Shown in pieces: positions 1-64,000 of a stretch of DNA of 64,000 nucleotides; positions within the stretch are counted from its first letter, which is position 1, and the number at the start of each line of letters is the position of its first letter. The DNA is from Gammaproteobacteria bacterium (lineage in GTDB: Bacteria; Pseudomonadota; Gammaproteobacteria; Eutrophobiales; Eutrophobiaceae): NCBI GenBank assembly GCA_028819495.1, contig JAPPLI010000124.1, positions 1-64,000 of the forward strand. The letters are read 5' to 3'. Both the position numbers and the translations under genes were made by a program. The notes under the pieces were generated by a model. It had not been told where the DNA came from and did not search any database. It saw nothing but the letters and a program-made list of their open reading frames with translations.

Positions 1-167
1 TACATCAATATGATCAATGAGTTAGAATGAATTATGGGGTTGTTCAGGGACGACTCATTAAGGTAAGTCAGTATGTCATCATCCAGGTAGACGGGAAGAT
101 TAAATTTAGCGCCGGGCCTGTAAAATTTCCCACGCTCGCTTTTGGAAAAATCGTATTCGTCTTTCAT
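1..167 (-). CDS. CopG-like antitoxin, partial (runs off left edge)
   Basis: An open frame starts with ATG at 167 and continues without a stop to base 1. The start MKDEYDFSKSERGKFYRPGA followed by NLPVYLDDDILTYL resembles the N-terminus of ribbon-helix-helix antitoxins of the CopG/BrnA type, in which a basic segment precedes the beta strand. It lies 4 bases after the stop of the ParE-like gene and is probably in the same transcript. After about residue 40 the match to this type becomes poor, so the gene may be decayed beyond the edge. Its cognate toxin is not visible. Confidence 0.5.
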   Translation of the reverse strand, partial: MKDEYDFSKSERGKFYRPGAKFNLPVYLDDDILTYLNESSLNNPIIHSNSLIILM

Positions 168-171
168 TTTG

Positions 172-555
172 TTATTTCATATCGCTTTTGTTCAGATAGG
201 GATGCCTTATGCGATTCAGTTCTTGCCTGATTCTGTGGGAATGGGTTTTCAGAATGCCTGGCACGTCCCGGGTTTGTCTTATCAAGGCAACGATGATGAT
301 TTTGTCAGTATCTATCGGTGTATAGACTATGTAGTGCTCACGGACAGGATGGACGCAAAGACCGGTATCCCCGGTGAGATCATCACGTTCTCGCAATGAG
401 CGATGATTTTGGGCAATGTATTCCGCCCCCTTGTGTAAATCCTTAAAATACTGGCGGGTAAGGTTGGCGCCCCATCGTTTCAGTGACCATACTTTTGCGC
501 CCCTGAAATCCTGTTCTGCCGTTTCCGTCAGAATATAATGCTTCCGTTGCCTCAC
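172..555 (-). CDS. ParE/RelE-family toxin
   Basis: 127 residues with a GTG start at 555. The order EQDFRGAKVWSLKRWG (first helix), LTRQYFKDLHKGAEYIAQNH (second helix), then VHPVREHYIVYTPIDTDKIIIVALIRQTRDV (strand region) is the layout of the ParE branch of the RelE/ParE superfamily. Members are gyrase poisons or ribosome-dependent mRNases; ParE-type members usually target gyrase. The gene follows the ParD-like antitoxin by 5 bases, the usual antitoxin-first order. No frameshift or early stop is seen, so the pair may be active. The subfamily is inferred from pattern only. Confidence 0.75.
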   Translation of the reverse strand: MRQRKHYILTETAEQDFRGAKVWSLKRWGANLTRQYFKDLHKGAEYIAQNHRSLRERDDLTGDTGLCVHPVREHYIVYTPIDTDKIIIVALIRQTRDVPGILKTHSHRIRQELNRIRHPYLNKSDMK

Positions 556-560
556 GAAAC

Positions 561-788
561 TCAGGGTTCATCAGCTATGTCAAGGATGGACTTCTCTGAC
601 ATACGTCCATGTTTGATGTCATCAAGACCAGTCATTACGTGATTGATTATAGAGTCGGCTTCCATATCATGGCGGATGAGATCGCGAATATATTCGCTCG
701 GCGTTGCGTAAACACCGGAGTCACCGGTTCGGCTATCGACGAATTTCCGCAGTTCATTTGTCAGAGATAAATTCAAGCTGCTTGCCAT
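561..788 (-). CDS. ParD-like antitoxin
   Basis: 75 residues from ATG 788; an in-frame ATG at 797 is the alternative start. MASSLNLSLTNELRKFVDSR followed by YATPSEYIRDLIR is the ribbon-helix-helix N-terminus of ParD antitoxins, and the acidic C-terminus (SEKSILDIADEP) would wrap the toxin. It stands first in a short operon with the ParE-like toxin and a CopG-like gene. Such antitoxins bind their own promoter, and a good sigma-70 promoter lies just upstream. The A+T-rich imperfect repeats around 841-875 could be the operator. Confidence 0.75.
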   Translation of the reverse strand: MASSLNLSLTNELRKFVDSRTGDSGVYATPSEYIRDLIRHDMEADSIINHVMTGLDDIKHGRMSEKSILDIADEP

Positions 789-829
789 GGTCTTCATTCT
801 CAGGCTATGTATCTGGAAAGTTAGTGTCA

Positions 830-858
830 AGTATAGTTATGATGACATATATCGTCAA
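830..858 (-). promoter_or_regulatory. Promoter of the ParDE operon
   Basis: On the minus strand TTGACG (853-858) and TATACT (830-835) are separated by 17 bases, a near-consensus sigma-70 promoter about 40 bases upstream of the antitoxin start. The sequence upstream of the -35 contains imperfect copies of CGAATATT/CGACATAT that could bind the RHH antitoxin. No other coding signal is seen between 860 and 920. Confidence 0.55.
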
Positions 859-921
859 TATTCGACATATTGCCTGACTCCGCTTTAGCCCCCAAGGGCT
901 CAGCTCAGATCAGCCTCGCAG

Positions 922-1634
922 CTATTTCAATTCGCGAACGTTTGTTTCGTCTACCAGCCAGAGCGATGCCGGAATCAGAAAACGCTGGCTAAACCGAATA
1001 TATTCCGTCTCTTTGTCTACGACTTCGATACGATAACTCCGCCCAAGATATAACGAGAGTAATCTTCTGTGTCAAATCTATGGTTCTCAAGCCGAACAGC
1101 GCAAGCGTGCGCTGTGTCGACAAGGTACGGAGTCTCGATTCATGTTTCCAGCAACTGAGGTGGCCCACTACGGGTGCGGACCCCGCTCCGCCTACTGACC
1201 CGCTTGACCGCTTCCAGAAGAACCGTGGTGTATAGTCGATTTGGGCGGTGCATATCCGGTGAAGCAGTCTTTTTGACCCCGACATACAACACGAATCCAC
1301 CTACGGATTCAATTTTGTTGAACAGGCGGTGGGTGAATCTGCGCAGTTGGGGATACCGTTCGACGTTGACCACCGTATAGAGACTCGATCCCTTCTTCTC
1401 CCAGACGGCGGGATGTTGGCCGGAACGTTCAAGATCGAACTTGAGAAGCTGGCACTTGCGCTGGAAGAACCAAGTACCGAAAGCACGAACCTCATCCAGC
1501 GGAAGAACTATTCCGGCAAAGCCGAACACCGGGCTGTCATTATGTTGCGGGTCCAACCGGTTGACATAAGGACCGATGTGTCCGAATTCGTCAAGGTAAG
1601 CGAAGTAGGCCGTCATAAGGGGTTCCGGATACAC
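922..1634 (-). pseudogene. DUF3800-like gene remnant
   Basis: The frame 1634-1140 begins MTAYFAYLDEFGHIGPYV and contains PVFGFAGIVLPLDEVRAFG and GGFVLYVGVKKT. This is the N-terminal half of DUF3800, an RNase-H-like family with the early YLDESG-type motif, common in phage and defence regions. Near 1180-1200 the reading frame is lost, and the expected C-terminal aspartates are not found. Downstream, short coding-like stretches appear in other frames; one ends IPASLWLVDETNVREL before a TAG at 922, and I do not recognise it. The locus reads as a decayed gene, perhaps fused to the tail of another. Confidence 0.5.
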
Positions 1635-1739
1635 GAAGGCCCGCGCTGGAGCGTGGGCCTCGGAAGGAAGGTAAGCCGCCGAAACGGCTTGCGCCTCGAA
1701 AGGGAATATAGTTTATTTCGCGGCTCAATGTCAACCTCA

Positions 1740-1840
1740 ATTCCAACCTTCTGGTCACAAGGGCTGCGCACCCGGTAGCCGACCGCCAGAATGGTATCCG
1801 GGCTATAGTGCTTGACCGAACGCTGCACCTGTCAAATGAG
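1740..1840 (-). pseudogene. RhuM-family fragment
   Basis: The minus-strand segment VKHYSPDTILAVGYRVRSP matches the signature of the RhuM (virulence RhuM) family, which normally reads like KYYNLDAIISVGYRVNS and is followed by a GTQFRxW segment. Here the frame breaks soon after RSP, and no RhuM N-terminus can be followed upstream. RhuM genes often sit beside type I restriction loci, which fits the RloA and RloB remnants nearby. The extent is approximate. Confidence 0.45.
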
Positions 1841-1924
1841 AGCTCAGCGTCCATGGCAGACAAAGAGCGACTCAGGTTTCGCATACCTACCTTCAATTCA
1901 TCAGGAACTGCCATATTCTGACAT

Positions 1925-2060
1925 TCAGTCTATCTTGATATTTGCGCTGTATATTCTGTAATGCTTCTTCAGACCGTTGAAATATTCAGGTTCCGTTTTT
2001 TTCCTTCAGTGATAATCAACACCTTATCGGAAAGCGCTCGTTTGTGTTAAGTTCCCATAC
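1925..2060 (-). pseudogene. RloB N-terminal remnant
   Basis: Joining two minus-strand frames gives VLIITEGKKTEPEYFNGLKK followed by HYRIYSANIKI. This matches the start of the RloB family (typically ILIVCEGEKTEPNYFEGF). At least one base change shifts the frame inside the EGKKT motif, and the rest of the gene is missing after about 45 residues. It directly follows the RloA remnant, in the rloA-rloB order seen at restriction loci. Confidence 0.55.
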
Positions 2061-2067
2061 AAGCATC

Positions 2068-2304
2068 CTAGTGAAGTTCGGCAATATTCAGATAAGGCAA
2101 TGCCCCATATCTTCCTGATAAATATCCAGCTTCAAGATTTTCGCGGCCTTTACGCGGGCTGAAATCAGTCAAAGGATAAAGTCTGGTTGCCTGTTCCTTG
2201 TCTTTTTCACAGAACCATATCTGGTCGCGCCTGAATACGTCCTGACTTAGGATAGAGGTTTCATGAGCGGATATTTGTAATATACCATTTGATAATATCA
2301 GCAA
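2068..2304 (-). pseudogene. RloA-like AAA ATPase, C-terminal remnant
   Basis: About 75 residues remain: SAHETSILSQDVFRRDQIWF, then LYPLTDFSPRKGRENLEAGY and LSGRYGALPYL. These correspond to the extreme C-terminus of RloA/AAA15-type ABC-fold ATPases, where the switch histidine (THDTNLL, here AHETSIL) is followed by RRDQIWF and GRYGA. The Walker A and B parts are absent, so the protein cannot work. The RloB remnant follows immediately. The frame is intact over this stretch, so decay is by truncation. Confidence 0.6.
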
Positions 2305-2356
2305 TTAAACGATACTGTTACATCCCTGAACTACTTATTTTTATATGAGGTGTAAC

Positions 2357-2599
2357 ATGGCGGAAAAAGCATTTGTCGGCCTTGCCAAACTGTTTATGAC
2401 TGGTCGCAGTCAGGCTGTGAGGTTGCCGGCTGAATGCAGGTTCGATACAGATGAAGTCACGATCCAGAAACTTGGCGATACTGTGATCATCAGCCCGAAG
2501 ACAAATCGCTGGGATGATTTTTTTGCAAGAGACGCGCTTCCAGAGAACGAGCGTATTCCGGATATTGGGGAGTTGGAATATGAGAAACGAGAAAAATGA
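2357..2599 (+). CDS. VapB-type antitoxin without a toxin partner
   Basis: 80 residues from ATG 2357, with GAGG at 2347-2350 as ribosome-binding site. LFMTGRSQAVRLPAECRF followed by VTIQKLGDTVIISPK is the SpoVT/AbrB swapped-hairpin DNA-binding domain of VapB antitoxins. The C-terminus WDDFFARDALPENERIPDIG is the part that would grip a VapC PIN toxin. No VapC frame follows: after the stop at 2599 there are only 26 bases before the end of dapD on the other strand. It is therefore an orphan antitoxin, probably left after toxin loss. Confidence 0.7.
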   Translation: MAEKAFVGLAKLFMTGRSQAVRLPAECRFDTDEVTIQKLGDTVIISPKTNRWDDFFARDALPENERIPDIGELEYEKREK

Positions 2600-2625
2600 A
2601 GTATGGCACGCTGCCCAGTAAGAAA

Positions 2626-3447
2626 TTAAAGGTCGCGCAACAACTCGTTCAGACTCACCTTCCCGCGGGTCTTCTCATCAACCTGTTTGACAATGACCGC
2701 GCAATACAAGCTGTATTTGCCGTCCTTTGATGGCAGGTTCCCGGATACCACGACGGACCCCGGTGGCACCTTCCCGTAGCTGATCTCGCCGGTCTCGCGG
2801 TTATAAATCCGGGTGCTCTGGCCGATATAAACGCCCATGGAGATGACGGAACCCTCACCGACCACGACGCCTTCAACGATTTCCGAACGCGCCCCTATAA
2901 AGCAATGGTCCTCAATGATAGTCGGGTTGGCCTGCAACGGTTCCAGCACCCCCCCCAGGCCCACGCCGCCGGACAGGTGCACGTTTTTGCCGACCTGGGC
3001 GCAGGAACCCACCGTGGCCCAGGTGTCCACCATGGTGCCCGAATCCACGTAGGCGCCGATATTGACGTAGCTGGGCATGAGCACGACGTTGGGGGCCACG
3101 TAGCTGCCGTAGCGCGCCATGGCCGGCGGGACCACCCGCATGCCGCCCGCGGTGAAATCGTCCTGCCCGTAACCCGCGAACTTGGGTTCCACCTTGTCGT
3201 AATATCGGGTCCAGCCCCCTTCCATCACGCGGTTGTCGTTCAACGCAAATGACAGCAGCACGGCCTTTTTCAACCACTGGTTGACCACCCATTCACCGTT
3301 TCGTTTCTCCGCCACCCGCATCTCGCCGCGGTCCAGCCCGGCTATTGCCTCGTTAACGGCCTCTTTAAGTGATGCTTCGGCGTTGCCCGCGTTGATGCTG
3401 CCGCGCTGTTCGAAAGCCTCGTTGATGATGTCTGCAATACTGCTCAT
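2626..3447 (-). CDS. dapD: 2,3,4,5-tetrahydropyridine-2,6-dicarboxylate N-succinyltransferase
   Basis: 273 residues, full length. DapD transfers succinyl from succinyl-CoA to tetrahydrodipicolinate in the succinylase branch of lysine and meso-diaminopimelate synthesis in the cytosol. The left-handed beta-helix is visible as hexapeptide repeats, e.g. [40 protein letters not shown] and [17 protein letters not shown]; the short C-terminal cap follows. CAGGAG ahead of ATG 3447 is a good ribosome-binding site. It is divergent from leuB, with a 27-bp hairpin element between them. asd, two genes away, serves the same pathway. Confidence 0.97.
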
Positions 3448-3479
3448 TGGCTGTCAGCTCCTGTTGTCTTGTTTTTTTG

Positions 3480-3506
3480 GGAAGCTCTGACTTAATCAGA
3501 GGTTCC
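3480..3506. mobile_element. Minimal MITE-like hairpin (family A) with TTTG target duplication
   Basis: A 27-bp imperfect palindrome made of GGAAGCTCTGA, CTTAA and TCAGAGGTTCC. It is bounded on both sides by TTTG (3476-3479 and 3507-3510), as expected for a 4-bp target-site duplication. Its ends match those of the larger elements at 7371-7520 and 34912-35062, so it looks like an internally deleted copy with only the two tips left. It lies between the divergent dapD and leuB genes. Confidence 0.6.
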
Positions 3507-3585
3507 TTTGTACTTAAAATCAGTAACGCAACATTATGATACAATTTGCAAATTTACTACAACAGCGACACGCAAAAAGCAGGAC

Positions 3586-4692
3586 ATGAGTCATAACGTA
3601 CTGGTATTGGCTGGAGACGGGATCGGTCCGGAGATCATGGCGGAGGCAGAGAAAGTCCTGGCCTGTCTGACCCGGGACCATGGCCTGGATATTTCCATGG
3701 ATCATGCCCTGGCAGGCGGCGCGGCCTACGATGACTGCGGAACCCCGCTGCCGGAGGAGACCCTGCAGAAGGCGCTGGCATGTGACGCCGTCCTGTTCGG
3801 CGCCGTCGGCGGTCCGAAATGGGACGGGCTGCCGCGTGAGTTACGGCCCGAACGCGGCGCGTTGCTGCCCTTGCGTTCGGAACTGGCCCTGTTTGCCAAC
3901 CTCAGGCCGGCGCTCACCTACCCGCAACTGGTGGCTGCCTCGTCACTCAAACCGGAACTGGTCAGCGGACTGGATATCATGATCGTGCGCGAACTGACCG
4001 GGGGTATCTATTTCGCCGAGCCCAGGGGTATCAACACGGCAGAATCAGGCGAGCGCGTGGGGATCAACACGTTGCGCTACACGGAGACGGAGATCCGCCG
4101 TATCGCCCACACCGCTTTCAGGGTCGCCATGCAACGGGTTAAACGGCTGTGTTCGGTGGACAAGGAGAATGTACTGGAAGCGACCGTGCTCTGGCGCGAG
4201 GTGGTGATGGAAACAGCCGCCGGATATCCTGAAGTCGAATTACAGCATTTGCTGGTGGATAACGCCGCCATGCAACTGGTGCGCAGGCCGAAGCAGTTCG
4301 ACGTGATCGTCACCACCAACATGTTCGGTGATATCCTGTCCGATCTTGCTTCCATGCTCAGCGGTTCCATCGGCATGCTGCCTTCCGCCTCATTGGACGA
4401 GAACGGCAAGGGATTGTACGAGCCGATCCATGGTTCAGCGCCGGATATTGCCGGCAAGGGACTTGCCAATCCCCTGGCGATGATATTGTCGGCGGCAATG
4501 ATGCTGCGCTGGTCCCTGGGACTGCCGGAACAGGCGGACAGGGTTGAGAATGCGGTGAAATCCGTTCTGGAACAGGGTCTCAGAACGGTGGACATCCACA
4601 CGCAGGGCACTGAAAAAGTCTCCACCTCACAGATGGGAGATGCAGTAGTGCGCGCGCTTGGGGAACAGACAATTAACGGGATGCAGGCGTGA
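3586..4692 (+). CDS. leuB: 3-isopropylmalate dehydrogenase
   Basis: 368 residues from ATG 3586 ([20 protein letters not shown]), the start that matches the family N-terminus. LeuB oxidises and decarboxylates 3-isopropylmalate with NAD to give 2-oxoisocaproate for leucine synthesis. Visible hallmarks are GDGIGPE near the start, [10 protein letters not shown] with the substrate-binding tyrosine, and the metal and NAD region [16 protein letters not shown] followed by [14 protein letters not shown]. leuC and leuD are not adjacent upstream, where they often lie. The stop codon overlaps the GTG start of asd by 4 bases, so the two are translationally coupled. Confidence 0.96.
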
Positions 4693-5714
4693 CGGATAAA
4701 AAAGTCAATGTAGCAGTGGTCGGCGCGACCGGCGAGGTCGGGCAGGCCATGTTGTCGATCCTGGAGCAGCGGGATTTTCCGGTTGCCGGGCTGCATGTCG
4801 TGGCCAGCAGCCGCTCCGCGGGTAAAACCATTGAATTCAGGGACGAGGAACTGGTGGTCGAAGACCTGGATTCATTCGATTTTTCCGGCATCGACATCGG
4901 CCTGTTTTCCCCGGGGGCTTCCGTGTCCAACATCCATGCGCCCCGGGCCGCCGCCGCAGGGACGGTCGTCATCGACAATACGTCCCGGTTTCGTTATGAC
5001 GCGGATATTCCCCTGGTCGTGCCGGAGGTGAATCCGGAAGCCGTTGGGCAGTATGCCGGACGTGGCATCATTGCCAACCCCAACTGTTCCACCATCCAGA
5101 TGGTCATGGCGTTGAAACCCGTTTACGACGCCGCCGGCATCGAGCGGGTCAACGTCGCCACTTACCAGGCAGTCTCCGGCAAGGGCAAAAAAGCGATAGA
5201 GGAACTGGAGCAGCAGACCATCGCCCTGTTCAACGGCAGACCCGTTATCCCGACGGAACACCCCAGGCAGATGGCGTTCAACGTCCTGCCCCAGATCGAT
5301 GCGTTCCAGGACAACGGTTATACCAGGGAAGAGATGAAGATGGTCTGGGAGACGCGCAAGATCCTGGGTGATGAAGCGCTCCGGGTGAACCCCACCTGTG
5401 TGCGCGTGCCGGTGTTCTACGGCCATTCCGAGGCCGTGCACATCGAAACGAAAGAGAAGATCACCGTTGAGGAGGTGAGAACCCTGTTAAACGATTTTCC
5501 CGGCGTGGTGGTCATAGACGAGCGGGAAGATGGCGGCTACCCGACGGCCGTGACCGAGGCTTCCGGGCATGACCCGGTATTCGTCGGGCGGATCAGGGAG
5601 GACCTTTCCCATCCCAGGGGCATCAATTTCTGGGTGGTTTCCGACAATATCAGGAAGGGAGCCGCCCTGAACAGTATTCAAATAGCGGAATATCTGTTAA
5701 AACATCATTTATAA
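4689..5714 (+). CDS. asd: Aspartate-semialdehyde dehydrogenase
   Basis: 341 residues with a GTG start overlapping the leuB stop (GTGA). The enzyme reduces aspartyl-4-phosphate to aspartate semialdehyde, the branch point to lysine, threonine and methionine. The N-terminal Rossmann motif [12 protein letters not shown], the catalytic cysteine in [11 protein letters not shown] and the segment [18 protein letters not shown] identify the family. The length fits the 335-345 residue type shared by Pseudomonas and many other bacteria, rather than the longer enteric type. A 71-bp inverted repeat follows and may act as a 3' end. Confidence 0.96.
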
Positions 5715-5755
5715 TCACCCATACGGTTTACACATAGCTGTTCCCGCTGAATGCC

Positions 5756-5826
5756 GGGGTCAGAGTAAAAACCCATCGGGATCAGCGCTTTTATCGTAAT
5801 CTCTCATGGGTTTTTACTCTGACCCC
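5756..5826. repeat. GGGGTCAGAG inverted repeat (family C), copy 1
   Basis: Two perfect 21-base arms beginning GGGGTCAGAGTAAAAACCCA and its complement enclose a 29-base loop. The first 15 bases of the arm recur at 16157, 18002 and 26208, while the inner arm bases differ. It lies between asd and fimV and could form a long transcript-end hairpin. I see no ORF in it. Confidence 0.7.
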
Positions 5827-5881
5827 ACCTATCCGACCGATGTTGGCGGGAACCACTGGTTTACACACGGGGGAAACTGTA

Positions 5882-7369
5882 ATGAGACAGAGAAAACTAC
5901 CCGTATTAACCGCCTGCCTGCTGGTACTGCTGGCGCCGGCCTGGGTGTTTGCCCTGAACCTGGGCGATATCAGCCTGAAATCGGGGCCGGGCGAGCCACT
6001 GGAAGCGGAAATCCCGCTGTCCGGCGTGTCCGCCGAGGAACAGGACAGCCTCAGCGTCGGCCTGGCCGATGTTGCCGGGTTTCGCTGGGCCGGCATTGAA
6101 TGGTCCCCGGCGCTTAACCAGCTGCAATTCGAATTGAAGCGCGGCGCGGACGGCGCGGATTATATCCGCATCCACAGCGATGAGGCAGTGCGGAACCCCG
6201 TGCTGCACTTTTTGTTGAAGGTGGCCTGGTCCAGGGGGCGGCTGTTCCGGGAATACACCCTGGAACTTGATACGCCGCCGCACGTCTCGGGCGACACGCC
6301 GGCTGACTCTGCCGCGACCGCGGTTGAAGGTGATTGGGAAGATGCCAGGGCAGCAGTCCGGGAATCGCGCAGGTACGAGGTCGTCCGCAATGATACCTTG
6401 TGGGAAATTGCCCGGGAACTGCGCCCGGACAGTTCCGTCTCCATACAGCAGATGATGCTGGCCTTGTTGCGCACAAATCCTGATGCCTTTATTAACGATA
6501 ATATCAACTGGTTGAAAGCGGGCGCGGACCTGTGGATGCCGAGTGACTTCGAAATGCAGGCGTTATCGGCGGCTGAGGCATTTGCTGAAGTGCTGGTCCA
6601 GAACAACGTGTGGCGGGAAGCCCGCGGCCTGCCCGCGGTGGATACCGGCTGGCTGGCCGGTACCGGTACGATTGCGGTTGACGGAGGATTGCGCCTGGTG
6701 CCGGTCACAGAGGGGGATCTGGAGGATGACGACATTTCCGCGGCCGAGCCGGACGGGGCTTCCGGGGAGCAGGCCCTGGCGCTGGCAAACGAGCAGGTTG
6801 AAGAGCTGGCACAGGAGAACATTGAACTTGAGGACAAGCTGACCGAGGCCGAGACCATTATTGAAGATCTCAGGCGCCTGGTCGAACTCAAGGATGATGA
6901 ACTCGCCGCACTGCAGGGGCAATCCATTGGCGAAGATGCAGACCCCGGCCCCGGTCTGCCGGAACGATTGAGATCATTCCATGATGAGACGATCAAGCCG
7001 GCGTATAGCCTGGCCAGGGATAACTGGTATATCGTGCTTGCGGGCCTTGCATTGCTTCTGGCCGGATGGTTGCTGCTGCGCAGAAAAGCCGCTCGTGCCC
7101 CGAAGGGATTTTCAGTCCCCGCCGCTTCGGTCCGGGCTGATTTTGTCAAGGTGACCCGCGCCGAAAAAGAGGCTTCCCCGGCTGAAGATGATGCGCAGCA
7201 GGAAGAGGAGGAAGACCAGGCGCAGAATAAACTCGACCTGGCCAGGGCGTACCTTGAACTTGACGATACGGAGAACGCGCGCGCCATCCTCGATGAGGTC
7301 CTGTCGGAAGGCAATGCGGCGCAACGGGAAGAAGCCCGGCAGTTACTGGAACAGGCAAAGTCCAGTTAA
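5882..7369 (+). CDS. fimV: FimV-like polar peptidoglycan-binding membrane protein
   Basis: 495 residues from ATG 5882, with GGGGGAAA upstream. The order is a signal peptide (MRQRKLPVLTACLLVLLAPA, cut near AWVFA), the FimV N-terminal domain (LNLGDISLKSGPGEPLEAEI), a LysM motif around residues 165-220 (RYEVVRNDTLWEIARELRPD), an acidic coiled coil around 305-350, one membrane helix (WYIVLAGLALLLAGWLLLRR), and the C-terminal TPR-like FimV domain (LDLARAYLELDDTENARAIL). FimV scaffolds polar type IV pilus and twitching functions in Pseudomonas. It is shorter than the about 900-residue Pseudomonas protein, mainly in the acidic cytoplasmic part. The position between asd and truA is conserved. Confidence 0.93.
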   Translation: MRQRKLPVLTACLLVLLAPAWVFALNLGDISLKSGPGEPLEAEIPLSGVSAEEQDSLSVGLADVAGFRWAGIEWSPALNQLQFELKRGADGADYIRIHSDEAVRNPVLHFLLKVAWSRGRLFREYTLELDTPPHVSGDTPADSAATAVEGDWEDARAAVRESRRYEVVRNDTLWEIARELRPDSSVSIQQMMLALLRTNPDAFINDNINWLKAGADLWMPSDFEMQALSAAEAFAEVLVQNNVWREARGLPAVDTGWLAGTGTIAVDGGLRLVPVTEGDLEDDDISAAEPDGASGEQALALANEQVEELAQENIELEDKLTEAETIIEDLRRLVELKDDELAALQGQSIGEDADPGPGLPERLRSFHDETIKPAYSLARDNWYIVLAGLALLLAGWLLLRRKAARAPKGFSVPAASVRADFVKVTRAEKEASPAEDDAQQEEEEDQAQNKLDLARAYLELDDTENARAILDEVLSEGNAAQREEARQLLEQAKSS

Positions 7370-7370
7370 T

Positions 7371-7520
7371 GAAGCTCTGAACAAGTCCATCCTGGACTTG
7401 TCAGAGCACGCAATACAAAAATGCGATTTTTGTGTTGCTCACAAAATCAATGACTTGTAGTCATTGATTTTGACGGCACGTCCCTGTACCGTTGGAACCT
7501 CTGACTTAATCAGAGGTTCC
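7371..7520. mobile_element. MITE-like multi-hairpin element (family A), long copy
   Basis: A 150-bp non-coding element directly after the fimV stop. The left end is GAAGCTCTGAACAAGTC; the right end is a perfect 27-bp palindrome (7494-7520) of GGAACCTCTGA, CTTAA and its complement. Between them stand consecutive hairpins: CAAGTCCATCCTGGACTTG, then GCAATACAAAAATGCGATTT closing back to GTGTTGC, then AAAATCAATGACT closing on AGTCATTGATTTT. The same order of hairpins with different arm sequences occurs at 34912-35062. No clear target duplication is seen here. Confidence 0.6.
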
Positions 7521-7532
7521 AAACGCTTCGTG

Positions 7533-8321
7533 ATGAAAATTGCCGCCGGCGTTGAATATGACGGATCCCGGTATTCAGGTTGGCAAATACAGAAACACTC
7601 GTCATCGGTTCAGGAGCGCGTGGAAGCCGCCCTGTCGGCGGTCGCGGACCATACGGTTGCAGTGACCTGTGCCGGCAGGACGGACGCGGGAGTGCACGCG
7701 CTGAACCAGGTGGTCCACTTTGAATCAGGCGCCGATCGGGACACCCATTCCTGGGTCCTGGGCGCAAACACCCACCTGCCCGGAGACATCAGCCTGGCCT
7801 GGGCAAAACCCGTCCAGTCTGATTTCCATGCCCGTTACTCGGCAACGAGCCGCGTGTACAAGTATATTATCCTGAACAGGCCGGCGCGTCCCGGTCTGGG
7901 CCATGGTTACGTTACCTGGGAGTGCCGCCGCCTGGATGCCGGCAAGATGTCGGAGGCCGCGGCCTCGCTGGTCGGCGAACATGACTTTACTTCGTACCGG
8001 GCAACGTCCTGCCAGGCGAAAACACCGGTCAGAAACGTCCTGGACCTGAACGTCAAACGGGAAAACGACTACGTGATCATAGTGGTTGAAGCCAATGCCT
8101 TCCTGCACCACATGGTGCGCAATATCGCAGGCGTGCTGATGGCAATTGGAATGGGCAGGCACGCTGTTGGCTGGGAAAATGAGGTGCTTGAGGCGAAAAG
8201 CAGGGATTGCGGGGGTGTGACCGCGGCGCCGGACGGGCTCTACCTGGCAGGCGTCAAATATCCTGAAAAATATGGAATTCCCGGTCAAAATACGGAACGC
8301 CATGGGGACTTTTATATATGA
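7533..8321 (+). CDS. truA: tRNA pseudouridine(38-40) synthase
   Basis: 262 residues from ATG 7533 (MKIAAGVEYDGSRYSGWQIQ). TruA converts U38-U40 in the anticodon arm of many tRNAs to pseudouridine. The catalytic aspartate lies in CAGRTDAGVHALNQVVHF, and the C-terminal VEANAFLHHMVRNIAGVLMA is typical. The family-A element ends 12 bases upstream of the start, so it must lie in the leader of this gene or of the operon. The stop overlaps the trpF start by ATGA. Confidence 0.95.
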   Translation: MKIAAGVEYDGSRYSGWQIQKHSSSVQERVEAALSAVADHTVAVTCAGRTDAGVHALNQVVHFESGADRDTHSWVLGANTHLPGDISLAWAKPVQSDFHARYSATSRVYKYIILNRPARPGLGHGYVTWECRRLDAGKMSEAAASLVGEHDFTSYRATSCQAKTPVRNVLDLNVKRENDYVIIVVEANAFLHHMVRNIAGVLMAIGMGRHAVGWENEVLEAKSRDCGGVTAAPDGLYLAGVKYPEKYGIPGQNTERHGDFYI

Positions 8322-8944
8322 CCAGGATAAAGATCTGCGGTATTACCCGAAGTGAAGATGCCCGCGCGGCGGTCGATGCCGGCGCGCATGCACTGGGCTT
8401 CGTGTTCTACCGGCCCAGTCCCCGTTATATTGAGCCGGCGGCGGCCCGGGACATAATCAGCCGGTTGCCGCCGTTCACCGCCGGCGTCGGACTCTTCGTT
8501 GATCCGGAACGGTCATTTGTCTCTGCCGTGCTGGAAACCGTTCCCCTGGACATAATCCAGTTTCACGGCAATGAAGACCCGGAGTTTTGCGGGAGTTTCG
8601 GCAGGCCTTATATCAAGGCCGTGAGCATCAAACCGGACATCGATTTGCATAAGACCTGCCGGCGCTATGCCGGCGCTTCAGCCCTGCTGCTGGACAGCCA
8701 TTCCGACACCGTTCCCGGCGGGACCGGCATGAGTTTTGACTGGAGTATAATCCCGCCTGGTTTATCCAGGCCTGTTATTCTTGCCGGCGGGTTAACGGCT
8801 GCCAACGTGCGCCGGGCGATTGAAGTTTGCAGGCCGTATGCGGTCGATGTAAGCAGCGGCGTCGAACTTGACAAGGGAATCAAGGACAAGGGAGCAATGA
8901 CGGAATTCATACGCGAGGTATTAGACGTTGATGACAGTGCCTGA
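8318..8944 (+). CDS. trpF: Phosphoribosylanthranilate isomerase
   Basis: 208 residues, coupled to truA by a 4-base ATGA overlap. TrpF carries out the Amadori rearrangement of phosphoribosylanthranilate in tryptophan synthesis. The TIM-barrel start [15 protein letters not shown] carries the catalytic cysteine (KICG), and the segment [15 protein letters not shown] and the phosphate-binding [14 protein letters not shown] follow. The truA-trpF-trpB-trpA order is typical of Pseudomonas-like gammaproteobacteria, where trpF is not fused to trpC. Confidence 0.95.
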
Positions 8945-10121
8945 CGAACACGGCCATTTCGGCATTTACGGGGGGAGATTTGTCGCCGAGACGCTGATTG
9001 AGCCCCTGGAAGAGTTGACCCGCGCCTATGAGAAGTACATTCAGGATGAAGACTTCCTGGCAGAGTTCGACCATGACCTGAAAACTTTCGTGGGCCGGCC
9101 GTCGCCCCTGTATCACGCGCGCCGGTGGAGTGACAAACTCGCCGGCGCCCAGATCTACCTGAAGCGCGAGGACCTGAATCATACCGGCGCCCACAAGGTC
9201 AATAACACGGTGGGGCAGGCCCTGCTGGCAAAGCGGATGGGGAAATCCCGGATTATTGCGGAAACCGGCGCAGGCCAGCACGGGGTAGCCACTGCCACGG
9301 TGGCCGCCCGCCTCGGCCTCGAGTGCGTCGTGTATATGGGCGCCGAAGATATACGGCGCCAGGCCGTGAACGTTTTCCGGATGAAGTTGCTGGGCGCCGA
9401 GGTAGTGGAAGTCACTTCCGGTTCGCAGACTCTCAAGGATGCCTTGAATGAAGCCATGCGGGACTGGGTGAGCAACGTGGACGATACGTTCTACATCATC
9501 GGCACCGTGGCCGGGCCGCATCCCTATCCGGTACTGGTCAGGGACCTGCAGTCGATAATCGGCAGGGAAACCAGGCAGCAATGCCTGGAGGCGACGGGCA
9601 GGCTGCCGGACACGCTCGTTGCCTGTGTCGGCGGGGGATCCAATGCAATCGGGTTGTTTCACCCTTTCCTGGAGGATGCTTCGGTCAGGTTAATCGGGGT
9701 TGAAGCCGGCGGCCTGGGCCTGCACACGGGCCGTCATGCAGCCCCCTTAAGCGCCGGCAAACCCGGCGTCCTGCACGGCAACAGGACCTACCTGATGGAA
9801 GACGAGCATGGCCAGATCCAGCCGACCCATTCCATTTCTGCCGGGCTTGATTACCCTGGCGTGGGTCCGGAGCATGCCTGGCTGAAAGACAGCGGCAGGG
9901 TGGAGTATGTGGCGGTCAATGATGCAGAGGCTGTTGCCGCGTTCCATGACCTGACTCGCACCGAAGGGATCATGCCGGCGCTGGAATCCAGCCATGCCCT
10001 GGCATATGTAATGAAAATTGCAGGACAACTGGACAGGGAAGAGACAATCGTCGTCAACTTGTCCGGACGGGGCGACAAGGACATCGAAACCATTGCGAAC
10101 ATGGAAGGGATCACGCTATAA
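8931..10121 (+). CDS. trpB: Tryptophan synthase beta chain
   Basis: 396 residues from ATG 8931, overlapping the trpF stop by 14 bases. TrpB condenses indole with serine using pyridoxal phosphate. The PLP lysine lies in [20 protein letters not shown], the phosphate-binding loop in [10 protein letters not shown], and the indole-tunnel segment [20 protein letters not shown] is intact. Length is standard. Unusually, trpA does not follow directly: a 245-base gap with a long inverted repeat separates the two partner subunits. Confidence 0.97.
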
Positions 10122-10159
10122 GGAAGACACGCCAGGTATTCCGGCACCAATGTTGATTA

Positions 10160-10259
10160 AGGGCTTTAGTGACTGTTTTTCCGCGACTAGCGCCAGGGAC
10201 GAGCGCGGGACCGGGCCAGGGATGGCCCACAGGAGCGGAAAAACAGTCACTAAAGCCCT
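10160..10259. repeat. Long inverted repeat with 24-bp perfect arms between trpB and trpA
   Basis: The arms AGGGCTTTAGTGACTGTTTT+TCCG (10160-10183) and their exact complement (10236-10259) enclose 52 bases that contain two smaller hairpins with a shared loop type: GCGCCAGGGACGAGCGC and GGGCCAGGGATGGCCC. No ORF is present. The layout of a perfect outer arm with inner CCAGGGAYG hairpins suggests a small non-autonomous element. The rest of the 10122-10366 gap holds no feature I can support. Confidence 0.65.
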
Positions 10260-10366
10260 GAAGGTCGAGGTCAGCGGGATCTGCTGCAGGCACACAAAAG
10301 TGCTGTTCCCTTTACCCGGATTGTTGTAGTCTATGACGTTTGTATACTTCAGGTACCCGTCAACAG

Positions 10367-11176
10367 ATGAGTCGTATTTCATCCACATACCAGGCACTCA
10401 AGCAGCAAAACAGAAAGGCGCTGGTCACCTTTGTCACGGCCGGGGACCCTGACCCGCAGGTTACGCCGGATATAATGCAGGCCCTGGTGCGTCACGGGGC
10501 GGACCTGATTGAACTGGGGGTCCCGTTTTCAGACCCGATGGCGGACGGCCCCGTGATACAACGCGCCAATGAGCGCGCGCTGGAGCAAGGGGTTGCGCTG
10601 GCAAACGTTCTGGAGATGGTAGAGCAATTCCGCCGCTATGACAGTCAAACCCCCGTGATACTGATGGGTTATTTAAATCCTGTTGAAATTTTCGGTTATG
10701 AGAAATTTGCCGGGAATGCCGCCGCGGCCGGGGTTGACGGAGTCATCATCGTGGATATGCCGCCCGAAGAGGCGGCAGTGCTGAACCGTCATTTACGCGC
10801 CCGGGATATCGACCAGATTTTTCTCGTTACGCCCAATACTACGGAACGGCGGATTGAAACCATCGCCGGAATTGCCTCGGGGTTTCTGTACTATGTCTCC
10901 GTCAAGGGGACCACCGGGGGCAAACAGGCTGACGCGCTGGAAGTGTCGGAAAAATTACGCCTGGTAAGAAGTAAAACCGATTTGCCTTTAGCCGTCGGTT
11001 TCGGAATAAAAGACGCCGGAACGGCTGCGCGGGTTGCAGGTTATTGTGATGCCGTCGTCATCGGCAGCGCGCTGGTTGAGACGATTCACACCGCAGCAAC
11101 GGCAGGAGCGGATATTACTGCCGAGGCCGGTTCATTTATCGCCCCGGTCCGGGCTTCCCTGGATAAGGCGGCGTAG
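10367..11176 (+). CDS. trpA: Tryptophan synthase alpha chain
   Basis: 269 residues from ATG 10367 (MSRISSTYQALKQQNRKALV). TrpA cleaves indole-3-glycerol phosphate and passes indole to TrpB. ALVTFVTAGDPDPQ, the catalytic glutamate in LIELGVPFSDPMADGPVIQR and the catalytic aspartate in GVDGVIIVDMPPEE are all present. No strong Shine-Dalgarno is seen; a TTG at 10340 in the same frame is a less likely start. Because of the inverted repeat upstream, expression may depend on a promoter in the gap or on read-through. Confidence 0.96.
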   Translation: MSRISSTYQALKQQNRKALVTFVTAGDPDPQVTPDIMQALVRHGADLIELGVPFSDPMADGPVIQRANERALEQGVALANVLEMVEQFRRYDSQTPVILMGYLNPVEIFGYEKFAGNAAAAGVDGVIIVDMPPEEAAVLNRHLRARDIDQIFLVTPNTTERRIETIAGIASGFLYYVSVKGTTGGKQADALEVSEKLRLVRSKTDLPLAVGFGIKDAGTAARVAGYCDAVVIGSALVETIHTAATAGADITAEAGSFIAPVRASLDKAA

Positions 11177-11202
11177 CGGCCCATAAAATGAGCGAACCAT
11201 AA

Positions 11203-12060
11203 ATGAGCTGGCTTGATAAACTGCTCCCTTCGAGGATAAAGACCAACAGCGCCAATCGGCGGTCTGTACCGGAAGGGGTGTGGACCAAGTGCGACAGTTG
11301 CAACGCGACGCTTTACCGCGCGGAACTGACCCGCAACCTTGAAGTCTGTCCGAAATGCGGCCGGCACATGCGCATCGGCGCGCGGGCCAGGCTGGACAGC
11401 TTTCTCGACCCGGATGACCGGGAAGAAATCGCCTCCGCGATCAAGCCGGTTGACAAGCTGAGATTTCGCGACAGCAGGCGATACAAGGACAGGCTGGCAA
11501 GCGCCATCAGGGAAACTGGTGAAAATGACGCCCTGGTGGCGATCAGGGGAAAGGTAAAGACGATCTCACTGGTTGCTACAGCATTTGAGTTTGAGTTCAT
11601 GGGCGGTTCCATGGGGTCGGTGGTGGGAGAGCGGTTTGTACGCGCCGTCGATGTCTGTATTGAGCGCCATGTTCCGCTCGTCTGTTTCTCCACCAGCGGT
11701 GGCGCGCGCATGCAGGAGGCCCTGATATCGCTCTTCCAGATGGCAAAAACAAGTTCCGCCCTGGCTAAACTGCGCAATGCCGGCTTGCCGTATATCTCGG
11801 TACTGACAAACCCTACAATGGGCGGCGTATCGGCGAGCCTCGGTACCCTGGGAGACATCAATATTGCCGAACCGGGCGCCCTGATAGGTTTCGCCGGTCC
11901 CCGCGTGATTGAACAGACCGTGCGCCAGACCCTGCCGGAGGAATTTCAGAAAAGTGAGTTTCTGCTGGAACACGGCAACATCGATATGATTACCCGCAGA
12001 CGGGACATGCGGGATACCATAGCGTCAATATTGTCCATTCTTTGCCATAAAACAGGCTGA
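11203..12060 (+). CDS. accD: Acetyl-CoA carboxylase carboxyltransferase subunit beta
   Basis: 285 residues. AccD with AccA moves the carboxyl group from biotin to acetyl-CoA, the first step of fatty-acid synthesis. The N-terminal four-cysteine zinc ribbon (CDSCNATLY then CPKCGRHMR) and the crotonase-like core with [20 protein letters not shown] and the oxyanion-region [13 protein letters not shown] are complete. The stop TGA shares its A with the folC ATG, so translation is coupled. The trpA-accD-folC order is conserved in gammaproteobacteria. Confidence 0.96.
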
Positions 12061-13388
12061 TGAGTTCCGTCCCGAAAATTCTTTCCGGACCGCGCCAGGC
12101 ACATGCGCCCAGGTTCACCTGCCTGGCTGACTGGCTGGCCTGGCAGGAAAGCCTGCACTTCACAGCCATAGAACTTGGCCTGGACCGCTGTAACAGGGTG
12201 GCGCAGAGAATGGGCCTGCTGAAGCCTGACAGCAAGGTTATCAGCATATCCGGCACAAACGGCAAAGGCTCCAGCGCGGCAATGCTGGATGCCATGCTGA
12301 GACAATCCGGTTACAGGGTAGGCGCCTACACTTCACCGCATTTGACCAGGTATAACGAAAGGGTTTGCATCGACGGTACGCAGGTGACGGATGAACAGCT
12401 CTGCCAGTCATTTGACCGTATTGACCGGGCGCGCGGGGATATTTCCCTGACCTATTTTGAATTCGGCACCCTGGCGGCGCTGGACACATTCCAGCGCGCG
12501 GACCTGGATATTGCGATACTGGAAGTCGGACTGGGCGGCCGGCTTGATGCCGTCAACATACTGGATGCCGATGTTGCCCTGGTCGTGACGATCGACCTGG
12601 ACCACGAGAAATGGCTGGGATATACCAGGGAAGCCATCGGCAGGGAAAAAGCGGGAATATTCAGACGCCGGCAACCGGCAATCTGCTCAGACCCGGCCGC
12701 GCCGGCGTCCATTGCAGACTGTGCACGGGAAGCAGACGCCCTGCTGTACCAGGCCGGCCGGGATTTTACCTGCGCCATCAATGCGGAAACCTGGACCTGG
12801 AGGGGTTCCGGTACGGTCTATGAGGGTCTGCCCAAGCCCGGCATCAATAATGACAGGCAGGTGCAGAATGCCGCCGGCGTGCTGATGGTGCTGGAAACCC
12901 TGGCCGATGAATTTCCCGTCAACCTGGAAACCGTAAAGGCTTGCCTGCGGGATTTCAGGCTTGCCGGCCGGTTCCAGGTCGTCCCCGGAAAAACTCCATG
13001 TATTCTTGATGTTGCGCATAACCGGCAGGCTGTTTCGGCACTGGTCGAGAATGTAAGGAAAATTCCCAAAGTCGGTGAAACCCACATCGTGATCGGCATG
13101 CTCAAGGACAAGAATCATGGCGCCGTCTTTGAGCAACTGGCGGAAATTGCCGATTACTGGTACCTGGCTGAATTGCAGGAAGACCGTGCAGCGGGTCTGG
13201 GGGAATTGACCGGCGCGCTGGGAAGGTACGAAGATGTTGGTAAAATCAAACAGTTTAACACTGTCCGGGAAGCCCTGTCGGAAGCTGAAGCCAGTGCCCG
13301 GATGGGTGACAGGATAATAGTTACCGGTTCCTTCGTAACCGTCGGCGCTGCAATTGATTACCTGGAGTGTAATTGGGTAAGGAGTTAA
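12060..13388 (+). CDS. folC: Bifunctional folylpolyglutamate/dihydrofolate synthase
   Basis: 442 residues. FolC adds glutamate to dihydropteroate and to folates. The P-loop ISISGTNGKGSSAAMLDAML, the omega-loop region YTSPHLTRYNERVCIDG and the ligase motif EVGLGGRLDAVNILDADVAL identify it. DVAHNRQAVSALVENV contains the C-terminal-domain aspartate-histidine motif. It overlaps accD by one base. The bases just after its stop read TAATTCCGTCCCC, half of a family-B REP palindrome. Confidence 0.94.
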   Translation: MSSVPKILSGPRQAHAPRFTCLADWLAWQESLHFTAIELGLDRCNRVAQRMGLLKPDSKVISISGTNGKGSSAAMLDAMLRQSGYRVGAYTSPHLTRYNERVCIDGTQVTDEQLCQSFDRIDRARGDISLTYFEFGTLAALDTFQRADLDIAILEVGLGGRLDAVNILDADVALVVTIDLDHEKWLGYTREAIGREKAGIFRRRQPAICSDPAAPASIADCAREADALLYQAGRDFTCAINAETWTWRGSGTVYEGLPKPGINNDRQVQNAAGVLMVLETLADEFPVNLETVKACLRDFRLAGRFQVVPGKTPCILDVAHNRQAVSALVENVRKIPKVGETHIVIGMLKDKNHGAVFEQLAEIADYWYLAELQEDRAAGLGELTGALGRYEDVGKIKQFNTVREALSEAEASARMGDRIIVTGSFVTVGAAIDYLECNWVRS

Positions 13389-13417
13389 TTCCGTCCCCTG
13401 TGGAGCTATAAACCAGT

Positions 13418-13984
13418 ATGGACCAGAGATTGAAAGAAAGAATCACCGGAACGACCGTGTTGGTGCTGCTGGCCGTAGTACTGGTCCCGCTGGTACTGGA
13501 TGACAGCCGCGTTGTAGAGACCGGGATCACGGCAACCAATATTCCGGAAAAACCGGATGAAGAATTCACCACGCGCCTGGTGCCCATCCCGGAGCAGGAT
13601 GACATTGTTCCTGTAGAGGAGGAAGCTGATAACAGCCCTGCCCGGGCGGCGCCGGTTGACGCGGACCCCGAACAGCCGGAAATCGCGGCCGAACCGGAAC
13701 CTGTTGCGAACGCTGCCGTCGCCGAAGCCGGGACTGCAGGGTTAACCGGGTGGGTCGTGCAGGTAGGCAGTTTTTCCAGAAAAAATGCCGATAGTCTCAA
13801 TGCCAGGCTGCGCGCGGAGGGATATCCGTCATACGTTGTTGATGAACCCGTAACAGCCAAGGACGGTTCCTTGTTGTACCGGGTGAGGATAGGCCCGGAA
13901 GTTCTGCGTTCGGAGGCCCTGAAGCTGAAGGCCGAAATAAAAAAGAAAATGGACCTGGATGGTTTTGTCCTGAACTATCCGTAA
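13418..13984 (+). CDS. dedD: DedD-like SPOR-domain membrane protein
   Basis: 188 residues. An N-terminal membrane helix (TVLVLLAVVLVPLVL, about residues 12-27) is followed by an acidic, proline-rich linker and a C-terminal SPOR domain starting near residue 108 (GWVVQVGSFSRKNADSLNAR, then LYRVRIGP). SPOR domains bind denuded glycan strands at the division septum. The position between folC and cvpA is the one occupied by dedD in E. coli, which supports the name; orthology was not tested. Confidence 0.85.
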   Translation: MDQRLKERITGTTVLVLLAVVLVPLVLDDSRVVETGITATNIPEKPDEEFTTRLVPIPEQDDIVPVEEEADNSPARAAPVDADPEQPEIAAEPEPVANAAVAEAGTAGLTGWVVQVGSFSRKNADSLNARLRAEGYPSYVVDEPVTAKDGSLLYRVRIGPEVLRSEALKLKAEIKKKMDLDGFVLNYP

Positions 13985-14063
13985 CGCCGGAGTCGCCCAG
14001 CATCCATGCCTGCTATTTTGTTATCGACCACCAGGATCAGGTAATGGGCTGCAGGGTCTGAGC

Positions 14064-14591
14064 GTGGAAGGCGTCGATATCGGAATTCTCGTAGTTTTGT
14101 TCCTGTCGGCAATCATCGGATTGTTGTACGGCCTGTTGAATATCCTGTTTTCCATTACGGCCTGGATAATGGCCGTACTGGTTGCCGTTAAGTTCAGCGG
14201 CTGGTTTTCCCCCATGCTGGAAGCCTACCTGGAACCGGTACTGAGGAATGTCATTGCTTTTGCCGGCGTGTTTGTCATCAGCCTGGTAATTTTTACGGTG
14301 TTGGGGTATTTTGTCGTTAAACTGCTTGGCAGGACAGGACTGACCGCAGCCGACCGGTTACTGGGCTTTTTCTTCGGAATCGGGCTGGGTGGAGCGATTA
14401 TTACCGTCCTTGTTTTTCTGGCGGGCTTCACGGCCATATCAAAACACGAATGGTGGCATGAAGCGGTTTTGATCGAACCGTTCCAGCGCGTCTGTGTGTG
14501 GGGCCGGCGCTTTCTTTCCGAAGACATCGCCGTTTATCATCGTTACGAACCGGCTTCACAGCCGGATACAGAGGGCAGCGGGCAGATTTGA
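14064..14591 (+). CDS. cvpA: CvpA family membrane protein
   Basis: 175 residues with a GTG start at 14064. Four hydrophobic helices are visible (e.g. [58 protein letters not shown]; and [20 protein letters not shown]). CvpA was named for colicin V production and contributes to envelope stress tolerance; its biochemical role is unclear. It is followed by purF, as in E. coli. Confidence 0.9.
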
Positions 14592-14623
14592 TCTGTCCCC
14601 GGAAGAAGCTTACATTAGAGAAA

Positions 14624-16141
14624 ATGTGCGGCATTATCGGAATCGTTGCCAAATCGAACGTTAACCAGGCGCTCTTTGACGGCCTGACGATCCTGCAGCA
14701 CAGGGGGCAGGATGCGGCCGGCATGGTTACCTGTGACAACGCCCGGCTGTATCTCTGCAAGAACAACGGCCTGGTCAGGGATGTCTTCAATTCCCGCCAG
14801 ATGCTTAACCTCATGGGCAACATGGGGATCGGGCATATCAGGTATCCCACTGCGGGATGCTCGTCCTCCTCCGAAGCGCAACCGTTTTACGTCAACTCTC
14901 CTTACGGGATCGCCCTGGCGCATAACGGGAATCTCACGAACAGCGAAGAACTCAAACGAGACCTCATCATGGATGAATTGAGACATATCAATACGGAATC
15001 GGATTCCGAGGTTTTGCTGAATATCCTGGCTTTCGAGTTGCAGCGTATCGGCAAGCTGAAAAAGGACCTGACCCACCAGGACATTTTCTCTGCGGTGCGC
15101 AGACTGCATCAACGTTGTCGCGGCGGATATTCGGCCGTTGCGTTAATCTCGGGTGTCGGCGTGCTCGCCTTCCGCGACCGTTTCGGCATACGGCCGATTG
15201 TCTTCGGAGAGCGCGTCACCGACAGGGGAATGGAATACGTCGTTGCCTCCGAAAGCGTGGCCATGGACGCCCTGGATTTCAACGTAACGCGTGACGTAGC
15301 GCCGGGGGAGGCGATTTTCATCAGCGAACAGGGTGAACTGTTTGCGGAGCAGTGCGTGGAAAACCCGCAACCTGCGCCATGCATCTTTGAATACGTGTAC
15401 CTGGCAAGACCGGATTCCGTCATTGACAATATTTCCGTGTACAAGACCCGTTTGCGCATGGGCGAGGCGCTGGCCGCGAAGATTTTGAGGCTGCGCCCTG
15501 AACACGATATCGACGTGGTGATCCCCATTCCGGACACGGGGCGTACCGCCGCGTTGCCCCTGGCCTATGAACTGGACGTGAAATACCGGGAAGGATTTAT
15601 CAAGAACAGGTACATCCCGCGCACGTTCATCATGCCCGGCCAGAGCGTCAGGAAAAAGTCGGTAAGACAGAAACTGAATGCAATCGAACTGGAATTCAGG
15701 GGCAAGAACGTGTTGCTGGTGGATGATTCCATTGTGCGCGGCACCACGTCCAGGGAAATCGTGCAGATGGCCCGGGATGCGGGCGCGGCAAAAGTGTATT
15801 TCGCCTCTGCGGCGCCGCCGGTCATGTATCCGAATGTTTACGGCATCGACATACCGACTTCCGACGAACTGGTTGCCCACGGCAGGACAGAGGAGGAAGT
15901 CTGCGCGGCCATAGGCGCCGACTGGCTGATCTACCAGGAGGTTGAAGACCTGGTTGACGCGGCAAGCGAAGGGAACCCGGATATAGACCGGTTTGAAATG
16001 TCCGTGTTTACCGGCGAATACGTGACCGGAGACGTGAGCGAAGACTACCTTGCCAACCTCTCCACAGAGCGCAGCGACTCAGCCAAACAGTCCCGCGCCA
16101 TGGTGGACGACGTACTCAACGACCTCTCCAATATGGTATAG
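14624..16141 (+). CDS. purF: Amidophosphoribosyltransferase
   Basis: 505 residues from ATG 14624. PurF makes 5-phosphoribosylamine from PRPP and glutamine, the committed step of purine synthesis. Removal of Met would expose the catalytic cysteine ([13 protein letters not shown]). The glutaminase part has the [11 protein letters not shown] motif, and the transferase part has the PRPP loop [20 protein letters not shown]. The length matches the roughly 505-residue gammaproteobacterial enzyme. An upstream in-frame extension overlaps cvpA and is not used. A family-C inverted repeat lies 15 bases after the stop. Confidence 0.97.
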
Positions 16142-16156
16142 CCCGGGCAAAATGCA

Positions 16157-16223
16157 GGGGTCAGAGTAAAATCACCACCGTTCCTGCTACCGGCAATGCG
16201 TTTCAGGATTTTACTCTGACCCC
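16157..16223. repeat. GGGGTCAGAG inverted repeat (family C), copy 2
   Basis: 67 bases: arms GGGGTCAGAGTAAAAT and the complement, with an inner segment containing CCGGCAATGCGTTTCAGG. It is almost identical over its full length to the copy at 26208-26274, whereas copies at 5756 and 18002 share only the arm tips. It sits between the converging purF and phaR genes and could serve both as a 3' hairpin. Confidence 0.7.
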
Positions 16224-16231
16224 ATCTATCT

Positions 16232-16702
16232 TTACTCTTCTTCGCGTTTGCCATCCTTGCCGGTAAACCCGGCGGCCTGGAAGAAACTGTTCTGCATCTG
16301 CCGCCAGGCTTCCAGGTTCTGCTCCGTCATTTCGCTCATTTTGGCGGCAAGGGGATTGCCCGTCACCGCCTGCTCGAAGTTCTTCTGCAGGCTCTGTTGC
16401 TGCGCGGCAAACATCTCCAGGCTTTTCTGCAGGTAATCGCTGAACGCGGACTGGTAGGCATTGCCGTAAAAGCGGATGAGCTGGGTCAGCATCGGTGTAT
16501 TGAAGATGGGCTTGCCTTCATGCTCCTGTTCCGAGATGATCTGCAACAATACGCTGCGCGTCAGGTCTTCCTCGGTCTTGACATCCGTGACCTGAAATTC
16601 GATCCCGTTGAGCACCAGCTTCCTGACGTCTTCCAGGGTGATATACCGGCTTATCTCCGTGTCGTAGAGGCGACGGTTGGGGTATTTTTTTATGATTCGC
16701 AT
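16232..16702 (-). CDS. phaR: Polyhydroxyalkanoate synthesis regulator PhaR
   Basis: 156 residues from ATG 16702. The N-terminus IIKKYPNRRLYDTEISRYIT is the PHB/PHA DNA-binding domain, followed by the PHB accumulation regulatory segment (TPMLTQLIRFYGNAYQSAFS) and a glutamine-rich helical tail. PhaR represses phasin and PHA genes and is released when it binds nascent PHA granules. It lies 19 bases downstream of the thiolase gene, probably in one transcript. A dyad over the thiolase promoter is a candidate PhaR site. No PHA synthase is in the window. Confidence 0.92.
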   Translation of the reverse strand: MRIIKKYPNRRLYDTEISRYITLEDVRKLVLNGIEFQVTDVKTEEDLTRSVLLQIISEQEHEGKPIFNTPMLTQLIRFYGNAYQSAFSDYLQKSLEMFAAQQQSLQKNFEQAVTGNPLAAKMSEMTEQNLEAWRQMQNSFFQAAGFTGKDGKREEE

Positions 16703-16721
16703 GGTAGTGTACTCAGCCGGG

Positions 16722-17903
16722 TTATCTTTCGACAGCCAGGGCAACACCCTGGCCGCCGCCAATGCACAACGTGGCCAGGCCCTTGTGCGCGTCCCGTCGC
16801 TGCATGGCATGGAGCAGCGTGACCAGGACCCGGCAACCCGAGGCGCCGATGGGGTGTCCCAGCGCGATGGCGCCGCCGCTGATATTCACTTTTTGCGCGT
16901 CCCAGCCCAGTCCGTTGTTGACGGAGATGGCCTGTGCGGCAAATGCCTCGTTGGCTTCCACCAGGTCCAGGTCCCCGACCGTCCAGCCGGCCTTGCCCAG
17001 GCAGCGCTCGGTTGCCGGTATCGGTCCGGTTCCCATGATTGCCGGATCGACGCCGGCGCTGGCGTAAGCGCTGATGCCGGCCATCACCGGCAGGCCAAGT
17101 TCATCCGCTTTTGCCCGTGACATGACAACGACTGCCGCGGCGCCGTCGTTGAGCCCGGAGGCGTTGGCCGCAGTCACCGTCCCTTCGCGGGTAAAAGCCG
17201 GGCGCAGTTTCGCAATTTTCTCTTCAGTGACACCCGGTTTCGGATATTCGTCCCTGTCGAAGATGATGGGATCGCCCTTGCGTTGCGGTATGCTGACGGG
17301 GACGATCTCTTCATCGAATACCCCGTCGGCCTGGGCTTGTTCGGTTTTTTGCTGGGACTGCGCAGCAAACCGGTCCTGTTCCTCCCGGGAAATCCCGAAC
17401 TTGTTCACGATATTTTCCGCGGTCATACCCATGTGGTAATCATTGAATGCGTCCCACAGGCCGTCGACAATCATCGAATCCAGCAGTTTCCAGTCGCCCA
17501 TCTTGGCGCCGACCCGGGATTTGGGCAACACGTGCGGCGCCTGGCTCATGTTTTCCTGGCCGCCGGCAATGATGATGTCCGCATCGCCGCATTTGATGGC
17601 CTGGGCGGCGAGATGCACGGCTTTCAGGCCGCTGCCGCAGACCTTGTTGATCGTCATGGAAGGCACTGAATGGGGCAGCCCGGCTTCGATAGCGGCCTGG
17701 CGCGCCGGGTTCTGGCCGGCGCCGGCGGTCAGTACCTGTCCCAGGATGACCTCGTCGACCTGCGCCGGTTCCAGCCCGGATTTTTCCAACAATGATTTGA
17801 TTACCGCGGCTCCGAGGGTGTGAGCCGGCGTATTTGCCAGTGCGCCGCCGAAAGAACCGATGGGGGTCCGCGCCGCGGCGACAATGACTGCGTCAGTGGT
17901 CAT
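16722..17903 (-). CDS. phaA: Acetyl-CoA C-acetyltransferase (thiolase)
   Basis: 393 residues, the length of biosynthetic thiolases. It condenses two acetyl-CoA to acetoacetyl-CoA, or cleaves the product. The nucleophile cysteine is in [20 protein letters not shown] (about residue 89), the GHPIGASG histidine motif lies near residue 350 and the second active cysteine in LCIGGGQG near residue 380. Adjacency to phaR favours a role in PHA synthesis, but atoB-type catabolic use cannot be excluded from sequence. Confidence 0.92.
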
Positions 17904-17937
17904 GGTGTTTACCTCGATGTCAGGGGCTTGTTGTTAT

Positions 17938-17971
17938 CAGCGCAACATTATAAACAATTCTGGTTGCGCTG
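17938..17971 (-). promoter_or_regulatory. Thiolase promoter with inverted-repeat operator
   Basis: On the minus strand a TATAAT -10 box (complement at 17947-17952) lies about 44 bases upstream of the thiolase start. Perfect 9-base arms CAGCGCAAC (17938-17946) and GTTGCGCTG (17963-17971) flank it. A protein bound here would block RNA polymerase. PhaR proteins are reported to bind TGC-rich dyads, and PhaR is encoded in the same transcript, so autoregulation is a reasonable inference. The -35 is weak. Confidence 0.5.
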
Positions 17972-18001
17972 CACAAAACAACGATTTACCTTCAGATAAA
18001 T

Positions 18002-18043
18002 GGGGTCAGAGTAAAAATTCTTCGAATTTCTTACTCTGACCCC
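18002..18043. repeat. GGGGTCAGAG inverted repeat (family C), short copy 3
   Basis: Arms GGGGTCAGAGTAA and their complement close over a short AT-rich stem-loop (AAATTCTTCGAATTTC), giving a 42-base hairpin. A further GGGGTCAG half-site follows at 18051. It lies upstream of the thiolase and downstream of lpd, both minus-strand genes, and may end the lpd transcript. Confidence 0.65.
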
Positions 18044-18076
18044 GGAAATCCGGGGTCAGTCCCCTGAACCGCCCGG

Positions 18077-19501
18077 TCAGATGTGCAACGCCCGTTGGTC
18101 TGATGCGAGGGCCGCCTCATGCATGGCCTCGGCCAGGGTGGGGTGGGCGTGGATGGTGCGGGCAATATCTTCGGCGCTGCCGTCGAATTCCATGGCCAGG
18201 ACAGCTTCTGCTATGAGTTCCGAGGCATTCGGCGCCAGTATATGAACGCCGAGTATCCGGTCGGTGTCGGCATCGCTGAGCATTTTTATCATGCCGTCGG
18301 AATCGCCTGCCGCCAGCGCGCGTCCGCTGGCCGCAACAGGAAAGACGCCCGAATTATATTTATTGCCGGCTTCCTTCAACTCGTGTTCGGTATTGCCGAC
18401 CCAGGCGATCTCGGGCCAGGTGTAGATTACCCAGGGCACCAGGTCCAGGTTGAACTCACTTTTATGCCCGGCAAGACGTTCGGCCACCATGACTCCCTCT
18501 TCAGCAGCCTTATGCGCCAGCATCGGGCCGCGCACCACGTCGCCGATGGCATAGACGTTCGGCAGGTTGGTAGCGCAATGATTGTCAACCTCAATGCCGC
18601 CTCTGCCGTTAAGCGCCAGCCCTGCGTCTTCGGCCCCCAGTTCCTCCACGTTGGGGGAGCGCCCGACGGCTACTACCAGCTTGTCGAAGGTCAACTGTTG
18701 CTTGTCGTTACCCTGCTCGTAAGTGACGCTGACTTCCCGGCTGTTAACACCCGTACCTGTTACCCTGGCGCCAAGTCGGATATCAAGCCCCTGTTTCACC
18801 AGGAGTTTCTGCGCTGCCACGGCAATCTCCCGATCGGCGGGAGCAAGAAATTCATCCAATGCCTCCAGTATGGTGACCCGGGAGCCCATCCTGCTCCAGA
18901 CGCTGCCGAGTTCCAGGCCTATCACTCCCGCCCCTATGATGCCCAGTCTCTTCGGCACCTGGGTGAAGGCCAGGGCGCCCGTGGAATCGACGATCCTGTT
19001 CCGATCTGTCGCTGCAACAGGTAACTTTGCAGGGACGGAACCGGTGGCGATAATGATGTTTTTGGCGGAGACCCGGTAAACCTCTGCGGCTTCCTTGCCT
19101 GTCGGCGTTACTTCGACCTCGGCGCCGCCCAGGAGTTTTGCCTGACCCTGCAGCCAGTCGATACCGTTCTTTTTGAACAGTCCGGCGATTCCCCGGGTCA
19201 ATTTCTGCACGATCCTGTCTTTCCGGCCGATCATTTTATGGATATCCAGCTTGATACCGGTGACGTTGATGCCGTGCTCCGCCGCATCATGACTGATGAA
19301 GGAATAATGGTGGGATGAATCCAGCAACGCCTTGGACGGAATACATCCCGTGTTCAGGCAGGTGCCGCCCAGGACAGGCTTGCCGCTGCTGCTGAGTTCG
19401 CCATCGACACAGGCCGTGGAAAACCCCAGTTGCGCGCAGCGGATTGCGCAGATGTAGCCGCCGGGTCCGGCGCCGATGACTACTACGTCATAGTTTTTCA
19501 T
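18077..19501 (-). CDS. lpd: Dihydrolipoyl dehydrogenase
   Basis: 474 residues. This is the E3 flavoprotein of 2-oxoacid dehydrogenase complexes, reoxidising the lipoyl group with NAD. The FAD motif VVIGAGPGGYICAIRCAQLG, the redox disulfide GGTCLNTGCIPSKALL, the NAD motif GIIGAGVIGLELGSVWSRMG and the C-terminal histidine-glutamate pair in HAHPTLAEAMHEA are present. It is the third gene of sucA-sucB-lpd, two bases after sucB, so it serves mainly 2-oxoglutarate dehydrogenase here. Confidence 0.96.
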   Translation of the reverse strand: MKNYDVVVIGAGPGGYICAIRCAQLGFSTACVDGELSSSGKPVLGGTCLNTGCIPSKALLDSSHHYSFISHDAAEHGINVTGIKLDIHKMIGRKDRIVQKLTRGIAGLFKKNGIDWLQGQAKLLGGAEVEVTPTGKEAAEVYRVSAKNIIIATGSVPAKLPVAATDRNRIVDSTGALAFTQVPKRLGIIGAGVIGLELGSVWSRMGSRVTILEALDEFLAPADREIAVAAQKLLVKQGLDIRLGARVTGTGVNSREVSVTYEQGNDKQQLTFDKLVVAVGRSPNVEELGAEDAGLALNGRGGIEVDNHCATNLPNVYAIGDVVRGPMLAHKAAEEGVMVAERLAGHKSEFNLDLVPWVIYTWPEIAWVGNTEHELKEAGNKYNSGVFPVAASGRALAAGDSDGMIKMLSDADTDRILGVHILAPNASELIAEAVLAMEFDGSAEDIARTIHAHPTLAEAMHEAALASDQRALHI

Positions 19502-19503
19502 AG

Positions 19504-20802
19504 TCAGATTTGTAACAGCAGCCTCGATGGGTCCTCGAGTGCCTCCTTAATCGCCACCAGGAATGACACGGCCTCCCGCCCGTCGATAATGCGATGATCG
19601 TAGGACAATGCCAGGTACATCATGGGCCGGATCACGACCGCGCCGTCTTCCGCAACCGGACGTTCCTCAATTTTATGCATGCCCAGGATGGCGCTTTGCG
19701 GCGGGTTGATAATGGGAGTGGACAGCAGGGAACCGAACACGCCGCCGTTGGTGATGGTGAATGTGCCTCCGGTCAACTCTTCTATGGTGAGTTTTGCATC
19801 ACGGGCCTTTTGCCCGTATTCGCTGATGGTCTTTTCGATTTCGGCGAAACTGAGTATATCCGCCGCGCGCACCACCGGCACGACCAGCCCGCGCGGCGAG
19901 CTTACGGCAATGCCTATATCGAAATTGTCATGGTAGATGATATCGGCGCCGTCAACCGACGCGTTGATGATCGGGAATTTTTTCAGGGCTTCTACCGCGG
20001 CCTTGGTGAAAAACGACATGAATCCCAGTTTGACCTTGTGGGTTTTCTCGAAACTGTCCTTGTAACGATTGCGCAGGTCCATAACCGGCTTCATGTTGAC
20101 TTCATTAAAGGTGGTCAGGATGGCGTTTTCCCGTTGTGCCGCCAGCAGGCGTTCCGCCGCGCGCCTGCGCAGACGGGTCATGGGTACGCGGTTTCCTGCT
20201 CCCTTGTTCTCAGCGCCGCCTGCCTGTTCAGCAGGCTTTGCCGCGGGTTTCATGACAGCCGCCGCATCCTGCTGCCCGCCGTCTGTTTCCTGTTTCTCAC
20301 TTCCTGCCGCCTGTCCCTTGTCCCCTGTCCGCTGTCTTCCGCCCCCTGTCTTCTGTTCCTTGTCTTCTGTGCCGGCCAGGTAATCCAGGACTTCTTTTTT
20401 GGTCAGCCTGTTTCCGCTTGCCGGGATATCGCCGGCGTCCAGGCCATGTTCGCTCAGCAGTTTCCTGACGGCAGGACTTAGCTTGGGCCCGGGTTCCTGC
20501 GCGGGGTCGGGCTCGGTCGGGGCGACCTCCGTGTCAGGCTCCGGCGCTGCAGCGGCGGCCTGGCTGTCGGTATCGATTTCCGCGATCAGTTCGTTGCTCA
20601 GCACGTCCTCGCCGCTGTTTTTCAGGATTTTCACCAGCATCCCGTCTTCCGGCGCCACCACTTCCAGGGTGACTTTATCCGTTTCCACGTCAATCAGGGC
20701 GTCACCGAACTTCACCGGGTCTCCCGGCTGTTTACGCCAGTCCATCAACGTGGCTTCCGCGACCGATTCGGCCAGTACCGGGACTCTCACTTCAACCAGC
20801 AC
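19504..20802 (-). CDS. sucB: 2-oxoglutarate dehydrogenase E2 (dihydrolipoyl succinyltransferase)
   Basis: 432 residues. In order: an N-terminal lipoyl domain with the lipoylated lysine in [17 protein letters not shown], an acidic linker, a peripheral-subunit-binding domain ([20 protein letters not shown]), a second linker, and the catalytic domain with the [13 protein letters not shown] histidine-aspartate motif near the end. It transfers succinyl from lipoamide to CoA. The second linker (about residues 143-195) is unusually rich in G, Q, T, K and E and is encoded by low-complexity DNA at 20255-20378. It is the middle gene of the sucA-sucB-lpd operon. Confidence 0.96.
20255..20378 (-). repeat. 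Low-complexity GGACAGG-type tract inside sucB
   Basis: On the coding strand about 120 bases consist of degenerate units such as GAACAGAAGACAGG, GGACAGGGGACAAGGGACAG and GAAACAGGAAACAG. The tract encodes a linker rich in glycine, glutamine and lysine between the E3-binding and catalytic domains. The unit is unrelated in composition to the codons on either side. It looks like repeat expansion tolerated because the linker is flexible. Confidence 0.6.
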
Positions 20803-20824
20803 AGTTCTCTCCTGTCATCGTTCC

Positions 20825-23692
20825 CTACCTGATCCCGCTCGTCTTCTGTTTGTGCGTGGTCACTTCCAGTTTTTCCAGTTGCAGAGCGTCATCAACCAGC
20901 TTCTTCTGCTTCGCCAGGTGCACGCTCAGGGAGCCTGCTGCAGGGGAGGCTGAGTAAATGCGTCCGGCATAGCCGAACACGTGCCGGGCGCTGAGACAGC
21001 CAACCAAGGTTCCTCGTGATTGCATGAAGTACCAGCCGCCCTGGTTCTTGGGTTCTTCCTGTACCCAGACGATTTCATTTGCGTTCGGGTATGAGTCGAT
21101 TAAGCGTTTCATCTCTTTTTGCGGAAACGGGAATAACTGTTCCAGGCGAATGATCGCGATGTTTCCGGCCTCATTGCCGCGCCTGGCCTCCAGCAGGTCG
21201 TAGTACACCTTGCCACTGCATATCAACAAACGCGTTACCGCGTTTTTCTCTATATTTTCGTCAATTTCGTCGATCACCAGTTGAAGCCCGCCACTGGTGA
21301 CTTTATCCAGGGTCGATGTGGACAGTTTATGTCTGAGCAGGCTTTTCGGGCTCATGACGATCAGCGGTTTGCGATATGGCCTGATGACCTGGCGCCGTAA
21401 CAGGTGGAACATCTGCGCCGGCGTGCTGGGCTGGCAGACCTGCATGTTCTCCCTGGCGCAGAGCTGTAAAAAACGCTCCAGCCGGGCGGATGAATGTTCG
21501 GGGCCCTGACCGTCATAGCCGTGGGGCAAAAACACGGTGAGACCGCAGAACCGTCCCCATTTTGCTTCGCATGAACTGATGAACTGGTCGAAAACGACTT
21601 GCGCGCCGTTGGCGAAATCACCGAACTGGGCTTCCCAGATAACCAGCGCATTGGGTTCGGCGCTGGCGTAGCCATAGTCAAAAGCCAGCACAGCTTCTTC
21701 CGAGAGCGTCGAGTTGATGGCCAGGAACGAAGGCTGTCCGTCATTAAGGTTTTGCAGGGGCAGGTAGGTGTCGCCATCATCCTGGTTGTGAATCACGGCA
21801 TGACGATGAAAGAAGGTCCCGCGTCCGCTGTCCTGGCCGGAAATACGCACCGGGAAACCGGCGTCAAGCAGGGTTGCATAGGCCAGGGTTTCCGCATAGC
21901 CCCAGTCCATGTCCAGTTCGCCGGCGCCCATCCTCTTGCGGTTCTCGATGATCTTTACCACAGACGGGTGCAGGGTGAAATGTTCCGGCACCGAGGTGAA
22001 GCGTTCGGTCATGCGGGATACCAGCAGGGGGCTCACGGCCGTTTCGACCCACATGTTCCATGCCGTTTTCTTGAACGGCTCGTAGTTGATTAAAAACCTG
22101 AAATCGGCATTGCTAGCTCTTGCGCCCGCCACACTCCGGTTGGATTCCAGTGACTCAAGGTAGGATTCATGAATTGTCCGGACCTCATCCTGGGTCACGA
22201 CATTTTCCTTTACAAGACGCTCGGAGTGTATCTCCCTGATATTCCTGTGTTGCCTGATCTTCCGGTACATGATGGGCTGGGTGGCGGCCGGTTCGTCCGC
22301 TTCGCTGTGGCCGTGCCTCCGGTAGCACACCATGTCGATGACAACGTCCTTCTTGAATTCCATGCGATAATCCAGGGCCAGTTTCGCAACGTAAACAACG
22401 GCGTCGGGATCATCGCCGTTGACGTGAAAGATCGGCGCCTGCACCATCTTGGCAACGTCCGTGCAGTACAGTGTGGAACGTGAATCCAGCGGGTCACTGG
22501 TGGTAAAGCCGATCTGGTTATTGACGATGATATGAACGGTGCCGCCGGTGCTGTAGCCGCGGGTCTGGGACAGGTTGAAGGTCTCCATCACCACGCCCTG
22601 CCCGGCAAATGCAGCGTCACCATGAATGATGATGGGCAATACCTGGGAGCGGGTCTTGTCCTGGCGCCGGTCCTGGCGCGCCCGCACGGACCCTTCCACC
22701 ACGGGGTCGATAATTTCAAGGTGGGAGGGATTGAACGACAGGGTCAGGTGTATGGGGCCTCCGGGTGTGTGTATATCCGAGGAGTAGCCAAGATGGTATT
22801 TTACATCGCCCGAACTGGTGGATTCGATGTCATCCGCCTGTTGGCTGGAGCCTTCGAATTCGTCGAACAGCTCTCCGGGCAGCTTGCCGATGATATTGAT
22901 CAGGACGTTGAGCCTGCCGCGGTGGGCCATGCCGATAACCGCCTCGCGTACGCCGGCTTCACCGCCCGCCTGCACCAGTTCGTCCAGCAGCGGGATCAGC
23001 GCTTCGCCGCCCTCCAGGGAGAAGCGTTTCTGTCCCACGTATTTCCTGTGCAGGTATTCTTCCAGGGCGTTGGCGGCTATGACGCGTTCCAGTATGCGTT
23101 TCCTCTTTTCCTGCGAGAACCGGTGATGGCCTTCGGATTCTTCCATCCGGCGCTGGATCCAGCGTTTCTGTTCCGTTTCGTTGATGTGCATGTACTCGGC
23201 GCCGATCGTCCGGCAATAGGTGCTCTTGACGATGTAGAAAATCTCAGCCAGCGTCAGTTCATCGGGTGCAAACAGGGAACCAGTGTTGAAGATTCGCGTC
23301 AGGTCTTCCTCCGTGAAATTGTAATAAGCGGGGTCCAGTTCCGGGACTTCCGGCCGCTCGTACTGTTTCAGGGGATCCAGGTCCGCTTGCTGGTGCCCGC
23401 GGAAACGGTGGGCATTGATCAACTGTAATACCGAGGCCTGTTTTTTGTTATCCGTATTGACGGCGATTGTCGGTTCCGGAGGCGGAGCCTGTGTGGTTTC
23501 AGCCGCGCGCGCCGGCTCTTCAGCCTTTGCGCTGCCGGCGCCATCGGACTGCGCGGGCTCCCGTTGCAGGGCATCAAAATACTGGCGCCATTCAACGGAC
23601 ACGCTGGCGGGATCTTCAAGATACCGCTCATAGACGTCCTCGACGAAGGCGGTATTGCCGCTGAAAAAATGAGATGGATCAGTGTTGCTCAT
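20825..23692 (-). CDS. sucA: 2-oxoglutarate dehydrogenase E1 component
   Basis: 955 residues from ATG 23692 (MSNTDPSHFFSGNTAFVEDV). The thiamine-diphosphate enzyme decarboxylates 2-oxoglutarate and passes succinyl to SucB. The active-site region GMAHRGRLNVLINIIGK, the ThDP motif HVNGDDPDAVVYVAKLALDY and the transketolase-like C-terminal half with EAQFGDFANGAQVVFDQFIS are intact. A frame extension upstream of 23692 overlaps the divergent gltA promoter and is not credible. No strong Shine-Dalgarno precedes the start. It is the first gene of the operon and divergent from gltA. Confidence 0.96.
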   Translation of the reverse strand: MSNTDPSHFFSGNTAFVEDVYERYLEDPASVSVEWRQYFDALQREPAQSDGAGSAKAEEPARAAETTQAPPPEPTIAVNTDNKKQASVLQLINAHRFRGHQQADLDPLKQYERPEVPELDPAYYNFTEEDLTRIFNTGSLFAPDELTLAEIFYIVKSTYCRTIGAEYMHINETEQKRWIQRRMEESEGHHRFSQEKRKRILERVIAANALEEYLHRKYVGQKRFSLEGGEALIPLLDELVQAGGEAGVREAVIGMAHRGRLNVLINIIGKLPGELFDEFEGSSQQADDIESTSSGDVKYHLGYSSDIHTPGGPIHLTLSFNPSHLEIIDPVVEGSVRARQDRRQDKTRSQVLPIIIHGDAAFAGQGVVMETFNLSQTRGYSTGGTVHIIVNNQIGFTTSDPLDSRSTLYCTDVAKMVQAPIFHVNGDDPDAVVYVAKLALDYRMEFKKDVVIDMVCYRRHGHSEADEPAATQPIMYRKIRQHRNIREIHSERLVKENVVTQDEVRTIHESYLESLESNRSVAGARASNADFRFLINYEPFKKTAWNMWVETAVSPLLVSRMTERFTSVPEHFTLHPSVVKIIENRKRMGAGELDMDWGYAETLAYATLLDAGFPVRISGQDSGRGTFFHRHAVIHNQDDGDTYLPLQNLNDGQPSFLAINSTLSEEAVLAFDYGYASAEPNALVIWEAQFGDFANGAQVVFDQFISSCEAKWGRFCGLTVFLPHGYDGQGPEHSSARLERFLQLCARENMQVCQPSTPAQMFHLLRRQVIRPYRKPLIVMSPKSLLRHKLSTSTLDKVTSGGLQLVIDEIDENIEKNAVTRLLICSGKVYYDLLEARRGNEAGNIAIIRLEQLFPFPQKEMKRLIDSYPNANEIVWVQEEPKNQGGWYFMQSRGTLVGCLSARHVFGYAGRIYSASPAAGSLSVHLAKQKKLVDDALQLEKLEVTTHKQKTSGIR

Positions 23693-23780
23693 CGTTGTCT
23701 GAAAGTTCCGTTTGATACGATGTTGATAACCGTAAAACGCCGAAGGAAGTATTATAGGACATTTGCGCGTATAATAATAA

Positions 23781-23803
23781 GGAACCTCTGATAAAGAGTT
23801 TCC
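23781..23803. mobile_element. Minimal MITE-like hairpin (family A) with ATAA duplication
   Basis: 23 bases: GGAACCTCT, GATAA, AGAGTTTCC. ATAA stands on both sides (23777-23780 and 23804-23807), as a 4-bp target duplication would. It is a shortened relative of the elements at 3480 and 7371. Its position in the 151-base sucA-gltA divergent promoter region could influence either gene. Confidence 0.5.
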
Positions 23804-23843
23804 ATAATAAAAATAGTGTCCCCTGAGATGAGGAGGCGGTTTC

Positions 23844-25133
23844 ATGACTCGCACGGTTACGATTACCGATAACATGACCGGCAAGCAGGTCGAATGTCCG
23901 GTATTGGAGGGCACTTGCGGCCCTCCGGTTATCAATACCAAATCCCTGTACAAGGAACTGGGCATGTTTACCTTTGACCCGGGTTTTGTGACCACGGCCA
24001 GTTGCCGCAGCGCGGTGACTTACCTGGATGGAGAGAAAGGCGTCCTGTTGCATCGCGGTTACCCGATAGAACAACTGGCGGAACAAAGCACTTTCCTGGA
24101 AGTCGTTTACCTGCTTATCCACGGTGAATTGCCGACTCGCAAGCAGATGGATGAATGGGCACATGCCATCAAGATGCACATGATGACGCATGAGCACATT
24201 TCCAGGTTTTATTCTGCCTACCGCTATGATGCCCATCCCATGTCGATAATGGCGGGCGTGGCCAACGCCATTGCGTCCTATTACCATGACCGGACCGATA
24301 TCTGGGATTCTGACAACCGCCTGATAACCGCCAGGCGCATTATTGCCAAGATGCCCAACGTAGCCTCGAAATGCTATCGCTATGCATCGGGGCTGCCGTT
24401 CGTCTATCCCGATAATGCGCGCAGCTACGTCGAGAACTTCATGTACATGACGTTTTCATGGCCTACGGAGGAATACACGCCCTCAGCGGCCGCCGTACGC
24501 GCCCTGGACCTGTTGTTCATCCTGCATGCGGATCATGAACAGAATGCCAGCACCTCGACCGTGCGTCTTGCGGGCAGTTCGGAAGCAAACCCTTTTGCCT
24601 GCATCGCCGCGGGCATTACCACCTTGTGGGGCAAGTCCCACGGCGGCGCCAACGAGGCCGTGGTACGCATGCTGGAGGAGATCGGCAGCCCGTCCAACAT
24701 ACCGAAATACGTTGCCCGGGCGAAGGACAGGAAAGACCCGTTCCGCCTGATGGGCTTCGGGCACCGGGTCTACAAGAACTATGATCCCAGGGCAAAAATC
24801 ATTCGCAAGGCGTGCCATGATTTGCTGGAGGAGGAACACATGAACCAGCCCCTGTTCGAGATTGCCCTGGAACTGGAACGGATAGCGCTGGAGGATGAAT
24901 ATTTCATCAAGCGCAAGCTGTATCCCAACGTTGATTTCTATTCCGGCCTGATCTACCAGGCCCTGCGTATCCCCACCTCCATGTTCACGGTGATGTTCGC
25001 CCTGGCGCGCAGCGCCGGCTGGGTTGCCCAGTGGATGGAACTGATGAAGGACAAGGATTTTCGTATCGGCCGTCCGCGACAGTTGTATATCGGCCGGCAG
25101 CCCCGTGATTACATACCGATTGAAGATCGGTAA
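23844..25133 (+). CDS. gltA: Citrate synthase
   Basis: 429 residues with a strong ribosome-binding site (GAGGAGG) before ATG 23844. GltA condenses oxaloacetate and acetyl-CoA. The length and N-terminal beta domain fit the hexameric, NADH-sensitive gram-negative type. Catalytic histidine regions are visible in LHADHEQNAST, and FRLMGFGHRVYKNYDPRAKI carries the substrate histidine and arginine; the catalytic aspartate lies in NVDFYSGLIYQALRIP. Divergent from sucA and followed by mdh, so three TCA-cycle steps are grouped. Confidence 0.97.
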   Translation: MTRTVTITDNMTGKQVECPVLEGTCGPPVINTKSLYKELGMFTFDPGFVTTASCRSAVTYLDGEKGVLLHRGYPIEQLAEQSTFLEVVYLLIHGELPTRKQMDEWAHAIKMHMMTHEHISRFYSAYRYDAHPMSIMAGVANAIASYYHDRTDIWDSDNRLITARRIIAKMPNVASKCYRYASGLPFVYPDNARSYVENFMYMTFSWPTEEYTPSAAAVRALDLLFILHADHEQNASTSTVRLAGSSEANPFACIAAGITTLWGKSHGGANEAVVRMLEEIGSPSNIPKYVARAKDRKDPFRLMGFGHRVYKNYDPRAKIIRKACHDLLEEEHMNQPLFEIALELERIALEDEYFIKRKLYPNVDFYSGLIYQALRIPTSMFTVMFALARSAGWVAQWMELMKDKDFRIGRPRQLYIGRQPRDYIPIEDR

Positions 25134-25191
25134 TAAACATCTGCGATAATCTGCGTCATCTGCGGATTTATAATAAGAGAGAGGTCTATCG

Positions 25192-26187
25192 ATGAAGTCA
25201 CCTGTACGGGTTGCCGTCACCGGGGCAGCCGGCCAGATCGGCTATGCCTTGCTGTTCCGGGTTGCCGCCGGGGAGTTGCTGGGCAAGGATCAACCGGTGA
25301 TCCTGCAACTTCTTGAGATTCCACCGGCGTTGCCGGCGCTGGACGGCGTGGTGATGGAACTGGAAGACTGCGCTTTTCCCAACCTGGCAGGGGTAGTGAC
25401 CAGCGCCGATGCCAACGCCGCTTTCCGGGATGCGGATTTTGCTTTCCTGGTCGGCGCACGACCGCGGGGTCCGGGCATGGAGCGCGCAGACCTGTTGCTG
25501 AGCAATGCCGAAATCTTCAGCGTACAGGGCAAGGCATTGAACGAGCATGCGAAGCGGGACGTCAAGGTCCTCGTCGTCGGCAACCCGGCCAATACCAATG
25601 CATTGATCGCAATGAAAAATGCGCCCGACCTGGACCCGCGCCGGTTCATGGCGATGATGCGCCTGGACCATAACAGGGCGCTGGCGATGCTTGCCGCCCG
25701 GGTGCAGTGCCCGGTTGGCGCAATCCGTAACCTTACCGTCTGGGGGAATCATTCAACCACGCAATACCCGGACCTCCACCACGCCCTGGTAGAGGGTAAG
25801 GCGGCGCTGGACCTGGTTGAACAGGACTGGTATGAAAATGAATTCATCCCCGGAGTGGCCAAGCGCGGCGCCGAAATCATCAAGGCCAGGGGCGCATCCA
25901 GCGCGGCGTCGGCGGCAAATGCGGTCCTGGACCATGCCCGTGACTGGGCGTTCGGCACCCCGGAAAACGACTGGACCAGTATGGCCGTCGCCGCTGAAGG
26001 TTGCTACGGTATTCCGGAAGGCATCGTCTATTCCTTTCCCGTTACCTGCTCCGACGGTGATTACGAGATAGTCCGCGGGTTGGATATCAACGAATTCAGC
26101 AGGATCAGGATGGAGGTAACCCGGGCGGAACTGGAACAGGAGAGAGACGCGATAAAGCACCTGTTGGGGACAAGGGGACGGACTTAA
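25192..26187 (+). CDS. mdh: Malate dehydrogenase
   Basis: 331 residues with GAGAGAGG before ATG 25192. It interconverts malate and oxaloacetate with NAD. The Rossmann motif [20 protein letters not shown], the substrate arginine in [15 protein letters not shown] and the catalytic histidine in [20 protein letters not shown] mark the cytosolic-type MDH family. The last residues, GTRGRT, and the stop are encoded by the left half of a family-B REP palindrome (26174-26197), so the native C-terminus was probably replaced or trimmed by a few residues. Just upstream, 25140-25170 contains a TCTGCG repeat (ATCTGCGATAATCTGCGTC). Confidence 0.96.
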
Positions 26188-26197
26188 GTCCGTCCCC
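26174..26197. repeat. REP palindrome (family B) at the mdh 3' end
   Basis: GGGGACGGACTT followed by its exact complement, 24 bases. The TAA at its centre is the stop codon of mdh. The same palindrome recurs at 26868, and relatives lie at 27291, 49589, 51540, 51580, 52365 and 52410. Confidence 0.8.
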
Positions 26198-26207
26198 ACC
26201 AAACCAA

Positions 26208-26274
26208 GGGGTCAGAGTAAAATCGCCATTGATCCTGCTGCCGGCAATGCGCTTCAGGATTTTACTCTGACCCC
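26208..26274. repeat. GGGGTCAGAG inverted repeat (family C), copy 4
   Basis: 67 bases with arms GGGGTCAGAGTAAAAT and complement. The inner part CTGCCGGCAATGCGCTTCAG is nearly identical to copy 2 at 16157-16223. It lies 11 bases after a family-B REP palindrome, so two unrelated palindrome families are stacked in the mdh-rppH gap. Confidence 0.7.
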
Positions 26275-26357
26275 ATCTATCCCGGATCGTGTCACTTGCC
26301 GCCCGGCTTGTTCTGTGTTAGAAATATCACGCTTGTTTTACCGCTATAACCGACACA

Positions 26358-26852
26358 ATGGCCCGATCGCGTTCACAAATTGATTCATACGGCTTCCGCG
26401 CCAACGTGGCGATCGTCCTGTTCAACGAAGACAATCGCGTGTTCTGGGCGAAGCGGGTCGGAATGGATGCCTGGCAGTTTCCCCAGGGCGGTGTCAGGCC
26501 CGATGAATCGGTGGAAGACGCCATGTACAGGGAGTTGTACGAGGAAGTCGGGTTGCTGCCCGAACACGTGGAAGTGGTCGGCGTCAGCCGTAGCTGGCTG
26601 CGTTACAAACTGCCCAAAAGGTACATAAGGCGGCACTCGACACCGCTCTGTATCGGCCAGAAACAGCGCTGGTACCTGCTCAAACTGACCGGCGATGAAA
26701 GCAACGTCAACCTGGCCTCGAGCCGGCGTCCGGAGTTCGACCACTGGCGCTGGGTGGATTATTCCGAGCCTGCCAGAAACGTCGTGTTCTTCAAGAGAGA
26801 CGTATACAGGCGCGCGCTGGCGGAACTGAAGCCGCTGATGAAGACGGGTTGA
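26358..26852 (+). CDS. rppH: RNA pyrophosphohydrolase
   Basis: 164 residues. RppH removes pyrophosphate from 5'-triphosphorylated mRNA and so starts RNase E-dependent decay. The protein begins with [14 protein letters not shown], close to the usual N-terminus, and carries a complete Nudix box (GGVRPDES through RELYEEVGL) and the [16 protein letters not shown] segment. The size matches the gammaproteobacterial enzyme. Palindromes of families B and C flank it on both sides. Confidence 0.95.
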
Positions 26853-26867
26853 AGTTACAGTCTGAAT

Positions 26868-26891
26868 GGGGACGGACTTAAGTCCGTCCCC
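26868..26891. repeat. REP palindrome (family B) after rppH
   Basis: GGGGACGGACTT and its exact complement, 24 bases, identical to the copy at 26174-26197. It lies between the converging rppH and the minus-strand secreted-protein gene. Confidence 0.8.
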
Positions 26892-26920
26892 AGCGTAGCC
26901 GATTAAGTCTCGGAGCTTCC

Positions 26921-27346
26921 TTAATTTCCCTGGCTTGATTTCTCCATCATCAGCAGCGGCAATACGCGCCGTATGGCCCGGTTCTTAATCCTGGTTATCG
27001 CTCCCATATAGAAAGCAGGGTTAACTCCCCTGTCCGTCAGGGTGTTGTCCAGTTCTTCCAGGATTGAATTGCAGGCTGCCGCCGCATTTCCCGCCACGAC
27101 ACGCACATCGGGGCTGGAAGCCGCGTGCTCCCGTGCGTGATTTTGCAGGCAGCCGGTATAAGCAAGGTTTGCCTCGGCCATCAATCTCATTTCTTCAGTG
27201 TCGAAGGAATTTCTCAGCGGGGTTTCTGCAGATGCCGTGACTCCGGCAAGACACAGGACTATCAATAAGCCATGAATCCAGAGAAAACGCGGGGACGGAA
27301 TTGAATTCCGTCCCCTGGGCAGTGGCAGTTGCACGGGGTTATCCAT
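26921..27346 (-). CDS. Hypothetical secreted protein
   Basis: 141 residues from ATG 27346, whose start overlaps the stop of the Dps-like gene by 8 bases. A hydrophobic segment ([16 protein letters not shown]) looks like a signal peptide core with a cleavage site after ASA. The mature part has two cysteines (TGCLQNH and [10 protein letters not shown]) that could pair, and is mostly helical; I do not recognise the family. The residues before the signal (RGRNSIPSP) are encoded by a family-B REP palindrome, so the N-terminus has been rewritten by the repeat and the native start is uncertain. Confidence 0.6.
27291..27315. repeat. REP palindrome (family B) inside the 5' part of a gene
   Basis: GGGGACGGAATT, one central base, and the complement: 25 bases. 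It lies within the reading frame of the secreted-protein gene, between its apparent ATG and the signal peptide. Confidence 0.75.
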
Positions 27347-27815
27347 GATTTTCCAGCAGGCTGCGCAGCATCCACGCGTTTTTCTCGTGGATCTGCATGC
27401 GTTGCGTCAACAGGTCTGCGGAGGGCTCGTCATTGGCGCTCTCCACTACCGGGAAAATGCTCCTGGCCGTTCTGACGACAGCCTCCTGACCCTGGACCAG
27501 TTGCCTGATCATCTCTTCGGCGCCGGGCACCCCGGTTTCCTCCGGGATTGACGACAACTCGCCGAATTGCCGGTAAGATCCGGGCGCCGCCACTCCCAGC
27601 GCCCGGATGCGTTCTGCGATTTCATCCACTGCCGTTGCCAGTTCCGTATAGTGCTGTTCGAACAGGGTATGCAAGGTGGTGAACATCGGCCCGGTCACGT
27701 TCCAATGGAAATTATGTGTCTTGAGATACAGCGTATAGCTGTCGGCGAGTAGTCTCGACAACCCTTCAGCTATCTGCTGCCGCTGATCTTCGGAAATGCC
27801 AATATCTATCTGCAT
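27339..27815 (-). CDS. dps: Dps/ferritin-like DNA-protection protein
   Basis: 158 residues from ATG 27815, with TAAGGAGG as an excellent ribosome-binding site. Dps proteins form 12-mers that oxidise and store iron and protect DNA. The ferroxidase region [20 protein letters not shown] and [20 protein letters not shown] carry the expected histidine, aspartate and glutamate ligands between subunits. The C-terminus lacks a lysine-rich tail, so DNA binding is not evident. It is co-transcribed with the downstream secreted-protein gene. Confidence 0.9.
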
Positions 27816-28005
27816 GTCGTCCTCCTTATTTACCGGTGTTTGTGTGTCAAAGACAGCATAGCGCAACAGGACCAATAAATATAATTTTATTATTTAATAA
27901 TCTTAATAGGAATAATCTATAGACAACAACGCCGCCTGTTTTCAGATAAAATGTTGTCATGTCCAGTACTCTTTCCAGGAATGCTACCACACTCGCCGGG
28001 ACATT

Positions 28006-29361
28006 ATGAACCTGCACATTCTCGGGATCTGCGGCACCTTCATGGGTGGCATCGCGCGCCTGGCGCAACAACTCGGACACCGGGTTACGGGGAGTGACCG
28101 GAACGTTTATCCTCCCATGAGCGATGAGCTGGCGAAAGCCGGCATCGATGTCAGGCAGGGCTATGAGCCGGACTGCCTTGAACCGGCGCCCGATCTTGTG
28201 ATCATCGGCAATGCCCTGTCCCGCGGCAACAGCAGTGTGGAGTACGTACTTTCGGAGAAGATACCCTATATTTCCGGTCCGCAATGGCTGGCGGAGAATG
28301 TGTTGCCGGGACGCATGGTATTCGCGGTGTCCGGCACCCACGGCAAAACTACAACCGCAAGCATGCTTGCCTGGCTCCTGCATGACGCGGGGCTTGATCC
28401 CGGATTTCTTATCGGCGGCGTGCCGGAGAATTTCGGCCGTTCAGCTTCCCTGGGCGGTCCGGACCTGTTCGTGGTTGAAGCCGATGAGTATGACACGGCG
28501 TTTTTCGATAAACGTTCAAAGTTCGTCCACTACCGTCCCGATGTATTGATCATCACCAACCTGGAATATGACCACGCGGACATATTCGCCGGAATCGGGG
28601 AAATTCAGAGGCAGTTTCACCACCTGATCCGGACCGTGCCGGAGAACGGCCTGATCATAGCCGGGAACGGCAGTCCGCATATCGATGCGGTGTTGGAGAT
28701 GGGAAGCTGGTCGCCGCTGGCCCATTTTGGAGATGCGTCCTCTGCCTGGCGCACCGTGCCGCTGACCCGCGACTATTCCGGGTTCCAGGTCATGGACGAA
28801 GGCCGGGAAGCGGGCAGGGTAGGCTGGCCGTTGTTCGGCAAACATAATGCGGACAATGCGCTGGCGGCGCTGCTGGCCGCGCGCCGGGCCGGCGTCGGGA
28901 TACAGCAGGCATGTGCAAGCCTGTCCGGTTTCAGCAGTGTGAAACGGCGCTTGCAATTACTGGCGACAGTCAATGGCGTTTCGGTATATGATGATTTCGC
29001 GCATCACCCGACGGCAATCAGGTGCGCGCTGCAGGCGCTGAGGAACCGTATCGGCGGTCAGCGTCTCATAGCCGTGCTGGAATTGCGTTCGAATACGATG
29101 AAAGCCGGAATACATCAACATACCCTGGCCGGCGCCCTTGAGGGCGCGGACCTGGTCTGCGTGCTTGAACCCCAGGGACTGGACTGGGACCTGCGGGCGA
29201 GTCTGAACGGCCTGGGCGACAGGGTATGCCTGTTACCCGCCGTTGCGGACATCGTGGAGCGGCTGCGTCGTATCGGGAAGACAGGCGATCATATCCTGAT
29301 CATGAGCAATGGCGGGTTTGAAAACATCTACCGGCGCCTGGTAGAGAGGTTATCGGACTGA
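28006..29361 (+). CDS. mpl: UDP-N-acetylmuramate:L-alanyl-gamma-D-glutamyl-meso-diaminopimelate ligase
   Basis: 451 residues. Mpl recycles cell-wall tripeptide by joining it to UDP-MurNAc. The N-terminus MNLHILGICGTFMGGIARLA is the Mur-ligase Rossmann-like region specific to Mpl, followed by the P-loop VSGTHGKTTTASMLAWLLHD and the ligase motif DDFAHHPTAI. The length matches E. coli Mpl. Upstream, 27876-28005 is AT-rich and probably holds promoters for both directions. The stop shares a base with the next ATG. Confidence 0.95.
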   Translation: MNLHILGICGTFMGGIARLAQQLGHRVTGSDRNVYPPMSDELAKAGIDVRQGYEPDCLEPAPDLVIIGNALSRGNSSVEYVLSEKIPYISGPQWLAENVLPGRMVFAVSGTHGKTTTASMLAWLLHDAGLDPGFLIGGVPENFGRSASLGGPDLFVVEADEYDTAFFDKRSKFVHYRPDVLIITNLEYDHADIFAGIGEIQRQFHHLIRTVPENGLIIAGNGSPHIDAVLEMGSWSPLAHFGDASSAWRTVPLTRDYSGFQVMDEGREAGRVGWPLFGKHNADNALAALLAARRAGVGIQQACASLSGFSSVKRRLQLLATVNGVSVYDDFAHHPTAIRCALQALRNRIGGQRLIAVLELRSNTMKAGIHQHTLAGALEGADLVCVLEPQGLDWDLRASLNGLGDRVCLLPAVADIVERLRRIGKTGDHILIMSNGGFENIYRRLVERLSD

Positions 29362-29969
29362 TGCAGAACGTCCCTTTATTCCCCTTGCATACGGTATTGT
29401 ATCCCCACGGGCGCCTGCCGCTGCGGATATTCGAACCGCGCTACGTGGACATGGTCAGCGACTGCATGAAGACCGGCACGGGATTTGGGGTCTGCCTGAT
29501 CAAACAGGGGACCGAAACCGGTCCCGCAGCCACCTGCTTCAACACCGGCACCTATGCGGAGATAATTGATTTCTCACGCCAGGAAAACGGTCTTCTGACC
29601 ATCACCATACAAGGGAAAAGACGCTTCTCGGTCTTGCAGACGGAAGTCCGGACCAATAATTTGCTTACGGGGGACATAGGCTGGTCCGACTCTGAAGAGT
29701 CAGGGGAAAGCCCGGAAGAGTACCATTCGCTCAGGGACCTGTACCTGCATATCGTGAAAAATTACGAAACCCTGTATTCCCATGAAGATCATGAAGCGGT
29801 GAGGCCGGCGTTGCTGAGTTACCGGCTGGCGGAATTTTTACCCCTTGATAACAGCGCCAAACAGGAAATCCTGGAAACGGACGGTGTGGAGGACAGGCTG
29901 GAACTGATCAGGACCAACCTGATGGATATGGAAATCCGCTTCGACACCGGCGAGTCAGACGTGCAATAG
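29361..29969 (+). CDS. LON substrate-binding-domain protein
   Basis: 202 residues, starting at the last base of the mpl stop (TGATG). VPLFPLHTVLYPHGRLPLRI and FEPRYVDMVSDCMKTGTGFG match the N-terminal substrate-recognition domain of Lon protease, here free-standing and without ATPase or protease parts. Such proteins are widespread in proteobacteria. Their function is unproven; a chaperone or adaptor-like role is possible. Coupled to mpl and followed 12 bases later by the rnfE-like gene. Confidence 0.85.
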   Translation: MQNVPLFPLHTVLYPHGRLPLRIFEPRYVDMVSDCMKTGTGFGVCLIKQGTETGPAATCFNTGTYAEIIDFSRQENGLLTITIQGKRRFSVLQTEVRTNNLLTGDIGWSDSEESGESPEEYHSLRDLYLHIVKNYETLYSHEDHEAVRPALLSYRLAEFLPLDNSAKQEILETDGVEDRLELIRTNLMDMEIRFDTGESDVQ

Positions 29970-29981
29970 CGGGAGCCGCCC

Positions 29982-30611
29982 TTGTCTTATCCTGATTTGA
30001 CCCGATCCCTGGACCCGGCCACGCTTAACCTGGTCGGGCTGACGCCCCTGCTGGCAGTTTGTACGACCCTGATCAGCGGCCTCTCCATGGGCCTTGTTTT
30101 CCTTGCCGTGCTGTGCCTGACCGGCATCACCGTGTTCTGCGCCCGGCGCTTCATCACGGCGGACACCGGTCTCATCTGTTTATTGCTCATCTCTGCGGCC
30201 TGGGTTTCGATCATCGATCTGCTGATGCAGGCCGGCTGGTTTGCGCTCAGGGAGCAACTGGGTATTTACCTTTACCTGCTGGCAATGAATACCACTCTCC
30301 TGTTTCATCTTGAAGCATCCCCGTTGCAAAAACGCTTCGGGGAAAACGTCCGGGCCATTCTGAAAACAGGCCTGACCGGGGTCGGGTTGCTCACTTTAAC
30401 CGGCCTGTTGCGCGAACTCGCGGCCAGGGGCGGCATCCTGACTGACATTCACCTGTTCTCGCATATCGAACGGTTGGAGTCCCTGCAGCCCGCATATCTT
30501 TTCAGCGGAGGATTGCACCTGTTTGACACCAGCGCCGGGGCCTTCATCATGTTCGGGCTATTGCTGGCTGTCCTGTCATATTGCTTCCCGCGTACGGCGG
30601 CGGAATCTTGA
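29982..30611 (+). CDS. RnfE/RsxE-like membrane protein
   Basis: 209 residues with a TTG start after GGGAG. Several membrane helices are visible (LVGLTPLLAVCTTLISGLSM; MGLVFLAVLCLTGITVFCAR; LICLLLISAAWVSIIDLLMQ; TGLTGVGLLTLTGLLREL). The order LNLVGLTPLLAV, LLMQAGWF and LTGLLREL follows RnfE of the Rnf ion-translocating ferredoxin:NAD complex, where E and A subunits bind iron-sulfur or flavin partners. nth follows as in E. coli rsxE-nth, but rnfABCDG are not upstream. It may be a relic that keeps the chromosomal position. The conserved N-terminal cysteine of RnfE is not evident. Confidence 0.65.
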   Translation: MSYPDLTRSLDPATLNLVGLTPLLAVCTTLISGLSMGLVFLAVLCLTGITVFCARRFITADTGLICLLLISAAWVSIIDLLMQAGWFALREQLGIYLYLLAMNTTLLFHLEASPLQKRFGENVRAILKTGLTGVGLLTLTGLLRELAARGGILTDIHLFSHIERLESLQPAYLFSGGLHLFDTSAGAFIMFGLLLAVLSYCFPRTAAES

Positions 30612-31267
30612 ACAAAGACAAGCGCGCACAGATCTTTTCCCTGTTACGGCAGCACAACCCTGCGCCGACGACGGAACTCCGCTACACCAGCCCCTTCGAG
30701 TTGCTGGTTTCCGTGGTGCTGTCGGCGCAGGCAACGGACGTCAGCGTCAACAAGGCCACGGAAACCCTGTTCGAGGTGGCCAATACACCTGAGCAGTTTA
30801 TCGAACTGGGCGTGGTCGGGCTGAAGCGATACATCAGGTCAATCGGCCTGTACAACACAAAAGCCGAAAATATCTTCAAAACCTGCCATATCCTGGTCCG
30901 GGAACACGCCGGTGAAGTCCCGGCCGACCGGGAAGCGTTGGAACAACTGCCGGGGGTGGGCAGGAAAACCGCCAACGTCATCCTCAACACCGCGTTCGGC
31001 CAACCCACCATCGCCGTGGACACCCACATCTTCCGGGTATCCAACCGCACCGGTCTGGCGCCGGGTAAGAACGTCCTGGAAGTCGAACAGCGCCTGCTGA
31101 AATTCGTCCCCGAAGAGTACAAAAAAGACGCTCACCACTGGCTCATCCTGCACGGCCGCTACACCTGCACCGCACGCAAACCTAAATGCGGAGGGTGTGT
31201 GATTTATGAGCTGTGTGAGTGGGGTGAGAAGAAAACTTTCAGGGATATGCAACAAGCACAGACGTAG
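30608..31267 (+). CDS. nth: Endonuclease III
   Basis: 219 residues with a TTG start overlapping the previous stop (MNKDKRAQIFSLLRQHNPAP aligns with the family start). Nth is a DNA glycosylase/AP lyase for oxidised pyrimidines. The helix-hairpin-helix LEQLPGVGRKTANVILNTAF with the catalytic lysine, the catalytic aspartate in VDTHIFRVSNRTG, and the C-terminal [4Fe-4S] cysteines (CTARKPKCGGCVIYELC) are all present. Confidence 0.96.
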   Translation: MNKDKRAQIFSLLRQHNPAPTTELRYTSPFELLVSVVLSAQATDVSVNKATETLFEVANTPEQFIELGVVGLKRYIRSIGLYNTKAENIFKTCHILVREHAGEVPADREALEQLPGVGRKTANVILNTAFGQPTIAVDTHIFRVSNRTGLAPGKNVLEVEQRLLKFVPEEYKKDAHHWLILHGRYTCTARKPKCGGCVIYELCEWGEKKTFRDMQQAQT

Positions 31268-31318
31268 TAAGCTGGTATAACGGGTACGGTTTATCGGCTA
31301 TAATCACCCCCCGACGTC

Positions 31319-31338
31319 ATTCCGGCGAAAGCCGGAAT
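31319..31338. repeat. REP-like hairpin ATTCCGGC-GAAA-GCCGGAAT
   Basis: Perfect 8-base arms around a GAAA tetraloop, in a CGTCATTCCGGCGAAAGCCG context that is widespread in proteobacterial genomes as a REP-type repeat. It follows nth by about 50 bases and marks the start of the accessory island. No T-run follows. Confidence 0.6.
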
Positions 31339-31401
31339 CCAGTAAAAAACTTATTCCTTATTTTAACAAAGTCATCCACTTCATATTTGAATGTGACTGA
31401 A

Positions 31402-34400
31402 ATGACGGGCCAACTGTTCAAACAATACTTTTTGACTGATGGTATCCGGGAGACCCCGCAGTGGCGGGAGTCTATGAAACACGCGGAGACGTTTACGAAG
31501 TTTGTTGACGCAATTTCCACCTGTTTCAATAAATTCAGCTATTTCAACAATCCTAATGAAGCAGTCACGGAAAAGGAACTCATTTGCCCAATGTTGGATG
31601 CGCTGGGATGGACCGACTATCTGCCGCAACAGGGATCAACCCGCAAGGAAGACATCCCTGATCATTTGTTGTTTGCTGATGCCGAAGCCCTGAAACGGGC
31701 CATCGCACGCGGTACATCGAAAGATCGTTATAGAGACGCACTATTGGTACAGGAGAGTAAACGATTTGCCCGGTCTCTCGATAACCGGGAAGAGGGCGAC
31801 AAGATACAGGAAGGTACTCCCCATGGGCAGATACTACGCTACCTCTCAACCGCCGATATTGTCTCAGAGGGAAACATTCGCTGGGGCATTCTTACCAATG
31901 GTAGTGTCTGGCGGCTATATGACCAGCGTGCCCGGCCTCGCTCTACTGGCTTTTTTGAAATCGACCTCCAGGGTTTCCTGAATGAAGATAATGAAGACGG
32001 GTTGAGAACGTTTTTCCTCTTATTTCGCCGCGAAGCACTTGTGCTTGGTCAGGGCGCAACGTCTACTTTTCTTGAAACTGCGCTCGCGGAAGGCCGGCGC
32101 TACGAAGAAAAGGTCACCCAAGACCTTTCCAGTGTAGTTTTTGACCGTGTATTTCCCAAAGTCGTCACAGCGCTTGCAAACACTGCCGGAGCCAGCCTGC
32201 CAGAGGTTCGCTCCGCCGCGTTGATCTTCCTGTACAGGGTGTTATTCATCCTGTATGCCGAGGACCGTGGTCTGCTACCCGTTAATGACCTTCGATATGA
32301 TGACTACGGCCTGCGTAAGCGTGTTCGTGACGACATTGCGCAGAGGACGGCGCAGAATGACGTTTTTTCAGGGATGGCAGCCAACTACTACAATCGCCTG
32401 TTGCAGCTTTTCAGACTTATCGACAAAGGTGACGCGTCAATCGGCTTGCCTCCTTATAACGGTGGTCTGTTCGCATCCACGGCCGCGCCGCTCCTTGAAA
32501 ATGTAAGTCTGTCGGATGCGGTAATCGCCGATATTATCCATGACCTGAGCCATGCTGAAAGCGGTAGTGAACGCCGCTTCGTTAATTATCGGGATATGTC
32601 CGTACAACAACTGGGGTCGCTCTATGAAAGGTTGCTGGAACGCGAACCGGTACGAGCAGCAGACGGCAGCGTGTCTGTGCGTCCCAATCCTTACGTGCGC
32701 AAGGACAGCGGCAGCTTCTACACACCACAGGAACTGGTTGACTTGATTGTGGAGCAGACCCTCAAGCCGCTGGCTGAAGAATGTCTGCAAGAGTTTGAAA
32801 AAAGGGCAGAAGCGCTGAAGAGTGACCACCGTCCTAAACCTGAACGACACGCCGAACTCGCCAAACTGGACCCCGCCGTGGCGGTTCTGAACCTTAAAGT
32901 CCTGGACCCCGCTATGGGTAGCGGTCACTTTCTCGTCACTGCGGTGGATTTCCTGTCAGATTACATTGCCAACCTGATCGAGTATGTGCCCATAGTGCCG
33001 GAGTGGCTCAACGGCGAGTATATATCACCCCTCGTTGAACGAATAGACACAATTCGGACGGATATATTGGACCGGGCTGACAAGTCCCGCTGGGTAATCG
33101 ATAAAGCGCAGTTTACCGACCAGGCCATTATCCGACGTATGGTGTTGAAACGCTGTATCTACGGTGTGGACAAGAACCCACTGACTGTGGAACTGGCCAA
33201 AGTATCCTTATGGCTGCACAGTTTCACCGTAGGAGCCCCGTTGTCGTTCCTGGACCACCATCTGCGTTGTGGCGACTCATTGCTCGGCCTTCAAATCAAA
33301 GACGCCAATGAAGAGTTGTACAGGCTTGGCACACTGTTTGTTTCCAGCGCTATCCAGGGCGCGGAGAACGCGGCCGCAGGCATGCAACTCATCGAGGAGA
33401 TGTCGGACACAGACATATCAGAGGTGCAGCAATCGATTGACCTGTTCAGTGGTGTTGAAGAAACTACGTCCGTATTACGCGGATTTCTGGATTTTGTATG
33501 CGGGTTGCGTTGGTTGACTTCGGGCATGGGCAAATCAGAACGAATGAAATTTGAGCTCCCCATTAACCAGGTATTGGAAGCTGACCCGGATAAAGCCTAC
33601 CAGTTGTTATCCTGCGGTCCAGCCAGCGCAGAGGAAAAAACCTCCCCTTTTGGCGTCTTGTGGAATCAAGCTGTTTCCATAGCAAGGCGGGAAAGCTTCC
33701 TGCATTGGCAGGTTGCTTTCCCCGGCGTTTGGAAACATTGGCAGGAGCGGAATCCTCAAGGAGGATTTGACGCTGTCATCGGTAATCCGCCCTGGGACCG
33801 AATCAAGCTGCAAGAAGTGGAGTGGTTTGCGACTCGCGCCCCAGATATTGCGCGCTTTCCGGCCGCCGTACAGCGAAAGAAAGCGATAAAAGAATTACGT
33901 GAACAGGGGGACCCGTTAGCGGACGAATTCGATACGGCAAAAAACCGCGCCGACGAACTGGGCGTGATGATTCGTAAATCGGATCATTATCCCCTGTTGA
34001 GCGGTGGTGATATAAACCTTTACTCCCTGTTTGTAGAAAGGGCAATGACCCTGATCAAACCGGATGGTCTGGTTGGACTGCTTACGCCCTCAGGTATCTA
34101 TGCCGATTTAACAGCAGCCCGGTTCTTCAGGTCTGTTTCTACGAATGGGCAAGTTGCCGGTTTGTTCGACTTCGAAAACCGCCGTTTGGAAACTGGTCTG
34201 CCTCCGTTTTTCCCTGACGTAGATTCTCGTTTCAAATTCTGTGCCCTGATATTCAGCGGTAAGGAGCGGACTTTTGAAGAGACCCGTTGTGGTTTTTTTC
34301 TTGGCAGAGCCAGCACAATCAGTGACCCGGACCGCTGTTTCCCACTGTCACCTGGGGATTATGCTCGCGTAAACCCCAACACCGGCACTGCGCCGGTTTT

Positions 34401-35576
34401 TCGCTCGCGTCGCGATGCTGAAGTAACCCGCCGTATCTATGAGTGTCATCCCGTTCTGGTTGACAGGTCGTCAGGCAAGGAAGTCAAGGCATGGCCGGTT
34501 AAGTACATGACCATGTTTCACATGACCAATGACTCCCACCTGTTTCGTACACGCGAAGAACTTGAAGAGAAGGAAGGTGCGTATCCTATCGGTGGCAATC
34601 GCTTTAACAGTCCGGAAGGGGAGTGGGCGCCACTTTATGAAGGCAAGATGGTGCAGGCTTTCGATCATCGTGCAGCCAGCGTGGTGGTTAATCCGGCCAA
34701 TTTGAACAGGCCGGCACAGCCCGTATCGGCTACTTTGGAACAACATCAGGACCCGGATTGGCTGCCAGACCCGCAGTTTTGGGTATTGGCGTCGGAGTGC
34801 TACTGGCAAGCTGAGCAAAAATGGGTGCTAGGCTTTAAGGAAATTACCGCGTCCACCAATATCAGAACGTTCATTGCATCACTTTTTCCTGCCGTCGGAT
34901 TCGGTAATAAAAGGAACCTCTAAAAATGCCCTCCGTGGCATTTTTAGAGACGGAAACGGAAAAGTGCGATTTTCCGTTTCCTTCATTTTCAATCACTTAC
35001 GTGATTAAAAATGGCAGCATATCCTTATGCTGCACGGGCGCCTCTAATTTTTAGAGGTGCCCTAAAGTGCCAATTCTAAAACCTGAAACAGGTGTCCGTA
35101 ATGAATGGCTGTTGGCTGCTAATTTCAATTCAATTGTCTTTGATTTTACGGCTCGGCAAAAAATTCAAGGCCAGACATTGAACCTGTTTATTGTCGAACA
35201 ACTTCCAGTCATCGCGCCGGACGACTATGACAAACGGTTTGGTGAAGCAACTGCATATGACATCATCCGTGACCATGTGTTACGTCTTACCTACACCTCC
35301 GGTGATATGGCCCCCTTTGCCCGCGATATCGGTTACGACGGCCCTCCATTTATTTGGGATGAAGAGGAACGCGGACACCTGCGAGCCCGGCTTGATGCTT
35401 TGTACTTCCACCTGTACGGCCTGACTCGGGAAGACGCAAGTTACTTGCTGGACACTTTTCCCATCGTCCGTAGGGAAGATGAAGTAAGGTTTGGCAGTTA
35501 CCGCACTAAAGCCCTTGTTCTGGCATACATGAACGCACTGGCGGCTGGTGATACTGAAACCGTGGTAGTGTTATAG
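31402..35576 (+). pseudogene. Type IIG-like restriction-methylase, disrupted by a 151-bp element
   Basis: The frame opens near 31387 (TTG; ATG at 31402) and runs to 34911, is broken by the element at 34912-35062, then continues from GTG 35067 to the stop at 35576. Removing the element and one TAAA copy rejoins the frame exactly and would give about 1340 residues. The N-terminal part has a nuclease-like pattern (KEDIPDHLLF then LLVQESKRFARSLD). The methylase core has SFYTPQELVDLIVEQTLKPL, LDPAMGSGHFLVTAVDFLSD, GVDKNPLTVELAKVSLWLHS and the catalytic DAVIGNPPWDRIK (N6-adenine type). The C-terminal region may hold target recognition. As it stands the product ends 4 residues after the insertion (RNL plus a stop within them) and lacks about 170 residues. 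Confidence 0.8.
34912..35062. mobile_element. MITE-like multi-hairpin element (family A) inserted in a restriction gene
   Basis: 151 bases bounded by TAAA on both sides (34908-34911 and 35063-35066). The ends are AGGAACCTCTAAAAAT and its imperfect complement ATTTTTAGAGGTGCCC. Inside are successive hairpins: AAAAATGCCCTCCGTGGCAT closing on TTTTTA; GGAAACGGAAAAGTGCGATT closing on TTCCGTTTCC; a TTTTCAATCAC/GTGATTAAAAA pair; and GCAGCATATCCTTATGCTGC. The order and the TGCGATTTT loop match the 7371-7520 copy although the arms differ. It carries no ORF. Confidence 0.75.
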
Positions 35577-35602
35577 AGAAGTCGAAGACTGCTGGATGGC
35601 CG

Positions 35603-36055
35603 TCAGTCTGAATTTCTTTGGCAGGAGAGCTTCGTTTTGCCATTTTTCCTTGTCTGCGGTTTGCGTTTCTTGCCGAGGTATTTCGAAGCCTGATTGATTT
35701 CCGATAATTCGTGCGTCGTGGGCAAGTGGTTCCGAGCAGCAAGAATCTCAACACGGTTCAGGGCTTTGATGATTGGGCGGCTCTCGATCTTACGTCTGGT
35801 ATTCGGTGACATCATATTTCGGACAAGGATCTGGCTCAGTTCGATTTTCTTGAGGCCATATTTGGTTTTATTACAGTAGAGCTTTTTCAGTTCGGAGCCT
35901 GGGTTATTTTGGCCTCTGACATTTGACAAATCCTCCCTGGAAAATGTGGCATGGCCATCTGCCAATTCATTCAGTGCTTCAGCAATCTCAGTATTGGAGA
36001 AATTATCGAACTCGAACGAGTTCCTCCATATCCGTATATACTCCGGCCTGGTCAC
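35603..36055 (-). CDS. Hypothetical protein, last gene of the Panacea operon
   Basis: 150 residues with a GTG start at 36055 that overlaps the stop of the preceding short ORF by 4 bases. The sequence is helical and basic at the C-terminus (KYLGKKRKPQTRKNGKTKLS); I do not recognise a family. The upstream 71-residue ORF plus this one could be one protein split by a frameshift at GLFAM/TRPEYIRIW, because the helix composition continues across the overlap. Confidence that the region codes on this strand is moderate. Confidence 0.5.
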   Translation of the reverse strand: MTRPEYIRIWRNSFEFDNFSNTEIAEALNELADGHATFSREDLSNVRGQNNPGSELKKLYCNKTKYGLKKIELSQILVRNMMSPNTRRKIESRPIIKALNRVEILAARNHLPTTHELSEINQASKYLGKKRKPQTRKNGKTKLSCQRNSD

Positions 36056-36267
36056 ATAGCAAATAGCCCCAATCGCTCCAAACGTATCAGGCGCTCTCGA
36101 TTAATGTTGAGGCCACGTTTCGAACAAAACATCACGAAAGCATTAGTGCTCAGCAACCGGCAGGCTAGAACAGCACCACTCTCAACTATGGCGCGTCCAG
36201 CATTGTCCGGTATGGTCAGCAGATTTTCGTTAGAAGTTTTCTTACTGTTGAATTGAGATTTCGGCAT
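36052..36267 (-). CDS. Hypothetical short protein (possibly frameshifted N-terminal part)
   Basis: 71 residues. It contains CRLLSTNAFVMFCSKRGLNI followed by NRERLIRLERLGLF, a helical pattern often found in the first third of larger bacterial proteins of unknown function. The stop comes directly at the start of the next ORF. A one-base change there would fuse both into about 220 residues. It lies 23 bases after the putative toxin gene on the same strand. Confidence 0.45.
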   Translation of the reverse strand: MPKSQFNSKKTSNENLLTIPDNAGRAIVESGAVLACRLLSTNAFVMFCSKRGLNINRERLIRLERLGLFAM

Positions 36268-36290
36268 GTAGAAAAGATTAACAAGAGATG

Positions 36291-36677
36291 TTATAGGGCA
36301 ATTACTCTCAGAAATCTCCGAGTCTGTGGAGACACGTATAATCCATTTTGTACCCGTTTTAACAATTCATCAGGCAGTGGCTCATGCGGAGTGAATAATG
36401 AGGCACTGACTTTTTGAATTAAACTTTCTTCCCTGTCTACCCTGGCATGTCTGTACGCAATATAACTTCGTTGTTTAACAAACGGATGGCTTCCTGGTTC
36501 CAGTATGCACGTTTTGTCATACGGCGCTTTTCTTACACTGCTTACATTAACCAAAACTGATGAGTTTATATGCCCGGCAAAGTCTTTCGGTTCATTCAGT
36601 ATGATGAAGAGGTGTTTTCCTCTCGGACCGGAGGGAATGATTAATGTACCTCCTGGTATGCAGGTCCATTTGCCCAT
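36291..36677 (-). CDS. Putative toxin paired with Panacea antitoxin (PemK/MazF-like beta-rich protein)
   Basis: 128 residues. GGTLIIPSGPRGKHLFIILN, SSVLVNVSSVR and CILEPGSHPFVKQRSYIAYR give a beta-rich layout reminiscent of the PemK/MazF SH3-like fold, in which short strands surround an early glycine-proline loop. It lies 26 bases after the Panacea-domain gene in the same direction. Panacea (DUF4065) proteins neutralise many unrelated toxin folds, so the neighbour is the expected toxin. The family call is tentative and no catalytic residues can be named. Confidence 0.5.
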   Translation of the reverse strand: MGKWTCIPGGTLIIPSGPRGKHLFIILNEPKDFAGHINSSVLVNVSSVRKAPYDKTCILEPGSHPFVKQRSYIAYRHARVDREESLIQKVSASLFTPHEPLPDELLKRVQNGLYVSPQTRRFLRVIAL

Positions 36678-36703
36678 ATCCTGCTCGAACTGACTTAATC
36701 TGA

Positions 36704-37276
36704 TTAATGGCTCGTTGTCGCAGAACTGAACATTTTGTCCAGTTCCTCTTCATCGCGCATCCTCTGTTCGAGTTCCCTGACAACCTCAGGTTTGTACCCG
36801 ACACAATTTAATACCCTGCTGTATGGGATGAGTTGCGATGTATCTCCGGGGTCTTCCCACTCCGGGCAAATCTTATGTGTAATGTCGCGGAGCTTGTACT
36901 TGCTGTATTGACCGAACTTGCCCCATATGAAATCAAGAATTTCCATATCTGCGTCACTTAATTGCGTCAACTGATCGGCGGGGTCGTGTGCCGGCTGTAA
37001 TCCAAGCTGGTGTCCGGCCCTGGCGCTGACCCAGCTTTCCCACCCTCCTTCTTCTGAATCTGTGAAACCATTAATATGATCCAGCGTTTTTGATAATACC
37101 GGACCATGCTTCATGGAAACCAGGACATCACCTATTATAGGTTCCCCATACCTGGCAAGAGATTCGCGCTCTGCTAGGTACATTAACTTCATGAGTTTTA
37201 ATATTTCGATTGTGCCGCCGGCGCGGGAAATAAAGAATGCGGCTGTTTGAGCAGCTCGCTGTTCACTATATGACAT
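36704..37276 (-). CDS. Panacea-domain (DUF4065) antitoxin-like protein
   Basis: 190 residues from ATG 37276. The domain starts with AAFFISRAGGTIEILKLMKL and continues MYLAERESLARYGEPIIGDV then MKHGPVLSKTLDHI, the SocA-like/Panacea signature. Panacea proteins act as antitoxins in PanAT systems and are also found in prophages. The C-terminal third is charged. It is the first gene of a four-gene minus-strand operon whose second gene is the probable toxin. A 15-bp perfect palindrome (AGTGAACGGTTCACT) at 37360-37374 upstream is a possible operator. Confidence 0.8.
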   Translation of the reverse strand: MSYSEQRAAQTAAFFISRAGGTIEILKLMKLMYLAERESLARYGEPIIGDVLVSMKHGPVLSKTLDHINGFTDSEEGGWESWVSARAGHQLGLQPAHDPADQLTQLSDADMEILDFIWGKFGQYSKYKLRDITHKICPEWEDPGDTSQLIPYSRVLNCVGYKPEVVRELEQRMRDEEELDKMFSSATTSH

Positions 37277-37359
37277 ATTAGATGCTCAACGATGTTCCCT
37301 GAGATATGGATAAAGTTCCTGTTGTTCGATACATATAGACTTTTCTGTTGGATTAGTCA

Positions 37360-37374
37360 AGTGAACGGTTCACT
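37360..37374. promoter_or_regulatory. 15-bp palindrome upstream of the Panacea operon
   Basis: AGTGAACGGTTCACT is a perfect dyad of 7-base arms around one G. It lies 84 bases upstream of the Panacea start and 44 bases upstream of the divergent TTGACA promoter, so it could control either direction. Assignment as an operator is inference. Confidence 0.35.
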
Positions 37375-37417
37375 ATCGGCGCCAAGGAAACGCGGATGAC
37401 GCACGAAAAATAATTCC

Positions 37418-37445
37418 TTGACAATGGCGCCGGGGTATTTATACT
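37418..37445 (+). promoter_or_regulatory. Sigma-70 promoter of the tRNA-array leader
   Basis: TTGACA (37418-37423) and TATACT (37440-37445) with a 16-base spacer, close to consensus and the strongest-looking promoter in this part of the window. Transcription would start near 37452, only a few bases before the ATG of a 49-codon ORF, so the message would be nearly leaderless. Confidence 0.65.
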
Positions 37446-37455
37446 CCGCCGCACT

Positions 37456-37605
37456 ATGAACACAGCCCTGATAACGACACGCCACAGTTATTCGGAACCG
37501 GCCGTGGCCGGCACTGCGCCGATACGCGCCGCCGCCATGCCTGATGCCGTCAAACGCGCGGCTTTTTTCCGTTCTAATGAGGATAAAAACGAACCGATGC
37601 GTTAA
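37456..37605 (+). CDS. Putative leader peptide of the tRNA array
   Basis: A 49-codon ORF (ATG 37456, TAA 37603-37605); an in-frame ATG at 37537 would give a 22-codon version. The last 17 residues are KRAAFFRSNEDKNEPMR. Ten of these are K, R, F, E or M, and their codons (AAA, CGC, CGT, TTT, TTC, GAG, GAA, ATG) are those read by the tRNA-Lys(UUU), Arg(GCG), Phe(GAA), Glu(UUC) and CAU tRNAs in the array. A hairpin (GCCTTCC 37606-37612 with GGAAGGC 37628-37634) begins right after the stop, and a second CCTTCC at 37648-37653 offers an alternative partner. A role in attenuation is inferred. No Shine-Dalgarno is seen. Confidence 0.4.
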   Translation: MNTALITTRHSYSEPAVAGTAPIRAAAMPDAVKRAAFFRSNEDKNEPMR

Positions 37606-37672
37606 GCCTTCCTGACACAATCCTGCTGGAAGGCGCGTGACAACGAACCTTCCGGAGGACATCCCCTACGAC

Positions 37673-37709
37673 AGCCCCGGTTGGTTCAAATCAACCGGGG
37701 CTTTTTTTT
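37673..37709 (+). terminator. Strong intrinsic terminator or attenuator before the tRNA array
   Basis: AGCCCCGGTTG (37673-37683) pairs perfectly with CAACCGGGGCT (37692-37702), an 11-bp GC-rich stem with an 8-base loop, followed by eight T. It lies between the leader promoter and the first tRNA, so array transcription must read through it or start elsewhere. No other promoter is evident in the 6 bases between the T-run and the first tRNA. Confidence 0.8.
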
Positions 37710-37715
37710 GCAAAT

Positions 37716-37791
37716 GGACCGGTAGCTCAGCCGGTAGAGCGGCGGGTTGAAGACCCGCGCGGCGGTGGTTCGATTCCATCCCGGTCCACCA
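37716..37791 (+). tRNA. tRNA-Phe (GAA)
   Basis: Acceptor GGACCGG pairs with CCGGTCC (37781-37787) and ACCA is encoded. The D arm is GCTC-AGCCGGTA-GAGC, the anticodon stem is GCGGG/CCCGC around the loop TTGAAGA (anticodon GAA), and the T arm is GGTGG-TTCGATT-CCATC with one G-U pair. All four stems form. It is the first of five array tRNAs with similar acceptor sequences. Confidence 0.85.
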
Positions 37792-37798
37792 GGTTTAC

Positions 37799-37825
37799 GG
37801 CATGTAGCTTAATGGTAGAACACCT
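37799..37825 (+). pseudogene. 5' half of a tRNA gene (truncated)
   Basis: GGCATGTAGCTTAATGGTAG followed by AACACC has the form of an acceptor strand plus D arm, but the anticodon and T arms are missing. The next complete tRNA begins immediately at 37826. It looks like the left half of a sixth array tRNA lost by recombination. It cannot fold as a full tRNA. Confidence 0.5.
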
Positions 37826-37901
37826 GATCCGGTGGGCGAATGGTTAAGCCACCAGACTTTCAATCTGGTAATTGCAGGTTCGAATCCTGTCCGGATCACC
37901 A
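37826..37901 (+). tRNA. tRNA-Glu (UUC)
   Basis: Acceptor GATCCGG pairs with CCGGATC (37891-37897), followed by ACCA. The D arm is GGC-GAATGGTTAA-GCC, and the anticodon stem CCAGA/TCTGG closes the loop CTTTCAA (anticodon TTC, codons GAA/GAG). The T arm is GCAGG-TTCGAAT-CCTGT. The acceptor is unlike that of chromosomal gammaproteobacterial tRNA-Glu, so aminoacylation identity is inferred from the anticodon only. Confidence 0.8.
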
Positions 37902-37909
37902 GTTTAAAC

Positions 37910-37987
37910 AGACCGGTAGCTCAGTCAGGCAAGAGCGCGCGGCTCATAATCGCGAGGATGGCCGTTCGAATCGGCCCCGGTCTACCA
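37910..37987 (+). tRNA. tRNA with CAU anticodon (Met or Ile2)
   Basis: Acceptor AGACCGG pairs with CCGGTCT, followed by ACCA. The D arm is GCTC-AGTCAGGCAA-GAGC. The anticodon stem CGCGG/TCGCG (with a G-U closing pair) holds the loop CTCATAA, anticodon CAT. The T arm is GGCCG-TTCGAAT-CGGCC. CAT may decode AUG (elongator Met), or AUA if C34 is changed to lysidine; the sequence alone does not decide. The acceptor lacks the C1-A72 mismatch of initiators. Confidence 0.8.
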
Positions 37988-37994
37988 GTGTCTT

Positions 37995-38068
37995 CCGTCC
38001 TTGGCATAGTGGCCGTGCATCCGGCTTTTAACCGGAAGAGGGGAGTTCGATTCTCTCAGGACGGACCA
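37995..38068 (+). tRNA. tRNA-Lys (UUU)
   Basis: Acceptor CCGTCCT pairs with AGGACGG, followed by ACCA. The short D arm GCA-TAGTGGCCG-TGC is unusual. The anticodon stem TCCGG/CCGGA encloses CTTTTAA (anticodon TTT). The T arm is GGGAG-TTCGATT-CTCTC. A C1-G72 pair is not usual for bacterial tRNA-Lys. It is still a complete cloverleaf with encoded CCA. Confidence 0.75.
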
Positions 38069-38071
38069 GTT

Positions 38072-38148
38072 GCGGCTGTAGCTCAGCGGAGCAGAGCGCG
38101 ACCCTGCGAAGGTCGAGGTCACAAGTTCGAATCTTGTCAGTCGCGCCA
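38072..38148 (+). tRNA. tRNA-Arg (GCG)
   Basis: Acceptor GCGGCTG pairs with CAGTCGC (one G-U pair), followed by GCCA. The D arm is GCTC-AGCGGAGCA-GAGC. The anticodon stem CGACC/GGTCG encloses CTGCGAA, anticodon GCG. The usual bacterial tRNA for CGC/CGT has ACG edited to ICG, so a GCG anticodon is unusual for a gammaproteobacterium and points to a foreign origin. The end lies 4 bases from the stop codon of the convergent STAND gene. Confidence 0.8.
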
Positions 38149-38152
38149 ACTT

Positions 38153-41100
38153 CTAAAACTCGCGTTCTTCCCGTATCTGTGCTTCTTCTATTCGGTCGTT
38201 AAGATAATCAATATATTTTCCTAGCCATATTTGAATTTTTGGGGCCGAGATTTCCGACATCCAGCGTCTGGCGGCATCCCGTTTTTTTGACAGGTAGAGG
38301 CTTTCAGATCCACTCCATCCCCCTGTACCAAAATGTCCGCAAAGCCCATCGGCTACGTGTCCACCCTCACAGAATTCTTCGATGAATAAGCGGGTCAGGT
38401 GACCATCTGTTTTGTCCAGGGTCTTTGGCAACGCCTGCTCAATTAAATGGCGCCGATTATCGACGTCTGCTTTAATCCAGTCGATAATATTCTCTGCTGA
38501 CAGGTAGAGGATGGAACCGTGTTCGGGAGTATCATCGAAGCTGACAACATCACCCAACCATGGAATGAGTTCATAATGCTTCTTTGACTCAGATACCAAC
38601 AGGTTGGAGACGATATTCCATGTCTCTTGTGGGTGGTCCTTCGCTATCTCGTCGGCCAACCTGGCAATTCTGCCAAAATTGCTATAACGGGAAAGCCGCC
38701 TTGTATCGGTCGTGATTTCTCTGAACAAGTCCATTTTCCTGTGGGGATATTTCTTGATAAATCCCTTTGCAATCTTATCCCAGTAATACCCATACATTTG
38801 ATCCTGATTATTGTCGGAAGGTATATTACTCAGTACTTTAAAAATCAGATCTTCAGGGAAATCTCCCGTGGAGTCCTCACCAAAATAATAATTATGGACA
38901 TGCTGCATACAAACATTGATTGAGGCGTCGTCAGCATGGCTCACAAGGGCGGTAACGATCTGATGAAATAAATCGCTTGATAAACAGGTCGTTTTCTGTG
39001 TGAAAGCAAACTCCTTGAAAGCCCCTGGCTCTAATTGTTTGTCCTCAAACAAGGCCAGCATATCTCTTATAATTAATTCGGTAAGCTTGGATATACTACC
39101 AATCGCGATCTTGCGCGTCGTTTTATTATGTAATAAACGACGTATCAGGCTTTCATAACGTATGGCATTCAGAGTGCACACACCGGAAAGATAACCACGC
39201 AGGAAACGAGCATTGTTATCAGCACTGCCAGCTTCGATATAATTGATTATCGGTTCATCAAATTTTGTATCAGCCAGCTTCCCGCATTCATACCCCAACG
39301 CCCCCAACAGAAGCCCGGATGCCTGAACCAGTTCTGGTACGTACTCAGAAAATACAGCAAGATTTTTCATGTATTCTTCAGCGAGGTCCCTTACGCGCTT
39401 ATCGAGTAATGTTGCCCGCTGGGATTCTTCGTCACGAAACAGACGGTCTTTTTCCCAATTGGTATACAAAACGTAACGGCAAGTCCTTTCCCATAATGAC
39501 ATGCCTGTTAATAATTTATCCAGTTGCCGGATTCTGGCGAGTATTTTTTTATCAAGGGCATCTTTATCTATCCTGGGTTGTCGAATAACAAATTCGACCA
39601 GTGGCTTACGGTTTATTTCCCTGTCTTCAGCAATCTCGAAGAGTATATCCATTATTTCATCAGCCATCGCTTTGATGCCCACAAAACGACTGGCGGCATT
39701 TATCAATATTTCCGCGATCCGGTTCCGGTCGGTTGCATCAAATCCCTGCATTTCAGCGCGCAGGAAACGTAGTACCTGGCGCCAATAATCAAATAATTGT
39801 CCGTATGTCTTGGGACGCCAGAATTCGATCTCGGGTTTTAGCCCTTGGTACTCGGGGCCAACTAACCGAGAACCTCCGTGAATCTGTAGCCACGCTTCAC
39901 ACATTCCCAATCCAAGGGCGCGGCGACTGGCATCCTTACTCCTTACCAGATCTTCTAAAACAAGAAATCGTTTAGACGGAGGCGCTTGCGTTGTTGCTAA
40001 CTCCCGGATATTGAACAGACCGACCAGGGTCCCTTCGGAGTTATTTGAATTGTCCGCATTTTCCGCCAGCGCCATTGGGATCAATACATGTACCGAGCGG
40101 ACAAACAGTTCATCCCAGACAGCAATCTTTTCCAATGCCCATACAATATCCTGGCGGCCGGTAGTCCAGGCGTACAGTTCCTCATGTGACCATGTCTTGA
40201 TTGTCCTCTCCAACAGGGCCAGTGTCCTTGACGGGTCGGCTTCGGACAGGTATCTCAGAAATCGCATGCCCTCCTCAGATTTCAGGAATCCTTGCTCAGA
40301 AAATGGTCCGGTCGTTGATAAAATCCCTTTGACTACATGTTCTGCCTGCGGCGCCCCCTGAGCGTAAATAAACAGCTCTAAAAACCACCGTCTCATGCTC
40401 TCCGGAACTTTTTCCAGGAAAGGCTTGATTTGAAATACGTGACCATGATTCGACCAGAATTGTGTCCATAAATACACATGTAAGGCCTTTGGCACGATAA
40501 ACAGGGTATGGCGTCCCTGTAGTATGCGTTTGTTCCGATAATGTTGCACGATTTGCTGGAATCGGCCCCAAGTGATAGTTGGGTCAACGTCTTCAATACG
40601 AGCGGCAATAAATTTGGCTTCAGCGCTTACTCGTTCTTCAAAGCCGAATCGCTGAAACAGTGCGATATGATGCAAAACAGTCTTATACTGCCTTGCCTCC
40701 TGGCTGTCTGTTTTTTTGTGGCCGATAATGAAGCGGTCCCAGACAGGGATGTCGGCAGGTGATTTAAGCAAGTCGTCCGGATTACTTTTCAGGTTTTCAC
40801 CAACCAGGTGGGCGACACGAGGAGACCCTTCACACCATTTTGCCCAATTAATTAAATCTGTCTGTTGTTGGAGATATCTGAACAGGATATTTTTGATTTG
40901 CTCTTCTGGAAGTTTGGGACAGTGATATACCCGCATGGCGCTGTCGTAGGTTTCCTCAGGTCCATGGTCAATAGTAATTAATTTAATGCTGCTTCGGCCC
41001 TTAATTGCCGACCAAATCTGCGCCCTGTCACGATTACCACAGTCGTCAATAACCAATGTGACGGAATAGGTTCTGTCAGGCTTCAACAACTCGTTAAATA

Positions 41101-42226
41101 ATTTGCTCTTTTGAAAATCCTCGCCGGTGGGTACATAGACGACTGATGGTCTGATGACATCAACGTCCAGCGTTTCAAGCACTAATCGGGTTTTCCCGAT
41201 TCCCGGTTCACCGATGACACGAACATGCTGAACGGCATTTTCCTGAAGGGCCGCTCTGATGTCCTTGATTAAGGTCTCTCGTTCACTCCCAAGTTCAAAT
41301 ACTCCCTGCATCTGGGCATTGTTTCGCCAGCCTTCGATTGACATAAATCCGCCTTCGTCAAGGCCGACTAAGTCAAGACAGATAGAAGGGTATTTGTCCA
41401 GCTCGCCGACAATCTGCCCCTGTCCGTACACGCGTACTTTTGGATTGGGGTAACCGCATTTATTAAATAAATCTGTCAGAAGTTTGACTACCTCCGTGTG
41501 GTGAGTCGGTAATAAGTCATATCCGAAGGTAACAAGGGCAAAAGTGCCATCCTGTTCGAGGCAGTTTTTTACCTCACTTCCTAGTCGTTGTTTTGACGGT
41601 GTAACGTTCGATTTTCCAAATAATTCTTTCTTTAAGGCGCTGGGTTGCCAGGGTTTAAAATCGTCACCTGTCTTGATTTGATAATACGTGCTGCCTTTTT
41701 CCAACAAAGAACTGGAGACGGGTGAATTTTCCACCTTTGCATCAATACCTCCATCCGGGGCGTTGATGTTGGAAGACAGTACGATGTCTTTTGGCCAAAG
41801 TCCGTTTGCGATAGCTTCACACCGTAACAGTCTGAGAAACAAGTCCGTTCCTTGTTTTGAATCCAACTTGCCCAATTCACCCGGTGCGGGAGCAAAAGTC
41901 GATTGTATGGAAGCAATATTTTGACTACTTAAGACCGGACCTGTGTGAATTTGTACATTCTGTACGCTCAGGGTTACTCGCAGTCCGGCTTTTTTCGCGA
42001 GTGATACAAGAGCATCCAGGCTGAATTTATCCACGCGGTCTTTGAGCAAATCGTTCAGGCGAGGCTGGGTAATACCCAGCATTTCAGCCATTTGAACCTG
42101 TGTCCCGCCGATATGGTTTTGCAGATGTTGCCGCAAGTCCGACATCAATTTGGCGCGTTCGAGTATATCAGAGGATGATTCACGCTTAAGTTTTGCGAAT
42201 TGTTGCTTGATTACAGTATTTGTCAT
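38153..42226 (-). CDS. HTH - Mrr-like nuclease - STAND NTPase fusion (Avs-like)
   Basis: 1357 residues. Residues 25-85 form an XRE-type helix-turn-helix of the kind found in HigA-like antitoxins (GTQVQMAEMLGITQPRLNDL). Residues about 118-200 carry a restriction-like fold with APDGGIDAKVE (158-162) and YYQIKTG (Q183-x-K185), the D...QxK pattern of Mrr nucleases. A P-loop VRVIGEPGIGKTRLVLETL (Walker A 339-346) and TLVIDDCG (Walker B) mark a STAND-type NTPase. The remaining 800 residues are helical and could be a repeat-type sensor. Nuclease-STAND-repeat order is that of antiviral Avs proteins, which cut DNA after sensing phage proteins; the fused HTH suggests autorepression. No early stop or frameshift is seen. 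Function is inferred. Confidence 0.7.
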   Translation of the reverse strand: MTNTVIKQQFAKLKRESSSDILERAKLMSDLRQHLQNHIGGTQVQMAEMLGITQPRLNDLLKDRVDKFSLDALVSLAKKAGLRVTLSVQNVQIHTGPVLSSQNIASIQSTFAPAPGELGKLDSKQGTDLFLRLLRCEAIANGLWPKDIVLSSNINAPDGGIDAKVENSPVSSSLLEKGSTYYQIKTGDDFKPWQPSALKKELFGKSNVTPSKQRLGSEVKNCLEQDGTFALVTFGYDLLPTHHTEVVKLLTDLFNKCGYPNPKVRVYGQGQIVGELDKYPSICLDLVGLDEGGFMSIEGWRNNAQMQGVFELGSERETLIKDIRAALQENAVQHVRVIGEPGIGKTRLVLETLDVDVIRPSVVYVPTGEDFQKSKLFNELLKPDRTYSVTLVIDDCGNRDRAQIWSAIKGRSSIKLITIDHGPEETYDSAMRVYHCPKLPEEQIKNILFRYLQQQTDLINWAKWCEGSPRVAHLVGENLKSNPDDLLKSPADIPVWDRFIIGHKKTDSQEARQYKTVLHHIALFQRFGFEERVSAEAKFIAARIEDVDPTITWGRFQQIVQHYRNKRILQGRHTLFIVPKALHVYLWTQFWSNHGHVFQIKPFLEKVPESMRRWFLELFIYAQGAPQAEHVVKGILSTTGPFSEQGFLKSEEGMRFLRYLSEADPSRTLALLERTIKTWSHEELYAWTTGRQDIVWALEKIAVWDELFVRSVHVLIPMALAENADNSNNSEGTLVGLFNIRELATTQAPPSKRFLVLEDLVRSKDASRRALGLGMCEAWLQIHGGSRLVGPEYQGLKPEIEFWRPKTYGQLFDYWRQVLRFLRAEMQGFDATDRNRIAEILINAASRFVGIKAMADEIMDILFEIAEDREINRKPLVEFVIRQPRIDKDALDKKILARIRQLDKLLTGMSLWERTCRYVLYTNWEKDRLFRDEESQRATLLDKRVRDLAEEYMKNLAVFSEYVPELVQASGLLLGALGYECGKLADTKFDEPIINYIEAGSADNNARFLRGYLSGVCTLNAIRYESLIRRLLHNKTTRKIAIGSISKLTELIIRDMLALFEDKQLEPGAFKEFAFTQKTTCLSSDLFHQIVTALVSHADDASINVCMQHVHNYYFGEDSTGDFPEDLIFKVLSNIPSDNNQDQMYGYYWDKIAKGFIKKYPHRKMDLFREITTDTRRLSRYSNFGRIARLADEIAKDHPQETWNIVSNLLVSESKKHYELIPWLGDVVSFDDTPEHGSILYLSAENIIDWIKADVDNRRHLIEQALPKTLDKTDGHLTRLFIEEFCEGGHVADGLCGHFGTGGWSGSESLYLSKKRDAARRWMSEISAPKIQIWLGKYIDYLNDRIEEAQIREEREF

Positions 42227-42236
42227 ATTTGATTTT

Positions 42237-42277
42237 GTCTAATGATAACAACAAGTCTAATGTTGGTTTATATTATA
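42237..42277 (-). promoter_or_regulatory. Promoter and direct-repeat operator of the STAND gene
   Basis: On the minus strand TATAAT (complement at 42272-42277), with TGTATA 17 bases further upstream, is a plausible promoter. Two identical CATTAGAC boxes (complements GTCTAATG at 42237-42244 and 42255-42262) lie 18 bases apart, between the -10 and the start codon. This is about two helical turns, suiting a dimeric HTH repressor such as the N-terminal domain of the gene itself. The rest of the 42227-42488 intergenic region is AT-rich, with no ORF. Confidence 0.4.
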
Positions 42278-42488
42278 TCAACAATGATATAAAATATACA
42301 CTATAACGGGGATAATTTCATCAATTGCGGTGAAATGGAGGAATTGCCTTGTTATTTCCTTATTTATCTCTATAATGACAAGCAGTTATAGTTTATCTTA
42401 TCGACGACGATTGCGTGAATTTACCAGTCTTTCTCTAAATTTTCACTATTTGATATATTTTCAATAATTATTGATACTATCTATTTTG

Positions 42489-43547
42489 ATGATAAATAAA
42501 GCAATTCAAATTGAAGAAGAAGCTGGGAAAATAGTTTTGTCAGTCTTGCAACGAGTCCCCGGAATTATGGATCTCCGCGTTGAACTGGATCGCTGGATGG
42601 AAAATTATAGTGCCGACCTCCTTGTATCGTTTCGCAAGCAGAACGACAGGAAGACTTTGCTGGTTGAAGTCAAATCATCTGGTCAACCTCGATTAGCGCG
42701 CGTTGCTGTTAACCGGTTACTTCTGCTGCAGCACAAACGACCCCGTGATTATGGTGTATTTGTGGCACCTTATATCTCAGAAAGTTCAGCCGAAATTTGC
42801 AAGAGTAACGGTATCGGCTATATCGATTTTTCCGGCAATTGCTGGCTAAACCTTGATTCGATATACATAGAGATAAAGGGGAATCCGAATCGCTTTTCAA
42901 GGAAAAGTGAATTGAAATCGTTGTTCAAGCCCAGAGCAGAGCGGATACTGAGAGCCATGTTATCCGAGCCTGGATATGAGTGGTCTGCAATGGAACTAGC
43001 GAAATCTGCTGATGTCAGCATCGGCCAGGTATCCAATGTCCGCAAACTATTACTGGAACGTGAATGGATAGAGGATCAGAAAACAGGGACCAAGCTGATT
43101 GAACCTTACCAACTGCTTGCTTCCTGGTTGACCGAATATCGACCTGATAGAAGCAGCATATACGGTCTTTATGATATGGATTCGGTGGGAGATATTGAAT
43201 CGACAATCTCTGGTTTCTGTAAACGTACAGGGACCCGTTATGCATTCACTGGTTTTTCCGGCGCCTCGCGCTACGCTCCGTTTATAACCTACAATACAGT
43301 TGCTGTTTATATGAATATCTCACAAGAAAATATTAGGGAATTGCCATTCAAACCGGTAACATCCGGCGCCAATATCAGGATTATCTCTCCATATGATGAC
43401 GGGGTATTTTACGGAACCCGGAGCATACGGGACCAATCTGTGGTATCACCGGTACAGTGTTACCTTGATCTCAAGGATGAAAAAGCAAGGGGAGAAGAAG
43501 CATCTGAAGCCTTGCTGGAACAGGTGATTAAGCCATCATGGCAGTAA
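42489..43547 (+). CDS. AbiEi-like antitoxin
   Basis: 352 residues from ATG 42489. The N-terminal third has a nuclease-like core pattern (YSADLLVSFR then KTLLVEVKSSGQPRLARVAV), followed by a winged-helix segment (WSAMELAKSADVSIGQVSNV then RKLLLEREWI). This is the layout of type IV toxin-antitoxin AbiEi-family proteins, which repress their own promoter and antagonise the AbiEii nucleotidyltransferase. It overlaps the next gene by 10 bases, the antitoxin-first order. No clear Shine-Dalgarno is seen. Confidence 0.7.
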   Translation: MINKAIQIEEEAGKIVLSVLQRVPGIMDLRVELDRWMENYSADLLVSFRKQNDRKTLLVEVKSSGQPRLARVAVNRLLLLQHKRPRDYGVFVAPYISESSAEICKSNGIGYIDFSGNCWLNLDSIYIEIKGNPNRFSRKSELKSLFKPRAERILRAMLSEPGYEWSAMELAKSADVSIGQVSNVRKLLLEREWIEDQKTGTKLIEPYQLLASWLTEYRPDRSSIYGLYDMDSVGDIESTISGFCKRTGTRYAFTGFSGASRYAPFITYNTVAVYMNISQENIRELPFKPVTSGANIRIISPYDDGVFYGTRSIRDQSVVSPVQCYLDLKDEKARGEEASEALLEQVIKPSWQ

Positions 43548-44365
43548 CGAAGGTTGATTATCCCGAATTGGCAGTCAGGGCAGCGGAGTCGGTGCTGCTG
43601 GAGCTTGTCCGCATTCTTGGTGAATATCTCGATCATATCGTCGTAATCGGCGGTATGGTTCCAAAATATCTGGTGCCCAGCCCCGAGGAAAGGCACATCG
43701 GTTCAATCGACGTTGACCTAGCCCTGGATCATCGCCGTTTCGATGAACCAGGTTATCAAACATTACATAAATTACTTGATGAGCATGATTACCGTATAGA
43801 TGCTAATCACCCATATATATATCGACGAATTTTTCTCATCGATGGCAATGAAATTACCGTTCAGGTCGATTTACTTTCAGGTGAATATGGCGGTACGGGC
43901 AGAAGTCGCAGGACACAAAAGATACAGGATATCCGACCACGTAAGGCTCGTGGCGCTGACATGGCGTTTGATAATCCCGTGCATGTAAAAATTGCCGGAG
44001 AATTACCTGGGGGGGCAAAAGATACTGTCACTATACGTGTTGCAAGCATAGTCCCATTCATCGTGATGAAAGCGATGGCCATGCGGGATCGCCTGAAACA
44101 AAAAGATCCCTATGACATCTATTATTGCCTGAAATACTTTCCGGGTGGAATTGAAGAAATTGCTGAATCATTCAGCTTGTTGAGAAGAAATAAGCTGGTC
44201 GGGGAAGCCTTGGGAATTCTGGCAGAGAAATTTGACTCTCCAGATCATGTCGGCCCTGTTCATGTAACAGAATTTCTTCAAATAACCGACACGTATGAAT
44301 CGGAACTTATACAACGGGATTCCTATGAGAGAGTTCAGTACCTGATAGAAAGTTGTACTGGTTGA
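43538..44365 (+). CDS. AbiEii-like nucleotidyltransferase toxin
   Basis: 275 residues. IVVIGGMVPKYLVPSPEERH followed by GSIDVDLALD is the nucleotidyltransferase motif (glycine pair, then DxD). RASIVPFIVMKAMAMRDRLK-like sequence near residue 170 and KDPYDIYYCLKYF match the AbiEii/DUF1814 C-terminal half. AbiEii-type toxins (e.g. MenA) add nucleotides to tRNA acceptor ends and cause growth arrest or abortive infection. That target is interesting here because a tRNA array lies 5.4 kb away. The pair closes the accessory island. Confidence 0.75.
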   Translation: MAVTKVDYPELAVRAAESVLLELVRILGEYLDHIVVIGGMVPKYLVPSPEERHIGSIDVDLALDHRRFDEPGYQTLHKLLDEHDYRIDANHPYIYRRIFLIDGNEITVQVDLLSGEYGGTGRSRRTQKIQDIRPRKARGADMAFDNPVHVKIAGELPGGAKDTVTIRVASIVPFIVMKAMAMRDRLKQKDPYDIYYCLKYFPGGIEEIAESFSLLRRNKLVGEALGILAEKFDSPDHVGPVHVTEFLQITDTYESELIQRDSYERVQYLIESCTG

Positions 44366-44370
44366 CGCTA

Positions 44371-44475
44371 ATGCTTATATTACATGACGAAATGTCGGAT
44401 CAATTGGCGACCAAGTCTGATCTTCTCCTGGTGAAAAACGATATAATTCATATGGAAAACAGGATTATCAAATGA
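44371..44475 (+). pseudogene. Short remnant resembling a DUF1640-type coiled-coil protein
   Basis: A 34-codon frame reads DEMSDQLATKSDLLLVKNDI and ends MENRIIK. The LATKxDL pattern is common in small coiled-coil DUF1640-like proteins, but the rest is missing. It lies in the 181-base gap between the AbiEii gene and nhaA, which otherwise holds a small GTTACC/GGTAAC dyad (44480-44500). Confidence 0.25.
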
Positions 44476-44546
44476 CGGTTACCGGTTTCCTGGTAACCCT
44501 TTGATTTTCATCGTTGTTTTATCGATGGCAGCCGGTCGGACCGGCT

Positions 44547-45758
44547 TTATGCCTCTTGTGAATTGCCCACGCTCTTCGGCAGGCTGAAATGCAGGAACAC
44601 GTAAGCCGCCAGCGCGGACAGTAATGATCCCAACAGGATGCCCAGGCGGTCTCCACTGTAATAGGCGCCGCTGCCGTGCTCAAAGGCCAGGCCGGCGATG
44701 AACAGGCTCATGGTGAAGCCGATGCCGCAGGCGCAGGCCACGGCGAGAAGCTGAGACCAGTTGACGTCTTGCGGCAACCGTGCCAGGCCCAGGGCAACGG
44801 CAAGGCCCGTGAAGGCCAGGATTCCCAGCGGTTTCCCCAGTACCAGACCGGTAGTGACACCCAGTGTGACGGGATGCGCAAGCGCATCCAGCGAGATGTC
44901 CACCAGCGGCAGCCCCGCATTAACAAAAGCAAAGGCCGGCAGGATTACGAAGGCGACGGGGCCGTGCAGGTTGTGTTCCAGTTCACGCAGGGGGCAGTGC
45001 CCTTCTTTATCTCGCATTGGTACGCAAAATGCGATGAGCACGCCCGCCAGGGTCGCATGGACGCCCGATTTCAATACCGCCACCCAGAGCGCCACGCCCA
45101 GCAATACATAGGTTGAAGTGCGCGTGACTCCCATGCGGTTCATAGCGACTGCAATGGTAAGAAATATACCGCCGATAAGCAGCATTGTGGGTGAGAGGTC
45201 CGCCGAATAGAACAGTGCGATGATGGTGATGGCCGCCAGGTCATCCAGTATTGCCAATGTAAGTAAAAAAACCTTGAGAGAGGTAGGAACCCTAGCGCCG
45301 AATGAACCCAGCAGAGCGAGGGCAAAAGCAATGTCCGTCGCGACCGGTATCGCCCAGCCGTCCAACGCCACGGCATCTCCCATGTTGAGCCAGATATAGA
45401 TCGAGGCGGGTACAATCATGCCTCCCAACGCGCCCATTCCGGGCAGAATAACCTGATCGAAAGATGACAACTCACCCTCCATGATCTCGCGTTTTATCTC
45501 CAGTCCTATCAGAAAAAAGAACACTGCCATGAGTCCATCATTTACCCAGAGGAGCAGTGGCTTGTTAATGATCAGGGTACCGACCTGGATCGCGACCGTC
45601 ATATCAACGAGAGCGGCATAGATGCCCGACAACGGCGAATTGGCTATCAGCATGGCGATGACGACGCAGACGATCAGCAGAACGCCGCCTGCAGTCTCTA
45701 GTTGCAGAAACTCGCGCAACGCATCTGCTACGGTTGGTGGTTGTTTTCGTGTTTCCAT
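44547..45758 (-). CDS. nhaA: Na+/H+ antiporter NhaA
   Basis: 403 residues with 11-12 hydrophobic helices. NhaA exports Na+ in exchange for 2 H+ across the inner membrane. The paired aspartate motif is in AIPVATDIAFALALLGSFGA, followed by RVPTSLKVFLLTLAILDDLA, which contains further conserved aspartates. The N-terminal LQLETAGGVLLIVCVVIAML and VNDGLMAVFFFLIGLEIKRE are standard. The ATG is one base past the stop of the PP2C gene, so it is co-translated with it. Confidence 0.95.
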   Translation of the reverse strand: METRKQPPTVADALREFLQLETAGGVLLIVCVVIAMLIANSPLSGIYAALVDMTVAIQVGTLIINKPLLLWVNDGLMAVFFFLIGLEIKREIMEGELSSFDQVILPGMGALGGMIVPASIYIWLNMGDAVALDGWAIPVATDIAFALALLGSFGARVPTSLKVFLLTLAILDDLAAITIIALFYSADLSPTMLLIGGIFLTIAVAMNRMGVTRTSTYVLLGVALWVAVLKSGVHATLAGVLIAFCVPMRDKEGHCPLRELEHNLHGPVAFVILPAFAFVNAGLPLVDISLDALAHPVTLGVTTGLVLGKPLGILAFTGLAVALGLARLPQDVNWSQLLAVACACGIGFTMSLFIAGLAFEHGSGAYYSGDRLGILLGSLLSALAAYVFLHFSLPKSVGNSQEA

Positions 45759-45759
45759 G

Positions 45760-46473
45760 CTATTCCCCGATTTTAACCAGAATTACTGAGATATTATCTT
45801 TCCCGCCGTTTTCGTTTGCTGTCTGTACCAGTTCCAGGGCTGCCCGCTCCGGATCAGAGTCGTATGCAGCCAGTGTTGCCCCGATGTCTTCATCGCCTAC
45901 CATGTCAGTCAAACCATCGGAGCACAACAGGTACATATCACCGGGCCGGATGGTTTCTTCCATTACGTCGACCAGCACAACTTCCTCAATGCCCAGGGCC
46001 CGGTCCAGGTACGGCCAGGTGAAGTGGTCTTCCGTCAATTGAGTGAAGTTCTCTCCCCGCTTTCGGTACAGGCGAGAGTCACCCACGTGGGCTGTCGCCA
46101 CCAGGTCGTTATGAAAGGCGCAAACCACGATGGTAGTTCCCATTCCCTGGTAGCCGATCTCCATTTGAGCTTTGGCATGGATGGCCGAATTGGCATGAAT
46201 GACCGCTCGTTCCAGGATACGGGAAATGCCGCTTACCCCGGTTATTTCGTTTTTCTGATTGCCATCCGTATCCTGGAGTCCTTGCAGGATTTGCTCATGC
46301 ACCACGTTCACGGCGAGAGCGCTGGCGACTTCGCCGGCGTTGTGCCCGCCCAGGCCGTCGGCCAGGATCACGATTCCTGTATCCGCGTCGGTTAAAATGC
46401 TGTCTTCGTTCTGAAGGCGCTTTCTGCCCCTGTCGGTCAGGGCTGCAATAGTGATATACCCGGTATCGTTCAC
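45760..46473 (-). CDS. PP2C-family serine/threonine phosphatase
   Basis: 237 residues. The metal-binding motifs are NEDSILTDADTGIVILADGL followed by GGHNAGE, then VAHVGDSRLYRKRG near residue 130 and LLCSDGLTDMVGDEDI near 180. It is a minimal catalytic PP2C, similar to PrpC/Stp1 that reverses Hanks-type kinase phosphorylation. The kinase gene is not in the window. It is co-transcribed with nhaA downstream and lies 30 bases after fdxA; substrates are unknown. Confidence 0.92.
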   Translation of the reverse strand: MNDTGYITIAALTDRGRKRLQNEDSILTDADTGIVILADGLGGHNAGEVASALAVNVVHEQILQGLQDTDGNQKNEITGVSGISRILERAVIHANSAIHAKAQMEIGYQGMGTTIVVCAFHNDLVATAHVGDSRLYRKRGENFTQLTEDHFTWPYLDRALGIEEVVLVDVMEETIRPGDMYLLCSDGLTDMVGDEDIGATLAAYDSDPERAALELVQTANENGGKDNISVILVKIGE

Positions 46474-46503
46474 TGTACCGGTTCGTGAGGAAATTCCCGC
46501 GGG

Positions 46504-46827
46504 TTAACGCTCCAGGTATTTCAGCTTGTCTTTTACCTCTTTCCAATCGTCCGCGTCGGCGGGCGCATCCTTCATCGAGTTGATGGCCGGCCATTCCCTG
46601 GAGAGATCGGCGTTCAACTCGATAAAGTGCTGCATGCTCTCATCGACGTCTTCATCGGACATGATAGCCTCTACCGGGCATTCCGGTTCGCACAAGGTGC
46701 AGTCGATACACTCGTCAGGGTCGATAACCAGCATATTCGGACCCTCATGGAAGCAATCGACGGGGCATACTTCCACGCAATCGGTATATTTACATTTGAT
46801 GCAACTTTCTATGACGATAAAAGGCAT
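46504..46827 (-). CDS. fdxA: 7Fe ferredoxin FdxA
   Basis: 107 residues. [18 protein letters not shown] and [16 protein letters not shown] supply the cysteines for one [3Fe-4S] and one [4Fe-4S] cluster in the Azotobacter FdI/FdxA family. The C-terminal extension with [12 protein letters not shown] is usual. The protein is a soluble electron carrier whose partner is unknown. mutS followed by fdxA is a common gammaproteobacterial order. Confidence 0.95.
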
Positions 46828-46910
46828 AACAGCTTCCTACCCTTGGTTGAGTTACAGGAAAATGAACCGTAATTATACCTTAATTCGGCGCATTGAAAAC
46901 CTGAATAGCC

Positions 46911-46940
46911 AATCCTGTTCGTCCTGTACATCCATGTTAA
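46911..46940. repeat. TTAACATGGATG repeat (family D) at the mutS stop
   Basis: On the minus strand TTAACATGGATGTACAGGAC followed by GAACAGGATT begins within the mutS stop codon and runs into the gap before fdxA. The same core, TTAACATGGATRTACAGGAT, occurs twice in inverted orientation at 57021-57151 around the prmB 3' end. Confidence 0.6.
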
Positions 46941-49489
46941 TTCCGCGCCAGTTCGATCAGCCGGTACAACAGTTCCAGTGCCTGCTTCGGCGTGATGCTG
47001 TCCGGGTCGGCCTCCTTCAATAACTCCCGTAATTCATCGGGCTGCTGAAACAGGTCCCGTTGCGGCTGGTCCGGAAGCAGTTCAACGGTGTTTTTTTCCA
47101 TGATATCGAGCTGCAGGTTCGCCTGGTTTATCACCGCGCGAGGAATGCCCGCCAGTTGCGCCACCTGGATCCCGTAGCTCCTGTTCGTGGCGCCGGGTTT
47201 CACGGTATACAGGAAGATGATCTCGTTTTTGTGTTTTATCGCGTCCAGGTGCGCGTTCTGCACGGTATCCATGATTTCCGGCAGGGTCGTCAGTTCGAAG
47301 TAATGGGTGGCGAACAGGGTAAAAGCCCGGACGTTGTTCGCCAGGTAGGCGGCGCAGGCCCAGGCCAGGGCCAGCCCGTCGTAAGTGCTGGTGCCGCGGC
47401 CGATCTCGTCGATCAAGACCAGGCTCCTGTCGGTGGCGTTGTTCAGAATGGTTGCGGTTTCCACCATCTCCGCCATGAAGGTGGATTTCCCCGAGGAGAT
47501 GTCATCGACCGCGCCGATACGGGTGAAGATACGGTCGATGGGGCCGAGCACGGCGCTCTCCGCCGGGACGAAGCTGCCGATATGCGCCAGCAGCGTGATG
47601 AGCGCGGCCTGGCGCATGTAGGTGGATTTGCCTCCCATATTCGGCCCGGTAATCAGCAGCATCGTGACGGATTCGTCCAGGCGGATGTCGTTGGCGATAA
47701 AGGGATTGTCCTGCAAACGTTCGATCACCGCATGACGTCCGGCGCGGATATCCAGCCCGGGGGCGTCGGAAAACTCGGGCCGGCAGTAATCCAGCGCGTC
47801 GGCCCGCTCTGCAAAACAGGCCAGCACGTCGGCCTCGCACAGCGCTGCGGCGGTCGTCTGCAGCGGCGCCAGGTCGGCGCAGATGCGTTCCAGTATGTCC
47901 TCGTAAAGCGCCTTTTCACGGGCCAGGGCACGTTCCCTCGCGCTCAGCACCTTGTCTTCGAAATCCTTTAATTCCGAGTTGATGAAACGCTCCGTGGATT
48001 TCAGGGTCTGTCTCCTGTGGTAACGCTCCGGCACGGCGTCGCTGTGCAGCCGGGATACTTCAATGTAATAACCGTGCACCCGGTTGAAGCCCACCTTCAG
48101 CGTGGGGATGCCGGTCTGTTCCCGCTCGCGTTCTTCCAGTTCGGCCAGGAATGACCCCGCATCCCGGTCCAGTTGCCGCAACCGGTCCAGTTCGGCATCG
48201 AAACCATCCGCGATCACCCCTCCGTCACGAATACTTGCCGCCGGGGTTTCCAGTACGGCCTCTCCAAGGTACTTCCGTAACTCCGGGAATTCATGAACCA
48301 GGCTATTCAACTCGACCAGGCGCGGGCTATTCACACTCGCCAGCGTGGATTTCAAGTCAGGCAAGCGCTGCAGCGACTTGTGCAGTTGTGTCAGGTCCCT
48401 GGGACGCGCGGATTTCAGGGCAACCCGCGCCAGGATGCGCTCCAGGTCGTTGATATGTTTCAATGATTCATGGAGGGCAAGCCAGGATTTGCCGGCTGAC
48501 AGGTGACTCACCGCGTCATGGCGCAGGCGCAGCGTCTGCTGATCGCGCAGGGGCCGGTTCAGCCAGCGTTTCAGCAACCGGCCGCCCATGGCCGTCGCGG
48601 TCGTATCCAGTACGGCCAGCAGGCTGTTTGCTTTCCTGCCCCTGAGGTCTTCTTCGAGTTCCAGGTTGCGGCGGGTGACGACATCGAGAATGAGGCTGTC
48701 CGAGCGGTGTTCGACCTTGATCTGCTGCAGGTGCAGCAGCGCCGTGCTCTGGGTTTCATTGACGTATTGCAGCAGCGCCCCTGCGGCTGCGGTGGCCGCC
48801 GCCAACCCGGCAAGACCCAGACCTTCCAGTTCTTTTACCTGGTACTGCCGCTTGATGACCTCTTCAGCCCTGGACGGATCAAAATGCCACGCGGCCCGCG
48901 GCGCTATATTGTTGCACGAAATACCCGGGTCCTGCTCCATTCCGCTGCCTTCGCAGGTTAACAGTTCGGCGGGTTGCAGGCGCGCCAGTTCGTCCAGGAG
49001 TGAATTGCGGTCCTGGTTCTGGCTGAGCGTGAAGCGGCCGTCCGCCAGGTTCAGGACGGCGATTCCATGCTCGTCCCCCAGGATATGGATGCTGACCAGC
49101 AGGTTGTCGGTCTTTTCTTCCAGCAGCGACTCATCGGTAACGGTGCCGGGAGTGACCACCCTGGTTACCTTTCTCTCGACCGGCCCCCTGGCCAGGGCCG
49201 GATCGCCGATCTGTTCGCAGATGGCGACCGATTCACCCTGACGGATCAGCTTTGCCAGGTAGGAATCAACGGCATGGTAGGGGACGCCCGCCATGGGGAT
49301 CACCTGGTTGCCGGATTTGCCCCGGGAAGTCAGGGTGATGTCAAGCAGGCGCGCCGCCTTGCGCGCATCCTCGAAAAACAACTCGTAGAAATCACCCATG
49401 CGAAAGAACAACAGAATGTCGGGATATTCCGCCTTGAAGCCAAGGTATTGCTGCATAACCGGGGTGTGTGCGGGGTTGTCTGCTGGCAT
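46937..49489 (-). CDS. mutS: DNA mismatch repair protein MutS
   Basis: 850 residues, full length. MutS recognises mismatches as a dimer and signals MutL. The phenylalanine-x-glutamate reading motif is in [20 protein letters not shown]. The ATPase has [20 protein letters not shown] (Walker A) and [20 protein letters not shown] (Walker B), and the C-terminal helix-turn-helix is intact. The protein ends [10 protein letters not shown]; the stop codon lies in a family-D repeat. A family-B REP lies upstream at 49589. Confidence 0.97.
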
Positions 49490-49588
49490 TGTTTTATTCT
49501 GCTGACAAAGGGCGCGGACTTCAAGACTTGAAATTTATTACCCTGGCCCCCAATTAAGGCACTTGTAGATTTTGTTTTGGGGTGGAAA

Positions 49589-49613
49589 GGGGACGGATTT
49601 TAAATCCGTCCCC
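49589..49613. repeat. REP palindrome (family B) between mutS and htpG
   Basis: GGGGACGGATTT, one A-T centre, and the complement, 25 bases, in the divergent mutS-htpG gap 38 bases upstream of the htpG start. It may affect the htpG leader. Confidence 0.75.
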
Positions 49614-49650
49614 GATAGAACTTGTAGATTTTATTTAACACGGGGATGTC

Positions 49651-51534
49651 ATGACTGCAGATACGAAAAAAGAAGCACTGGGTTTTCAGACCGAGGTCCA
49701 GCAGTTGCTGGACCTGATGATCCACTCCTTGTACAGCAACCAGGAGATATTCCTGCGCGAACTCATCTCCAATGCTTCCGACGCCGCCGACAGGCTGCGC
49801 TTCGAGGGCTTGCAGGAGGACAGCCTGTTCGAGGATGACCCGGAACTGAAGATCAGGGTGGAATACAACAAGACGCAAAAGACCGTCACCGTACTGGATA
49901 ACGGCATCGGCATGTCCAGGCAGGAGGTGGTCGATAACCTGGGCACCATTGCCAAGTCCGGTTCCAGGCAGTTTTTCGAGTCCCTGACAGGCGACCAGAC
50001 CAAGGATTCACAGCTGATAGGCCAGTTCGGCGTGGGGTTTTACTCCTCGTTCATCGTCGCCGAGAAAGTGGAGGTGTTCACCCGCCGCGCCGGCCTGCCG
50101 CGGGAAGAAGGCGTACACTGGGTTTCCGACGGCAAGAGCGAATATACGGTGGAGACCGTGGACCGGCCGAAACGCGGGACCAAGGTGGTCCTGTACCTGC
50201 GCAAGGAAGCAAAGGAATTCCTGGACGGCTACCGGTTGCGCAGCATCATCGGCAAGTATTCGGATCATATTTCCCTGCCCATCGTCATGCCTAAAGAAGG
50301 CAAGGATGAGAAAGGCGAGGATACGGTCAACGCCGCACTAGCGCTGTGGACGCGCAACAAGAAAGACATCAAGGACGAGGAATACAACGAGTTCTACAAG
50401 ACCGTGTCCCACGATTTCGAGGACCCGCTCTGCCATGTCCATACCAGGGTGGAAGGCAAACTGGAATACACCAGCCTGTTGTTCATTCCTGCCCGCGCCC
50501 CCTTCGACCTGTGGGACCGGGAACAGCGCCACGGCGTTAAACTGTACGTCAAGCGGGTGTTTATCCTGGATGACGCAAAGCAACTGCTGCCCCCGTACCT
50601 GCGTTTCGTAAAAGGGGTGGTGGATTCCGATGACCTGCCGCTGAATATCTCCAGGGAGATCCTGCAACAGAACAAGGTCATCGAAACCATCCGCTCTGCC
50701 TGTACGAAGAGGATACTGGACCTGCTGAAGAAACTGGCGCAAAAGGAACCGGACAAGTACAAGCAATTCTGGCAGACGTTCGGCCGGGTCATGAAGGAGG
50801 GCGTTATCGACGCGCCGGACAAACGCGAGGACCTTGCCAAACTGTTCCGCTTCAAATCCACTCATGAGGACACGGAGGAAGAAACCGTTTCCCTGGATGA
50901 TTATATCGCCAGGATGAAAGAAGGCCAGAAGGCCGTTTATTACGTGACTGCGGAAAATTACGCCACCGCGAAAAACAGCCCCCACCTCGAGATATTCCGC
51001 AAAAAAGGCATCGAGGTGCTGTTGCTGACCGACCCGATAGACGAGTGGCTGGTTGCCCACCTGGCCGAATACCAGGAGAAACCGTTGTCCTCGGTGACTA
51101 AGGGCGAACTGGACCTGGGCGACCTCGCCGATGAGAAGAGCGGGGATGAAGCCGAAGAGACCGGCAATGAGAAACTGGAGGAATTCACCAAACGTGTCGG
51201 AGAAGTGCTGGACGAACGGGTGAAGGAAGTGCGCATCACCCGCCGCCTGACCGAGTCACCGGCCTGCCTGGTGGCCGATGAATACGGCATGGGCCGCCAC
51301 ATGGAACAGATCCTGAAGGCCTCGGGACAGCAGATACCGATGGAGAAACCCATCCTGGAGATCAACCCGGACCATCCCATTGTCGGGAAACTGCAGGACG
51401 AGGAGGATGAAACTCGCTTCGGGGACTGGGCCAATATCCTGTTCGAGCAGGCCCTGTTAAGCGAAGGCGGTCAACTGGAGGACCCCGCCGGTTTTGTGCA
51501 CCGGCTCAACAGCATTTTCCTGGAATTGAAGTAA
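49651..51534 (+). CDS. htpG: Chaperone HtpG (Hsp90)
   Basis: 627 residues. HtpG is the bacterial Hsp90. The GHKL ATP site shows ELISNASDAADRLRFEG, VLDNGIGMSRQEVVDNLG and QFGVGFYSSFIVAEKVEV. The middle-domain arginine region LPLNISREILQQNKVIETIR and the C-terminal dimerisation part are complete. No CIRCE or sigma-32 box can be stated with confidence. Two REP palindromes follow the stop within 70 bases. Confidence 0.97.
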   Translation: MTADTKKEALGFQTEVQQLLDLMIHSLYSNQEIFLRELISNASDAADRLRFEGLQEDSLFEDDPELKIRVEYNKTQKTVTVLDNGIGMSRQEVVDNLGTIAKSGSRQFFESLTGDQTKDSQLIGQFGVGFYSSFIVAEKVEVFTRRAGLPREEGVHWVSDGKSEYTVETVDRPKRGTKVVLYLRKEAKEFLDGYRLRSIIGKYSDHISLPIVMPKEGKDEKGEDTVNAALALWTRNKKDIKDEEYNEFYKTVSHDFEDPLCHVHTRVEGKLEYTSLLFIPARAPFDLWDREQRHGVKLYVKRVFILDDAKQLLPPYLRFVKGVVDSDDLPLNISREILQQNKVIETIRSACTKRILDLLKKLAQKEPDKYKQFWQTFGRVMKEGVIDAPDKREDLAKLFRFKSTHEDTEEETVSLDDYIARMKEGQKAVYYVTAENYATAKNSPHLEIFRKKGIEVLLLTDPIDEWLVAHLAEYQEKPLSSVTKGELDLGDLADEKSGDEAEETGNEKLEEFTKRVGEVLDERVKEVRITRRLTESPACLVADEYGMGRHMEQILKASGQQIPMEKPILEINPDHPIVGKLQDEEDETRFGDWANILFEQALLSEGGQLEDPAGFVHRLNSIFLELK

Positions 51535-51539
51535 TATAA

Positions 51540-51603
51540 GGGGACAGATTTCAAATCTGTCCCCGATTAAGCATGGTCCGGGGACGGATTTTAATCCGTC
51601 CCC
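51540..51603. repeat. REP palindrome pair (family B) left of the RAYT remnant
   Basis: GGGGACAGATTT with its complement (51540-51564), then GGGGACGGATTT with its complement (51580-51603), 15 bases apart. Together with 52365-52434 they bracket the RAYT remnant, the usual arrangement of a REP-associated transposase locus. Confidence 0.8.
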
Positions 51604-51611
51604 TTCAAAAT

Positions 51612-51925
51612 ATGGAGGCTGGTTTTGTTGAAGAAATGAAACAAAATATTTTTTTGGATACTCTCAAGGATACTGAAGAAGATGAAGCATTGACGGCGTA
51701 TTCCGAATATGTAAATTGCCTTTTGGAAAGAAACTATTGGGAAAGTGGTTCTACTGACAACGCAAAAATACCATGGAAAAGTGGACGCAAAGCGAGAGCA
51801 TCAAATCCTGATGAATTCAAATGCTCAGGGCTATATATATGGGGGGGAGAATCATATTCCGTTTATGTAGGAAAGACGGGTAGCACATTTAATAAAAGAT
51901 TTTACAGATATATTTGGGGACAACA
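51612..51925 (+). pseudogene. GIY-YIG-like nuclease gene, 3' truncated
   Basis: From ATG 51612 the frame encodes a helical N-terminus (EMKQNIFLDTLKDTEEDEAL) and then CSGLYIWGGESYSVYVGKTG with FNKRFYRYIWG. GLY...YVGKTG is the opening of the GIY-YIG nuclease fold, followed by the expected RF/RY arginine region. At about 51920 homology stops and the reading frame runs 6 codons into the RAYT remnant. The rest of the catalytic domain (glutamate, asparagine) is missing. The gene is AT-rich compared with its neighbours. Confidence 0.5.
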
Positions 51926-52237
51926 TTCTCAGTGTTAATCGGGAAGTTGATGAAACGCCTGGCGGCCCGGCAGACGATGTATGTTAATCGTTTGAAAAAT
52001 CGTTCGGGTACCCTTTGGGAAGGAAGATATAAGTCCAGTCCGGTTGAGACCGAGACTTATTTGCTGGCCTGCGCTCGCTACGTGGACTTAAATCCTGTAC
52101 GGGCAGGTATGGTTGCACACCCTAAAGGCTATGCCTGGTCAAGTTATCGCCAAAAAACAGGGCTGGAAAAACCATGGATAGATTTCGATCCGTGCTACCT
52201 GGGCCTGTCAAATGACATTAAGGGCCGTCGGAGGTGA
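51926..52237 (+). pseudogene. REP-associated tyrosine transposase (RAYT), C-terminal remnant
   Basis: GKLMKRLAARQTMYVNRLKN, RSGTLWEGRYKSSPVETETY and LLACARYVDLNPVRAGMVAH are the conserved C-terminal half of TnpA-REP/RAYT proteins (Y1 HUH transposase relatives), including the catalytic-tyrosine helix region. The HUH metal motif in the N-terminal half is missing because the gene was fused to the GIY-YIG remnant, so it cannot be active. Family-B palindromes on both sides are the probable former substrates. The 52238-52364 stretch is non-coding. Confidence 0.75.
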
Positions 52238-52364
52238 TATGCTGATTACGCCGCTGGAGAAATACCCGTTAAAGAGACAGCATTAATTCGCAATGCGCTC
52301 GCCAGTGGTCAATTGACGGGAAGCAGACAATTCATTTATAGGAACAAATAACATGGGGACGCAC

Positions 52365-52434
52365 GGGGACACACTCAAAGTCTGTCCCCAGCGGCATCGC
52401 TGGGTAATCGGGGACAGATTTTAAATCTGTCCCC
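52365..52434. repeat. REP palindrome pair (family B) right of the RAYT remnant
   Basis: An imperfect copy (GGGGACACACTC with AAAGTCTGTCCCC, 52365-52389), a small CCCAGCGGCATCGCTGGG hairpin, and a perfect GGGGACAGATTT palindrome (52410-52434). The last copy ends 6 bases from the stop of the ACMSD gene and may act as its 3' hairpin. Confidence 0.75.
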
Positions 52435-52440
52435 AGGTGG

Positions 52441-54038
<1,598 letters not shown>

Positions 54039-54071
54039 TCAAGCACGGCAACCGTAGTAATAATATCAATG

Positions 54072-54376
54072 TTATGTCACTGCCGCCCGCTCGTTGAATC
54101 TGTCCTGCTTCCATGCCTGCTCTTCCATGACAGAAGTAATTACAGCCACAGCCTCCCAGATATCCATGTATCTCAGGTACAGGGTTGCCAGTCCGAAACG
54201 GACGACGCCCGGCGCGCGGAAATCACAGATCACGTTGCGTTCAATCTCGGCAATGCGCCCAGTGAATTGCCGGTGAAATACCGCGTGTTCGGTGGTAAAT
54301 CAAACCGTTCTCTTACATGCGCAAACGGGTCGCTTTCATCAAGCGCTTGAACCTCTTCAAATGTTAAATCTGTCAT
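54072..54376 (-). pseudogene. kynU: Kynureninase with a large internal deletion
   Basis: The N-terminus from ATG 54376 (MTDLTFEEVQALDESDPFAH, then PPNTRYFTGNSLGALP) and the C-terminus (ERNVICDFRAPGVVRFGLAT, YLRYMDIWEAVAVI to ERAAVT and TAA) are both typical of kynureninase. They are joined at about 54235-54250, with roughly 300 residues missing, including the PLP lysine. The two parts are in different frames, so translation from the N-terminus stops at 54230. Surviving ends have few substitutions, which suggests a recent deletion. The intact gene would have started the kynU-HAAO-ACMSD operon. Confidence 0.85.
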
Positions 54377-54456
54377 CAGATAGCCGCCTTTCAAAATTTT
54401 CACAAAATATAGTCGGAGCAAATGACTTAGTAAAACTCATAATTTTCATATTAAAT

Positions 54457-54471
54457 ATGAGAAAATCTCAT
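54457..54471. promoter_or_regulatory. LysR-type operator dyad
   Basis: ATGAGAAAATCTCAT is a perfect 5-base-arm dyad containing the T-N11-A motif of LysR-family boxes. It ends 8 bases before the lysR start and faces the kynU remnant on the other side, where a LysR regulator would bind to control both directions. A partial second CTCAT/ATGAG pairing begins at 54437. Confidence 0.6.
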
Positions 54472-54479
54472 GTTTAATC

Positions 54480-55394
54480 ATGAATCTGAAGTTAGAAATA
54501 CTGCATTTGCGGATGCTTAAGGCCATCAGCGATACCGGCAGTGTCACTGAAGCGGCCAGGCAACTCGGCGTCACCCAATCGGCCCTTAGTCACCGGCTTC
54601 ATGACGCAGAGCGCAGGCTGGACGCCATGTTGTTTGAAAGGAAGAACAGAAAACTGTTTCTGACGGATACCGGCAGGAGATTATTGTTTTCGGCGGAAAT
54701 TATTCTCAACGAGCTGGAAAACGTCGAGTATCAAATCAGCACCGCGGCGGCAAAAAATTTCGAATCCGTTCGCATCGGTATGAAAGCCTACGGACCGTAC
54801 CATTGGTTCCCCCGGGTGGTCCAGCGTTTTCGTCAATCAAACCCGGGCGTGGAAATTGAACTGCTCGCTGACGTCGTCAATGATCCTGTACAAGCGCTGC
54901 AAGACAACGCTATTGATCTGGCCATCGTTTCCTATCCTTGCAATGATGAGCACCTGGAGTCGATAAAATTATTTCAGGATGAGATGGTGGCGGTATTGCC
55001 GGCGACACATCCCAAAACTGCGCTGGATCACCTCGAAGTTGAGGACTTCAGCTCAGAAACCTATTTTGCCTATGACACAGTGCCCGAAAAAGGGAGGGAA
55101 TACGACCTGTTTTTCAGCCATTCAAAAACAAGAATCAAGAAAATAATTCGTATCGGCAGGACCGACGCCATGATAGAAATGGTCAGCGCCGGCCTGGGCG
55201 TTACCGTACTTACCCACTGGATATTGGCGCCCTACCTGAACAGCCACCCGGTCATTGCTAAACCATTGACTGAAGACCGGTTGTTTATCGATTGGTATGC
55301 AGTAATACACAAAGAAAAATCCTCAACTTTCGCCTACAGTGTGGCAGGCGAAATAAGAAAGCACCTGGAACAAAACCGGCCTGAACCAGCTTGA
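54480..55394 (+). CDS. LysR-family transcriptional regulator
   Basis: 304 residues. The N-terminal winged HTH is LRMLKAISDTGSVTEAARQL followed by GVTQSALSHRLHDAE, and the linker helix and periplasmic-binding-like effector domain (KAYGPYHWFPRVVQRFRQSN; MIEMVSAGLGVTVLTHWILA) follow. SALSHRL in the HTH resembles MetR-type LysR members. It is divergent from the kynU-HAAO-ACMSD genes and probably senses a pathway intermediate. The effector is unknown. Confidence 0.88.
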   Translation: MNLKLEILHLRMLKAISDTGSVTEAARQLGVTQSALSHRLHDAERRLDAMLFERKNRKLFLTDTGRRLLFSAEIILNELENVEYQISTAAAKNFESVRIGMKAYGPYHWFPRVVQRFRQSNPGVEIELLADVVNDPVQALQDNAIDLAIVSYPCNDEHLESIKLFQDEMVAVLPATHPKTALDHLEVEDFSSETYFAYDTVPEKGREYDLFFSHSKTRIKKIIRIGRTDAMIEMVSAGLGVTVLTHWILAPYLNSHPVIAKPLTEDRLFIDWYAVIHKEKSSTFAYSVAGEIRKHLEQNRPEPA

Positions 55395-55474
55395 CTAATC
55401 ATCGCCATCCGTTATATTTACAGCCGGTAAATACTTACAAACCTGTTGCTGAGATCTATAAATAGAGGACAGGC

Positions 55475-55720
55475 ATGACCACACTGACCATTGATTTACC
55501 GGATAACCTGGTTGAGGAAGCCGGAAAAGCGGGACTACTTGCGCCTGATGCGCTCGAGGTTTTGTTGCGAGAAGCATTGCGCCGGCTTGCTGTCGATGAC
55601 CTGTTCAAGGTCTCGAACAGGCTGGTAGCGGCTGATTTCCCCCCCATGACACCGGGAGAGATTCAACAAGAAGTGGACGCAGTGCGCGCGCGGAGGAAAC
55701 AACGTGCGCGTGGTGCTTGA
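55475..55720 (+). CDS. Antitoxin of a PIN-toxin pair
   Basis: 81 residues. TLTIDLPDNLVEEAGKAGLL is a ribbon-helix-helix-like start. The tail FPPMTPGEIQQEVDAVRARR would contact the toxin. It overlaps the PIN-domain gene by 17 bases, the normal antitoxin-toxin layout. TAGAGGACAGGC precedes the ATG as ribosome-binding region. Confidence 0.7.
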   Translation: MTTLTIDLPDNLVEEAGKAGLLAPDALEVLLREALRRLAVDDLFKVSNRLVAADFPPMTPGEIQQEVDAVRARRKQRARGA

Positions 55721-56159
55721 CACCAATATTGTCGTATCGGGTTTGCTCTGGGACGGGAGACCGCGGCGGTTGCTTGAATTTGGTCGGGACAGACTGATAA
55801 AACTGTTCGTCAGTAGCGCATTACTTGATGAGTTGTTTGAGGTGCTGGGGAGAGAGAAGTTCGCAACAATGTTGGCGTCCCAGGGAATCACTCAGTCCTA
55901 TTTGCTGCAACGCTACGGGGCGCTAACCGAACTTGTAAAACCAAAACCGCTTGAACGCACCGTTCGTGATGTTGATGATGACGTCGTAATTGCTACTGCG
56001 TTGGCCGCACAAGCTGAGATCATTGTTAGTGGCGACGATGATCTGTTGACGCTTCATCCCTGGCATGGGATACAAATTCTGAATGCGGCTGATGCGTTAC
56101 AGTATATCCAAAGTAAAACAGAATGGAGGGTGCACGAGCAAAGCCCTTCGATTTACTAA
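55704..56159 (+). CDS. PIN-domain toxin (VapC-like)
   Basis: 151 residues with a GTG start at 55704. VVLDTNIVVSGLLWDG holds the first PIN aspartate, SSALLDELFEVLGREKF the acidic second position, and DVDDDVVIATALAAQAEIIV with SGDDDLLTL the last aspartates. All acidic residues needed for RNase activity appear present. It belongs to the PIN_3-like subgroup found with short RHH antitoxins. The 3' end overlaps the annotated start of prmB by 37 bases, so this pair inserted just upstream of prmB or shares its transcript. Confidence 0.8.
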   Translation: MRVVLDTNIVVSGLLWDGRPRRLLEFGRDRLIKLFVSSALLDELFEVLGREKFATMLASQGITQSYLLQRYGALTELVKPKPLERTVRDVDDDVVIATALAAQAEIIVSGDDDLLTLHPWHGIQILNAADALQYIQSKTEWRVHEQSPSIY

Positions 56160-57058
56160 CCCCGTATATCCCACTGACAACCCCCCGACAACTCATCGAC
56201 CGGGCCGAGCAACGGTTTCTCGCATCCGACCTGTTTTTCGGCCACGGCGCCGGTAACGCCCTGGATGAAGCCGCATACCTGGTGCTGGGCGCGCTGGACC
56301 TGCCGTTTGACTTGAACCGGGAACAGTTGAACGGAGAAGTAACCGAAACTGAACAGGAGCGTATCAGGAAACTGGTTGATGAAAGGATAAGCTCCAGGAA
56401 GCCGACGGCCTACTTGCTGAACAAGGCCTGGTTTGCCGGTCTGCCGTTCTACGTGGACGAGCGTGTTCTGGTCCCCCGTTCACCCATTGCCGAACTAATC
56501 CGTGACGGGTTCTTACCCTGGATCAAAGCCCCGGAGGTAACGCGCATCCTGGACCTGGGAACCGGCAGCGGCTGCATTGCCATAGCCTGTGCCCTGGCCT
56601 TTCCCGCCGCGGTTGTCGATGCAACGGATATCAGTCCGGATGCGCTGGAAGTAGCGCGCATCAATTGTGGAAGACATGACCTGGGACAGCGGGTAAACCT
56701 GGTCGAAGCAGACCTGTTCAGTGCATTGGGGGACAGCAGGTATGATATAATCGTCTGCAATCCGCCGTATGTAACCGAAGGGGAAATGGCGGCATTGCCG
56801 GCTGAATACCGGCATGAACCGTCTCTTGCCCTGGCGGCGGGTGCCACCGGCCTGGACGTGGTAGATCGTATCCTGGCAGATGCTCACAGGCATATCACCC
56901 CCCATGGCATCCTGGTGGTGGAAGTCGGTAATGGCCGCACCGCGCTTGAGGCAAAATATCCCCGTACTCCATTCACCTGGCTTGACTTCGAGCTTGGTGG
57001 GGAAGGTGTTTTTGTTACATTTAACATGGATGTACAGGATATACAGGATAAAAAATAG
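56123..57058 (+). CDS. prmB: 50S ribosomal protein L3 glutamine methyltransferase
   Basis: 311 residues from ATG 56123. PrmB methylates a glutamine of ribosomal protein L3. The N-terminal helical domain with FFGHGAGNALDEAAYLVLGA, then YVDERVLVPRSPIAELI, the SAM motif ILDLGTGSGCIAIACALAFP and the catalytic IIVCNPPYVTEGEM are intact. The last residues, NMDVQDIQDKK, are encoded by a family-D repeat, so the C-terminus has been replaced. aroC, the usual next gene, is 6.3 kb away. The exact start is uncertain because the toxin gene overlaps. Confidence 0.93.
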   Translation: MEGARAKPFDLLTPYIPLTTPRQLIDRAEQRFLASDLFFGHGAGNALDEAAYLVLGALDLPFDLNREQLNGEVTETEQERIRKLVDERISSRKPTAYLLNKAWFAGLPFYVDERVLVPRSPIAELIRDGFLPWIKAPEVTRILDLGTGSGCIAIACALAFPAAVVDATDISPDALEVARINCGRHDLGQRVNLVEADLFSALGDSRYDIIVCNPPYVTEGEMAALPAEYRHEPSLALAAGATGLDVVDRILADAHRHITPHGILVVEVGNGRTALEAKYPRTPFTWLDFELGGEGVFVTFNMDVQDIQDKK

Positions 57059-57151
57059 TATTGTTTTAATCGACTTGATGAGTTATCCATGTAGGCAACG
57101 GTTGTAAAACAAGTAAAAATATTTTTCATATATCCTGTATATCCATGTTAA
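57021..57151. repeat. Inverted TTAACATGGATG repeat (family D) at the prmB 3' end
   Basis: The left copy TTAACATGGATGTACAGGAT plus ATACAGGAT (57021-57049) lies inside the prmB frame, and the inverted copy TATCCTGTATATCCATGTTA ends at 57151. About 80 AT-rich bases separate them. The pair could form a hairpin at the transcript end or be a small element. The repeat unit recurs after mutS. This accounts for the whole 57059-57170 gap. Confidence 0.6.
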
Positions 57152-57170
57152 TACATTCTTTTGGATATTA

Positions 57171-58505
57171 ATGACCAGTAACAATAAATCCCTGTACCTG
57201 ACTCCCGTTGCCGGCAACGGTCTGCTCGATCGGCGCCTGTTCCTGCAGAGCGGCCTGGTCCTGGGGGTCGCCCAACTGGTTGCGGGCAGCGCCCAAGCCG
57301 CCAGGCGTGAAACAGCGGCCAGGCCCGAGTGGATGAGTGTGCCGGGCGAGCCGTTTACGCTTTATGGACAACCGGCACAATTTGAAGAAGAGGTGGTCCG
57401 GTATCCGGCGCCGAACCGGGTATTGCGTAACAACGGCGCCTCCTGGACGCCGCTGCACCGGCTGGAAGGCATGATCACACCGAACGGTCTGCATTATGAG
57501 CGACACCACAACGGGGTGCCGCAGATCGACCCCGCGCAACACCGGTTGCTGGTGCACGGCCTGGTACGGCAACCGGCATTTTTCAGCATCGACAACCTGT
57601 TACGCTACCCGATGCGATCGCAGATCTGTTTTGTCGAGTGCGGCGGCAACAGCAATGCGGGTTGGAATAAAAACCCCTCCAGGGCGGAGGCCGGCTATTT
57701 TCACGGCCTGGTCTCATGCAGTGAATGGACCGGCGTGCCGCTGTCGACCGTACTGTCGGAGGTGGGCATCGATAAAAAAGCCAAATGGCTGATTGCCGAC
57801 GGCGCGGACGCCTTTGCCATGAATATCAGCGTCCCGATTGAAAAGGCCATGGACGATGCAATCCTGGCCCTGTACCAGAACGGTGAGCGCCTGAGGCCGG
57901 AGAACGGCTACCCGCTACGCCTGATCCTCCCCGGCTGGGAGGGCGTATTGAACGTGAAATGGTTGCGCGCGTTGAAGGCCGTGGAAAAACCCATCATGGC
58001 AAGGAACGAGACCGCCAGGTACACCGAACTGCTGCCGTCCGGCGAGGCGCGCATGTTCACGTTTACCATGGAGGCTAAATCGCTGATCACCTCGCCCTCA
58101 GGCGGCATGGTGTTGAAACAGGGTCCCGGCTTGTACCAGGTGACCGGCCTGGCCTGGAGCGGTCGCGGCCGGATAAAGCAGGTGGACGTCTCCGCTGACG
58201 GAGGCAAGACCTGGGCGCCGGCAGAATTGCAGGACCCGGTGCTGCCCAAGGCGTTTACCCGCTTCCGCATTCCCTGGCAATGGGACGGGTCGCCGGCCGT
58301 ACTGAAGAGCAGGGCTGTTGACGAGACAGGTTACGTGCAACCGGAACGGGAACAACTCATTGCCGACCGGGGCAGGCAGGGTTTTTACCATTACAACGCC
58401 ATCGTCACCTGGGGTGTGGATGAATATGGCGAGGTGACTCATGTTTATGATACCGAACAGAAGCAGTCTGGTACTGACGTCAGTATTGATGCTGACTGGG
58501 ATTAA
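57171..58505 (+). CDS. soxC: SoxC-like sulfite/sulfane dehydrogenase molybdenum subunit
   Basis: 444 residues. A twin-arginine-type signal (LLDRRLFLQSGLVLGVAQLV) directs it to the periplasm. The sulfite-oxidase fold shows the molybdenum cysteine in QICFVECGGNSNAGWNKNPS and the substrate-site segment NGYPLRLILPGWEGVLNVKW, and the C-terminal Mo-co dimerisation domain holds VDVSADGGKTWAPAEL. SoxC with SoxD oxidises protein-bound sulfane sulfur in the Sox pathway. soxXYZAB are not in the window. The next gene, a cytochrome c, overlaps by 65 bases. Confidence 0.9.
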   Translation: MTSNNKSLYLTPVAGNGLLDRRLFLQSGLVLGVAQLVAGSAQAARRETAARPEWMSVPGEPFTLYGQPAQFEEEVVRYPAPNRVLRNNGASWTPLHRLEGMITPNGLHYERHHNGVPQIDPAQHRLLVHGLVRQPAFFSIDNLLRYPMRSQICFVECGGNSNAGWNKNPSRAEAGYFHGLVSCSEWTGVPLSTVLSEVGIDKKAKWLIADGADAFAMNISVPIEKAMDDAILALYQNGERLRPENGYPLRLILPGWEGVLNVKWLRALKAVEKPIMARNETARYTELLPSGEARMFTFTMEAKSLITSPSGGMVLKQGPGLYQVTGLAWSGRGRIKQVDVSADGGKTWAPAELQDPVLPKAFTRFRIPWQWDGSPAVLKSRAVDETGYVQPEREQLIADRGRQGFYHYNAIVTWGVDEYGEVTHVYDTEQKQSGTDVSIDADWD

Positions 58506-58980
58506 TTCCGGCGCGGACGAGGTTCGTCCCGGTCCGGACCTGGGAGAGCCGGCGGACAGCCGCGCCGCCAGCAGCCTGGACCTGGGTATCATGCCCGACG
58601 GCGCCGGTCTCCCCGAGGGCAGCGGAACGGCAGAGCAGGGCAGGGTCATCTATGACCGTCTGTGCGTGTCCTGCCACGGCCCCGGCGGCCTCGGCGACAG
58701 CGGCGACCAACTCGCCGGCGCGCAAATGCAACTGACCGACGAGTACCCGGAAAAGACCATCGGCACCTTCTGGCCCTACGCCCCCACCCTGTTCGATTTC
58801 ATCCGCCGCTCCAAGCCCATGATGCAACCGGGCAACCTGACCGATTCCGAAGTGTACGCGCTCACGGCCTACCTGCTTTTCCTGAATGAGATCATCCCGG
58901 AGGACCGGGTGATGGACGCCTCCACCCTGGCCGACATCAAAATGCCAAATCGAGACGGATTTATCGAGATTTTGGATTAA
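58441..58980 (+). CDS. soxD: SoxD-like c-type cytochrome, single haem
   Basis: 179 residues starting inside soxC. A short signal-like segment (SSLVLTSVLMLTGINSGA) precedes a cytochrome c domain with the haem motif CVSCHG near residue 76 and the distal methionine in SKPMMQPGNLTDSEVYALTA. SoxD of Paracoccus is about 380 residues with two haem domains; this protein keeps only one. It would take electrons from SoxC. A fixed partner role is inferred from the overlap. Other SorAB-type cytochrome partners are an alternative. Confidence 0.8.
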   Translation: MFMIPNRSSLVLTSVLMLTGINSGADEVRPGPDLGEPADSRAASSLDLGIMPDGAGLPEGSGTAEQGRVIYDRLCVSCHGPGGLGDSGDQLAGAQMQLTDEYPEKTIGTFWPYAPTLFDFIRRSKPMMQPGNLTDSEVYALTAYLLFLNEIIPEDRVMDASTLADIKMPNRDGFIEILD

Positions 58981-59091
58981 CCCGAAGTAACATCTCAGTT
59001 CATTCTGGAGAATCATACCTTCGCAAATACCATCGATATATTAGCCGAGTTATTCGCCGGCCACGAACCGGGACGGAGTTGTAAAAATGCC

Positions 59092-59120
59092 TTGACAACC
59101 ACTCAATGAAGATTTACTCT
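59092..59120 (+). promoter_or_regulatory. Promoter upstream of the structured RNA and NYN gene
   Basis: TTGACA (59092-59097) and TACTCT (59115-59120) with a 17-base spacer. Transcription would start near 59127. The preceding 58981-59091 stretch has no feature I can support. Confidence 0.55.
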
Positions 59121-59126
59121 TAAACA

Positions 59127-59220
59127 ATCCGCCCCTTGGCAGTAAGCCCCGCTCCCAGCCTGCCGACATTGGTTCAGGTTGGTGATCATGAGCGAGACCG
59201 ATCCCCAGGGGCTTTTTTCT
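59127..59220 (+). ncRNA. Candidate structured RNA with terminator, upstream of NYN gene
   Basis: Nested pairings are visible: AAGCCCC (59144-59150) with GGGGCTT (59208-59214); GCTC with GAGC (59190-59193); and CCAGCCTG (59155-59162) with CAGGTTGG (59175-59182, one G-U), closing a 12-base loop. A T-run follows GGGGC, so the outer stem also works as an intrinsic terminator. Promoter, about 90-base RNA and terminator together suggest a small RNA or an attenuator. It ends 36 bases before the NYN start codon. I do not recognise a known RNA family. Confidence 0.5.
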
Positions 59221-59255
59221 ACTGTTTTATATCAGGATATTGTGGGTGATTCCAA

Positions 59256-59999
59256 ATGGGCAGGGTTGCTCTTCTCATTGACGGTGGCTACTTCTTGAAG
59301 CGGTTGCCCACTGTCAGACCTGATATTGATGCATCGGACCCAGAGGCTGTCGCACGTTCAATAGACCAGCTGATTCGCGGTCATTTGGATCAATTGAACG
59401 AGATTTATAAGGTCGAAAACATTTTCCAGCTTCTTTATCGCACTTTTTACTACGATGCACAACCTTACGGCCAGAAAGCGCACACTCCAATCGACAAACG
59501 TCCGATTGATTACTCCAAAACGTCTCAGGCATCGTTCCGAAAAAAACTCTTCAATACCTTGCACAGCCACCCAAATCTCGCAATACGACTAGGCGAGGTA
59601 CGCAGGGAGAGATCCCATTCCTGGATTCTCAAAATGGAGCCGCAAAAAAAACTCTTGAACGGTGACCTGTCGGTGGGCGACCTCTCAGATTCCGACTTTG
59701 TCCCTGCCTTGCGACAGAAAGGTGTTGATATGCGAATCGGACTCGATATTGCGTCGATCACGCTGAAACGACAAGCAGACGTTATCATCCTTGTCTCTGG
59801 TGACGCCGACTTCGTTCCGGCGGCAAAGCTGGCGCGTCGGGAGGGTATGCAGTTTATCCTTGATCCACTTTGGCAGAACGTGCCGCGGGATCTCTTTGAA
59901 CATATTGATGGCCTGAGAAGCGGTTTCTACAAACCACAGAGTAAGAAAGTCGAACTTACGGGGCGTACGCGTAATAAATTCAGATCAGACGATAAATGA
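59256..59999 (+). CDS. NYN-domain (PIN-like) RNase family protein
   Basis: 247 residues. VALLIDGGYFLKRLP carries the first aspartate of the NYN fold; VDMRIGLDIASITLKRQADV and IILVSGDADFVPAAKLARRE carry the later conserved aspartates; YRTFYYDAQPYG is typical of LabA-like members. NYN proteins cut structured RNA, including tRNA or rRNA in some cases. A structured RNA with a terminator stands directly upstream, which suggests regulation or a cognate substrate. No partner gene follows in the same direction. Confidence 0.8.
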   Translation: MGRVALLIDGGYFLKRLPTVRPDIDASDPEAVARSIDQLIRGHLDQLNEIYKVENIFQLLYRTFYYDAQPYGQKAHTPIDKRPIDYSKTSQASFRKKLFNTLHSHPNLAIRLGEVRRERSHSWILKMEPQKKLLNGDLSVGDLSDSDFVPALRQKGVDMRIGLDIASITLKRQADVIILVSGDADFVPAAKLARREGMQFILDPLWQNVPRDLFEHIDGLRSGFYKPQSKKVELTGRTRNKFRSDDK

Positions 60000-60011
60000 G
60001 CTATGTCCGGA

Positions 60012-60065
60012 CTATATTTCGACAAGCTCATCCTCGGCACTGTCGGCTATACGGACTGCTTTAAT
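60012..60065 (-). pseudogene. ParE-like toxin N-terminal remnant
   Basis: After the ParD-like remnant, the minus strand reads KAVRIADSAEDELVEI and then TAG at 60012. This matches the first helix of ParE toxins (VRISDSAENDLIEIW), with only an ATT in place of a start and all the rest missing. It supports a former parDE pair. Confidence 0.4.
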
Positions 60066-60300
60066 CGTTTTTCTCTCCGGCAACGATCCTGCCCACATCA
60101 AAATCCTGTACCCGACCCTCACTGATATCATCAAGGCCCTTGTTTATATCCTGTTTCAGCGCTTTCAATTTGCGTTCCCGCGCAAGTTGTTTCAAACGAC
60201 AATCCTGCAGTGCTTCTCTCACGATTTCACTATTGGACGCATAAAGACCGCCATCTACGGACGCCTTTGAATTATGGATTTTGGGATTAAACCGTTGTTC
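60061..60300 (-). pseudogene. ParD-like antitoxin, N-terminally truncated
   Basis: An open minus-strand frame encodes VDGGLYASNSEIVREALQDC then RLKQLARERKLKALKQDINK and DDISEGRVQDFDVG, the helical and toxin-binding parts of ParD/CC2985-type antitoxins (GRYGSASEVVREALR). The beta-strand start (SVSLGEHF-like) is absent, and no ATG, GTG or TTG lies in frame before the tacA remnant stop. The gene therefore lost its 5' end. Confidence 0.55.
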
Positions 60301-60301
60301 T

Positions 60302-60530
60302 TCAAGCGCGTTTTACGGTCCGGCGTGCCGTGGCTAACGCTTCCTTCAGGGGTTGGTTGGGCACAAAGTTTCGATTCAGGGCCGCGCTGAATGCGTCAAA
60401 ATCGCGCCGGGTCAGGGTGAGTCTCGTTTCCTGATCAATTATCTCCCGCGCTTTTTCTTTTGCGGCAGAACGCACAAAACCTGACGTGGCGGTGCCCATC
60501 AGCGTTGCAGCCTCGCCTTGTTCACTTTGA
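60302..60530 (-). pseudogene. TacA (DUF1778) antitoxin, N-terminally truncated
   Basis: AATLMGTATSGFVRSAAKEK followed by AREIIDQETRLTLTRRDFDA and FVPNQPLKEALATARR matches the DUF1778/TacA antitoxin that neutralises GNAT acetyltransferase toxins. The first 20-25 residues are replaced by the end of the HNH gene in another frame, and no GNAT toxin follows. It is a broken orphan. Confidence 0.6.
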
Positions 60531-61607
60531 TGATTTTCTGCGGTTGCAGGATTTGCACAACATCTGGCAGTTATCCTCGATTGTTTTCCCGCCTTCACTC
60601 CAGGGGTCGATATGGTCTGCATCCATTGCGGATATGTCAAACTCAGCCTTGCATATCGGGCATATTCCAGCCTGTTTTTCGTATGCCTTCTGCCGCATGG
60701 CGTCAGAGAATGCGCGGGTGCTCAAATGCTTTTCGTCACGGGTAAGGATGTACGGATATATGCCTACTTTACTTCCAACATCATCATCCAGGATCAGCTT
60801 TGCCGTTTCAGTCTCTATGTCTGCCGGGTCCAGGATTTCATCCTTATAGGCATTGTAAAGACTTCCCCAGTCCACGCTCTTCATGTATTTGGCCCACTTA
60901 ACGGTGAATATTGCCTGTATCCAGCCTATGACGGACTGGAAGTAATTCCACAGTTCTATCGCTGTCGGATCGTGCTGGTGCGCAGACATATATGCTTCTA
61001 TCTTGCCCCCGCTTATCCACTTGATAGCCGTTTCAAGATAGTCCTGACGGATATGCGATCCGGTCAAGTAATCCTGCCCGATCTGATAGGCAGGGCAACC
61101 GCGCCGGCTGAAATACCGCTTTGCATCGGACACCCAGGCGCCGGCATACACGGCATTGCGTAATTCCTGCTTGGTCAGCCTTTCTCCGGCAATATTGATC
61201 GTCTCAAACCATTTCAGCTTTTCGCTGTCCGTTCCGCTACAGATATACACCATCAGCTTGTAGTTCAGAATGCGATCCCGTTCATCATCAGTCAGGTTGT
61301 GTATACTCCGCTCATTCAATGAGAAATCACCCTGTACATACTGAGCGATGGAGATAGTGCGCTGCTACCCGTCTATGACTTCATAGGTTCCGTCATCCCG
61401 GACCGCCCAGTACATGACATTGAGCGGAAAGTCATTGTTGATGGTCTCAATGACGGCATCCCGTTGTTTGCCGCTATAGATAAACTCGCGCTGGTAAGGC
61501 GGCCTTATATCGAGCTTGCCGCCGTAACCGACTACGCCGCCCTCGCCGTCGTCATGGTAGCCCTTCACAAGGTTTCTGACTGTGATTTTCTTGAGTTCGA
61601 TCTTCAT
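60522..61607 (-). pseudogene. DUF262-HNH endonuclease-like gene with a premature TAG
   Basis: From ATG 61607 the DUF262 domain runs MKIELKKITVRNLVKGYHDD, LDIRPPYQREFIYSGKQRDA and YEVIDG, then TAG (61365-61367), then QRTISIAQYV in the same frame. The expected motif is DGQQRT, so the first glutamine codon has become a stop. The rest of the frame is intact to the HNH motif (CPICKAEFDISAMDADHIDP, then CKSCNRRK) at 60522. Without the stop it would be 361 residues. DUF262 is a ParB-like NTPase used by GmrSD-type enzymes. The EcoRI-type methylase 10 bases upstream suggests a restriction-modification pair. Confidence 0.75.
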
Positions 61608-61616
61608 GGACGCGCC

Positions 61617-62741
61617 TTACTGTGTATTGGACAGACCTTTCCGCCTGATAAAAATCCTTCTGTATAAGGTATATACCACTTCCTCGCCCCTGATAAGGTA
61701 GTTTCCCTTGCGCGGCCTGCCCCGCAGGATGGGATAGCCGTTGGCCTTTTGGCCGGACAGGCCGGTTTTCGTCCCATCCGGCCTCATCTCGGTATAATCG
61801 TCGTAAAACGTGTGGCTTTTGAAGCCGTCATCCCACAAAGAGGAAAAGCCCAGTACTTCAAACTGCTCCGGATTGTGCTTGTCCAGAAAGGTGATCGGCA
61901 CCCCCATTGCCCCGTCCCAATCCATCGGGATTTCAGCGGTCTTATCCACGTTGATCGCATCGTAATTGTCGTAGGTCAGGTATTCCTCCGGCGAGTAGCG
62001 CTTGTAGAGGATCAAGTCCTCGTGGCGCTTCCTGTGGTCGAGATTGGTGAACCATATGCTCTGCGATCTACCCTTCACAACTCCATCAATAATCCTGTAG
62101 GAACTTCCTTCTTTCTTCGTCGCCTTCAATTCCCTGGCGATACCCTCCGGTAAATCAAACAACAAATCCTTGCCCATGGGCGTGTGGCCGACCCACATCC
62201 TGTTATCCTTGATTAACGGGAAAACCTCCTTGTAAGTGATGGCGTTCTTGTTCCCGATAATCAGGAACTTCTTGCCGTACTGCACCAGTTGGGCGACGTA
62301 TTCGCGGAACAGCGAAAACGGCGGATTGGTCACCACGATGTCCGCCCGCTTCAATAACTCTACACATTCAGGACTGCGGAAATCTCCATCTCCGCCCAGG
62401 TGTCGCACTACTGGGTCGGCGGGCACATAAGCGCCATTTTCACAGGTTCCCTGATTGCACTCCAGCCATATTGCTTTTTCCGAAGTGTGATCGCTGAATA
62501 AGTCCATGTATTGGTTTTTGTAACAGGTAGTAATGAGTTTCCTGAGTCCCAGGGCCTCAAAGTTGAGGGAAAAATACTTGTAGAAGTTGGATATTTTCGG
62601 ATCGTCGCAGTTGCAGTAAACGACCTTCCCTGCAAAGTGCTGCCTGTAGTGTTTCAGTTCATTCTCAATATCCGGCAACTGCGTATAGAAGTCATCGTTT
62701 TTTTGACTTTTTGCTTGTTGCAGGTTCCGGTTTAATGACAC
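61617..62741 (-). CDS. EcoRI-type adenine-specific DNA methyltransferase
   Basis: 374 residues from GTG 62741, with AGGAG 8 bases upstream; an in-frame GTG at 62750 is the alternative. NDDFYTQLPDIENELKHYRQ and CNCDDPKISNFYKYFSLNF are the family start, and ADIVVTNPPFSLFREYVAQL contains the catalytic NPPF. The family (EcoRI methylase-like) makes N6-methyladenine and is often paired with DUF262-HNH genes. Here it remains open while its neighbour has a stop, as expected if only the protective enzyme is kept. The C-terminus is basic. Confidence 0.85.
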   Translation of the reverse strand: MSLNRNLQQAKSQKNDDFYTQLPDIENELKHYRQHFAGKVVYCNCDDPKISNFYKYFSLNFEALGLRKLITTCYKNQYMDLFSDHTSEKAIWLECNQGTCENGAYVPADPVVRHLGGDGDFRSPECVELLKRADIVVTNPPFSLFREYVAQLVQYGKKFLIIGNKNAITYKEVFPLIKDNRMWVGHTPMGKDLLFDLPEGIARELKATKKEGSSYRIIDGVVKGRSQSIWFTNLDHRKRHEDLILYKRYSPEEYLTYDNYDAINVDKTAEIPMDWDGAMGVPITFLDKHNPEQFEVLGFSSLWDDGFKSHTFYDDYTEMRPDGTKTGLSGQKANGYPILRGRPRKGNYLIRGEEVVYTLYRRIFIRRKGLSNTQ

Positions 62742-62896
62742 CGCCGCCACTCCTGTTTCTATGATTAGGACGAAAAAGATCGCTGTTATAATTCTGTTGT
62801 TATAATTCTATTCCATACTCTATCCGGCACATGACAAACCGGAGCGTTCTACGATTCCTGATCATACACTCAAACGAATTGCAGAGGCCATTAAAC

Positions 62897-63046
62897 ATGA
62901 AAGAACGTGATATTGGATCTGAAATAATTGAAGGCATTCGCTCTCAAGCCGAATATCCACAAATGGAACTGGAAGGTACTGTCACTATCATTGGCGATAT
63001 TATTGAACCGGTAATTCCAGAGGAAGATTGGGATTGCCTTCAGTAA
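62897..63046 (+). CDS. Hypothetical short protein, antitoxin-like N-terminus
   Basis: 49 residues from ATG 62897 (MKERDIGSEIIEGIRSQAEY), or 71 from an upstream ATG at 62831. KERDIGSEIIEGI resembles the start of many small XRE antitoxins, but no helix-turn-helix follows. The end IEPVIPEEDWDCL is acidic. It overlaps nothing and precedes the Phd-like gene by 11 bases. It is probably truncated. Confidence 0.35.
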   Translation: MKERDIGSEIIEGIRSQAEYPQMELEGTVTIIGDIIEPVIPEEDWDCLQ

Positions 63047-63057
63047 TGGGTTTGGTT

Positions 63058-63324
63058 ATGGGTTGCACAATAGTCACCAGCAGAGAGTTTAATCAGGATG
63101 TAAGCAAGGCCAATAGAGACGCCTTGAAAGGCCCGGTTTTTATCACTGAGCGTGGTCACACGGCGCACGTTCTATTAAGCGTTGAAGACTACCAGAAGAT
63201 GACAGACAAGGATAAAAGTATCGCAGAATTACTTGCGATGCCCGAAGCCGGCAGCATTGATTTTGAGATACCCCGCGGTGACTTTTCTTCTTTGAGTGTT
63301 GAAATCCTGAATCCCTGGGAATAA
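63058..63324 (+). CDS. Phd/YefM-type antitoxin, orphan
   Basis: 88 residues from ATG 63058. CTIVTSREFNQDVSKANRDA, GPVFITERGHTAHVLLSVED and YQKMT match the Phd/YefM DNA-binding domain. The C-terminus FEIPRGDFSSLSVEIL resembles antitoxins of VapC partners. No toxin gene follows before aroC, where only a second Phd fragment is found. It is thus an orphan or has lost its toxin. Confidence 0.65.
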   Translation: MGCTIVTSREFNQDVSKANRDALKGPVFITERGHTAHVLLSVEDYQKMTDKDKSIAELLAMPEAGSIDFEIPRGDFSSLSVEILNPWE

Positions 63325-63363
63325 CTGTTGACATTCACATGGCTGTTATAATATTCAGGTCAG

Positions 63364-63435
63364 GTGGAAACAATTAGCGTATCCGACTTCAAGGCCCAAT
63401 GTCAGGCAATACTATCGGAAAATTATTTACCGTAA
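63364..63435 (+). pseudogene. Phd antitoxin N-terminal remnant overlapping the aroC start
   Basis: GTG 63364 opens [16 protein letters not shown]-type sequence (first residue read as Met), the start of another Phd-like antitoxin (family form KTISASKFKAQCLALL). From 63399 the DNA is aroC in another frame, and this frame stops at 63435. The junction lies at or within a few bases of the aroC ATG, so insertion or deletion brought the fragment up to aroC. Confidence 0.5.
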
Positions 63436-64000
63436 CAAGCTGTGGCGAGAGCCACGGCTACGGCTACCTGTGCATTGTTGACGGCTGCCCGCCGGGGATG
63501 GAGCTGAGCGAGGTCGATCTTCAGCACGACCTGGACCGGCGCAAGCCCGGCAAGTCCCGCCACGTTACCCAGCGCCGGGAGTCCGACAAGGTGAAGATCC
63601 TGTCCGGTGTGTTCGAAGGCAGGACAACGGGGACGCCGATAGGTCTGCTGATTGAGAACGAAGATCAGCGGTCGAAGGATTATTCCGCGATCAAGGACAA
63701 ATTCCGGCCGGGCCATGCCGATTACACCTACTGGAAAAAATACGGTATCCGGGACTACCGGGGCGGCGGCCGCGCGTCCGCCCGGGAAACCTGTATGCGG
63801 GTTGCCGCCGGCGCGATTGCCAAGAAATACCTGCGTGAACAGTTCGGTTGCCAGGTGCGCGGCTACCTGGCCCAACTGGGGCCGATCAGTCTGGAATTGC
63901 GCGACTGGAACGAGGTGGATAACAACCCGTTTTTCTGCCCGGACGCCGGCAAGGTCGAAACCCTGGAAAAACTGGTGGATGATTTACGGAAATCGGGCGA
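63399..64000 (+). CDS. aroC: Chorismate synthase, partial (runs off right edge)
   Basis: The first 200 residues from ATG 63399 ([20 protein letters not shown]). AroC converts EPSP to chorismate with reduced FMN. The conserved histidine in GESHGYG and later [31 protein letters not shown] and [20 protein letters not shown] are intact. In many gammaproteobacteria aroC directly follows prmB; here accessory DNA separates them. Its native upstream region seems lost, so its promoter must lie in the imported sequence. Confidence 0.95.

Follow-up and report, generated by a model that had tools for sequence, protein, structure and literature searches.

A five-gene tRNA array in a gammaproteobacterial genome is preceded by a promoter, a short open reading frame (ORF) and an intrinsic terminator, and its sequence and modelled folds indicate that it is very probably under the control of an attenuator that monitors the ribosome. 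Such a transcription attenuator would keep a reserve of tRNA genes silent while translation runs well, a reading of the locus that we consider probable. The anatomy of the locus, its mutually exclusive pairs, the family of homologues with their cargo and the covariation of leader codons with array tRNAs come from sequence and statistics; translation of the ORF, the direction of the switch, the inducing stress and the protective value of the array are what we infer from them. To our knowledge, the purpose and control of the extra tRNA arrays carried by many bacteria, plasmids and phages are largely unknown.

Organization of the locus

The 64,000-nucleotide stretch of DNA that was analysed, hereafter the window, belongs to contig C216 of a 4.97-Mb assembly of 221 contigs (G000). 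A promoter, a 49-codon ORF, a terminator and five tRNA genes had been predicted from the sequence alone, and a promoter scan, the ORF list, ARAGORN and Rfam located all of them where they had been placed (Table 1). The motifs CCTTCC, GGAAGG and CCTTCC announced at 37607, 37628 and 37648 are likewise present.

Table 1. Features of the attenuator and of the tRNA array in the window
Feature	Position	Strand	Source	Remarks
Promoter TTGACA-16-TATACT	37418..37445	+	Promoter scan	G+C-rich discriminator; stable-RNA type
Leader ORF, 49 codons	37456..37605	+	ORF list, homologues	Probably leaderless start; stop abuts segment 1
Last 17 leader codons	37552..37602	+	Codon count, permutation tests	10 read by own array tRNAs
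Segment 1 (GCCTTCC)	37606..37612	+	Folding	Predicted to pair with segment 2
Segment 2 (GGAAGGC)	37628..37634	+	Folding	Predicted to pair with segment 1 or 3
Segment 3 (GAACCUUCCGG; GAACC-UU-CCGG)	37645..37655	+	Folding, homologues	Predicted to pair with segment 2 or 4
Segment 4 (CCGGUUGGUUC; CCGG-UU-GGUUC)	37677..37687	+		Terminator 5' arm and loop; predicted antiterminator partner of segment 3
Intrinsic terminator (4:5) and T run	37673..37709	+	Terminator scan, folding	
tRNA-Phe(GAA)	37716..37791	+	ARAGORN, Rfam	
tRNA-Glu(UUC)	37826..37901	+	ARAGORN, Rfam	Missing from G001 array
tRNA-Met(CAU)	37910..37987	+	ARAGORN, Rfam	Missing from G001 array
tRNA-Lys(UUU)	37995..38068	+	ARAGORN, Rfam	
tRNA-Arg(GCG)	38072..38148	+	ARAGORN, Rfam	

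The promoter agrees with the consensus at 11 of 12 positions (-35 box at 37418-37423, -10 box at 37440-37445, 16-nt spacer), and no other promoter-like site was detected on the + strand between 37200 and 38400. G+C-rich discriminators are typical of rRNA and tRNA promoters, and most of the discriminators in the promoters compared below are of this kind.

The ATG of the leader ORF lies only 10 nt past the -10 box, so that a leaderless message without a Shine-Dalgarno sequence is to be expected; the missing Shine-Dalgarno, conceded as a weak point in the original prediction, is thus settled in its favour. The same geometry (-35 box, 16 nt, -10 box, 10 nt, ATG; distances counted by eye) is common to the window, G001, G005, G000:C217 and G218, and the last gap, also counted by eye, measures 10 nt in G053_C50, 8 nt in G145 and 7 nt in G265. 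Leaders of the window type, with their short gap, are therefore probably leaderless messages, and Shine-Dalgarno-like sequences are present at several other homologous leaders. The stop codon of the window leader, at 37603, touches segment 1, and in nearly all loci other than those with rtcB the homologous leaders, of 41 to 68 codons (30 in G289_C13a), also end at segment 1; leaders before rtcB are shorter, with only 10 to 26 codons.

Conservation of the peptide as the main signal was rejected because the body of the leader evolves fast. Between the window and G001, nonsynonymous change in the leader (0.19) exceeds synonymous change (0.10), which counts against the attenuator reading. Only the last residues recur, as x-[M/V/I/L]-[T/S/R/H/N]-stop.

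The terminator stem (37673-37702) has 13 pairs, eight of them G-C by the tool's count, is followed by the T run, and folds alone at -23.4 kcal/mol (z of -5.3 against shuffles). Only 6 nt separate the T run from the start of tRNA-Phe, leaving no room for a second promoter, so that the array can be reached by read-through only. It is very unlikely that ORF and terminator form a gene of their own, for a small RNA or a small protein, that lies before the tRNAs by chance, with the promoter of the array elsewhere. The strong terminator does dominate single-RNA folds, and some Rfam small RNA models match weakly, below threshold; this 6-nt gap and the lack of another promoter-like site on the + strand nevertheless argue against such a gene, as do an antiterminator conserved in 31 loci and a linkage to tRNA and translation-rescue genes that recurs in unrelated families.

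Mutually exclusive pairings

The terminator's 5' arm and loop find their complement in segment 3, and a stepwise series of mutually exclusive pairs (1:2, 2:3, 3:4 and 4:5) can be drawn, in which helix 3:4 would act as the antiterminator. The original prediction had been unable to link its hairpins to the terminator; helix 3:4 provides the link, and the computed alternative folds agree with it. Truncated transcripts of the window and of G001 fold as 1:2 and 3:4 when segment 1 is free, and as 2:3 followed by the terminator 4:5 when segment 1 is masked, as by a ribosome at the stop codon; in G005 and G000:C217, 2:3 and the terminator were obtained under masking only on the full RNA. It is thus the position of the ribosome that is predicted by folding to choose the structure. 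On the full-length window RNA no state is more stable than the terminator; the switch must therefore be kinetic and work while the RNA is being made, as other attenuators do.

Helix 3:4 can form in all 31 loci examined, and in 27 of them it is significant (p<0.05) against dinucleotide shuffles, the segment boundaries having been set by hand from the sequence before any energy was computed. Its outer helix varies on both sides (GAACC/GGUUC, GAUGCC/GGCAUC, CAGGGCC/GGUUCUG, GUUUGUC/GACAAAC), and the search models held 2:3 and 4:5 and not 3:4. Helix 3:4 is thus conserved by covariation; within the first four sequences, almost all columns were invariant and covariation was uninformative. In ensemble folds, 3:4 is favoured in 30 of 31 loci with segment 1 free, and 2:3 in 22 of 31 with segment 1 masked, being not dominant in the other nine. 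A shift in the expected direction upon masking (29/31) is the weakest of these three figures, since masking segment 1 necessarily frees segment 2.

The locus shares with leader-peptide attenuators a promoter, a short ORF and an intrinsic terminator before the regulated genes, in an order kept by the homologues, as well as an antiterminator that would exclude the terminator (helix 3:4) and leader codons related to the regulated genes, here through covariation with the array tRNAs.

A family of attenuators and its cargo

Covariance models built solely from the attenuator region, with tRNA sequence excluded, recovered about 30 homologues in Gammaproteobacteria. Most precede tRNA arrays; the cargo of the others is rtcB, the gene of elongation factor EF-G, cuckoo-like RNAs, or a GOLLD RNA that contains a tRNA-Ile. 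A strict DNA pattern gave only two true matches in genome contigs, G001 and G005, which are gammaproteobacterial MAGs (contigs matching JAJDUB010000030.1 and JAPOQU010000100.1, respectively, in length), and none in viral contigs; two further matches in genome contigs were attributed to chance.

In G005 (L022) and G000:C217 (L030), a homologous leader and attenuator are followed by a GOLLD RNA in which a tRNA-Ile(GAT) is embedded; the GOLLD RNA scores 156.3 and 146.3 bits, respectively, with the Rfam model RF02032 (cut-off 150 bits). This model found no match downstream of the attenuator in the window. A third attenuator copy, in G000:C91 (L065), precedes a region resembling a decayed GOLLD. 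The presence of GOLLD behind a homologous attenuator offers a lead on its regulation.

A model of four sequences detected four more loci within the order. Three of them continue into cuckoo/CcsR-like hairpins, only one of which Rfam recognised, below cut-off; in the fourth (G019) the contig ends. At L066, L067 and L069 the hairpins have a C-rich (CCUCC) loop and the adjoining genes are convergent. Within the same organism family, four loci lack a downstream tRNA, a point against the attenuator reading.

Nine loci, two of them ahead of tRNA arrays, served to train model R2. Outside the family of the window it made 11 matches with E<1e-6, and nine of these have tRNA genes on the same strand within 1 kb downstream. 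A 25-sequence model added the rtcB loci G272 and G284, the EF-G locus G289, with tandem attenuators, and arrays of 7 to 20 tRNAs at G742, G747, G723, G730 and G351_C57. With G249, already a weaker match of the nine-sequence model, rtcB is found as cargo three times overall. The array is followed by slipin, a gene of unknown function and RtcB in G747, and by slipin and RtcB in G289_C20. An rrn-type boxA (CTCTTTAACAAT) lies past the terminator in about ten array loci (by eye in G145), and a DUF1127 gene lies downstream of the attenuator in G265.

Across 299 genomes of the phylum, only weak matches (E of 4e-7 or weaker) were found outside the genome of the window, and among those checked one has a tRNA nearby. 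On inspection, other weak model matches (G292, G237, G274, G156, G146, G081, G045, G051, G024, G028, G000:C40 and G005:C47) resembled ordinary post-gene terminators and were discarded.

Several features accompany the family. At L113, L105 and L145, one array or EF-G gene is preceded by attenuators in tandem, every one of which has a separate leader ORF. A divergent XRE-like gene (KNPTAVQIGQRIKQARKMAG) is conserved beside the attenuated arrays of L160, L161, L162, L163, L108, L146 and L109, and none adjoins the window array. A small basic protein with a HPLMKKGGVHEK motif, encoded inside or before arrays (L114 4643-4786, L146 10552-10716, L161 array), matched nothing in Pfam or NCBIfam in either of the two examples searched. 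Genes for an HNH endonuclease of about 190 amino acids, possibly a mobility factor, occur within or beside the arrays of L160, L162, L108 and L161. In the L111 array (G399), one tRNA was called with the ochre-suppressor-like anticodon UUA; it may be a decayed tRNA.

Leader codons and array tRNAs

The recount confirmed that codons read by the array tRNAs are concentrated at the end of the window leader (10/17, against 5/32 before, or 4/31 without the start codon; Fisher p=0.004, post hoc). The homologous arrays keep a leader ORF, and a permutation test compared the share of each leader's codons that its own array can read with the share that other arrays can read. Fourteen loci were treated as independent, which loci within one order are not fully, and codon-anticodon rules were simplified. 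The last 17 codons were tested first, followed by controls and a last-20 version, about five codon-stretch lengths or versions of the test in all; anticodons were assigned by eye from the loop for G218 Asn and G210_C6 Tyr, and an odd tRNA of G145 was left out. With the last 20 codons, the match of leaders to their own arrays is significant in frame (p=5e-5) and absent from the other two frames (p=0.74 and 0.77); it persists without the window (p=2.5e-4), without G053_C120 (p=4.5e-4) and without the G053/G210 family (p=0.004). The match extends over the whole leader, as every array tRNA of the 14 loci has a codon in its own leader (14.00 against 11.58, p<5e-5); a second tandem leader, G053_C120a, outside this count, has no Thr codon. 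The original prediction is supported in part: the refuting outcome that it had named, homologous loci with the array but with no leader ORF or no codon match, was not obtained, and the confinement of the match to the last 17 codons does not hold.

When four large arrays identified later were added (18 loci), the last-20 test gave p=4e-5, and 104 of 109 array tRNA species were covered by their own leader, against 87.6 expected (sd 3.7); in G053_C120a, G747, G723 and G730, one to three array tRNAs are without a codon in a leader. The four added loci alone provide a weak validation, their coverage (51/56 against 46.4 expected) being barely above chance. In G001, the nearest homologue, the leader end keeps GAG, GAA and ATG codons, its array being without tRNA-Glu and tRNA-Met, so that the match is a tendency and not a code; the Phe-Phe pair of the window leader is Ser-Ser in G001. 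The match is statistical in nature and tolerates changes in the array.

The attenuator could also sense translation failure of any kind (antibiotics, ribosome shortage or any stalled ribosome), the leader being merely an ORF to be finished in time and the array match weak or secondary. This would suit an attenuator that also stands before EF-G, cuckoo-like RNAs and, with its shortest leaders, rtcB, and many leaders that sample most amino acids (mean 18); the leader of Pseudomonas armZ is known to operate so (PMC13041342). We nevertheless regard it as unlikely, though less so than the other alternatives, because the own-array match is significant and frame-specific and persists when either the window or the best-represented family is taken out, and because G053_C50, with an Arg-ACG and Ser-GCT array and a leader ending in SVSVSQHRRSSRLTSKNMS, is hard to see as generic. 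The preferred reading retains part of each view: the leader is likely tuned to its array's own tRNAs, and because rtcB, EF-G and non-coding RNAs are also among its cargo, the attenuator probably responds to failing translation of any kind, to which tRNA loss would be one route.

The array and its genomic surroundings

The terminal CCA is encoded in all five array genes. The assembly, which is incomplete, yielded 40 other tRNA genes; among them, the copies with the Glu, Met and Lys anticodons of the array are only 58-69% identical to the array tRNAs, the Arg-GCG anticodon has no counterpart and no second tRNA-Phe was found. The divergence of the array tRNAs may protect them against tRNA-cutting enzymes. 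Just before tRNA-Glu, at about 37800-37825, the 5' part of a further, sixth tRNA (gcatgtagcttaatggtagaaca) was recognised by eye and appears to be a sign of array remodelling.

The region between nth and nhaA, where the array sits, is variable; G001, of the same genus, has nothing in this gap but the leader and an array of three tRNAs (Phe, Lys, Arg). In the window, defence-type cargo that G001 lacks flanks the array on either side (31387-44362): a type IIG restriction-modification gene, a SocA/Panacea gene with a partner gene, an AbiEi/AbiEii-like pair and a PD-Lambda-4-like gene. When phages and plasmids were searched with the array, only tRNA-sized matches came back.

Comparison with known systems

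The mechanistically closest system is the PA5471.1-armZ attenuator of Pseudomonas aeruginosa, whose leader we take to be 13 codons long. There, complete translation of a short leader ORF leads to termination, and stalling, including in a tRNA CCA-adding mutant, to read-through (PMC13041342), the same outcomes as predicted for the window. Unlike the window, armZ encodes a protein, an efflux anti-repressor, with no tRNA genes and no match between leader codons and cargo.

The his, thr and trp leaders of enterobacteria (RF00514 and relatives) have a similar overall shape, and in them the position of the ribosome chooses between hairpins, as is predicted for the window, whereas they carry a run of a single codon and biosynthetic cargo. 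Without translation they terminate, while antitermination is predicted for the window attenuator. Descent from a biosynthesis attenuator of this type, displaced by chance to a place before tRNA genes, seems extremely improbable to us: the GOLLD-linked copies do reach 46.4 and 40.3 bits with the Rfam His_leader model, just below its gathering cut-off of 49, yet the window, at 23.8 bits, is not a member, its leader has a single His codon and no run of any codon, no biosynthesis gene is near, and its pair order would give an ON state without translation, opposite to his and trp.

In gene content, the closest system is the trn operon and TrcR regulon of Anabaena, in which a silent tRNA array, rtcB, slipin and an HNH endonuclease are under one control and the array, with other TrcR targets, is derepressed by translation-targeting antibiotics (PMC10272220). 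The attenuator family is associated with the same gene set, under a cis attenuator instead of the ribbon-helix-helix repressor protein of Anabaena; the words "leader" and "attenuat" are absent from that paper (PMC10272220). In Salmonella, RtcB output is likewise tied to damaged tRNA, through RtcR, a sigma-54 activator with a CARF domain, and not through an attenuator (PMC7790460). Translation of an upstream ORF silences a DUF1127 gene in Sinorhizobium meliloti, and translation inhibitors relieve the silencing (PMC12218461); a DUF1127 gene is also the cargo at G265, but the S. meliloti system is probably Rho-dependent and has neither an intrinsic terminator nor a 3:4 switch. The open-access papers searched contained no account of leader-peptide attenuation of a tRNA array or of rtcB, and earlier work may exist.

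Proposed mechanism

RNA polymerase would start from the promoter, and a ribosome would load on the leaderless ATG and follow it. In the OFF state, the ribosome would reach the stop codon and cover segment 1, allowing 2:3 to pair and the terminator to halt transcription before the tRNAs. In the ON state, a ribosome delayed upstream by a tRNA that is missing, cut or uncharged would leave segment 1 free, 1:2 and 3:4 would form, and the five tRNAs would be made; failure of ribosome loading would lead to the same pairs and to read-through into the array. As leaders tend to carry codons of the tRNAs that they control, loss of an array tRNA would be the preferred trigger.

We see about even chances for a bolder reading, a class of attenuators that would sense the very tRNAs whose production they control. 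The leader would list the codons of the array, and loss of any listed tRNA, for example to an anticodon nuclease, a toxin or a phage, would release divergent replacements, accompanied in some genomes by RtcB, slipin or EF-G.

Significance

One group of tRNA arrays thus gains a concrete candidate regulator with a readable specificity, in that the leader would tell which tRNAs the cell expects to lose. One cis-acting sensor appears to link stored tRNAs with the repair of tRNA by RtcB and with the translation factor EF-G, a set for which cyanobacteria use a protein repressor. Our findings point to an as yet unreported emergency supply system for protein synthesis.

Follow-up and report, generated by a model that had tools for sequence, protein, structure and literature searches.

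A predicted STAND nuclease of the PD-Lambda-4_A kind with an N-terminal HigA-type HTH domain and a predicted operator at its own promoter

In a window of 64,000 nucleotides (the whole stretch of DNA analysed, from contig JAPPLI010000124.1 of a Gammaproteobacteria bacterium), we found a single open frame (42226..38153, minus strand) of 1357 amino acids without internal stops, the product of which is predicted to unite an HTH, a nuclease, a STAND ATPase and a helical C-terminus in one chain. With a probability of about 0.7, we read this protein as an NLR-like immune receptor, a STAND nuclease related to PD-Lambda-4_A, and its own N-terminal antitoxin-type HTH would limit how much of it is made. 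Its nuclease would be driven by an ATPase switch like those of plant and animal immune receptors. The restraint of NLR-like nucleases in uninfected bacteria is largely an open question, and here a single gene holds the regulator, its DNA site and the effector, the predicted operator being both conserved and unique, so that receptor self-control becomes directly testable with one gene and an 18-bp site.

Predicted architecture of the fused protein

The gene and its parts are as follows.
38153..42226, minus strand: HTH-nuclease-STAND gene with a PD-Lambda-4_A-like body, 1357 aa (PADLOC PD-Lambda-4_A, E 4.7e-32, residues 117-1098)
41957..42190, minus strand: HTH_37 (HigA-type) domain, residues 13-90, recognition helix TQPRLNDLL (Pfam HTH_37, PDB 2a6c)
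41372..41893, minus strand: Mrr-like PD-(D/E)XK nuclease domain, residues about 112-285 (invariant residues, hhalign to Mrr_cat, alpha/beta order of the model)
41672..41755, minus strand: catalytic stretch D158-GGID162 ... Q183-I-K185, a conserved motif
40367..41329, minus strand: NB-ARC/STAND ATPase module, residues about 300-620 (structure matches Apaf-1, NRC resistosomes, Avs5 and Avs3)
41186..41212, minus strand: Walker A GEPGIGKTR, residues 339-347, conserved throughout the homologues
38156..40366, minus strand: all-helical, repeat-like C-terminus and presumed sensor, residues 621-1357, about 740 in all (AlphaFold2 model, Foldseek)

An earlier note, made from the letters alone, had already read an HTH, a nuclease motif, Walker A and B and a helical C-terminus in this frame, and profiles, conserved motifs and structure matches bear out that reading. 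For the HTH, Pfam HTH_37 matched residues 15-88 (E 8.6e-13; 48.4 bits against a curated cut-off of 27) and PDB 2a6c matched residues 23-90 (E 2.7e-11), with the same segment modelled at low confidence (pLDDT 34-74). In the nuclease domain, D158, D162, Q183 and K185 are invariant in 35 bacterial and archaeal homologues, and the motif, the model and profile comparison together place a D...(D/E/Q)xK signature within an alpha-beta-beta-beta-alpha-beta core. Here, hhalign of the nuclease profile against Mrr_cat gave a probability of 90% over 115 columns; the control, the ATPase domain of the same protein, scored 0.1%. No direct Pfam match to Mrr_cat was obtained, and the nuclease profile found no significant match among PDB sequences. 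DUF4365, considered as the nuclease family, was a weaker candidate than Mrr (58.6% over 38 columns, covering the catalytic stretch alone).

Two alignment rows from annotated plasmid records were left out of the input for structure prediction. For residues 300-1357, the AlphaFold2 model has a mean pLDDT of 85, and its residues from about 300 to 613 match NB-ARC/STAND chains such as Apaf-1 and the NRC resistosomes with Z about 14 over some 263-285 residues. Moreover, the Walker B residue D394 is kept, together with Walker A, throughout the homologues, which themselves give NB-ARC or nSTAND Pfam matches, and the ATPase region is a nucleotide-binding module of the NB-ARC/STAND type with both Walker motifs. 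The C-terminus matches helical-repeat proteins in Foldseek. The earlier note had staked its interpretation on a nuclease fold and a STAND architecture being present: the Mrr-like nuclease reading stands, and the NB-ARC/STAND fold is present in the model.

Homologues that bear the HTH number eight, are independent, and span Gammaproteobacteria, Nitrospirota and Desulfobulbaceae; they form a single fully supported clade in the tree, and the remaining 34 tree homologues, archaeal ones included, begin at the nuclease and have no HTH. From these sequences we conclude that the fusion of HTH and body is genuine and that, in the HigA-type clade, it arose once. The possibility that the HTH is a separate gene joined by an assembly error, also raised in the earlier note, fails: an assembly artefact is ruled out because the fusion is found again in seven other sequences, and at 33 HTH-less loci no HTH was found as a separate adjoining gene, bar one weak downstream match in L102. 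A separate second fusion, with a HipB-type HTH and an adjoining HipA, occurs in one other genome (G281). Our search of the open literature, with subscription papers outside its range, found no description of an HTH-nuclease-STAND fusion.

Relation to known defence and toxin-antitoxin systems

The closest known system is protein A of PD-Lambda-4, an E. coli anti-phage system (Vassallo et al., 2022) that was selected for anti-phage activity (PMC9519451). The PADLOC model PDLC03991 (PD-Lambda-4_A) aligned over profile positions 10-1014 of 1283, and PD-Lambda-4_A models were the sole PADLOC matches to the protein. The homology spans the nuclease, the ATPase and part of the C-terminus, and the canonical protein A (L064), of 1284 aa, has its domains in matching order, though it shares only about 24% identity with the fused protein, lacks an HTH, and has protein B after it. 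This second protein (303 aa; PDLC03992) had no match anywhere in the 4.97-Mb genome, and the same model does detect B beside A in L064. Judged by these comparisons, PD-Lambda-4 protein A and the body of the fused protein are distantly homologous.

The label 'Avs-like', given in the earlier note, holds for the layout and not for membership. A nuclease or other effector, a STAND ATPase and a large C-terminus are the common logic of both, and structural matches include Avs5 (9jap, Z 12.0) and Avs3 (8dgc); however, none of the AVAST (Avs1-5) profiles in PADLOC match at E up to 1, the resemblance being to PD-Lambda-4_A instead, and the N-terminal antitoxin-type HTH sets the fused protein apart. A further mark of Avs1-5 would be recognition of phage terminase or portal by the C-terminus.

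With stand-alone HigA antitoxins the fused HTH shares up to 52% identity, together with the recognition helix and a palindrome that also precedes HigBA operons, but it carries a nuclease-STAND body of 1250 residues. No HigB-like gene was matched in the window or in six fused loci. The site TATATC-N6-GATATA lies upstream of 16 of the 38 stand-alone HTH_37 genes (0.77 expected), in most cases at a distance of some 400-470 nt, and the two genes checked upstream of such HTH genes encode HigB-family toxins (Pfam Gp49). Each of the seven stand-alone HTH_37 genes whose site is perfect encodes a TQPR[LI]ND helix resembling that of the fused protein. We count this pattern in support of a DNA-site specificity that was probably carried over from stand-alone HigA antitoxins into the fused HTH; against it, two antitoxins with a TQPRLND helix lack the palindrome.

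Predicted operator and the divergent neighbours

Upstream of the fused gene lie the following features.
42274..42291, no strand assigned: predicted operator palindrome TATATCA-N4-TGATATA, conserved in HTH-fused leaders
42272..42277, minus strand: -10 box TATAAT with a TG extension, starting within the right arm of the operator (leader sequence)
42461..42474, no strand assigned: a further palindrome, TCAATAATTATTGA, close to the start of AbiEi and a possible AbiEi operator, with related repeats in other loci
42471..43547, plus strand: AbiEi_2-type antitoxin/regulator, divergent neighbour (Pfam AbiEi_2, E 1.5e-9), probable ATG start at 42489
43538..44365, plus strand: AbiEii-like nucleotidyltransferase, a toxin candidate (Pfam AbiEii, E 7e-4, below cut-off)

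The palindrome was found in all seven testable HTH-fused leaders (at most one mismatch) and in none of 32 leaders of genes without the HTH (at most two mismatches), and its sole copy in the 4.97-Mb genome is in the gene's own leader. In all seven fused leaders, its right arm extends into a -10 hexamer, TATAAT or TATAAA. Autorepression by the fused HTH at its own promoter is thereby well supported, by inference, although joint conservation of protein and site is not, on its own, proof of binding. The earlier note had proposed this too, but placed the site at paired CATTAGAC boxes, and there the proposal gives way: the boxes are indeed present at 42237 and 42255, yet 86 out of 300 dinucleotide-shuffled versions of the leader also contain some directly repeated 8-mer within 30 nt, and the box is absent from every other HTH-fused leader. 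We consider the CATTAGAC boxes probably a chance occurrence and reject them as an operator; the conserved element is the palindrome.

On the other side of the intergenic region, the AbiEi_2 match exceeds its cut-off and the AbiEii match falls just short (20.0 bits against 22.5), and in plasmid relatives of the AbiEi the adjoining genes are annotated AbiEii/AbiGii, so that an AbiEi antitoxin followed by an AbiEii nucleotidyltransferase, as in AbiE type IV toxin-antitoxin systems, is recognised. Such a pair stands free elsewhere, whereas in five of the seven testable loci it and the fused gene diverge from a common intergenic region; it is a frequent, non-obligate companion. The other four AbiEi-bearing loci have TTCAA-N6-TTGAA repeats related to TCAATAATTATTGA.

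Proposed mechanism and alternative readings

In the mechanism that we favour, an HTH dimer would sit on the palindrome and block RNA polymerase, so that little of a dangerous nuclease is made. The helical C-terminus would detect an infection signal and the ATPase would then drive the protein into oligomers; the nuclease domains, brought together, would cleave DNA and so halt either the phage or the cell. We count PD-Lambda-4_A homology, neighbouring methyltransferase and toxin-antitoxin genes, low GC and tRNA/tmRNA proximity in support of this predicted anti-phage role. More speculatively, oligomer formation might strip the HTH from the operator, such that activation also raises synthesis, a link that the earlier note had suggested. 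A broader proposal seems to us rather unlikely, namely that antitoxin-type HTHs were fused to STAND nuclease receptors more than once (HigA-type here, HipB-type in G281) and that receptor assembly frees the receptor's own promoter, and perhaps the AbiE promoter region too, making a self-amplifying one-protein immune switch; such repeated recruitment would connect toxin-antitoxin control with STAND immunity.

Alternatively, the protein could be an ATP-dependent transcription factor like MalT or AfsR, proteins that likewise join a STAND ATPase to a DNA-binding domain but lack a nuclease and activate metabolic or antibiotic genes. Here, the STAND module would gate the HTH, control of the divergent AbiE-type operon would be the true output, and the nuclease would be secondary or dead. 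The intergenic region common to both genes, with a divergent order conserved in five loci, fits this, as does the fact that bacterial STAND proteins have been studied mainly as transcriptional regulators (PMC7159879). However, the catalytic residues are invariant even in HTH-less homologues incapable of such regulation, the operator overlaps the -10 box of the fused gene itself, and it persists in L073 and L074, both of which lack the AbiE pair, and we regard this reading as improbable.

No more probable is a captured toxin-antitoxin circuit, in which the HTH would be a true antitoxin restraining the nuclease 'toxin' at the protein level, with the AbiE pair in the same addiction or abortive-infection module. 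The HTH is of HigA type and HigB is missing at the fused loci, as though the body had taken the toxin's place; moreover, the second fusion has its HipB-type HTH beside HipA, and L077, the nearest HTH-less homologue, has a HigB-HigA operon immediately upstream. Against it, most homologues exist without an antitoxin HTH, which is therefore unnecessary for toleration of the body, and in the HTH, which is the part that binds DNA, we recognised no extension for toxin binding. Least probable by far is a site-specific, restriction-like enzyme whose HTH directs the nuclease to operator-bearing DNA. Although the two domains adjoin within one chain, the sole genomic operator is in the gene's own leader, and an operator-targeted nuclease would therefore cut its own gene; nor is a companion methylase a constant neighbour of the fused gene across all loci.

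A phage origin of the gene was rejected, with no homologue in phage records and only two in IMG/VR contigs, the N-termini of both being without the HTH. As for the setting, methyltransferases and toxin-antitoxin genes occur nearby, tRNA/tmRNA genes are close by, and GC is low, at 46%, where two neighbouring core genes have 57-60%.

Domains and class of the fused protein

The fused gene reads as a single open frame, and in the contig's whole-genome copy, too, it is free of stops:

42226..38153 (-), fused gene, single open frame of 1357 codons (sequence reading)

Pfam places HTH_37 at residues 15-88 of the protein (E 8.6e-13) and also gives a weak match to AAA_16. Among 35 homologues, the nuclease residues (D158, G159, G160, D162, Q183, and K185) and the ATPase residues (G339, G342, G344, K345, and D394) are invariant. 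The earlier note had called the nuclease Mrr-like, a fair label, since a profile-profile comparison with Mrr_cat domains, retrieved and aligned for this test, gave 90% probability over 115 columns against 0.1% for the protein's own ATPase region as control, though no family member has a direct Mrr_cat match. Here, DGGID...QIK falls on the Mrr catalytic stretch.

Two AlphaFold2 models cover residues 1-640 (pLDDT 82.5) and 300-1357 (pLDDT 85.3). The former has the helix-strand order expected for a PD-(D/E)XK core, with D162 opening one strand and QIK closing the next. Structure comparison of the models revealed that the ATPase part resembles Apaf-1, CED-4, plant NRC resistosomes, Avs5, and Avs3 (Z about 14 in the 300-1357 model), which bears out the STAND architecture proposed earlier; clamp loaders and Clp ATPases reach about 11-13 as well, as expected of AAA+ relatives. 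The C-terminus consists of helices throughout, with a likeness to helical-repeat proteins in general. The HTH part is modeled at low confidence, and its assignment rests on sequence, not on the model.

Membership of Avs, as had been suggested, is not upheld by profile: in PADLOC, the protein matches none of Avs1-5, and its only match is PD-Lambda-4_A (E 4.7e-32, residues 117-1098). PD-Lambda systems were selected for anti-phage activity (Vassallo et al., PMC9519451), and PD-Lambda-4 is listed with a P-loop NTPase in a review (PMC10952713). Whereas canonical PD-Lambda-4 consists of A plus B, as in L064 (a locus from another genome), the window has an A-like protein without B. Because a profile search of the window's genome gives no protein B, although the same model has no difficulty in detecting A plus B in L064, this is not a complete PD-Lambda-4 system; the most fitting description is an HTH-fused, PD-Lambda-4_A-like STAND nuclease.

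Demonstrated at the sequence level are the architecture, the conserved catalytic and ATPase residues, the putative operator over a -10 box, and the operator-HTH link. Judging from known families, the helical C-terminus would sense infection, ATP would drive assembly, and the nuclease domain would cut DNA; more speculatively, activation might lift repression.

Origin and neighborhood of the fusion

A homologue scan of 84,980 species genomes yielded 41 loci, seven with the HTH in frame, making eight with the window:

L069, L070, L076: HTH-fused loci in Nitrospirota (genome scan)
L071, L072, L074: HTH-fused loci in Gammaproteobacteria (genome scan)
L073: HTH-fused locus in Desulfobulbaceae (genome scan)

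L072 and G017, a genome from the window's own genus, are one and the same contig, and L075 has its 5' end cut off. At the remaining 33 of the 41 loci, the protein starts at the nuclease, without HTH; the same holds for homologues on plasmids of Pseudanabaena and haloarchaea. In a tree of the body alone (nuclease, ATPase, and C-terminus), the eight fused members group with the cut L075 in a single clade with full support. On this evidence, the HTH fusion read in the earlier note is real and of single origin. Since the clade has members in three phyla, the gene is horizontally mobile. The copy in the window has 46% GC, versus 57-60% for the nearby genes nhaA and mutS, and borders directly on a tRNA array that ends at 38148; L072 adjoins tmRNA and L073 adjoins tRNA-Pro. 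At two archaeal loci (L061:7950-11748 and L106:7968-11879), the body is divided between two separate genes, one for a nuclease/ATPase part of 353-394 aa and one for a C-terminal part of 864-914 aa.

Divergent from the fused gene lies an AbiE pair, of about equally low GC (44-45%) and known elsewhere as a free-standing type IV toxin-antitoxin:

42471-43547, AbiEi_2-type regulator (Pfam)
43538-44365, AbiEii-like nucleotidyltransferase (Pfam)

Both genes stand beside the fused gene in the same order in L069, L070, L072, and L076 (64-73% identical). None of the 33 HTH-less loci has the pair, nor do L073 and L074, the two deepest branches of the fused clade; most simply, then, the fusion came first and the pair was gained later. 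Pair-bearing loci also have a second palindrome, of TTCAA-N6-TTGAA type, at the AbiEi start, which may be AbiEi's own operator.

Another body homologue (1573 aa, genome G281, locus L068) has a different HTH (HTH_3), contained in some 310 additional N-terminal residues. At L068:4787-10653, hipA directly precedes and overlaps this fusion of HTH_3, about 250 aa, and nuclease-STAND; in genome G547, the same hipA (60%) is followed by a 310-residue HTH protein encoded on its own. A HipB-type partner seems to have been joined independently to a PD-Lambda-4-like body here, as seen to date in one genome. At L077:6400-11738, HigB toxin and HigA-M78 peptidase genes lie just before the nearest HTH-less homologue, on its upstream side, a layout similar to the HigB plus Xre-peptidase one described for PD-Lambda-2.

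Also in the window are a SocA/Panacea-type antitoxin gene (36704-37276, -; Pfam E 3.4e-26), followed directly downstream by a 128-aa gene (together 36291-37276, -) as candidate toxin partner, and, at 31387-35576 (+), a Type IIG/PglX-DrmMI-like methyltransferase (1178 aa) that looks interrupted, because the C-terminal end of its PADLOC profile falls in the following ORF (35067-35576). At two Nitrospirota loci (L069:12091-16182 and L076:12103-15848), Type I methyltransferase genes and specificity genes come after the fused gene, a defense-island setting.

The leader palindrome and its pairing with the HTH

The earlier note had proposed autorepression through two CATTAGAC boxes. These are probably chance, as an 8-mer repeat within 30 nt arose in 86 of 300 dinucleotide shuffles of the window leader and no other HTH-fused leader has the box, but a conserved palindrome lies elsewhere in the leader:

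42274-42291, putative operator palindrome TATATCA-N4-TGATATA, conserved across fused leaders

It is present in all seven HTH-fused leaders long enough to be testable (at most 1 mismatch) and in 0/32 leaders from homologues without HTH (at most 2 mismatches), with a second, weaker copy in L073 and L074; no other site in the window's 4.97 Mb genome comes within one mismatch of it. In every leader, its right arm runs into a -10 hexamer (TATAAT or TATAAA), preceded by TG in 6/7; three leaders have, at 18 bp, a -35-like hexamer that agrees in 4 or 5 of 6 positions. Members that lack the AbiE pair still keep the conserved operator, which speaks for the fused gene itself as its main target. In L069, L070, and L076, the intergenic region shares, besides both palindromes, a conserved paired TTGTTGTT...GATGAACAA element.

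Site preference was tested independently on stand-alone HTH_37 genes that had come up as side hits; in 38 the upstream DNA was long enough. With up to 2 mismatches allowed, TATATC-N6-GATATA occurs upstream of 16 of these (0.77 expected), mostly about 400-470 nt away. In both cases checked, the gene between is of the HigB family (Pfam Gp49), and the site therefore sits at the operon's promoter end; no HigB gene is left at the HTH-fused loci. Where the site of a stand-alone gene is perfect (seven genes), the recognition helix is always TQPR[LI]ND (the window's is TQPRLNDLL); two further TQPRLND genes lack the site, and several SQPRVSDL genes carry TATATAAA...TTTATATA-like sites in its place, this last comparison being post hoc. 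Because stand-alone genes with a like helix carry like sites, the fused HTH appears to keep the predicted site preference of the antitoxins from which it came. Across the stand-alone HTH_37 loci (L007-L058), helix variants appear to pair with operator variants (TQPR[LI]ND with TATATC...GATATA, SQPRVSDL with TATATAAA...TTTATATA), possibly a specificity code for HigA antitoxins.
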